Below are positions 1 through 64,000 of a stretch of 64,000 bases of DNA, piece after piece (within the stretch, counting starts at the first letter, position 1; every line of letters begins with the position of its first letter). This DNA is from Amycolatopsis umgeniensis (GTDB lineage: Bacteria; Actinomycetota; Actinomycetes; Mycobacteriales; Pseudonocardiaceae). The DNA lies in the NCBI RefSeq assembly GCF_014205155.1, contig NZ_JACHMX010000001.1:7874001-7938000 (forward strand), written 5' to 3'. The notes beneath the pieces were generated by a model. The model saw only the letters and a list, made by a program, of their open reading frames with translations, ran no database searches and was not told the origin of the DNA. Position numbers and translations under genes: made by a program.

Positions 1-1
1 A

Positions 2-20332
<20,331 letters not shown>

Positions 20333-20365
20333 CCCCGGCCCGGCGCCGCGAGGAGGACCACCGTC

Positions 20366-31348
<10,983 letters not shown>

Positions 31349-31380
31349 CATCCGCGACAGACACTCAGGAGCCGTGACCC

Positions 31381-34300
31381 ATGCCTTCGGAAGAGCAGTA
31401 CGTCGACTACCTCAAGCGGATGGCGGCCGACCTGCGTGAGAGCCGCCGCGAGCTGGCGGACGCGCGGGAGAAGGAGACCGAGCCCATCGCGATCGTCGCG
31501 ATGAGCTGCCGTTTCCCCGGCGGGGTCCGTACTCCGGAACAGCTGTGGGAACTGGTCGACGGCCGCGTCGACGCGATCTCGCCGTTCCCCGCCGACCGTG
31601 GCTGGGACACCGACGCGATCCACGACCTCGACCCGTCGGTCCCGGGCACCAGCTACGTCCGCGAAGGCGGCTTCCTGCACGACGCCGCCGAGTTCGACAA
31701 CGAACTGTTCGGCATCTCGCCGCGTGAGGCCGAGGCGACCGATCCACAGCAGCGGCTGCTGCTCGAGACGGCGTGGGAGGCCGTCGAGCGGGCCGGGATC
31801 GACCCGCTCTCGCTCAAAGGCAGCGCGACCGGTGTGTTCGCCGGGGTCGGGTTCACCGACTACGCGTCGCGGCTGACCGCCTTGCCCGAGGAACACGAGG
31901 GTTACCTCGGAATCGGCACCTCCGGCAGTGTGGTGTCCGGCCGGGTTTCCTACGCGCTCGGTCTCGAAGGACCGTCGGTGTCGATCGACACGGCATGCTC
32001 GTCTTCGCTGGTCGCGGTCCACCTCGCGGCCCGCGCGCTGCGGTCGGGGGAGTGCACGCTGGCGCTGGCCGGCGGTGTCACCGTGATGGCGACGCCGGGC
32101 GCGTTCGTCGAGTTCTCGCGCCAGCGCGGACTCGCCCCGAACGGGCGCTGCAAGCCCTTCGCGGCCGCCGCCGACGGTACGAACTGGGCCGAGGGCGCCG
32201 GGATGCTGGTGCTGGAACGCCTTTCCGACGCCCGTCGCCACGGCCACCCGGTTCTCGCGCTCGTCCGCGGCAGCGCGGTCAACTCCGACGGCGCCTCCAG
32301 CGGCCTGACGGCTCCGAACGGCCCGTCGCAGCAGCGCGTGATCCGCGCGGCGCTGGCGAACGCCGGAATCGAAGCGTCCACCGTGGACGTCGTCGAGGCG
32401 CATGGCACCGGTACCGCGCTGGGCGACCCGATCGAGGCGCAGGCTCTGCTGGCCACTTATGGCCGGGATCGGGAAACGCCGCTATGGCTTGGCTCGGTGA
32501 AGTCCAACATCGGCCACACGCAGGCCGCCGCCGGACTCGCCGGGATCGTCAAGCTGGTCGAGGCGATGCGCCACGCCACGCTGCCCGCGACCCTGCACGT
32601 CGACGCGCCGTCCCCGCACGTCGACTGGTCGGCCGGTTCGGTGGAGCTGCTCGACAAGGCCCGCCCCTGGACCGCCACGGACCGGCCGCGCCGCGCGGCG
32701 GTGTCGTCGTTCGGGATCAGCGGCACCAACGCGCACGTCGTCCTGGAACAGCCGTTCGACGAACCCGCCGCGGACCGCGAAGTAGTCGCCCCGCCGGTGG
32801 TTCCCTACGTGCTGTCCGGTGCTTCTCCCGCCGCCGTCCGCGCACAGGCCGCCGCGCTGCTGTCCACTGTGGACGAGTCCGGCGCCGAACCGGTCGACGT
32901 CGCGCTCTCGCTGGCCACCACTCGCGCCGGGATGGAACACCGAGCCGTCGTCACCGGCGCAGACCGCGCTGAGCTGGCCGCCGGTCTCCGTGCCCTCGCG
33001 GGCGGCGAAGCGGGCACGGTCACCGGCAGCGACACCGCCGGACGGCTCGCCGTGCTGTTCACCGGCCAGGGTTCGCAGCGGCTCGGCATGGGCCGCCGGC
33101 TTCACGAGTGCTTCCCGGTGTTCGCCGACGCTTTCGACGAGGCTTGCACGCACCTGCCCGGTGTCCGGGACGTCGTGTTCGGTACCGACGTCGCGCGCCT
33201 CGACCGCACCGAATTCGCCCAGCCCGCCCTGTTCGCGTTCGAGGTCGCGCTCTTCCGGCTCGTCACTTCCTGGGGTGTCACTCCGGACTTCCTCGCCGGG
33301 CACTCGGTCGGCGAACTCTCGGCCGCGTACGTCGCCGGGGTGCTTTCCCTGCAGGACGCGGCGAAGCTGGTCCTCGCCCGAGGCCGTCTGATGCAGGCGC
33401 TGCCCGAGGGCGGTGCGATGATCGCGCTGGAAGCGACCGAGGACGAGGTCCGCCCGTACCTTTCCGACGGCGTCGCGCTCGCGGCGGTCAACGGACCCCG
33501 CGCTGTCGTCCTGTCCGGTGCCGAGGCGGCGACAACCGCTGTCGCGGAACGCTTCCCGGGCCGGCGCACGACCCGGCTGTCCGTCTCCCACGCCTTCCAC
33601 TCGGCTCTGATGGAGCCGATGCTCGCCGAGTTCGCCGCGGTCGCGCGGACCCTGACTTACCACGAGCCCTCGATCCCGGTCGTCTCGACACTGACCGGCG
33701 AGAACGCCGACAGGCTCACCGACCCGGAGTACTGGGCCGAGCACGTCCGCGGCACCGTCCGGTTCGCCGACGCGGTGGAAACCCTGCACGGCCAAGGGGT
33801 CACGACGTTCCTCGAGCTCGGCCCGGATGCGTCGCTCACCCCGATGGGCCGCTCGGTCCGTCCCGACGGCGCGGTCTTCGCCGCGACCCAGCGCAAGGAC
33901 CGCGACCAGGCGGCCACGCTCGTCACCGCGCTGGGGCTCGCGCACGCCAACGGCGCCCGCGTCGACTGGCCCGCCTACCTCGGCGGCAGCGGCGCGCGGG
34001 TGGTCACGCTGCCGACCTATCCGTTCCAGCGCAAGCGTTTCTGGCTGGAAGACCCGGGCGCGGGAGTGCCCGCGGCCGAGGACGGCCGGTTCTGGTCGGT
34101 GGTCGAGTCCGGTGACGTCGGCGAGTTCGCCGCCGAACTGAAGCTGTCCGACGTCGAAGCCCCGCTCGGCACGGTTCTGCCCGCGCTGTCGCGCTACCGC
34201 CGCGCCCGATCCCTGTCGGCCGAAGCGGCTTCGCTGGCCTATCACGTCCGCTGGCAGCCTTTCACTCCCGCGACGACCACGGCCACCGGCCGCTGGTTGC

Positions 34301-37300
34301 TGGTCACCTCCGCGAGGGAACACCCGTGGGCCGCGACCGCTCTTGAGACCTTGTCCGGTGCCGAGGTGCGGCGGCTGGTCGTCGACCAGCCCGATCGTGT
34401 GGAACTGCCCGACGAGACTTTCGACGGCATCCTGTCCCTGCTGGCCCTCGACGAGACCGAGACAGACGGAGTGTCCTTCGGCGCCGAGGCCACCATGGCG
34501 CTGGTGCGCGAACTGGCCGCACGTGACCCTCAAGGTCCACTGTGGACGCTGACTCGCGGCGCCGTCTCGACCGGCGCCCACGACGCGCCGGACGCACCCG
34601 CGCAAGCCCAGCTGTGGGGCTTCGGCCGCGCGGCCGCACTGGAGAATCCCCAGGCGTGGGGCGGGCTCGTCGACGTTCCGGCCGAGCCGGGGGAGCGGGT
34701 CGTGTCCCTGCTGCGCGGTGTCCTCACCGGCCCGCGCGGCGAAGACCAGGTCGCCGTCCGCGCGGCCGGCGCTTTCGGCAGGCGGCTGGCGCACGCCGAA
34801 TCCAGTGAGCCCAAGCGGTCCTGGCGGCCGCGCGGCACCGTGCTCGTCACCGGTGGTACCGGCGGCCTGGGCGGGATCGTCGCCCGGTGGCTGGTCGAAC
34901 ATGGCGCCGAGCACGTCATTCTCGTGTCACGCCAGGGAGAAGACGCACCCGGCGCGGCCGAACTGGCAGGCGATCGCGTGACCATCGCCGCCTGCGACGT
35001 CGCCGACAAGGACGCCCTCGCAGCGGTCATCGACCCGATCCGCGACGACCTCCGCGCCGTCTTCCACCTCGCCGGAGTCCTCGAACTCGGCCTCATCGAG
35101 ACGATGGACCGCACGCGCTACGCCGATGTCCTCCGCCCGAAGGTCGCCGGGACACGCAACCTCGAAGAACTGACCGACGGACTCGACCTCGACGCTTTCG
35201 TGCTGTTCTCTTCGATCGCCGCCTCCATCGGCAACGCGGTCCAGAGTGCTTACGGCGCCGCGAACGCGCATCTCGAAGCGGTCGCGCAGCGGCGCCGGGC
35301 GCACGGCCTGCCCGCGACGTCGATCGCGTGGGGTCGCTGGGGCAAGGTCGGCATGGGCGTCGGCGCGGACCTCGACGAGATGCTCAGCGGGCTCGGCGTT
35401 CCCGCCATGGCGCCCGGGACCGGCCTCGTCGCGCTCGGCCAGGCGCTGGATCGCGACGAGACCGCGCTGACCGTCGCCGAACTGACCTGGGAGAAGTTCG
35501 CGCCGCCGTTCGCCGCGCTGCGGCCCAGCCCGCTGCTGGCCGACCTGCCCGAGGTCGTCGCCATCGCCGAGGCCGAAGCCGCGCAGGCCGCCGAGGGCGC
35601 CGAAGCCGCCGACGCGTGGCGCACCCGGCTCGCCGGACTGCCCGAAGCCGAACGCGAACGCGTCGTCACCGAACTGGTCCTGACCCACACCGCCGCCGTA
35701 CTCGGGCACACCGACGGCGTCCCGGCCGGGCAGCAGTTCACCAAACTGGGCATCGATTCGCTCACCGCCATCGAACTGCGCGGCCGGATCAACACCGAGA
35801 CCGGACTGGCGCTGCCGCCGACGATGGTGTTCGACCACGCGACCCCGGCCGCGCTGGCCGCGCACCTGCTGGCCGCGCTCACCCCGGCCTCGCAGGAGAC
35901 CCGGACCGTCGTCACCGGCCCTGCCGCCGCGGGCCAGGACGTCGCCGTGGTCGGCCTGTCCTGCCGTTTCGCGGGCGGCAGCGACACTCCCGAGAAGTTC
36001 TGGGAGAACCTGGTGCAGGGCAAGGATCTCGTGCGCGAAGTCCCGCCGGACCGCTGGGCCGCCGCCGACTACTACGACCCCGACCGCACCGCGCCGGGCA
36101 AGGCGTACACGCAGCAGGGCGCGTTCGTCGACGACATCGCGGGCTGGGACGCCGCGTTCTTCGGCCTCTCGCCCCAGGAGGCGCGGCGCCTCGACCCGAC
36201 GTTCCGGCTGCTCATGGAGCTGGTGTGGGAGGGCATCGAGGACGCCGGGCTCACCGCCGACGAACTGCGCGGCAGCCGCACCGGCGTGTTCGCCGGGCTG
36301 ATCGACACCATGCAGTACAGCATGCGGCAGCTCGAAGCCGACGGCATGGACGCGGCCGACGACCCCTACTTCGGGCTCGGCAGCTCGCTTTCCGCCGCCG
36401 CCGGGCGCATCGCGCATCTGCTCGACCTGCGCGGGCCTTGCCTGACCGTGGACACCGCCTGCTCGTCGGCGCTGAGCGCGGCACATCTGGCCGTGCAGAG
36501 CCTCCGCCGGGGCGAGTGCGACATCGCGATCGTCGGCGCCGCTTCGGCGATGATCAACCCGGACGTCTTCATCCAGTCCTGCAAGATGAGCATGCTCGCG
36601 GTCGACGGCCGCACCAAGACCTTCGACGAGAGCGCCGACGGCTACGTCATCGGCGAGGGCGGCGGCGTCGTCGTGCTCCGGAGGGCGGGCGAGGTCGGCC
36701 GGGCGCACCGTACCCGCGCGGTCATCCGCGGCACCGCGACCAACCAGGACGGCCGCAGCAACGGCCTCACCGCACCGAACCGCGCGGCGCAGAACGCGGT
36801 CATCCGCGCGGCGCTGGCCGACGCCGGGGTCGCCCCCGACGAGATCGGTTACGTCGAGGCGCACGGCTCCGGCACGCAGCTCGGCGACGCGATCGAGTTC
36901 ACCGCGCTCGGCGAGATCTTCGGCGAGCGCAACGCCCCCGAGCCGCTCTACGTCGGCGCGGTCAAGACGAACGTCGGTCACACGCTCGCCGCGGCGGGAA
37001 TGGCCGGGCTGATCAAAACGGTGCTGTCGCTCGAACACGGCACCCTGCCGGGGAACCTGCACATGAGCACGCCGAACTCGGTGGTCACCGTGGACGGCAC
37101 GGTACGCCCGGTCCCCGAGGCGCGGCCGTTCCCGGCGAACGCCGCCGGAGTGCTGCGCGCGGGTGTCAGCTCCTTCGGCTGGTCCGGCTCGAACGTCCAC
37201 TTCGTCCTCGACCAGGCGGCGCCCGCTCCGGCCGCTGGCCCGGGCGGGGAATGGCAGCTGCTCACGGTTTCCGCCCAGAGCGAAGCGGGACTGCGTGCCA

Positions 37301-40101
37301 ACGCCGAGGCTCTGGCCGAAAACCTGACCGGAGAACTGGCCGACATCGCTTTCACCACCCAGGCCGGGCGCAGCGCGCTTCCGGTCCGCAAGGCGGTGCT
37401 GGTGCGCGATCACGACGACGCCGTCACGGCCTTGCGCGCTGTCACCGGCGGTTCGGCCGTCACCGACAAGCGGCGCTTCGGTCTCCTGCTGCCCGGCACT
37501 CGCGGCGCCTGGCAGGACACCACCGACGAGCTGTACCGCACCGAACTCGCCTTCCGGGCGGCGATCGACGAGTGCGCGGCCCTGCTGGACGGTCGCGTGG
37601 ATCTGCTCGGCGCGCTCTACGGCACCGCCGAAGCCGACGAGCGGGCCGTGGTCTTCGCCGTCGAGTACGCCTTCTCCCGGCTGCTGACCGCGTGGGGTCT
37701 CGAACCTGCGGTGGTGCTCGGCCGGGGGACAGGCGAATGCGTCGCCGCCGTCGCGGGTGGGCTGTTCAGCCTCTCCGAGGGCCTCGATCTCGCACTCGGC
37801 GGGCAGGTTCCGCAGGCGGGAACACCGACGGTGCCGGTGATCTCGCCCCGCACCGGCACGGTGCTCACCGCCGCCGAAGCCGCGGATCCGGCGCACTGGC
37901 GGATCGCGGACGACCGCTTCGAAGACGGTCTGCTGGCGCTGGCCAAGTACGCCGGTGTCCTGGTCGAAGCCGGGCTCGGGGACGACGGCGCCGAGGCGGC
38001 CGGCCGTTACCTGCCGCAGACGCCGGTGGTCTCGCTGCTGCCGGAGCCGGCGGCCGGGGCCGGACGGCGTGCCTGGCTGACCGCGCTCGGCGCGCTCTGG
38101 GAGCACGGCGTCCAGATCGGCTGGGCGGACGGCGCGGGACCGGATCGACGGTTCGTTTCCCTGCCCGGCTACCGCTTCCAGCGCACCCGCTACTGGCCGG
38201 AGGTCGCGTCTCGGGGCGCTGGTTGGTCGCTCGACCAGATGTCCGAGCAGGAGACGCCGGTCCGCGCCGGTCTGGCCGCGCACACGCCCACCTGGCACCG
38301 GGACACCACCCGCCGGATGCCCGCGACGCCGGGCGACCTGATCCTGCTCGCCGAGCCGGGCAAGTTCGCCGACGGCTTCGCGGCCGCGGCGGAAGCAGCC
38401 GGGCACCGCGTCACGGTCACCTCCGATCTGGCCCACCCGGTGTTCGCCGGGGACGGCCCGCTGCGGATCGTGCACGCCCACGGCCTCACCACCAGTGGTC
38501 TCGAGTCCGGCTTCTACAGCCTCCTGTCACTGGGCAAGGCCATCGGCTCCGAATGCGCCGGGCGCCGGGTCGACCTGCTCGCGCTGGGCCGCAACGGATT
38601 CGACGTCCTCGGCGGGGACGCCACCGACGTCTTCGCTCCGACCATCGCGGCGACGGCCGACGCGATCGCCGCCGAGTACCCGCTGGTCCACGCGCAGTAC
38701 GCGGACTTCGACCGCACCGGCGACAAGGTCGCCCAAGCCATCCACGAGCTCGACCTGCTCGCGGCGTCCACAGTGGACACCGTCGATGGGGTGGCCGTCG
38801 CCGCCTGGCGCGGTGGACGGCGCTGGCTGCGCGGCTTCGACGTCGTCGAGCTGCCGGAGACCGACGACGCGCTGGCGTGGAAGCCCGGTGGGACCTACCT
38901 GATCACCGGCGGGCTCGGCGTTCTCGGCCTGGCGCTGGCCAAGCGGCTCGCGCCGCTGGGCGTGAACCTCGCCTTGGCAGGCCGTTCCGAACTGCCGCCG
39001 GAAGAGACCTGGGACGACTGGATCCGGGAGCACGGTGTCGACGACCGCACGAGCGAAGTGCTGCTGGCGGTGCGGGATCTGCGGGCCCTCGGCGCCGACG
39101 TCCTGACCCTGCGAGCCGACGTCAGCGCCCCCGGCGAGGCCGCCGCGCTGCTGGCCGAGGTCCGCGGCTACTTCGGCTATCTCGACGGTGTCGTGCACGC
39201 GGCCGGGATCGCCGGTGGTGGCCTGCTCCAGAACAAGACCCGCGAGCAGGCGGCCGCGGTGCTGGCGCCGAAGATCGACGGCACCCTCGCCCTCACCGAC
39301 GCGCTGCGCGTCGAACCGGTCGACCTGCTGGTCCTGTACTCCTCGACCGTGACGCTCACCGTCGGCGTCGGCGAGATCGACTACTCCGCGGCCAACGCCT
39401 TCCTCGACGGGGTCGCCTCGGCGTCGGCGGGTGGACGTGGTCCCGCGAAGCAGGTCGTGTCGGTCGCGTGGGGCCCCTGGCAGCTGGATGCCTGGACGTC
39501 GTCCGGCCTCTCGGGTTCCGCCGAAGCACAGGAGGGTTCGCGCAAGTTCCGCGAAGAGTTCGGCATCGGCGCCGAGGAAGGCACCGAACTGCTTTCGCGG
39601 ATCGTCGCCTCCGGCGAGCCGCTGGTGACCGTGCTCCCGCTCCCGCTGACCGACGTGCTGGCCGCGCTGGCCAGGATGGGTTCGGTCGACGCGCTGGTCG
39701 GCGCCGACGCCGCGATCCCCACCGGGGAGCGATACCCGCGGCCCGAGCTGCGTACCGCGTACGTCGCCCCGCGCACCCCGGCGGAAGAGCGCGTCGCCGC
39801 CGCTTGGTGCGACTGCCTCGGCCTGGAAGAGGTCGGCGTGCACGACCCGTTCTTCGACCTCGGCGGCACCTCGCTGATCGGCCTGGTGCTGATCGGCCGG
39901 GTCGCCAAGGAGTTCGGCGTCGAGCTGGCCCCGGCGAGCCTGTTCGAAAAACCGACCATCGCCGAATTCGTCACGCTCCTCGGTGAACCGGGCGCACCCC
40001 AAGCGGCCGCCGAACCCGCCGAAGACGTCTCCGCCCGCGGCGAACGCCGCCGCGCCCGCACCGCGAAGCTCCGCAAACGCCCGAGCCGGACCGGAAGGTG
40101 A
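31381..40101 (+). CDS. Type I modular polyketide synthase, modules 7-8
   Basis: The 2906-residue protein starts at the ATG at 31381, behind an AGGAG site, with a class 1 docking helix (about residues 6-32) that fits the PKS2 tail. Module 7: KS (C206, H341, H379), AT (S642, HAFH 737-740), KR (nucleotide loop about 1157-1164, Y1291, N1295), ACP (S1460). Module 8: KS (C1694, H1828, H1867), a degenerate AT (GRGTGE at 2114-2119, active Ser replaced by Gly2116), KR (loop 2508-2516, Y2668, N2672) and an ACP with a PCP-like LGGTS motif (S2831). The C-terminus is a basic, Arg/Lys-rich tail rather than an acidic docking domain, so hand-over to PKS4 must differ from the earlier junctions. No thioesterase domain follows. 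Module 8 is clearly of another lineage than modules 1-7. Confidence 0.98.
31480..35885 (+). other. PKS module 7: KS-AT-KR-ACP
   Basis: The KS and the malonyl-type AT (HAFH) are intact. There is no DH. The KR keeps the nucleotide loop, Ser, Tyr and Asn. However, the LDD position reads L-E-L and the tryptophan expected after the SS motif of A-type KRs is missing, so stereochemistry cannot be predicted. The expected product is a beta-hydroxyl. Confidence 0.88.
35935..39990 (+). other. PKS module 8: KS-AT(inactive)-KR-ACP
   Basis: The KS is complete (DTACSSA, EAHGSGT, TNVGHT). The AT region (about 37250-38190) is shortened: GHSxGE has become GRGTGE (37741 is just after this motif), and the small subdomain that would carry HAFH is missing, with sequence running straight into the VPVIS strand. 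The KR and ACP look functional. This module needs an acyltransferase in trans; PKS4, encoded next, is the obvious candidate. Confidence 0.85.
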
Positions 40102-40109
40102 ACCACCCC

Positions 40110-43046
40110 ATGACCACGCGAGAACGGGACACCGGCGACGACATCGCGATCGTCGGCATGGCCGGGAACTTCCCCGGCGCGCCCGACATCGGCAAGTTCT
40201 GGGCCGATCTGTGCGCAGGCCGCGACGGCATCACCCGGATGACCCGCGCCGAACTGCTCGCCGCGGGTGTTCCCGCCGAAGTGGCCGACGATCCCGCGTT
40301 CGTCCCCGCGGCCGGACTGCTGCCCGGGATCGACCGCTTCGACGCCGACTTCTTCGGCTACAACCGGACCGACGCCGAACTGCTCGACCCGCAGCACCGG
40401 CTGTTCCTCGAATGCGCGTGGCACGCGCTGGAGGACGCGGGCGTAGACCCGGACCGGATCGAAGGCCTGGCAGGCGTTTTCGCGGGCGGCGCCCCGAGCA
40501 CCTACCTCCTGTCGAATCTGCTGTCCAACGACGTCACCGCGCTGACCGTCGGCCCGGACCAACTGATCCTGCAGAACGAGAAGGACCTGATCGCGTCCAG
40601 GCTGTCCTACGCGCTCGACCTGACCGGACCCTCGGTCAGCGTGCAGAGCTGCAGCTCGACAGCGCTCGCCGCCGTCGCCCAAGGGTGCTCCAGCCTGCTC
40701 ACCGGCGAGTCCGATCTGGTGGTGTCCGGTTCGGTTTCCGTTGTCGTGCCTCAGGAACCGGGCTACCTCTACCGTGAGGGGAGCCGGTTCGCGCCCGACG
40801 GGATCAACCGGATCCTCGACGCGGGCGCCAACGGCAAGGTGCCCGGCAACGGCCTCGGCGTCGTCGTCCTGCGGCGGCTCGAGGACGCGCTGGCCGACGG
40901 CGACCGGATCTACGCGGTGATCCGCGGTTGGGCCATCCACCACGAGGGCAACCGCGCGCGTCAGGGGTTCAACCTGCCGGGTGTGCCCGGTCAGGCCGCC
41001 GTCGTCGCCGAGGCGATGGCCGCCGCCGACGTCGAACCCGCCGAGATCGACCACATCGAGGTGTCCACTTTGGGCACTCCGTTCGGTGACGTCGCCGAGA
41101 TCTCGGCGCTGCAGAAGATCTTCGACGTCGACGGTGTCGAGCGGGTCACGCTCGGCTCGATCGACGCGAACCTCGGGCACATCAACCAGGCGGGCGGGAT
41201 CGCCCGCCTGATCAAGGCGGCGCTGGCGCTGCACCACGAGAAGCAGCCGCCGCCGGTCAACTTCGAGAAGCCCAACCCGCAGCTGGCCCACAGCGGCGAC
41301 AAACTCGTCGTGCCAACCGAACTGGCCGACTGGCCGCGCGGTGAGCGGCCGCGGCTGGCCGGGGTCAGCGCGTACGGCTTCGGCGGTACCGACGCCCACG
41401 TCGTCATCGAGGAAGCTCCCGAGGACTTCCCGGAACGTCCGGCCGCCCGGCCGCATCAGCTGCTCGCCTGGTCCGCGCGGACCCAGGAAGCGGCCGACGC
41501 GATGACCGGCAGGCTCGCCGCAGACCGTCCTGAGTGGACAGATCTGGCGGATGTCGCCTACACGCTGCACAACGGGCGCAAGGCCTTCGACCACCGCCGG
41601 ATGACCGTCGTGTCCTCTGTGGACGACGCCGCCGACGCGTTCACGTCCGAAACCCGTGTGATCGCCGAGGCGGACACGAAGCCGCGGAAGGCGGCTTTCC
41701 TGCTGGCCGGGGTCGGCGAGCAGTACCGCGGCATGGCCGGCGGCCTGTACGACAGCGAGCCGGAGTTCAAGGCCGCCGTCGACGAATGCGCCGCGCTGTT
41801 CCGGTCTCATCTCGGCGTCGACCCGACGGAGAGCCTGCACGGCGCTCGCGGCTCCGACGGAGGCGACTTGGCCCGGCTGCTGGGCCGCGCCACCGACAGC
41901 GAGGACGCGGCGCCGTCGGTCACCCAGCCCGCCGTGTTCACGCTCGGCTACGCGCTCGGACGTCTGCTGCGCGCTTGGGGCGTCCAGCCCTCCCTGCTCG
42001 CCGGGTACAGCGTCGGCGAGTTCGCCGCCGCCACGCTCGCGGGCGCCCTGACGCTGCGGGAAGCCACCGCGCTGGTGGCCACCCGCGCGAAGCTGATCGA
42101 GAAGCTGCCGACCGGCTCGATGGCCGCGATACCGCTGGGCACCACCGAACTCACCGCACTGGTGGGTGACGTGACCGCTTTCGGTGTCGACGTCGCCGCG
42201 GTGAACGGGCCGCGGATGATCGTGGTGTCCGGCGCGGGTGACGGCGTCGAGAAGCTGGCCGCCGCGCTCGCCGAACACGGCGTCCCCGCGCGGCCCTTGC
42301 GCACGACGCACGCCTTCCACTCGCGTGCCCTGCGCCCCGCCGCGGCCGAACTCACCGCGTGGGCCCGGAAGAACCTCACACCGCGCGAGCCGGAGGTTCC
42401 GTACCTGTCGAACGTCACCGGCGCGCCGATCACCGCGAAGCAGCTGAAGGATCCCGGCTACTGGGCCGAGCACATGTGCCGTCCGGTGCGGTTCGCCGCG
42501 ATGATCGAGCAAATTGCCAGTGATTCCCCGGATACCGTGTTGCTGGAACTGGGAGCCGGGCAGTCGCTCGGCTCGATGTTCCGCGGTCACCCCGATTTCC
42601 CGCAGACCTCGTGGCCGCTGCTGGTACCCACCCTGCCCGGCGAGGCCGACCCCCGCCAGGACACGGCCGTGCTCACCGAAGCGCTCGGCCGCGCCTGGCT
42701 CTCGGGGGCGGACATCGACTGGCGGGCCTATCACGACGGCCGCGACCCGAGGAAGACCACGCTGCCGGGCTACCCGTTCCAGCGCGACCGCTACTGGATC
42801 GAGCCGACCCAGGCCGCCGCCGACGTCGCACTCGGCGCCCGGTCCGCCAGGCCGGTCTACCTGATCGAAGGCGAACTCGACGTCACCGCCCGGGATCTGG
42901 CCGCCCGGCTGGGCGCCGAACTGGGCGCGACCGTCTTGTTCGCCGAAGAACACCCCGGCGGCGCCGACGCCGTGCGGGCCGCCCACGGCCGGCTGGACGG
43001 CGTGCTGGACCTGACCACGAGCAACGCAGCCAAGGAGGAACGATGA
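40110..43046 (+). CDS. PKS4: KS-like (catalytically dead) plus acyltransferase didomain, no ACP
   Basis: The ATG at 40110 has a GGAAGG ribosome site about ten bases upstream. A GTG at 40098, overlapping the PKS3 stop, is the alternative start and would add four residues. The protein has about 978 residues. The KS-like fold is recognisable, but ungapped alignment of DTACSSS gives QSCSSTA (179-185), putting Ser182 at the catalytic Cys position with a Cys one residue earlier. The first His is Ser319 (EVSTLGT); only the second survives (H357). The AT keeps its nucleophile as GYSVGE (S634), and HAFH at 734-737; its N-terminal core is GVGEQ rather than GQGSQ. About 70 residues resembling the start of a KR-type fold follow, but no ACP. 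The gene overlaps the next start by ATGA. It could be a chain-length-factor-like partner of KS8, a trans-acting AT, or both (inference). Confidence 0.93.
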   Translation: MTTRERDTGDDIAIVGMAGNFPGAPDIGKFWADLCAGRDGITRMTRAELLAAGVPAEVADDPAFVPAAGLLPGIDRFDADFFGYNRTDAELLDPQHRLFLECAWHALEDAGVDPDRIEGLAGVFAGGAPSTYLLSNLLSNDVTALTVGPDQLILQNEKDLIASRLSYALDLTGPSVSVQSCSSTALAAVAQGCSSLLTGESDLVVSGSVSVVVPQEPGYLYREGSRFAPDGINRILDAGANGKVPGNGLGVVVLRRLEDALADGDRIYAVIRGWAIHHEGNRARQGFNLPGVPGQAAVVAEAMAAADVEPAEIDHIEVSTLGTPFGDVAEISALQKIFDVDGVERVTLGSIDANLGHINQAGGIARLIKAALALHHEKQPPPVNFEKPNPQLAHSGDKLVVPTELADWPRGERPRLAGVSAYGFGGTDAHVVIEEAPEDFPERPAARPHQLLAWSARTQEAADAMTGRLAADRPEWTDLADVAYTLHNGRKAFDHRRMTVVSSVDDAADAFTSETRVIAEADTKPRKAAFLLAGVGEQYRGMAGGLYDSEPEFKAAVDECAALFRSHLGVDPTESLHGARGSDGGDLARLLGRATDSEDAAPSVTQPAVFTLGYALGRLLRAWGVQPSLLAGYSVGEFAAATLAGALTLREATALVATRAKLIEKLPTGSMAAIPLGTTELTALVGDVTAFGVDVAAVNGPRMIVVSGAGDGVEKLAAALAEHGVPARPLRTTHAFHSRALRPAAAELTAWARKNLTPREPEVPYLSNVTGAPITAKQLKDPGYWAEHMCRPVRFAAMIEQIASDSPDTVLLELGAGQSLGSMFRGHPDFPQTSWPLLVPTLPGEADPRQDTAVLTEALGRAWLSGADIDWRAYHDGRDPRKTTLPGYPFQRDRYWIEPTQAAADVALGARSARPVYLIEGELDVTARDLAARLGAELGATVLFAEEHPGGADAVRAAHGRLDGVLDLTTSNAAKEER

Positions 43047-43888
43047 CCCTCGTCGGAGTCGTCGGCGCCGGTGTGATGGGCACCGGGGTCGCGCAGAACC
43101 TCGCCACCAGCGAGCACGAGGCCGTGCTCATCGACGTCGACCCGGGCAAACTCGCCGACGCCCGCGACCGGATCGAACTCGAATGCCGGATGAGCCGCAT
43201 GCTCGGCGGACCGGAGATCGACGCGGCCGCCGTACTCGGCCGGATCACCTTCGGGACCGAACTCGAGCTGCTCGCCGAAGCCGAAGTCGTGATCGAGAAC
43301 ATCACCGAGAACTGGGACCTGAAGTCCCGCCTGTACCCGAAACTCGACGAGGCCTGCAAAGCCGACACGGTGTTCGTCGTCAACACCTCCGCCATCCCGA
43401 TCACCAAGGTCGCCGCGCTCACCCGCCGGCCGGACAAGGTGATGGGCGTCCACTTCATGAACCCCGTGCCGATGAAGCCGTCGTGCGAGTTCATCCCCGG
43501 CTACCACACCAGCGAGTCCACCAAGGACATCGTGCGCGAGCTGCTGCTGTCGATGGGGAAGAAGCCGATCCCGGTCAACGACGCCTCCGGGTTCGTCTCC
43601 AACCGCGTGCTGATGCTCACCGTCAACGAGGCCGCTTTCCTCGTGCACGAAGGAGTCGCGGACGCGGAGACCGTCGACGAGGTCTTCCGCGGCTGCTTCG
43701 GGCATCCGATGGGCCCGCTCGAGACCGCCGACCTGATCGGCGTCGACACGATCCTCTACAGCGTCGAAGTGCTCTACGACGAGTTCAACGACAGCAAGTA
43801 CCGCCCCTGCCCCCTGCTCAAGCAGATGACCGCGGCCGGACTGCACGGCCGCAAGAGCGGCAAGGGTTTCTACAACTACAGCGGCTGA
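43043..43888 (+). CDS. 3-hydroxyacyl-CoA dehydrogenase family protein, FkbK-like (glyceryl-ACP oxidation)
   Basis: The ATG at 43043 overlaps the PKS4 stop (ATGA) and has AAGGAGG just upstream; an in-frame upstream extension is rejected because it lies inside PKS4. The 281-residue protein has an N-terminal Rossmann loop (GVVGAGVMG, residues 5-13), a conserved His-Phe-Met-Asn-Pro segment near residue 137, and the C-terminal dimer fold of HADH enzymes. In methoxymalonyl-ACP and hydroxymalonyl-ACP pathways this family is thought to oxidise the C3 or C2 alcohol of glyceryl-ACP. Its place beside the ACP, FkbI-like and FkbH-like genes supports that role over beta-oxidation. Confidence 0.9.
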   Translation: MTLVGVVGAGVMGTGVAQNLATSEHEAVLIDVDPGKLADARDRIELECRMSRMLGGPEIDAAAVLGRITFGTELELLAEAEVVIENITENWDLKSRLYPKLDEACKADTVFVVNTSAIPITKVAALTRRPDKVMGVHFMNPVPMKPSCEFIPGYHTSESTKDIVRELLLSMGKKPIPVNDASGFVSNRVLMLTVNEAAFLVHEGVADAETVDEVFRGCFGHPMGPLETADLIGVDTILYSVEVLYDEFNDSKYRPCPLLKQMTAAGLHGRKSGKGFYNYSG

Positions 43889-43934
43889 AGGCTCGCCGCA
43901 TCCCACTTTCCGTACCACGAGAAAGGCATCCACC

Positions 43935-44186
43935 ATGACGCAGGACGTCCGAGGCGAGATCCGCGCCTTCATCGGGGCGAAGTTCCCCAGTCTGTCGTTC
44001 ACCGACGAGCAGGACATCTTCGCACTGGGGTTCGTGAACTCCCTGTTCGCGATGGAGCTGGTCATGTTCATCGAGAAGGCGTTCGCCACGCGGATCCCCA
44101 ACGAGGACCTGAAGCTGGACAACTTCCGCACCGTCACGCGGATGACCGAGCTGGTCGAGCGGCGCACCGCCGCTGCCGCGCACTGA
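43935..44186 (+). CDS. Discrete acyl carrier protein, FkbJ-like (carrier for hydroxymalonyl)
   Basis: This 83-residue protein starts at the ATG at 43935, 46 bases after the dehydrogenase stop, with a GAGAAAGG ribosome site. The phosphopantetheine site is Ser36 in GFVNSL, with Asn replacing the usual Asp, as can occur in carrier proteins of this group. Flanking genes indicate that it carries the glyceryl group made by the FkbH-like protein while it is oxidised to hydroxymalonyl, and then presents it to an AT. This gap is the only sizeable interruption in an otherwise overlapping gene chain. Confidence 0.92.
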   Translation: MTQDVRGEIRAFIGAKFPSLSFTDEQDIFALGFVNSLFAMELVMFIEKAFATRIPNEDLKLDNFRTVTRMTELVERRTAAAAH

Positions 44187-44200
44187 ACGAGGAGAAAGAC

Positions 44201-45340
44201 GTGAGGGCGAGGACACGGCCCGAAACCCCCGAAGCCGAGGTGGTCGGGCGTTTCGTCGACGAGGAGGTCGGCCCGCACGCGGACGCGTGGGACCGGGCCG
44301 AGAGCATCCCCGGTGACGTGCTGCGGCGGGTGGGGGAGCTGGGACTGTGGGCCCCGTTCCTGCCCGCGGAGGCGGGCGGCGCCGGGCTGGACATGGTCAC
44401 CCTCGGACGGTTGCACGAGGAGGTCGGCCGCGGCTGTTCGTCGCTGCGAAGCCTGCTCACCGTGCACACGATGGTGACCGCGACGGTGCAGCGCTGGGGT
44501 GACGACGAACAGCGCGAGCGCTGGCTGCCCGTCCTGTCCGAAGGCGCCACCCTGGGCGCGTTCTGCCTGACCGAACCCGACTTCAGCGGGAGCGACTCGA
44601 CGGCCGCGGGAACCGTGGCCGTCGCCGAAAACGGCGTCTGGACATTGCGGGGACGCAAGACCTGGATCACCGGCGGCCAGGTCGCCGGGCTGCTGCTGGT
44701 GTTCGCCGGCACGGCCACCGGGATGAGCGCGTTCCTGGTCCCCGCCGACCATCCGGGAGTCCGGGTGACCCCGGTCCGGCACATGCTCGGCACCACGGCG
44801 AGCATGCTGGCGACCATCGAGTTCGACGACGTCCGGCTCGACCCGTCCGCGCTGGTCGGGCCGCCGGGCTGGGCCGCGGGAACGGTGATGACCGGCGCGC
44901 TCGACCTCGGTCGCTACAGCGTGGCGTGCGGTTCGGTCGGCATCGTCCGGGCCGCGCTGGCCGCTTCGGCCGCGTACACGTCGGCGCGTTCGGCGGGCGG
45001 CGGGCTGCTGCGGGATCTGCCGCAGATCCGCGCCAAGATCAGCGAGATGGTCACCGCGCGCGACGCCGCGCGGTTGCTGTGCGAGAAGGCGGGCAGGCTC
45101 AAGGACGCGGGCGACCCGGCGACCATCATGGCGACCTGGGTCGCCAAGTACTTCGCGTCCACCGCCGCGGCAAAGGCGGCTTCGGACGCTGTCCAGATCC
45201 ACGGCGCGAACGGCTGCGGCCCGGACTATCCGGTGGCCCGGCTGTACCGCGACGCGAAGGTCATGGAAATCATCGAGGGCAGCACCCAGATCCAGGAGCT
45301 GACCATCGCGGACGAAGCGTACCGGGAGGTGGCGGGATGA
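44201..45340 (+). CDS. Acyl-CoA dehydrogenase family protein, FkbI-like
   Basis: The GTG start at 44201 has a GAGGAG ribosome site and lies 14 bases after the ACP stop. The 379 residues show the acyl-CoA dehydrogenase fold: an FAD-contacting segment around FCLTEPDFSGSD, a WITGG strand, and the C-terminal EGSTQIQE segment that holds the usual catalytic glutamate region. In FK520-type clusters the FkbI homologue takes part in oxidising ACP-bound glycerate towards the extender unit. The stop overlaps the next ATG (ATGA). The discrete ACP next door argues for an ACP-bound rather than a CoA-bound substrate. Confidence 0.9.
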   Translation: MRARTRPETPEAEVVGRFVDEEVGPHADAWDRAESIPGDVLRRVGELGLWAPFLPAEAGGAGLDMVTLGRLHEEVGRGCSSLRSLLTVHTMVTATVQRWGDDEQRERWLPVLSEGATLGAFCLTEPDFSGSDSTAAGTVAVAENGVWTLRGRKTWITGGQVAGLLLVFAGTATGMSAFLVPADHPGVRVTPVRHMLGTTASMLATIEFDDVRLDPSALVGPPGWAAGTVMTGALDLGRYSVACGSVGIVRAALAASAAYTSARSAGGGLLRDLPQIRAKISEMVTARDAARLLCEKAGRLKDAGDPATIMATWVAKYFASTAAAKAASDAVQIHGANGCGPDYPVARLYRDAKVMEIIEGSTQIQELTIADEAYREVAG

Positions 45341-46386
45341 CCGAGTTGTTGGAGAAACCGAAGCGCGGCCGCATCAAATGCGTGGTGTGGGACCTGGACA
45401 ACACGGTGTGGGACGGAACCCTGCTCGAGGACGGCGAGGTCACCGTGCGCCCCGAGGTGGTCGCGGAGATCCGGCGGCTCGACGAGCTGGGCGTCCTGCA
45501 TTCGGTGGCCAGCCGCAACGACCACGAAGCGGCGATGACACGGCTGAAGGTGGCGGGTCTCGACGAGTACTTCCTGTACCCGCAGATCACCTGGAACCCC
45601 AAATCCGGCTCGGTGGAAAGGATCGCGAAGGCGCTCAACATCGGCCTCGACGCGATCGCGTTCGTCGACGACCAGCCTTTCGAGCTCGCCGAGGTCGCGC
45701 ACGCGCTGCCGTCGGTCAAGACCGTCGACGTGGCGGAGCTGGGGGAGGCACTGGCGTCGGAGGAGTTCCGGCCCAAATTCGTCACCGACGAGTCGCGGGT
45801 GCGCCGCGAGCTCTACCGCGCGGCCGCCGTCCGGGAACAGGTCGAACAGGACCACGAGGGCACCAGCGAGGAGTTCCTGTCCACTTTGGACATGAAGTTC
45901 ACGATCGCCCGCGCCCAGCGGGAAGACCTGCAGCGGGCCGAGGAACTGACCGTCCGCACCAACCAGCTCAACTCGACCGGCCGGACCTACTCCTACGAGG
46001 AACTGGACGAGCTGCGCACCTCTCCCGACCACGTGCTGCTCGTCGCGTCCCTTTCGGACAAGTACGGCGGTTACGGCAAGATCGGTCTCGCACTGGCCGA
46101 ACGCGGCACGGAGGCCTGGCACCTGCGGATGATGCTGATGTCGTGCCGCGTGATGTCGCGCGGGGTCGGCACGGTCCTGCTCAACCACATCATGGGGCTG
46201 GCGAAGGAAGACGGCGCGACGCTGCGCGCGGATTTCGTCGAGACCGGGCGCAACCGGGTCATGTACGTGACGTACGCGTTCGCGGGTTTCTCCGAGATCT
46301 CGCGCGACGGTGACAGGCTCGTCCTGGAGTCCGATCTGAGCACGATCCAGCCGCCGCCGCCCTATCTGACGATGGAGCTGCGATGA
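45337..46386 (+). CDS. FkbH-like HAD/acyltransferase (glyceryl-ACP synthase)
   Basis: The ATG at 45337 overlaps the previous stop; an upstream in-frame extension lies inside the FkbI-like gene and is rejected. The 349 residues begin with a HAD-superfamily core, with D19 and D21 in WDLDNT. A later FVDDQPFE segment supplies further acidic residues. A GNAT-like C-terminal half ends near YLTMELR. FkbH homologues capture 1,3-bisphosphoglycerate, dephosphorylate it and load the glyceryl group on the ACP. No fkbG-type O-methyltransferase is present between here and the end of the operon, so the extender is predicted to be hydroxymalonyl-ACP rather than methoxymalonyl-ACP, unless a methyltransferase is encoded elsewhere. 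Confidence 0.94.
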   Translation: MTELLEKPKRGRIKCVVWDLDNTVWDGTLLEDGEVTVRPEVVAEIRRLDELGVLHSVASRNDHEAAMTRLKVAGLDEYFLYPQITWNPKSGSVERIAKALNIGLDAIAFVDDQPFELAEVAHALPSVKTVDVAELGEALASEEFRPKFVTDESRVRRELYRAAAVREQVEQDHEGTSEEFLSTLDMKFTIARAQREDLQRAEELTVRTNQLNSTGRTYSYEELDELRTSPDHVLLVASLSDKYGGYGKIGLALAERGTEAWHLRMMLMSCRVMSRGVGTVLLNHIMGLAKEDGATLRADFVETGRNRVMYVTYAFAGFSEISRDGDRLVLESDLSTIQPPPPYLTMELR

Positions 46387-47129
46387 CCGCACCGATCACG
46401 GCCCGGCCCTGGCTGCCCGGCGGGATCCCGCCGGGCGCGGTGACCAAGCTGTTCTGTTTCCCGCACGCCGGCGCGAGCGCGGCGGTCTACCGCGAGTGGA
46501 TCCCGGCGGCGGGCGAAGACCTGGTCGTCCTGCCGGTCCAGCTGCCCGGCCGGGCCGAACGTGGTCGAGAGACGCCGTACGAAGACGTCGAAAGTCTTGT
46601 CGAGGCGGCCATCGACGGCCTCGGCGACGCGCTGACCGGTGACTTCGCGTTCTTCGGCCACAGCGTCGGCGCCCTGACGGCGTACCTGCTGACCCGGCGG
46701 CTCGCCGAGCGCGGGGCCACGCTGCCGAAACACCTGTTCGTGTCAGGGAGGGCGGCACCGCAGCTGCCCGACACCCGGCTCCAGCTGCGAGGACTGCCGG
46801 ACGAGCGGCTCGCCGCCGAACTGCACGCCCTCGGCGGGCTGCCGGAGGTCCTGCGGCGCGAACGGGAGCTGCTGGCGATGTTCCTGCCCCTGATGCGGGC
46901 CGACCTGGCGGTCAACGAGACGTACCGGCACGTGCCGGGGGAGCCGTTGCCGGTGCCGCTGACCGTGTTCGGCGGCGACCGCGATCCGCGGGCCGATCTG
47001 GACGAACTGGCGGCGTGGCTCGAACTCGCCACCGATTCGACGATGGTCACCTACCCGGGCGGGCACTTCTACCTCGAGCAGCGCGTACCGGAGCTGCTGG
47101 GTGTGATCCACCGGAAGCTGGGCCGATGA
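46383..47129 (+). CDS. Type II thioesterase (editing)
   Basis: This 248-residue alpha/beta hydrolase has its nucleophile in GHSVG (S94), an acidic pair at D199/D201 (GGDRD) and a C-terminal catalytic H228 (PGGHFYL). It opens with the FCFPHAG motif typical of type II thioesterases in PKS and NRPS clusters. Such enzymes remove stalled or mis-primed acyl groups from carrier proteins. The gene is ATGA-coupled on both sides. Because the assembly line lacks an integrated thioesterase, a role in product release cannot be excluded, but the sequence alone favours editing. Confidence 0.93.
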   Translation: MTAPITARPWLPGGIPPGAVTKLFCFPHAGASAAVYREWIPAAGEDLVVLPVQLPGRAERGRETPYEDVESLVEAAIDGLGDALTGDFAFFGHSVGALTAYLLTRRLAERGATLPKHLFVSGRAAPQLPDTRLQLRGLPDERLAAELHALGGLPEVLRRERELLAMFLPLMRADLAVNETYRHVPGEPLPVPLTVFGGDRDPRADLDELAAWLELATDSTMVTYPGGHFYLEQRVPELLGVIHRKLGR

Positions 47130-47884
47130 CGACACAGTGGTTCTCGGCCTGGAAGCAGCCCTCAGGCGCGTTGAGCGAGCAACTTCGCCCCGGCCGGGAC
47201 GCGCATGTGTGGCGCGTCCCCCTCGCCAGGGTGCTCGCCCCCGGCTCCGCCGAGGTCTACAGCCTGCTCGGCGCGCTCTCCGAAGACGAGTTGCGCCGGG
47301 CGGCCGCCATCACGGTGGACGAGGAACGGGCGCACTTCCTGGCCGCACACGTCGCGCTGCGCGACATCCTCGCCTCCTACACGGGCCTCGCGCCTGCCTC
47401 GCTGCGGTTCACGCGCGACGGCGACCGCCCGGCGCTGGCCGGTGCGACGGGGATCGAGTTCAGCCTGTCCCGCTCCGGCGGGTTGGCGCTGGTCGCGGTC
47501 GCCGACGGTGTCCGGATCGGCGTGGACGTCGAGGAGGTCAGGGAGGTCGACCACGACGGCCTCGCCGCGCGGACGCTGCGTCCCGAAGAGGCCGCCGCCG
47601 TCCGCGAGCCACTGACCTTCTTCCGTTACTGGACTTGCAAAGAGGCCTACCTCAAGGCCGAAGGCACCGGCCTCGCCGGATTGCCGGGCCCCTCCTTCAC
47701 GCTCACCGGCGGCGACGTCGAACTCGAAGACCGTCCTGAATGGACGATCACGGAACTGGACGCCGGAGCGGGCAACGCGGCCGCGCTGGCGGTCCCGGCG
47801 CGCCCGGTCACCGTGCGCGCCTTCGATTGGCTGCCCGGCAGGCCGCGACCGGCCGGACAGTACCGGAAAGGCGGAGTGAAATGA
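47126..47884 (+). CDS. Sfp-type 4'-phosphopantetheinyl transferase
   Basis: The start is taken at the ATG at 47126, overlapping the thioesterase stop; a longer in-frame version inside the previous gene is rejected. The 252-residue protein has the magnesium-binding GVDVEE motif (D134, E136) and WTCKEAYLK (K172, E173), the two signatures of the two-domain Sfp class. It should convert apo-ACPs of the PKS and the discrete ACP to the holo form using CoA. Presence in the operon makes the cluster self-sufficient for carrier activation. It overlaps the next gene by ATGA. Confidence 0.94.
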   Translation: MTTQWFSAWKQPSGALSEQLRPGRDAHVWRVPLARVLAPGSAEVYSLLGALSEDELRRAAAITVDEERAHFLAAHVALRDILASYTGLAPASLRFTRDGDRPALAGATGIEFSLSRSGGLALVAVADGVRIGVDVEEVREVDHDGLAARTLRPEEAAAVREPLTFFRYWTCKEAYLKAEGTGLAGLPGPSFTLTGGDVELEDRPEWTITELDAGAGNAAALAVPARPVTVRAFDWLPGRPRPAGQYRKGGVK

Positions 47885-48585
47885 GCGACCCGAAAGCGGA
47901 GCTCGAAGAGTTCATCCAGACCACGGAGTTCAGCTGTCTCGGCGCTCGCGCGGCGTTGAAGAAGGGCTCGATCGTCCACGGCCACTACCCGGCCCTTGGC
48001 GACCCGGAGTCGGCGCGCGCCCACTACCGCGACATGCTCGGCTACGCGCGCGACATCCGGCCCACGTTGTCGGACAAGAGCTTCCGTACTTTCGTGTCGA
48101 CCTTCGAGGAACCCGGAGGGATTCTCGACGAGGAGGAACACGAACGTCTGCTGTGGCGCCATCTTCAGCTCATGCACGACATCGACAGCCGCACCTACGG
48201 CCTCGACGAAGGCGCGACGTCCGACCCCGACGAGCCGAACTTCGGCTTCCACGTGGCCGGGCACTCGTTCTTCGTCGTCGGCATGCATCCGGGCGCTTCC
48301 CGGGCGAGCCGCCGGTTCCCCCGGCCCGCGATCGCGTTCAACTCGCTGATGCAGTTCATGTTGCTGGGCGACAAGTTCTTCTCGATGCAGGACGCGATCC
48401 GCAAACGCGAGACGACCAACAACGGCTCGGTCAACCCGAGCTTCACCACCTACGAGTACCAGATGCCGTCGCGTCACTTCGCGGGCCGGATGACCGAGGA
48501 CGACTGGAAGTGCCCGTTCACTTCGCGGCACGAGGCTTCGTCGGTCAAGTACACGTCGGACGTGATGCAGCGTCCCACCGGCTGA
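47881..48585 (+). CDS. YqcI/YcgG family protein, probable heme-dependent N-hydroxylase (DcsA/GntA-like family)
   Basis: This 234-residue protein is the last gene of the operon and ATGA-coupled to the phosphopantetheinyl transferase. Family features seen are an N-terminal SCLGARAALK segment (C19), H124 and H128 in FHVAGH, the block MHPGASRxSRRF (H136, S140, R141, R144, R145), N154 and Q158, and a C-terminal WKCPF. Characterised members of the YqcI/YcgG group include DcsA (arginine to N-hydroxyarginine, D-cycloserine) and GntA (guanitoxin), which hydroxylate guanidine nitrogens with heme. The substrate here is unknown; a guanidino group on starter or chain is one possibility, but nothing in the window shows one. 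Family assignment is fairly firm; the reaction is inference. Confidence 0.8.
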   Translation: MSDPKAELEEFIQTTEFSCLGARAALKKGSIVHGHYPALGDPESARAHYRDMLGYARDIRPTLSDKSFRTFVSTFEEPGGILDEEEHERLLWRHLQLMHDIDSRTYGLDEGATSDPDEPNFGFHVAGHSFFVVGMHPGASRASRRFPRPAIAFNSLMQFMLLGDKFFSMQDAIRKRETTNNGSVNPSFTTYEYQMPSRHFAGRMTEDDWKCPFTSRHEASSVKYTSDVMQRPTG

Positions 48586-48597
48586 GCGGTGGTACGG

Positions 48598-48634
48598 AAA
48601 AGCCCCCGGTCGCTTCGGCGGCCGGGGGCTTTCT
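48598..48634 (+). terminator. Rho-independent-like terminator after the PKS operon
   Basis: A near-perfect hairpin spans 48601-48630. Arms AGCCCCCGG and CCGGGGGCT continue through a T-G wobble and CGC/GCG to a TTCG tetraloop. It is flanked by an A-run on the left and CTTTCT on the right. It begins 15 bases after the stop of the YqcI/YcgG gene. Confidence 0.88.
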
Positions 48635-48640
48635 CCTGAG

Positions 48641-48745
48641 TCACGCGAGTCACGCCTCTGATCACGCGAGTTCGCCGCCCAATCACGCGAGTCACGCCTC
48701 TGATCACGCGAGTGCGTCGCCCGATCACGCGAGTCGCGCCTGCGC
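48641..48745. repeat. Five exact-period 21-bp tandem repeats between convergent genes
   Basis: The core TCACGCGAGT recurs at 48641, 48662, 48683, 48704 and 48725, an exact period of 21 bases. Units 1 and 3 are identical over the full 21 bases; the tails of units 2, 4 and 5 diverge. The array sits between the operon terminator and the stop of the convergent SARP gene, and codes for nothing plausible. Confidence 0.92.
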
Positions 48746-48760
48746 GCCGACATGGAGCTC

Positions 48761-51151
48761 TCAGGCGAGAGCTTCGATGCGGCGCACGGCCGGGCGGCGG
48801 AGCAGCGCGGTGCGGGTCGCGCGCGGGATCCGCTGGTAGACCAGTTCGCGCAGCGTCGCCCGGCGGAACGTGTAGCCGGCGTCGTCGTCCTCGCGGCGCA
48901 GGACCGCGAGGCTCGCGAGCCGGGACAGCGTCCCTTCGACCTCGGTGGTGTCCCGGCCGCAGACTGCGGCGACGTCCTCGGCGGTGAACGCGTCCCCGGT
49001 GAGACTGGCCGCCTTCAGGAGGGATTTCTCGGCCGCGGGCAGGTTGTCGAGCTGCGCGGCGAGTGTCCGGCGGACCAGCGGGGGTGTCATCGACTGGCCG
49101 AGTCCCGGAAACGGGGTGGTGCGGCCCTGCACCCCCTGGGCGTACGCGTGCGCGAACCGGGGGTTCCCGCCGATCCGGGCGATCAGTTCCTGCCTGCCGC
49201 GGATGAGCCGGGCGGTGCCGGGCAGCAGCTTGTCGAGCAGTTTGCCGACCGCGTCGTCGGAAAGCGGGGAGAGAGACACCGTCGTACCGCATCGCTCGCC
49301 GTGTTCGGCTTCGAGCAGCCCGGGCCGGGCGGACGCGACGATCAGCACCGGCAGCCCCGCGCAGGCTTCTCCGAGCCTGTCGACGGCGTCGCGGGTCTCG
49401 TGGCCGGCGCGATGCAGGTCGTCGGCCAGTACCACCAGCGGTCCGTAGGCGGTCAGCTCGGTGGCGGCGGCTCGAAGCGCGGCGTCGCCGCCTTCGGTGC
49501 GCAGTCGCGAGGCTGTCTGGGGGAGCAGGCCCGGCACGACGGCGAACGCTTCGGCGACGTCGGCCCCGGCGTCCAGCACCCGGAAGCGGGGTTGCTCGGA
49601 AAGGGTCTCGGCGAACTCGGCGAGGAGACGGCTCTTGCCGATCCCGGGCTCGCCGAGCACCGTCACCCGATGCGGGCGGCCGCCGCGCTCGACGAAGCCG
49701 AGAAGATGGCTCAGCAGATCGCGGTCGTGGTCACGGCCGACGAAGCCGCCGGGGTCGGCGGGTTCCGCCACCGGATGCTGACGGGCCGAAACGGCGTGCC
49801 ACCAACCAGGTGAGTCCTCCGAGGCCTCGTGCACCACGGCGGGTTCGGAGGCTTCGCGAACCGTGTCCGACACCCGGATCCGGCCTTCCGGCGCCCGTAG
49901 CGCCGAGCGGACACAGCGGTCCAGCACGGGGCCCGCCACCTGGCCGGGGCCGGCGGCGGTGAACTCGACGAGGACGTCGCCGCTGTCGACGCCGACCTGA
50001 CCGGCTATCCCGGCCGTGGCCAGCCTGTCGAGGATCCGTAGTGCCGTGCGGGTCGCGTGGACGGCGTCGTCGTCGCCGGTCCGGGGGAGGCCGAACAGGG
50101 CCAGCACGACCGGGCCCGAATCCCCGGGCAGATACGCGCCCGCGGCGAGGGTCTCCTCCTCGACGACGGTCCGCAGCCGCGACTGGACCTCGACGGCCTC
50201 CTCGGGATCGTCGTCCGGCGTGGCGGCGAGGGCGACGCCGATCGCGACGACCGGCTTCCGCTCGTTTTCGATGGGCTCCGTGCGGGACAGGGCGATCACC
50301 GGCGCCGGGGTGAACGGCAGCGGCGCGACCATCGGGGCGGGCTCGTCCGCCGGCTCGGGTGCGGGTCGCGGCGCCGGATCCGGCCGACGGGTGAGCAGGG
50401 TTTCGTCGTGCTGGAGGATCGCGCGCTCCAGCTCGCGCAGCTCCTTGCCCGGCTCCAGACCGAGCCCTTCGGCGAGGCTGGCCCGCGTCGCGCGGTAGAC
50501 CTCGAGCGCGTCGACGTGACGGCCGCAGCGGTAGAGCGCGGTCATCAGCTGGGCGTTGAGCCGCTCGCGGTTCGGGTTGGCCTCGGCCAGCCCGCGCAGG
50601 TCGGTGAGCACCTCGTGGTGATGCCCCCGGTCCAGCTCCAGACCGAAAAGATCCTCGTGGACGGCGATCCGCTGATCCTCCAGCGCGACCAGCTCGGGCC
50701 ACACCACGCCGGTCTCGGTGAGGTCGGCGAGCACCGGGCCACGCCACAGCGCGAGCGCGTCGCGATAGGCCGAAACGGCCCGCTCGCCGTCGCCGCCCGC
50801 CTGCGCCGTCCGTCCTTCGGCGGCGAGCCGACGGAACCGGGAGACGTCGACCTGATCGCTGTCGACGCGCAGCAGGTAACCGGGCGCGTGGGTGAGCAGC
50901 ATCGCCTGCTCGGCGGCGCCGGTCCGCTGGGCCAGCGTGGAGCGAAGTCCCGAAACGGCGTTCTGCACCATCTTGCGCGCGGTGGCGGGGATCTCGTCCG
51001 CCCAGATCGCCTGCAACAAGGTGCTGGTGGCGATGACCTCGTTGTGGCGCAACAGGAGATAGGCGAGCACGGCCCGCTGGGTCGCCCCGCGCAGCACTAC
51101 CGGACGTCCGTCGTGCACGACGTTGAAGGGGCCGAGTAGGTCGAAACGCAC
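48761..51151 (-). CDS. SARP-family regulator with cyclase-like and ATPase domains
   Basis: The GTG at 51151 gives the standard SARP opening (V-R-F-D-L-L-G-P-F) and has an AAGGTGG site upstream; a GTG at 51211 would add 20 residues with no family match. The 796-residue protein has an OmpR-type winged helix (about 1-95), a bacterial transcriptional activation domain (about 100-245), a proline/alanine-rich linker, a degenerate class III cyclase-homology domain (about 300-450) and an AAA-type ATPase with intact Walker A (GEPGIGKS, K506) and Walker B (VVLADD). SARPs activate secondary-metabolite operons by binding direct repeats upstream of target promoters. The gene converges on the PKS operon and is the best candidate for its pathway activator. 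It stops early after the ATPase, without the TPR tail of AfsR. Confidence 0.9.
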   Translation of the reverse strand: MRFDLLGPFNVVHDGRPVVLRGATQRAVLAYLLLRHNEVIATSTLLQAIWADEIPATARKMVQNAVSGLRSTLAQRTGAAEQAMLLTHAPGYLLRVDSDQVDVSRFRRLAAEGRTAQAGGDGERAVSAYRDALALWRGPVLADLTETGVVWPELVALEDQRIAVHEDLFGLELDRGHHHEVLTDLRGLAEANPNRERLNAQLMTALYRCGRHVDALEVYRATRASLAEGLGLEPGKELRELERAILQHDETLLTRRPDPAPRPAPEPADEPAPMVAPLPFTPAPVIALSRTEPIENERKPVVAIGVALAATPDDDPEEAVEVQSRLRTVVEEETLAAGAYLPGDSGPVVLALFGLPRTGDDDAVHATRTALRILDRLATAGIAGQVGVDSGDVLVEFTAAGPGQVAGPVLDRCVRSALRAPEGRIRVSDTVREASEPAVVHEASEDSPGWWHAVSARQHPVAEPADPGGFVGRDHDRDLLSHLLGFVERGGRPHRVTVLGEPGIGKSRLLAEFAETLSEQPRFRVLDAGADVAEAFAVVPGLLPQTASRLRTEGGDAALRAAATELTAYGPLVVLADDLHRAGHETRDAVDRLGEACAGLPVLIVASARPGLLEAEHGERCGTTVSLSPLSDDAVGKLLDKLLPGTARLIRGRQELIARIGGNPRFAHAYAQGVQGRTTPFPGLGQSMTPPLVRRTLAAQLDNLPAAEKSLLKAASLTGDAFTAEDVAAVCGRDTTEVEGTLSRLASLAVLRREDDDAGYTFRRATLRELVYQRIPRATRTALLRRPAVRRIEALA

Positions 51152-51541
51152 GGGGTCACCACCTTGCCTGGAGCTTTCGAAGACGATCTCCACCGTGGCC
51201 CCGCACCCCACCCGCCGACAACGGTGCGGCCCGGATACTGGCTCGGTGCCAGTGGCACCCGAGAACGATGCCAGTTACCGCCCGATGTGTTGACTGTGGA
51301 CGTTCTCACTGCTAAACGCGCGCGCCCCGTCCCGCAATCAGTCCTCTAATCGCGCTGGCCTCAGCTGGGCCGAAAGCGTCCTTCACCGCGCCAGACGCGG
51401 CGAAGGGCCCCTTCACCCCGCCTCCGGCCCGATCCACCCCACGCCGTCGCCGTTTCGCGGCAACGGTCATGACGGTGCCACTCACGACTCCGTGACGTCG
51501 CGAGCCGAAGCCCCCGCGTTTAGTCCTCTGAATGCGCGGGG
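51152..51541. promoter_or_regulatory. SARP promoter region and downstream region of the LAL regulator
   Basis: These 390 bases lie between two minus-strand genes. No credible ORF is seen. A stem-loop (CCTTCACCGCG with a 10/11 complementary arm) spans about 51380-51406, and next to it is the palindrome GAAGGG-C-CCCTTC (51402-51414). The element AGTCCTCT occurs at 51340 and again at 51522. I could not identify a clear -10/-35 pair. Confidence 0.5.
51512..51541 (-). terminator. Hairpin directly after the LAL regulator stop
   Basis: Arms CCCCGCG (51512-51518) and CGCGGGG (51535-51541) flank a 16-base loop containing AGTCCTCT. The hairpin abuts the stop codon of the minus-strand regulator at 51542. 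There is no T-tract, so termination is probable rather than certain. Confidence 0.5.
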
Positions 51542-54325
51542 TCAGGTCAGGTACTCGCCGGTCAGGATCGCCGCGGCGAGTTCCACTCGGGACGTGTACC
51601 CGGTCCGGGAGAACAGCCTGCTGAGCCGACCCTCGACGCTCTTCTCGCTGGTCTCGAGGACGACCGCCAGTTGCCGGTTGGTGAGGCCCTCGGCGACGAG
51701 GATCGCGAGCAGTCGCTCGTTCTCGGCGGTGGTCTCCGTCCGGCCTGGCCCGGCGAAGCCGTTGTCGCGCAACAGCTTCCGTACCCGGCCACGCCAGAAC
51801 CAGGCTCCCACCTCGCCGAACAGTTCGTACGCCTCGGTCCACGACTGTTCCGGCCGGTGCCCGGCCAGACCCGCCCGCATGAGTGTCATCGCCGATTCGT
51901 ACGGGACGTCCCGGCGTTCACGCGCGATGGCCGCGGCACGCCGTGCCGAGGCGGGTTCGCGGTAGACGGCCGCGCGGGCCAGGTGATGGTTCTGGTGTGC
52001 GCGGGCGGTGTCGAGCTGGGTCGCGGTGCGCGCCGCGCGCCGTACCCAGTGTTCCCCTTCGCGTTGCTTGTTCCGCACCAGCGCCGAGCGGGCCAGGTCG
52101 GCCCAGAGATCTTCGGTGCCCAGCAGGTAGCCGCCCGCGTCGGCGCTGCGCGCGGCCGAGTACAGCAGCGCGTCGGCGCCCTCGGTGTCGCCGAGCAGAT
52201 TGAGCACGGTGAACTCGGCGTGGTCGACCGTGTGCTGCATCCCGGACTGACGGCTGTCGGCGGCCAGTGCCCGCGCCCTGGCGAGCCAGCCCTGCGCGCC
52301 GAGGATCCGGATCGCGCACTGGGTCAGCAGGCTGTGCAGCGGCCGGGCGGGGTCGGTGCCGCCCAGCATCGTCCGGCGGGCGAGTTCCATCGCCTCCGGC
52401 CAATCCCCGCCCAGATAGTTCAACGCGAACCGGTTCGGCCCGGGCAACTGGTCGATGCTCATCCCGGTCTCGGTGATCCGCCGCCGCGCCTGCTGGAGTT
52501 CTCCCAGTTGCAGCAGCATTTCCACTTCGAACCGGCGTTGTTCGATGCTGTACTGCGGCAGATGTCCCGACCGCCAAAGTTCCGGATGCGCCACGAGGGT
52601 GTGCAACTGGGACGTGTCACCCAGCACGACACCGCAGGCCGCGAGGAACATCGTGCCGAAATCGGCGGTGATGTGGTTGCTCCCGGTCCACACCGCGCGT
52701 TCCCGTTCGAGCAGGTCCCTTGCCTCGATCCAGCGGCGGCTCAGCAGCAGGGCATAAGCCCGGTTGATCACCATCAGAGCGGGGTCTTCCGGCAGCACCG
52801 GGGACGCGCCCGCGGCGATCTCGGCGAGTTCACCGAGATCGCCTCGGGCGGCCAGCCCGGTGATGAACACCGTCGAGAGTTCCTGTGCCTGCGCCTGTTC
52901 CAGGTGGCCGAGGTGTTTGCAGAGCACCTGCCGCGCGCATTCCCCGGCCTCGGCGGCCCGGTAGTGCAGTGCCTTGGCCGCGCTCAGCAGCATCAGCACG
53001 ACGGTCCGTGCCGGCGGTTCGGTCACCCAGGACAACGTCGCGTGGAGCCAGCGTTCCGCCTTGGCGCCGTCGGTGAACAGGACGCGCTTGCCGTTCTCGA
53101 GGAGTTCGGCCGACGCGCGGCGCGTGTCGACGAGCGACCCGGCCTGGGTGATCCAGTCGAGCACCAGATCCGGGTCGGAGACCGTCGCGGACCCAGACCA
53201 CACGGCCTGGACCGCCTGGGCGGACAGGCTTCGCGAGGCGTACGGCCCGATCCCGGTCAGCAGGGCGTCCTGGACGGCGGGGACCCGGAACCGGTAGCCG
53301 CCGTCCCTGTCCCGTACCAGGACACGTTCGGCGACGAGCTTGTCGAGCGTGACGAGGAGGTCGTCCTCCCGCCACCCGAGCGCGGTCGCGGCCAGTCCGG
53401 CGGCGGAGCCACCGAGCGGGCCGAGCACCGCCATCGTCTCGGCGACCTCCCGCACTCCGCCGCCCGCCTCGGTCACCGCCCGCAGGAGCGGATGGTCCTC
53501 GGTGGCCACCGGCTGGTCGACCCTGTCGACGCGGTAGGCGGTGCGGTCGACGATCCGCAGCGCGCCCGCCGACCGGTAGCCGTGCACGAGCGCTGTCAGC
53601 GCGGCGGGGTTGCCCCGGGCCGCGGCATGCAGTTCGGTCACCAGCCCGTCGTTCGGCAGGGCCGAGACGAGCCCGGTCAGCAGGGAGCGCGACTGGGCTC
53701 GCGAAAGCGGCCGGAGGAACCGCAGCTTCGCGCGGCCGCCCGCCCGCAACCGCGCGAAGGCGGCCCGGAGCGCGGGGCTCCCGGACATGTCGTCGCCCGC
53801 GCCGATCCGCAGCGTCGCCACCACGCTGATCGGCGTCTCCGCCGAACACCGGTGCAGCAGCGGGCTCACCAGCCGGGCGGTGTGCTCGTCGAGCCACTGC
53901 GCGTCGTCGACCAGGACCACCAGCGGGGTCTGGGTGCGCAGGAGCGCGAACACGGCTGTCGCGATCTTCGCGACGGTCTCCGGGGTCGGCATGGTCTCAC
54001 CCACCCTGGCGAGCATGGCCAGCACGGATCGCCGCGCGGGCTCCTCCTCGGCCCTGTCCACGCCGAGGAGGACGAGTAGCCGGAAGATCGCGCCGTACGG
54101 GAGTGCCCGGTCGAGGTCGGCCAGCCGCAGGACCAGCACTTTCGCCGACGGGGTGAGTTCCTCGGCGAGCCTGTCGAGCACCGTGCCGCGGCCGCAGCCG
54201 GGTTCTCCCGCCAGCACCGTGAGCGGGGTCGTGCCGAGACCCGCTTCGTCCCGCAGGGTTCCCACCTCCTCGACACGGACGTCCGTCCGCAGACCCGTCC
54301 CGGTGCCCGTGTGCCTGGTGCTCAT
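51542..54325 (-). CDS. LuxR-type regulator of the LAL class (large ATP-binding)
   Basis: The 927-residue protein starts at the ATG whose complement is at 54323-54325. The N-terminal NTPase has a degenerate P-loop, GEPGCGRGT (residues 40-48), where the usual Lys-Thr is Arg46-Gly47, and a Walker B-like VVLVDDAQW. A long helical middle region follows. The last about 65 residues form a LuxR helix-turn-helix (around GLTNRQLAVVLETSEKSVEGRL). LALs are frequent pathway activators in macrolide and polyene clusters. The gene is divergent from a TetR gene and downstream of nothing else, so it is probably monocistronic. The P-loop change makes ATP control uncertain. Confidence 0.9.
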   Translation of the reverse strand: MSTRHTGTGTGLRTDVRVEEVGTLRDEAGLGTTPLTVLAGEPGCGRGTVLDRLAEELTPSAKVLVLRLADLDRALPYGAIFRLLVLLGVDRAEEEPARRSVLAMLARVGETMPTPETVAKIATAVFALLRTQTPLVVLVDDAQWLDEHTARLVSPLLHRCSAETPISVVATLRIGAGDDMSGSPALRAAFARLRAGGRAKLRFLRPLSRAQSRSLLTGLVSALPNDGLVTELHAAARGNPAALTALVHGYRSAGALRIVDRTAYRVDRVDQPVATEDHPLLRAVTEAGGGVREVAETMAVLGPLGGSAAGLAATALGWREDDLLVTLDKLVAERVLVRDRDGGYRFRVPAVQDALLTGIGPYASRSLSAQAVQAVWSGSATVSDPDLVLDWITQAGSLVDTRRASAELLENGKRVLFTDGAKAERWLHATLSWVTEPPARTVVLMLLSAAKALHYRAAEAGECARQVLCKHLGHLEQAQAQELSTVFITGLAARGDLGELAEIAAGASPVLPEDPALMVINRAYALLLSRRWIEARDLLERERAVWTGSNHITADFGTMFLAACGVVLGDTSQLHTLVAHPELWRSGHLPQYSIEQRRFEVEMLLQLGELQQARRRITETGMSIDQLPGPNRFALNYLGGDWPEAMELARRTMLGGTDPARPLHSLLTQCAIRILGAQGWLARARALAADSRQSGMQHTVDHAEFTVLNLLGDTEGADALLYSAARSADAGGYLLGTEDLWADLARSALVRNKQREGEHWVRRAARTATQLDTARAHQNHHLARAAVYREPASARRAAAIARERRDVPYESAMTLMRAGLAGHRPEQSWTEAYELFGEVGAWFWRGRVRKLLRDNGFAGPGRTETTAENERLLAILVAEGLTNRQLAVVLETSEKSVEGRLSRLFSRTGYTSRVELAAAILTGEYLT

Positions 54326-54498
54326 GCGCCCAGTTCACCAGGACGGAGCCCGGCTGACCGTCACCCAACCGTATGAACCGGGCGGCCGGGGCCGTGCCAG
54401 GTTCCCACTGACCGGTAATTCCGTCCGGGTACCGGCTGCTCCCCGGGCCTCGACAAACCGGCCGGTATGCTGAGCGTCCGCACGAGAAGGAGCCGGCC
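54326..54498. promoter_or_regulatory. Divergent promoter region with a palindrome before the TetR gene
   Basis: This 173-base interval separates the LAL gene (minus) from the TetR gene (plus). The perfect palindrome ACCGGCCGGT (54457-54466) sits 33 bases before the TetR start codon, inside A-A-ACCGGCCGGT-A-T. That position suits an autoregulatory operator (inference). Confidence 0.5.
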
Positions 54499-55125
54499 AT
54501 GACACGAGCGACCACCCGCAAGGCGGGGACGGTGGAGGCGAGCGGCGACGACCAGGCCGCCGTACCGCGCCGTCTGCTGTCGCATGCCACGAAGCTCTTC
54601 GCCAAGAAGGGTTTCGACCGCACCTCCGTGCAGGAGATCGTCGAGGCGGCCGGGGTCACCAAGGGGGCGATGTACCACTACTTCGGCTCCAAGGACGACC
54701 TCCTCTACGAGATCTACGCCCGGGTGCTGCGCGCGCAGACCGAGCAACTGGAAAAGGTGGCCTCGAGTGAGGCGCCGCTGCGGGAGCGGTTGCGCTCCGC
54801 CGCTTCCGACGTCGTCGTCAGCACGATCGACAACCTCGACGACAACACGATCTTCATGCAGTCCATGCACCAGCTCAGCGTGGAGAAGCAGAAGGCCGTC
54901 CGCGCGGAACGCCGCAAGTACCACGAGCGTTTCCGCACGCTCGTCGAAGAAGGCCAGGAGTCCGGCGAATACCGCGCGGACAAACCGGCCGACGTGATCG
55001 TCGACTTCTTCTTCGGCTCGGTGCACCACCTCGGTTCCTGGTATCGGCGCGGTGGCGCGCTTTCGGCCCGGCAGATCGGCGATCACTTCGCCGATCTCCT
55101 GCTGGCCGCGCTGCGACCCGAATAG
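54499..55125 (+). CDS. TetR/AcrR family transcriptional regulator
   Basis: This 208-residue protein starts at the ATG at 54499 behind GAAGGAG. After a short basic leader, the N-terminal helix-turn-helix is typical: ATKLFAKKGF, then VQEIVEAAGVTKGAMYHYFGSKDDLLYE. The C-terminal ligand domain is helical and not diagnostic. The gene is divergent from the LAL regulator and convergent with a small gene only three bases away. It may regulate itself through the palindrome 33 bases upstream. Likely targets are either the PKS cluster or the acyl-CoA operons to the right; the TetR-type boxes upstream of those operons are not identical to this one, so the link is unproven. Confidence 0.92.
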   Translation: MTRATTRKAGTVEASGDDQAAVPRRLLSHATKLFAKKGFDRTSVQEIVEAAGVTKGAMYHYFGSKDDLLYEIYARVLRAQTEQLEKVASSEAPLRERLRSAASDVVVSTIDNLDDNTIFMQSMHQLSVEKQKAVRAERRKYHERFRTLVEEGQESGEYRADKPADVIVDFFFGSVHHLGSWYRRGGALSARQIGDHFADLLLAALRPE

Positions 55126-55128
55126 CGT

Positions 55129-55503
55129 TCAGCCCGGTGGGGCGGGCAAGAGTCGTTCCACGAACCATTCGTGGCGGCGTTCGAGCACCACCCCTACCTC
55201 CCATCCGGCGGTGAAGGCGAGCATTTCTTTCGCCGTTTCGTCGGCGGCGTCGGCGGGCCAGCCCTGGGCGGCAAGGCTCGACCGCAACGCTTCGGTGTAG
55301 TCGGAATACGTGAAGTCGGGCAGGTCCGCGACGAGTGCCGTCGTCGTCCCGCGGTGCGAGTTCAGCCCGGCGAACGACCGGCTGCACCCGCATTCGTCGT
55401 CGTCGCAGCATGGGGCGATCCAGAGCAGTTCGCCTTCGACGCAATGAGTGAAGTCGTTCTCCCGCGCACCCTGGGTCTTCGAAGTGGCCACGAGCAGTTT
55501 CAT
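55129..55503 (-). CDS. Conserved small hypothetical protein with a cysteine cluster
   Basis: This 124-residue protein has its start codon complement at 55501-55503, with a GGGAG site upstream. I do not assign a function. It resembles a family of short actinobacterial proteins of unknown function (possibly DUF7715, from memory). Visible features are a strand-rich N-terminus (KLLVATSKTQG), the cysteines C21, C32, C33, C38 and C40 with CCDDDECGC, H50 in a NSHRGTTTA segment, and a helical C-terminus. The cysteines could bind metal (inference). It has no membrane segment or signal peptide. It is convergent with the TetR gene. Confidence 0.75.
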   Translation of the reverse strand: MKLLVATSKTQGARENDFTHCVEGELLWIAPCCDDDECGCSRSFAGLNSHRGTTTALVADLPDFTYSDYTEALRSSLAAQGWPADAADETAKEMLAFTAGWEVGVVLERRHEWFVERLLPAPPG

Positions 55504-55512
55504 GAGGACTCC

Positions 55513-55536
55513 CTGTTCGATCAGATGTTCGAACAG
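55513..55536. promoter_or_regulatory. Inverted repeats in the leader of the small hypothetical gene
   Basis: CTGTTCGA (55513-55520) and TCGAACAG (55529-55536) form 8-bp arms around an 8-base spacer. They overlap the perfect palindrome TGTTCGAACA (55526-55535). The site lies 10-33 bases before the minus-strand start, where a bound repressor would block it. The regulator is unknown. Confidence 0.5.
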
Positions 55537-55585
55537 GTATACCGGCGGGGTCCGACACTTTCCGGGACGGACCCCACCGGGTGGA

Positions 55586-56701
55586 TCAGGCGGGCAGATC
55601 GATCAGCGGTGCGAGGGCCGCCCGATGCCGTCCAGGAGTGCCCAGGGCGATCTCGTCACTCTTCGCGCGCTTCAGGTACAGGTGCGCGGGGTGCTCCCAG
55701 GTCATGCCGATCCCGCCGTGCAGCTGGATCGCCTCTTCGGCGGCGTGGACGGCGATGGGGGAGTTGCGCGCCTGCGCCACCGCGACGGCGATCGCGATGT
55801 CGTCACCGGAAGCCAGGCAGTCGGCGGCGTAACGCGCGGTCGCCCTGGCGTTCACCAGATCCGTGTACAGGTTCGCCAGCCGGTGCTTCAGCGATTGGAA
55901 GGATCCGACCTGGCGGCCGAACTGGTAGCGCTCCTTGAGGTACCGCACCGTTTCGGTCAGCGCCCATTCGGCGATCCCGAGTTGTTCCGAAGCGAGCAGC
56001 CCCGCCGCGGTCAGGAGTGCCGTGTCCAGCGCGGACACCGCCGCCGAGGAGCCCGCGATCTGCTTCGCGGCCACGTTCTCCAAGGTGACGTCGGCGATGC
56101 GCCGGGTCAGGTCGAGCGAGATCGCCTCGGTGACCGTCACACCCGCCGAAGCCGCGTCGACCGTGTAGAGGCCGGGACCGTCGGGCCCCACCGCGGGGAC
56201 GACGATCAGTTCGGCCACCGAGGCGTCGACGACGCTGCGGACCTGACCGCTGAGCGTGCCGTCCGCGGCGGCGGTGACCGTCGAGGGGAACTCGGCGCCG
56301 GGTGCCGTCGACAGCGGTACGGCCAGCGCGCCGACGAGCGCGCCCGCGGCCAGTTTCCCGAGCTTCTCCACTACTTCCGCCTGCGACGTGTCGGTCGCGA
56401 GCAGCGCCGACGTCGCCAGCACCGCGCTGCCGAGATAGGGGACCGGTGCGACGCTGCGCCCGAGTTCCTCCATCACGACGGCGACTTCACGCGCCGAAGC
56501 GCCGTGCCCGCCCAGCGACTCCGGCACGGCGAGGCCCGCGGCGCCGAGGTCGGCCGCGAGCGTGCGCCACAACTTCAGGTCGTACGGTTCCGCCGTCTCG
56601 GTCCTGGCGATCAGGGCCGCCGGTTCGGCGCGGTCCTTGAGCAGGTCGCGGACGCTGGCGCGAAGGTCCTCTTCGACCTCGGAATACAGCAGGTCGCTCA
56701 T
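55586..56701 (-). CDS. Acyl-CoA dehydrogenase family protein (second subunit of a pair)
   Basis: The start at 56701 overlaps the stop of the upstream gene by ATGA; a longer in-frame version inside that gene is rejected. The 371-residue protein (FadE-like) has the alpha-beta-alpha arrangement of the family, with RYQFGRQVGSFQSLKH in the C-terminal helical domain and a GGIGMTWEHP segment near the end. Its middle domain is weakly conserved compared with its neighbour. In actinobacteria such adjacent, overlapping pairs often form heterotetrameric acyl-CoA dehydrogenases in which only one subunit carries the full catalytic set. This one is probably that partner (inference). It ends the operon. Confidence 0.88.
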   Translation of the reverse strand: MSDLLYSEVEEDLRASVRDLLKDRAEPAALIARTETAEPYDLKLWRTLAADLGAAGLAVPESLGGHGASAREVAVVMEELGRSVAPVPYLGSAVLATSALLATDTSQAEVVEKLGKLAAGALVGALAVPLSTAPGAEFPSTVTAAADGTLSGQVRSVVDASVAELIVVPAVGPDGPGLYTVDAASAGVTVTEAISLDLTRRIADVTLENVAAKQIAGSSAAVSALDTALLTAAGLLASEQLGIAEWALTETVRYLKERYQFGRQVGSFQSLKHRLANLYTDLVNARATARYAADCLASGDDIAIAVAVAQARNSPIAVHAAEEAIQLHGGIGMTWEHPAHLYLKRAKSDEIALGTPGRHRAALAPLIDLPA

Positions 56702-57879
56702 CGGGGCAGGTCCTTCCAGGCGACGTCCTTGTCGATCCGCGGCTCGGACGGCAGTCCCAGCACACGTTCGGCGATGATGTTGCGCAGGACCTCCGAGGTG
56801 CCGCCCTCGATCGAGTTCCCCTTCGCGCGCAGGTAGCGGTAGCCGGCTTCGCGGCCGAGGAAGTTCACGCCGTCGGGACGCCGCATCGTCCAGTCGTCGT
56901 AGCGCAGGCCTTCGTCGCCGAGCAGTTCGATCTCCAGCCCGGACGCGGCCTGGTTCAGTTCGGAGAACGCGACCTTGACCGCCGAACCCTCCGGACCGGG
57001 CGCGCCTGCGGCGAGTTGCTGCCGCAGCCGCGAACTCACCAGGCGCAGGCTTTCGCCCTCCACCCACAGTTTCAGCAGGCGATCGTGCAGTTCGGAGGTC
57101 CGCAGTTCCGGCCGCTCCCGCCAGGTTTCCGTGACGACGCCGACCATGCCGCCGTCGCGCGGGAACTCGGCCCCGCCGATGGCGACGCGCTCGTTCATCA
57201 ACGTGGTCTGCGCGACCTTCCAGCCCTCGCCGACAGCGCCGAGGCGGTGCGCGTCGGGAATCCGGACCTCGCTGAGGAAGACCTCGTTGAACTCGGCCTC
57301 GCCGGTGATCTGGCGCAGCGGCCGGACCTCGACGCCCGGCGCGGTCATGTCGCAGACGAAGTACGTCATACCGCGGTGTTTCGGCACGTCGGGATCGGTA
57401 CGGGTGACCAGGATGGCCCACTGCGACTTGTGCGCGCCCGACGTCCAGACCTTCTGCCCGGTGACCACCCAGTCGTCGCCGTCGCGCACCGCGCGGGTGC
57501 CCAGCGCGGCGAGGTCGGATCCGGCGCCCGGCTCGCTGAACAGCTGGCACCACACCTCCCGCTCGGTCCACAGTGGACGCAGGAACCGCTGGTGCTGCTC
57601 AGGGGTGCCGAAGGCGAGAATGGTCGGCGCGGCCATGCCGAGGCCGATCCCGATCCGTCGTTTGTCGTTGTCCGGCGCACCCGCCGCCGTCAGCTCCTTG
57701 TCCACGACGGACTGGAGCGAGCGAGGAGCGTTCAGGCCGCCCAGGCCCTCGGGGAAGTGGATCCACGCCAGCCCGGCGTCGAACCGCGCGTCGAGGAAGT
57801 CCTGCCGTGGTGTGCTTTCCGGCGGATACGCGGCCAGCAGGTCGGCCACGCGCTGCTTGAGTTCCTGTGGTGTGGTCAC
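56698..57879 (-). CDS. Acyl-CoA dehydrogenase family protein (FadE-like)
   Basis: This 393-residue protein overlaps both its neighbours by four bases. It shows [11 protein letters not shown] in the FAD and substrate-contacting strand, VWTSGAH shortly after, and the C-terminal [10 protein letters not shown] segment in which family members hold the substrate-binding or catalytic region. It is of the long-chain or branched-chain FadE type of actinobacteria. With the 371-residue gene that follows, it likely forms a heteromeric enzyme. A copy of the GTCCACWGTGGAC palindrome lies in it at 57576, read in a different frame from the PKS copies. Confidence 0.9.
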
Positions 57880-59099
57880 TTCTGGGCCTCCCCGCGGTAC
57901 TTCTTCAGTTCACGGTGCGCCAGCGAGCGCTTGTGCACCTCGTCCGGTCCGTCGGCCAGCCGCAGCGTGCGCACCTGAGCCCACATCTCGGCGACCGGGA
58001 AGTCCTGGCTGACCCCGCCCGCGCCGAACAACTGCACGGCCTTGTCGAGGATCCACTCGACGGTGATCGGCGTGGAGATCTTGATCGCCTGGATCTCGGT
58101 GTGCGCGCCCTGGTTGCCGACGGTGTCCATCAGCCACGCGGTTTTGAGCACCAGCAGCCGCTGCTGCTCGATCTTGACCCGCGCCTCGGCGATCCAGTCC
58201 TGCACCACGCCCTGTTCGGCGATCGGCTTGCCGAAGGTCTCGCGCGAAAGCGCCCGGCGGCACATCAGTTCCAGCGCGCGTTCGGCCATGCCGATGGCGC
58301 GCATGCAGTGGTGGATCCGCCCCGGTCCGAGCCGGGCCTGCGCGACGGCGAAACCGTCGCCCTCGCCCGCGATGAGGTTCTCCGCGGGCACGCGGGCGTC
58401 CTCGAAGACCACTTCGGCGTGACCGCCGTGATCCCCGTCGGTGTAGCCGAACACGTGCATGCCGCGTTTCACGGTCATGCCGGGGGTGTCGCGGGGGACC
58501 AGGATCATGCTCTGCTGCTTGTGCGGCGGGGCGGCCGGATCCGTTTTGCCCATCACGATGAAGATCTTGCAGTTCGGGTTCATCGCGCCGGAGATGTACC
58601 ACTTGCGGCCGTTGATGACGTACTCGTCGCCGTCACGCCGGATGCTGGTGGCGATGTTGCGCGCGTCGGAGGAGGCGACATCGGGCTCGGTCATCGCGAA
58701 CGCGGACCGGATCTCGCCGTCCAGCAACGGCTGAAGCCACTGCTTCTTCTGCTGGTCCGTGCCGAACATGGTGAGGACTTCCATGTTCCCGGTGTCCGGC
58801 GCCGCGCAGTTCAGGGCGGTCGGGGCGAGCCGAAGGCTGCGGCCGGTGATCTCGGCCAGCGGCGCGTACTGCAGGTTCGTCAGCCCCGCGCCGTGGTCAC
58901 CGGGCAGGAAGAAGTTCCACAGCCCGCGTTTGCGGGCTTCCGCCTTGAGCTCCTCGACGATCGGCGGCTGCGACCATTCGCTGTCGCGCTCGGCCAGCTG
59001 AGCCTCGAAGACGGCTTCGGCGGGGTAGATGTGCGAATCCGTGAACTCGAGGAGTTTCCCCCGTAGTTCCTCGGTTTTCGCGTCGAAGGCGAAGTCCAT
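57876..59099 (-). CDS. Acyl-CoA dehydrogenase, ACAD10/11-like
   Basis: This 407-residue protein starts at 59099, two bases after the stop of the kinase-like gene. It has the acyl-CoA dehydrogenase motifs [13 protein letters not shown] and WYISGA, and an [17 protein letters not shown] segment near the C-terminus. The sequence type and the neighbouring APH-fold gene match the dehydrogenase half of animal ACAD10/ACAD11, where the kinase and dehydrogenase are fused. In that family the pair handles 4-hydroxyacyl-CoAs by phosphorylation followed by elimination. The substrate here is inferred by analogy only. Confidence 0.9.
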
Positions 59100-59101
59100 C
59101 T

Positions 59102-60127
59102 CTATCCCTCTTCCTTGAGAGTCTCGTTGCCGTGCGCGATCAGGGGGACGACGCCCGCGCCGATGCCGTCGAATCCGGCACCGACGGTCTGGCCCTTGCT
59201 GTAGCGGAGGTGGATGCCTTCCAGGATCACCGCGAGTTTGAAGAAGGCGAAGCCCACGTACCAGTTGAGCCGCGAGACGTCGCGGCCCGAACGCTCGGCG
59301 TACCGCGCGATGACCTCGTCGTTGCGCGGGTATCCCGGCGCGGAACTGGCGTTGGACACGAACTGCAGCGACACCTTGTCGCGTTCGGCGTAGGCCACCA
59401 GCAGCGCGAGGTCGGTCAGCGGGTCGCCGAGGGTGGACATCTCCCAGTCCAGCACCGCGGTGATCCGGTCGTCGCTGTTCACGAGCACGTTGTCGAGCCG
59501 GTAGTCACCGTGGATGATCGACGGCTTGCCCGAAACCGGTATCGAACCCGCCAAGCGGTCGTGCAGCTCGTCGACGCCGGGCAGATCGCGGCTGCGGTTG
59601 CCGTCGAGTTGCTTCTTCCAGCGTCGCAACTGGCGTTCGAGGAAGCCCTCCGGACGGCCGAAATCGCCCAGCCCCACCGACTCGGGATCGACGGCGTGCA
59701 ACTCGACCAGGGTGTCGACCAGCTCGTCCGCGATCGCCTTCGTCCTGGCGGGGCCCAGCGCGGCCAGTTCGGTGTCCGAGCGGAACGGCGTGCCCTCCAC
59801 GAATTCCATCACGTAGAACCGCGAGCCGATGACGTCGGTGTCCTCGCACAACAGCACGGTTTCCGGCACCGGGACGGCCGTGCCGTGCAGCCCGGAGATC
59901 ACCCGGAACTCACGGCCCATGTCGTGCGCCGTCGGCAGGACGTGACCCAGCGGCGGACGGCGGACCACCCAGCGGGACCGGCCGTCGCCCACGATGTAGG
60001 TGAGGTTGGACCGGCCCCCTTCCACGACCTGGCCACTCAGGTCGCCTCGGACGAGACCCGGCCGGTGCTCGTCCAGATGGGCCTTGAGCCTGGCCAGGTC
60101 GAGGCCCGGCAGGTCGGTCTGGTTCAT
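59102..60127 (-). CDS. Phosphotransferase family protein (APH fold), ACAD10/11 kinase-like
   Basis: The start is taken at 60127 (M-N-Q-T-D), with a GGAGG site; an in-frame extension to 60346 runs into the upstream gene and has no family match. The 341-residue protein shows the kinase catalytic loop [10 protein letters not shown] (H206, D208, N213) and the metal-binding DWE (D227). This APH-like family is commonly paired with an acyl-CoA dehydrogenase, as here two bases downstream. An aminoglycoside-resistance role is unlikely given the operon. It is the first gene of a four-gene operon controlled by the promoter at 60128-60218. Confidence 0.88.
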
Positions 60128-60159
60128 GGTGCCTCCAGCGTCTCGCTTTCCGGTTACAG

Positions 60160-60175
60160 TACCGACCAGTCGGTA
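60160..60175. promoter_or_regulatory. TetR-type palindrome before the kinase/acyl-CoA dehydrogenase operon
   Basis: TACCGA-CCAG-TCGGTA has perfect 6-bp arms. It lies in the 91-base gap between the MaoC-like gene and the kinase gene, 33-48 bases upstream of the latter's start. It resembles ACCGAC-type operators of TetR regulators controlling acyl-CoA genes. The cognate regulator is not identified. Confidence 0.6.
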
Positions 60176-60218
60176 TGTCGGGTAGTGGTGGTCCGGCGAG
60201 GTGCCGGAGGTCACCTCC

Positions 60219-60671
60219 TCAGGCGATGAGCCGGACGACCATCTCCGCGACGCACGCCGGTTTGGGTTCACCGTCGATCTCGATCGTCCACCGGACGACG
60301 GCCTGCTTGCCACCGGTGACGTCGGTGACCTCGACCAGTTCGGCACCCGCCCTGATCTTCGAGCCCACCTTGACCGGCTGGGGGAACCTGACCTTGTTGA
60401 GGCCGTAGTTGATGCCCATCTTGAGCCCGTTGACCCGGTAGATCTTCCCGACGAAGCCCGAAATGAGCGAAAGCGTCAGGAAGCCGTGGGCGATCGGCGC
60501 TCCGAACGGGCCCTGGGCAGCCTTCTCGACGTCGACGTGGATCCACTGGTGGTCGTCGGTGGAATCGGCGAACAGGTTCACCCGTTCCTGGGTGAGCGTC
60601 AGCCATTCGCTGTAGCCGAAGTGCTCGCCGACGGCGTTCTCGAACTCCTGCAGGGAAGCGAATTCGCGCAT
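60219..60671 (-). CDS. MaoC family dehydratase (hotdog fold enoyl-CoA hydratase)
   Basis: This 150-residue single-hotdog protein starts at 60671, three bases after the reductase stop. It contains the hydratase-2 signature region FADSTDDHQWIHVDVEKAA, with the catalytic pair D40 and H45, followed by AHGFLTLSL. Such proteins hydrate trans-2-enoyl-CoA to (R)-3-hydroxyacyl-CoA. Coupling with a FabG-like reductase gives a consistent two-step hydratase/reductase unit. Confidence 0.92.
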   Translation of the reverse strand: MREFASLQEFENAVGEHFGYSEWLTLTQERVNLFADSTDDHQWIHVDVEKAAQGPFGAPIAHGFLTLSLISGFVGKIYRVNGLKMGINYGLNKVRFPQPVKVGSKIRAGAELVEVTDVTGGKQAVVRWTIEIDGEPKPACVAEMVVRLIA

Positions 60672-60674
60672 GAC

Positions 60675-61436
60675 TCAGTCCTTCGGTCCGCCGGCGACGT
60701 AGATGACCTGGCCGGAGATGAATCCGGCGCCCTCGCTCACCAGGAACGACGCGAGGTTGGCGATGTCGTCGGGTGTGCCGACGCGCTGGACCGGGATCTG
60801 CGACGCGGCCGCCGCCTTGAAGTCCTCGAACGACATGCCGATCCGCTCGGCTGTCGCCGCGGTCATGTCGGTGGCGATGAAGCCGGGGGCGATGGCGTTC
60901 GCGGTGACGTTGAACTTGCCCAGTTCGATCGCGAGGGTCTTGGTGAAGCCCTGCATGCCCGCCTTGGCCGCGGAGTAGTTGACCTGGCCGCGGTTGCCCA
61001 GCGCCGAGGTGCTGGACAGGTTGACGATGCGGCCCCACTTCTCCTGCGTCTGGTACTTCTGCACCTCGCGGGTCATCAGGAACGACCCCTTCAGGTGAAC
61101 GCCCAGAACCGAGTCCCAGTCCTGTTCGGTCATCTTGAACAGCAGGTTGTCACGGGTGATACCGGCGTTGTTGATCAGCACGGTCGGCGCGCCGAGTTCC
61201 TCGGCCACCCGGGTCACCGCCGCCTCGACCTGCGCGGCGTCGTTGACGTCCAGCGCGACACCGACGGCCTTGCCGCCCTCGGCGACGATCGCCTCGGCTC
61301 CCTGCTTGACGCCCGCTTCGTCGAGGTCCAGCAGGCCGACGGCGAACCCGTCGGAAGCGAGGCGCTTGGCCACGGCCGAGCCGATGCCACGGCCGGCGCC
61401 GGTGACGATCGCTACGCGGGAGGGGTGTTCGGTCAC
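60675..61436 (-). CDS. Short-chain dehydrogenase/reductase, FabG-like 3-oxoacyl reductase
   Basis: This 253-residue SDR has the cofactor loop TGAGRGIG (12-19), NNAG (89-92), and the catalytic triad S141, Y154 and K158 (VNYSAAK). It ends in VIYVAGGPKD. It is the length and type of FabG-like reductases acting on 3-oxoacyl-CoA or -ACP with NAD(P)H. It forms a two-gene operon with the downstream MaoC hydratase, transcribed away from the protease gene. A semi-palindrome ACTAAGCGGTTGGT lies 46 bases upstream. Confidence 0.93.
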   Translation of the reverse strand: MTEHPSRVAIVTGAGRGIGSAVAKRLASDGFAVGLLDLDEAGVKQGAEAIVAEGGKAVGVALDVNDAAQVEAAVTRVAEELGAPTVLINNAGITRDNLLFKMTEQDWDSVLGVHLKGSFLMTREVQKYQTQEKWGRIVNLSSTSALGNRGQVNYSAAKAGMQGFTKTLAIELGKFNVTANAIAPGFIATDMTAATAERIGMSFEDFKAAAASQIPVQRVGTPDDIANLASFLVSEGAGFISGQVIYVAGGPKD

Positions 61437-61651
61437 GGGTCTGCTCCTCGTCGTCGAGTTGAAGTGAGTCGAGTCTGCCGTACTAAGCGGTTGGTCTGTA
61501 GAGATGCCGGGTGATTACCTCGCATGTGACGGTAATCACCACATGCCCGAACGGATATTCCGGGCGACCTGTTCGGTCCCGACGTATAGCGCTCCGACCT
61601 GCACTTCCGAAAGCCTCGGCGCACCGATACGAGTGCAAACGGAGGTGCCAC
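61437..61651. promoter_or_regulatory. Divergent regulatory region between the FabG-like and protease genes
   Basis: The 215-base region contains three symmetric elements. ACTAAGCGGTTGGT (61482-61495) is 10/14 palindromic and suits a TetR site for the reductase operon. GGTGATTACC (61510-61519) and GGTAATCACC (61531-61540) are perfect 10-bp arms. Overlapping them are GCATGTG (61522-61528) and CACATGC (61540-61546). The protease ribosome site GGAGG is at 61641. Confidence 0.6.
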
Positions 61652-64000
61652 ATGCGCCGAAGAGCCCATGTCCTGGCCGGTCTGCTCCTGGTGACCGTGC
61701 TCGGGGTGACCAGCGCGCAAGTCGCGCAGGCCGCTCCCGGGCAGCCGCCGCCGGAGAACGCCGCGACGCCGGGTCCGCGCACCCTCACCCTGATCACCGG
61801 CGACCGGATCACCGTGCGGGAACGCCAGGGCGAGGCGCCCACGCTTTCGGTGCAGCCGGGTCCCGGCCGGGAACGGATGGGTTTCCAGCGCACCCAGGAC
61901 AAGAACGGCTGGTCGGTCTTCCCCGCCGATGCCCTCCCGCTGGTGGCGAAAGGCGTCCTGGACGAGAGGCTCTTCCGCGTCGACCGGTTGCTCGCCGACG
62001 GCTACGACGACAGCGCGCGGCCGACCCTGCCCCTGATCGTGCAGCAGGACGGCGCGGTTTCCGGCGCGGGTGCGACCACCGTGCGGCGGCTGGACAGCGT
62101 CGGCGCGACCGCGTTCGCCCAGCCGAAGGACCGCGCGGGCGAGTTCTGGGCCACGTTGACCGGTCCCCGCGCGGCTTCGGTACGGAAGGTGTGGCTGGAC
62201 CGCAAGGTCAAGGCGAACCTCGATCGCAGCGTGCCGCAGATCGGTGCGCCCGAGGCCTGGCGGAGCGGGTTCACCGGCAAGGACGTCAAGGTCGCGGTGC
62301 TGGACACCGGTATCGACGCCCACCACCCGGATCTGGCGGGGAAGGTGGTCGCGGCCAAGGACTTCTCGGGTGGCGAGGACCCCACCGACCGGCACGGCCA
62401 CGGCACCCATGTCGCCTCGACGATCCTGGGCTCCGGCTCGGCTTCCGCCGGGCGGCTCAAGGGTGTCGCGCCCGACGCCGGGCTGCTCGCCGCGAAGGTG
62501 CTCGGAGACGACGGCAGCGGTGGCTGGTCGGAGATCATCAGCGGGATGGAGTGGGCCGTCGCCCAGGGTGCCAAGGTGATCAACCTGAGCCTCGGCGGTG
62601 ACGACGATGAGGGTGTCGACCCCCTGGAGGCGGCGGTGAACCGCCTCACCAAGGACAACGGCGTGCTGTTCGTGATCGCCGCCGGCAACGACGGGGACCG
62701 CGGGGCGGGCACGGTGGGTTCGCCGGGCAGCGCCGACGAGGCCCTCACCGTCGGCGCGGTGGACCGGGCCGACGCGCTGGCGTCGTTCTCGGGCAAGGGG
62801 CCGCGGCGAGGGGACAACGCGGTCAAACCGGAGATCACCGCGCCGGGTGTGGGGATCGTCGCGGCGAAGGCCGGCGGTGATTACCAGCCGATGTCGGGTA
62901 CCTCGATGGCGACACCGCATGTCGCGGGAGCGGCGGCGCTGCTCGTCCAGCAGCACCCCGACTGGCGTCCCGAGCAGATCAAGGCCGGGCTCACCGGCAG
63001 CGCGAAGCCTGCTGAAGGGTTGACCGTTTTCCAGCAGGGAGCGGGACGCACCGACGTCGCCAAGGCTGTCGAGCAGCGGGTGAACACCGACGTCACCACG
63101 GTGGCCTTCGGCACCGTCCCGGTGGACGACCCGAAGCCGCGGACCCGCGAGATCACCTACCGCAACAGCGGTGAGCAGCCCGTCGAACTCGATCTGCGGC
63201 TCGATGTCCGCGACGAGAACGGGAAACCGGCTGTCGACGGCCTTTTCACGGTGGACCGGCCGAAGGTCACGGTACCGGCGGGCGGGACCGCGACCGCGGC
63301 GATCACGGTGAACCCCGGGCAAAAGCCTCGCGCCGCCTATGGCGGAACTCTGCTCGCCACCTCCGCCGATGTCACGGTGCGCAGCCTGATCGGCGCGGAC
63401 CTCCAGCGTGAGGTCTTTTCGGCCGACGTCAAGCTTTTCGACCGCAAGGGCGACAAGGCGAACGGCATCGTGTTCGTGACCAATTTGGACAGTGGCGAGG
63501 CGAAGGTACTGTCCGCGGAGGGTGGCGGCGGCCCGATCCGGCTGCCGCAGGGCCGGTACCTGTTCGTCTCGGAGATCTCCGAGACGACGGGGACGAGTCT
63601 GGTGACCGAGCCGGGTTTCGTGCTCGATCGCGACCGGGAAGTCGTGCTGGACGGGCGCCTGGCGAAACCGGTGACGGTGCGGACCGACCGCGAGGGCGCC
63701 AGTTCGAACGGCCAGATCATCGCCTTCTCCGAACGCGTCGCGGGCCGGGGGAGCGCGAGCTATTCGTGGTACCAGCCGAGGCTTTTCCACGACGAACAGT
63801 ACGCCTACGTCGCCCCGACCCGGACCGTCGTGGCCGACTTCGACTTCCTCGTCACGACCATGCTGAGCAAGCAGACCGGCGAGGGTCGTTCGGAGAACAG
63901 CCCGTACCTGTACAACCTGCAGTTTCCCGCCAACGGCCGCGTTCCCGACGTCTCCGCGTACCGGGTGCGTGACCACGAACTGGCGAAGGTGAACGCCACC
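61652..64000 (+). CDS. Secreted subtilisin-family (S8) serine protease, 3' partial
   Basis: The ATG at 61652 follows GGAGG by 6 bases; the frame is open to the window end (783 codons), so the C-terminus is missing. Residues 1-28 form a Sec signal peptide: an MRRR start, a hydrophobic core and AQA-A-P at the cleavage region. A propeptide-like stretch follows, then the peptidase S8 domain with the triad D218 (VLDTGID), H250 (HGHGTHVA) and S418 (GTSMATPHVAG). After about residue 470 there is a beta-rich region that looks like an Fn3-type or other accessory domain. It is a typical extracellular actinomycete protease and probably unrelated to the PKS. Confidence 0.95.
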   Translation, partial: MRRRAHVLAGLLLVTVLGVTSAQVAQAAPGQPPPENAATPGPRTLTLITGDRITVRERQGEAPTLSVQPGPGRERMGFQRTQDKNGWSVFPADALPLVAKGVLDERLFRVDRLLADGYDDSARPTLPLIVQQDGAVSGAGATTVRRLDSVGATAFAQPKDRAGEFWATLTGPRAASVRKVWLDRKVKANLDRSVPQIGAPEAWRSGFTGKDVKVAVLDTGIDAHHPDLAGKVVAAKDFSGGEDPTDRHGHGTHVASTILGSGSASAGRLKGVAPDAGLLAAKVLGDDGSGGWSEIISGMEWAVAQGAKVINLSLGGDDDEGVDPLEAAVNRLTKDNGVLFVIAAGNDGDRGAGTVGSPGSADEALTVGAVDRADALASFSGKGPRRGDNAVKPEITAPGVGIVAAKAGGDYQPMSGTSMATPHVAGAAALLVQQHPDWRPEQIKAGLTGSAKPAEGLTVFQQGAGRTDVAKAVEQRVNTDVTTVAFGTVPVDDPKPRTREITYRNSGEQPVELDLRLDVRDENGKPAVDGLFTVDRPKVTVPAGGTATAAITVNPGQKPRAAYGGTLLATSADVTVRSLIGADLQREVFSADVKLFDRKGDKANGIVFVTNLDSGEAKVLSAEGGGGPIRLPQGRYLFVSEISETTGTSLVTEPGFVLDRDREVVLDGRLAKPVTVRTDREGASSNGQIIAFSERVAGRGSASYSWYQPRLFHDEQYAYVAPTRTVVADFDFLVTTMLSKQTGEGRSENSPYLYNLQFPANGRVPDVSAYRVRDHELAKVNAT

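What the first reader, a model, noticed from the sequence alone, without database searches (positions are those of the whole stretch)
35935..43046. Complementary broken domains: module 8 (live KS, dead AT) next to PKS4 (dead KS, live AT)
Seen: module 8 of PKS3 has all KS catalytic residues, but its AT has lost the Ser (GRGTGE) and the HAFH subdomain. PKS4, the next gene, has lost the KS Cys and first His but keeps the AT Ser and HAFH, and has no ACP. Neither protein can extend a chain alone; together they supply exactly one KS, AT, KR and ACP. Inference: they form a split extension unit, perhaps with PKS4 acting as a chain-length-factor-like partner of KS8 plus a trans-AT. The PKS3 tail is basic and lacks the class 1 docking domain used at the other junctions, which fits a different kind of contact.
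Basis: partly seen in the sequence, partly recalled or inferred. Interest (0 to 1): 0.82.

Follow-up and report, generated by a model that had tools for sequence, protein, structure and literature searches.

The report
Two half-broken enzymes sharing one step
In this antibiotic-type assembly line the last building station has lost its loading arm and the next enzyme has lost its joining arm, and comparison with dozens of relatives suggests that the second enzyme survives as a separate loader that hands the first one an unusual oxygen-rich building block.

Summary
PKS4 is KS°-AT: live AT, no ACP. The state is conserved and ordered: of 58 distinct loci showing both halves, 30 have AT8 and PKS4-KS live, 7 have AT8 dead and PKS4-KS live, 21 have both dead, 0 have AT8 live and PKS4-KS dead. 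KS8 and PKS4 are orthologues of consecutive butyrolactol-type hydroxymalonyl modules. Butyrolactol A contains four hydroxymalonyl units made by four modules of which only two have an AT, so a module with a dead AT8 is evidently filled from elsewhere. Best explanation: PKS4 is a relict downstream module kept as a trans-acting hydroxymalonyl-ACP transferase for module 8, by a two-step ratchet (AT8 lost first, then PKS4's KS and the rest). PKS4's AT is the only GYSxG AT among the cluster's PKS ATs. The dead KS is under purifying selection. The 'split unit with trans-AT' part is supported; the chain-length-factor heterodimer is not. The basic PKS3 tail is an ancestral docking element. Nothing was tested biochemically.

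The parts
35932..37218 (+). KS8, live ketosynthase of PKS3 module 8 (12th catalytically intact KS of the cluster)
   Evidence: [21 protein letters not shown]; one search places it in the KS8 orthologue clade
37471..38130 (+). AT8 remnant: Ser lost (GRGTGE), small (lid) subdomain deleted
   Evidence: core predicted to fold, pLDDT mostly 81-93 in an otherwise moderate model; dN/dS 0.107
38251..39660 (+). KR8 (structural and catalytic parts)
   Evidence: PF08659; TGGLGVLG and the S/Y/N residues visible
39766..39990 (+). ACP8, the presumed acceptor of hydroxymalonate
   Evidence: (PF00550), GGTSL
40006..40098 (+). basic C-terminal tail of PKS3, ancestral docking element (docking role inferred)
   Evidence: +5 to +10 in the last 25 residues in 34 of 34 loci of all stages
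40098..43046 (+). PKS4, KS°-AT protein; GTG start overlaps the PKS3 stop by 4 bases
   Evidence: model pLDDT 90, pTM 0.85
40128..41417 (+). KS° of PKS4 (Cys to Ser, first His lost, Lys to Asp)
   Evidence: dN/dS 0.050 among five Amycolatopsis
41670..42587 (+). live-looking AT of PKS4 (GYSVGE, HAFHS), GYSxG type of ACP-linked extender units
   Evidence: (best PDB match of the linker-AT part is ZmaA-AT 4QBU)
42810..43022 (+). C-terminal folded unit of PKS4, probably a stub of a KR structural subdomain
   Evidence: beta-alpha-beta-alpha-beta, pLDDT about 80; dN/dS 0.251; identity as KR stub inferred from position
43043..43888 (+). 3-hydroxyacyl-CoA dehydrogenase homologue of the hydroxymalonyl-ACP set; ATG overlaps the PKS4 stop (ATGA)
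43935..44186 (+). discrete ACP of the hydroxymalonyl-ACP set
44201..45340 (+). acyl-CoA dehydrogenase homologue of the hydroxymalonyl-ACP set
45337..46386 (+). FkbH (glyceryl-ACP formation); start approximate
   Evidence: TIGR01686, 281 bits, cut-off 146.65
46383..47129 (+). discrete thioesterase, the likeliest chain-release or editing enzyme (inference)
   Evidence: PF00975

Best explanation
PKS4 is a relict of the elongation module that once followed module 8 in a butyrolactol-type hydroxymalonyl section. It now acts only as a trans-acting acyltransferase: its AT takes hydroxymalonate from the discrete ACP, which the FkbH and dehydrogenase genes directly downstream supply, and puts it on ACP8 of PKS3. 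KS8 then condenses the growing chain with it, KR8 reduces the ketone, and the chain leaves as a 2,3-dihydroxyacyl end, probably by the discrete TE. The dead KS is kept as fold, dimer and docking scaffold, held next to PKS3 by the old basic-tail / acidic-leader contact. The state arose in two steps: AT8 died first and module 9's AT covered for it; then module 9's KS, KR and ACP and the later modules became dispensable and were lost, but its AT did not. SHOWN here: residues, orthology, order and co-occurrence of losses, selection, AT type. INFERRED: loading of ACP8, the identity of the unit, docking, TE release.
For: (1) Orthology: KS8 and PKS4-KS fall with full support in the clades of two consecutive modules of butyrolactol-type clusters; the PKS4 AT does the same in the AT tree. 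(2) Published anchor: butyrolactol A carbons C1-C8 are four hydroxymalonyl units by 13C labelling (PMC5355916), while the published domain table gives ...KS/KR/ACP, KS/AT/KR/ACP-KS/AT/KR/ACP, KS/DH/KR/ACP for those four modules (PMC5932044, passages), so two AT-lacking modules are filled. The unnamed Streptomyces genome G580 has 7 of 8 tested ORFs, orf18 to orf24 in order, at exactly the published butyrolactol lengths, and the eighth (orf17) at 3141 against 3135 aa; its module-8 AT is GHGVGD without a lid, and the last module has no AT. (3) State counts: PKS4-KS dead 21, with AT8 dead 21 of 21 and PKS4 AT live 21 of 21; AT8 dead with PKS4-KS live 7, PKS4 AT live 7 of 7; both live 30; PKS4-KS dead with AT8 live 0. 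(4) The 11 other PKS ATs of the cluster are all GHSxG; PKS4's GYSVG matches hydroxymalonyl- and aminomalonyl-ACP ATs (GYSFG, GYSLG; PMC4207774, passages), and 4QBU (ZmaA-AT) is the best of 55 PDB matches of its linker-AT part. (5) All four hydroxymalonyl genes follow PKS4 in 21 of 21 both-dead loci, and none has an ACP-like hit between; in the window they start inside the PKS4 stop. (6) Among five Amycolatopsis the dead KS4 has dN/dS 0.050, against 0.041 (KS8) and 0.025 (KS7).
Against: No biochemistry. The published ACP-extender rule is only half met: the RXR position is PAR (first residue no longer basic, third still Arg), and the lid is HAFH, the malonyl-type letters, not ZmaA's GAAH. As far as I read them, the labelling and domain papers do not state that a neighbour's AT fills the AT-less modules. 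The both-dead loci form one clade in the KS tree, so the counts are not independent events. Selection is less clear-cut in the single Sciscionella pair: dead KS4 0.096 against 0.027 for KS8 and 0.080 for KS7; the method is simple counting (NG86). In one relative, L123, the loss goes the other way (AT8 live, next AT dead), so which AT serves which ACP is not fixed across the family.
Confidence: 0.84

Rival explanations
1. One reading: the PKS4 KS° forms a heterodimer with KS8, like KSbeta with KSalpha, and this mixed dimer shapes condensation, with the AT attached.
For: The dead KS is conserved, and 30 of the 174 columns invariant in 19 live KS4 rows changed in all 13 dead rows, many to one fixed new residue, as if it had taken a new role. 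The PKS3 tail and PKS4 leader are kept.
Against: KS8 hardly changed in the same lineage (3 of 121 live-invariant columns). In 7 loci KS8 sits in an AT8-dead module beside a next protein with live KS and AT. PKS4 is predicted as an ordinary KS-AT didomain, nearest to ClbI and CurL. KSbeta carries Gln at the Cys position (recalled); here it is Ser.
Confidence: 0.07
2. PKS4 loads ordinary malonyl-CoA on ACP8, and the hydroxymalonyl genes are vestigial or serve something else.
For: HAFH lid letters and one Arg left in the RXR stretch are malonyl-like.
Against: The AT groups inside the GYSxG clade of butyrolactol-type modules, apart from the GHSxG ATs in the tree; its orthologue in butyrolactol belongs to a hydroxymalonyl module; the hydroxymalonyl genes follow PKS4 in 21 of 21 both-dead loci, and no other PKS AT of the cluster is of the GYSxG type.
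Confidence: 0.06
3. PKS4 is decaying and without function; ACP8 is filled by another AT (AT7 next door or the fatty-acid FabD).
For: PKS4 has lost KS activity, KR and ACP; its C-terminal stub is less constrained (dN/dS 0.251).
Against: Both the dead KS and the AT are under purifying selection (0.050 and 0.144, against AT7 0.123), AT catalytic residues are kept in 21 of 21, and the gene with dead KS and live AT is found in six named genera (Amycolatopsis, Sciscionella, Lentzea, Kibdelosporangium, Allokutzneria and a 'Nocardia').
Confidence: 0.03

Closest known systems
Butyrolactol A synthase, terminal hydroxymalonyl modules (Streptomyces; PMC5355916, PMC5932044)
   Same: Orthologous KS8 and next KS; AT-lacking module at the same place; the same HCDH-ACP-ACAD-FkbH-TE gene order; hydroxymalonyl extender.
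   Different: Butyrolactol has four such modules, and the module after the AT-dead one is complete; here only KS8 remains active and the next protein is KS°-AT without ACP.
Zwittermicin ZmaA-AT (4QBU), hydroxymalonyl-ACP transferase
   Same: GYSxG motif; the active-site Arg column is kept (R663, invariant in the 42 rows); best PDB match of the linker-AT part.
   Different: ZmaA-AT sits in a working PKS protein; RXR is MCM and lid GAAH, against PAR and HAFH here.
trans-AT polyketide synthases with discrete ATs
   Same: An AT on a separate protein fills a module without an active AT (here inferred).
   Different: The AT is a cis-type AT on a KS-AT didomain; 11 of 12 modules keep their own AT.
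KSalpha/KSbeta (chain-length factor) pairs of type II PKS
   Same: A live KS next to a catalytically dead KS gene.
   Different: The dead KS has an AT attached, Ser instead of Gln (recalled) at the Cys position, and comes from a downstream module, not from its partner.
KSQ-AT loading didomains (GfsA, PikAI)
   Same: A KS-AT didomain with an altered KS nucleophile; similar fold.
   Different: KSQ domains decarboxylate and serve chain start (recalled); PKS4 has also lost the first His and the Lys and lies at the chain end.

Membership tests
Butyrolactol-type hydroxymalonyl terminal modules | KS8 and next KS orthologous to the butyrolactol-type modules | tested here: met
   (KS8 clade: 16 AT8-dead rows 100/99 within 25 rows 100/98; PKS4-KS clade of 26 rows 100/98)
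Butyrolactol-type hydroxymalonyl terminal modules | HCDH, ACP, ACAD, FkbH, TE directly after the last PKS gene | tested here: met
Butyrolactol-type hydroxymalonyl terminal modules | Four consecutive catalytically competent hydroxymalonyl modules | tested here: not met
   only KS8 is live, PKS4-KS is dead, no further KS follows in the window
Hydroxymalonyl-ACP-specific AT (ZmaA type) | GYSxG in place of GHSxG | tested here: met
   motif table from PMC4207774
Hydroxymalonyl-ACP-specific AT (ZmaA type) | Hydrophobic residues in the RXR stretch before the lid | tested here: inconclusive
   PAR in PKS4; first residue is K or R in 10 of 10 readable (of 11) other PKS ATs of the cluster; third residue still Arg
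Hydroxymalonyl-ACP-specific AT (ZmaA type) | Transfers hydroxymalonate from the discrete ACP | not testable with these tools
   needs biochemistry
trans-AT PKS | Modules of the assembly line generally lack ATs | tested here: not met
   11 modules have live-looking GHSxG ATs, one is dead
trans-AT PKS | AT supplied by a separate protein to an AT-less module | tested here: inconclusive
   anatomy and butyrolactol anchor fit; transfer itself not shown
KSalpha/KSbeta (CLF) | Dead KS forms a heterodimer with the live KS | not testable with these tools
   single-chain prediction only
KSalpha/KSbeta (CLF) | Gln at the Cys position and no AT in the dead subunit (features recalled) | tested here: not met
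   Ser at that column, AT attached

The most novel reading that the evidence does not exclude
The reciprocal losses have produced an obligate heteromeric PKS module in which the dead KS of PKS4 has gained a new, non-catalytic job: a specific complex with module 8 (ACP8 docking or even a mixed KS8/KS4 dimer) that presents hydroxymalonate to KS8. This would be a dedicated trans-AT born step by step from a cis-AT module, caught with its intermediates in living genera.
Probability: 0.2. Interest if true: 0.8.

Novelty: new variant of a known kind. Interest (0 to 1): 0.6.

Why it matters
It shows, with intermediates in living genera, how a cis-AT assembly line can turn one of its own modules into a separate loading enzyme: both live, then AT8 dead, then both halves reciprocally dead. 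It suggests how AT-less modules of butyrolactol-type synthases are filled, predicts one hydroxymalonate-derived diol at the carboxyl end of an uncharacterised Amycolatopsis/Lentzea/Sciscionella product, and offers a natural KS°-AT that may be usable as a portable hydroxymalonyl loader. It also warns that annotation counting every KS as a module would overcount this line by one.

Tried and rejected
Considered and set aside: (a) sequencing error or pseudogene: rejected, the state recurs in 21 distinct loci with purifying selection. One search lists one stop codon inside the match for G231 and for G081; in the loci cut from them the frame from the KS on is open for 914 (L019, of which L110 is a duplicate) and 882 residues (L112), so those stops lie at the edges of the matches. 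(b) PKS4 as a decarboxylating KSQ-type loading protein: set aside as unlikely, since the first His and the Lys are lost and its place is at the chain end. (c) The basic tail as a sign of a new contact: rejected, it is ancestral. (d) Calling this a trans-AT PKS: rejected, 11 modules keep their ATs. (e) First dN/dS run: KS7 and AT7 values were spoiled by loci that lack those domains; its other values agree (28 pairs: KS8 0.041, dead KS4 0.048), but against one more distant genome both rise (0.125 and 0.143). (f) The automatic LIVE/dead label was wrong for L041, L121 and L122; they were re-read as live and counted so (recount). Rows left out of the 58: of 93 sources, 13 were under 48% identity, 14 were duplicates and 8 distinct rows had no KS8 in view (L012, L106, L107 with dead PKS4-KS; L031, L036, L040, L060, L119 with live KS). 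(g) The KS8-AT8 model has only moderate confidence (pLDDT 73.5, pTM 0.58) and is used only for the AT8 core. (h) Length matching of G580: single lengths also match by chance elsewhere in G580 and, for the two sizes over 1000 aa, once each in two of four control loci (L025, L009); the in-order run of seven is the evidence, not any single match. (i) G525, the other new Streptomyces locus, does not show its module 8 (contig end) and is not counted. Paper searches in the held open-licence library listed no description of such a KS°-AT / AT° pair; I saw listings and passages, and the 2015 butyrolactol genome paper was not read, so this is not proof that it is unpublished. The Herbidospora survey PMC4599437 holds none of the searched terms.
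Full report
WHERE IT IS. The window is G000:C1:7874001-7938000 of a 9.23 Mb single-contig genome. Its PKS4 is 94-96% identical (best segment) to genes in five named Amycolatopsis species, so it is an Amycolatopsis or close relative. The first KS of the line lies about 22 kb before the window. Across the stretch examined there are 13 KS domains: 12 with all catalytic residues, and PKS4's.

KS8 has [15 protein letters not shown] and KTNVGH. AT8 has GRGTGE where the nucleophile motif should be and lacks the lid subdomain. PKS4 has QSCSSTAL (Cys to Ser, with a Cys one place earlier), EVSTLGT (first His lost) and DANLGH (Lys to Asp, second His kept); its AT has GYSVGE and HAFHS; it has no ACP. It ends in a short folded unit, by position probably a KR stub. 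PKS3 and PKS4 overlap by GTGA, and PKS4 and the next gene by ATGA, so the three are probably translated together.

WHAT LIES NEXT TO IT. Directly downstream come a 3-hydroxyacyl-CoA dehydrogenase, a discrete ACP, an acyl-CoA dehydrogenase, FkbH, a thioesterase and a phosphopantetheinyl transferase. The first four correspond to the hydroxymalonyl-ACP set named as ZmaN/D/G/E homologues for butyrolactol (PMC5355916, parts 1 and 2 of 3 read). Among the ORFs of 43-51 kb that I scanned none matched an O-methyltransferase family; not every ORF of the cluster was scanned. So hydroxymalonate, not methoxymalonate, is expected.

THE FAMILY. One scan of genome contigs gave 53 loci; a search of 390 genomes of the family gave matches in 169 at E 1e-150 or better, from which 38 stretches were taken. 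In a KS tree of 88 rows from 25 of these loci plus the window, each position of the line forms its own clade: KS7, KS8, PKS4-KS, the next and the last. PKS4-KS is thus the orthologue of the KS of a complete module that elsewhere follows module 8. The AT tree (quick method, 54 rows from 16 loci and the window) puts all its GYSxG ATs together, with PKS4's in a 10-row clade of AT8-dead lineages (SH-aLRT 100).

AN ORDERED SERIES. I read the residues in 93 sources (window, 54 and 38 loci): 13 were below 48% identity, 14 were duplicates, and 8 distinct rows did not show KS8. Three of the 30 (L041, L121, L122) were mislabelled by the script and re-read. PKS4's AT has Ser and His in all 28 loci with a dead AT8. 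In the KS tree the AT8-dead KS8 rows form one clade (16 rows, 100/99), and the dead PKS4-KS rows one clade inside their group (11 rows, 100/99). The simplest history is that AT8 died once and PKS4's KS died later in one descendant line, together with its KR and ACP and the modules after it. The four hydroxymalonyl genes follow PKS4 in 21 of 21 both-dead loci, and none of the 21 has an ACP-like hit between PKS4's AT and the dehydrogenase.

THE PUBLISHED ANCHOR. In butyrolactol A the carbons C1-C8 come from four hydroxymalonyl units and C9/C10/C28 from methylmalonate (PMC5355916). The domain table for that cluster (PMC5932044, passages) lists the last modules as KS/AT/DH/ER/KR/ACP-KS/KR/ACP, KS/AT/KR/ACP-KS/AT/KR/ACP and KS/DH/KR/ACP: two of the four hydroxymalonyl modules have no AT. 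In 199 genomes of G390's genus (Streptomyces by L025's title), 3 had a strong match to this PKS4 type, G390 itself included. One of them, G580, has ORFs of exactly the published lengths for orf18 to orf24 in order (7 of 8 lengths tested), orf17 being 3141 against 3135 aa, so it is that species or very close (inference from lengths; single lengths also match by chance, see Tried and rejected). There the module-8 AT is GHGVGD without a lid, the next two ATs are GYSVGE/HAFHS and GYSLGE/HAFHT, and the last module has no AT. So a module with a dead AT8 does incorporate hydroxymalonate, and the neighbouring GYSxG ATs are the obvious source. That last step is inference; the papers as far as read do not state it. 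Butyrolactol-like clusters were reported for Lentzea californiensis, albida, jiangxiensis and cavernae (PMC9120177, passages); these are presumably the Lentzea loci of this series.

WHAT THE AT CARRIES. All 11 other PKS ATs of the line are GHSxG. PKS4's GYSVG matches ZmaA-AT (GYSFG, hydroxymalonyl-ACP) and ZmaF (GYSLG, aminomalonyl-ACP) as tabulated in PMC4207774 (passages), and ZmaA-AT (4QBU) is the best of 55 PDB sequences for PKS4's linker-AT part (1.4e-60); for whole PKS4 the KS-AT didomain ClbI comes first. Against this, the RXR stretch is PAR, only partly hydrophobic, and the lid is HAFH. In the 10 of 11 other ATs where the stretch can be read, its first residue is Lys or Arg.

WHY THE DEAD KS IS KEPT. 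Among five Amycolatopsis (10 pairs, NG86 counting) dN/dS is 0.025 for KS7, 0.041 for KS8, 0.050 for the dead KS4, 0.123 for AT7, 0.144 for PKS4's AT, 0.107 for the AT8 remnant and 0.251 for the PKS4 tail. In the one Sciscionella pair the dead KS4 is looser (0.096) than KS8 (0.027) and near KS7 (0.080). Of 174 columns invariant in 19 live KS4 rows, 114 are kept in all 13 dead rows (window and 12 loci; the two Allokutzneria were listed apart and not counted), 30 are changed in all and 30 in some; 14 of the 30 changed in all lie at the Cys (176-181), the first-His loop (302-319) or the Lys and what follows it (346-359). In KS8 only 3 of 121 such columns changed in all rows. Catalysis was lost while the fold was kept. 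PKS4 is predicted with high confidence as an ordinary KS-AT didomain (pLDDT 90, pTM 0.85), nearest to ClbI and CurL KS-AT. The AT8 core is predicted to fold without its lid (moderate model).

DOCKING. The PKS3 tail carries +5 to +10 in its last 25 residues and the PKS4 leader -1 to -7 over 15 residues in 34 of 34 loci examined, of all stages. The contact, if it is one, is therefore older than the breakage, and it has outlived the chain transfer it presumably served, which fits a remaining need for PKS4's AT at ACP8.

MECHANISM AND LIMITS. Most likely (about 0.84): hydroxymalonyl-discrete ACP, then PKS4 AT, then ACP8, then condensation by KS8, reduction by KR8, release by the TE. The chain-length-factor idea (0.07), malonate loading (0.06) and a useless PKS4 (0.03) are less likely. 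No loading, dimer or product experiment could be run here.

Noticed in passing
The next two genes look like SbnB-type and SbnA-type (2,3-diaminopropionate) genes by eye.
   Followed up: partly
   Followed up: no
L121, L122, L124, L128: Short version of the section with only two hydroxymalonyl-type modules, with live AT in both, before the hydroxymalonyl genes; in L128 the KS8 frame appears broken.
   Followed up: no
window 47740-48585: Homologue of the heme-dependent guanidine N-hydroxylase GntA (NF041366, 194 bits, cut-off 145), in or next to the cluster; may hint at a guanidino or amine group in the product.
   Followed up: no
L064 11918-12865 and 12883-14295, minus strand (about 25-27 kb before the window): VinK-like acyltransferase and an AMP-binding enzyme before the first PKS gene, suggesting an amino-acid-type starter unit.
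   Followed up: no
L143+L144 (unnamed Streptomyces genome G580): Very probably the butyrolactol A cluster or that of a close relative, by exact ORF lengths; its last module (1169 aa) has no AT motif between its linkers.
   Followed up: partly
window 59102-60346, minus strand: APH-family phosphotransferase gene downstream of the cluster.
   Followed up: no
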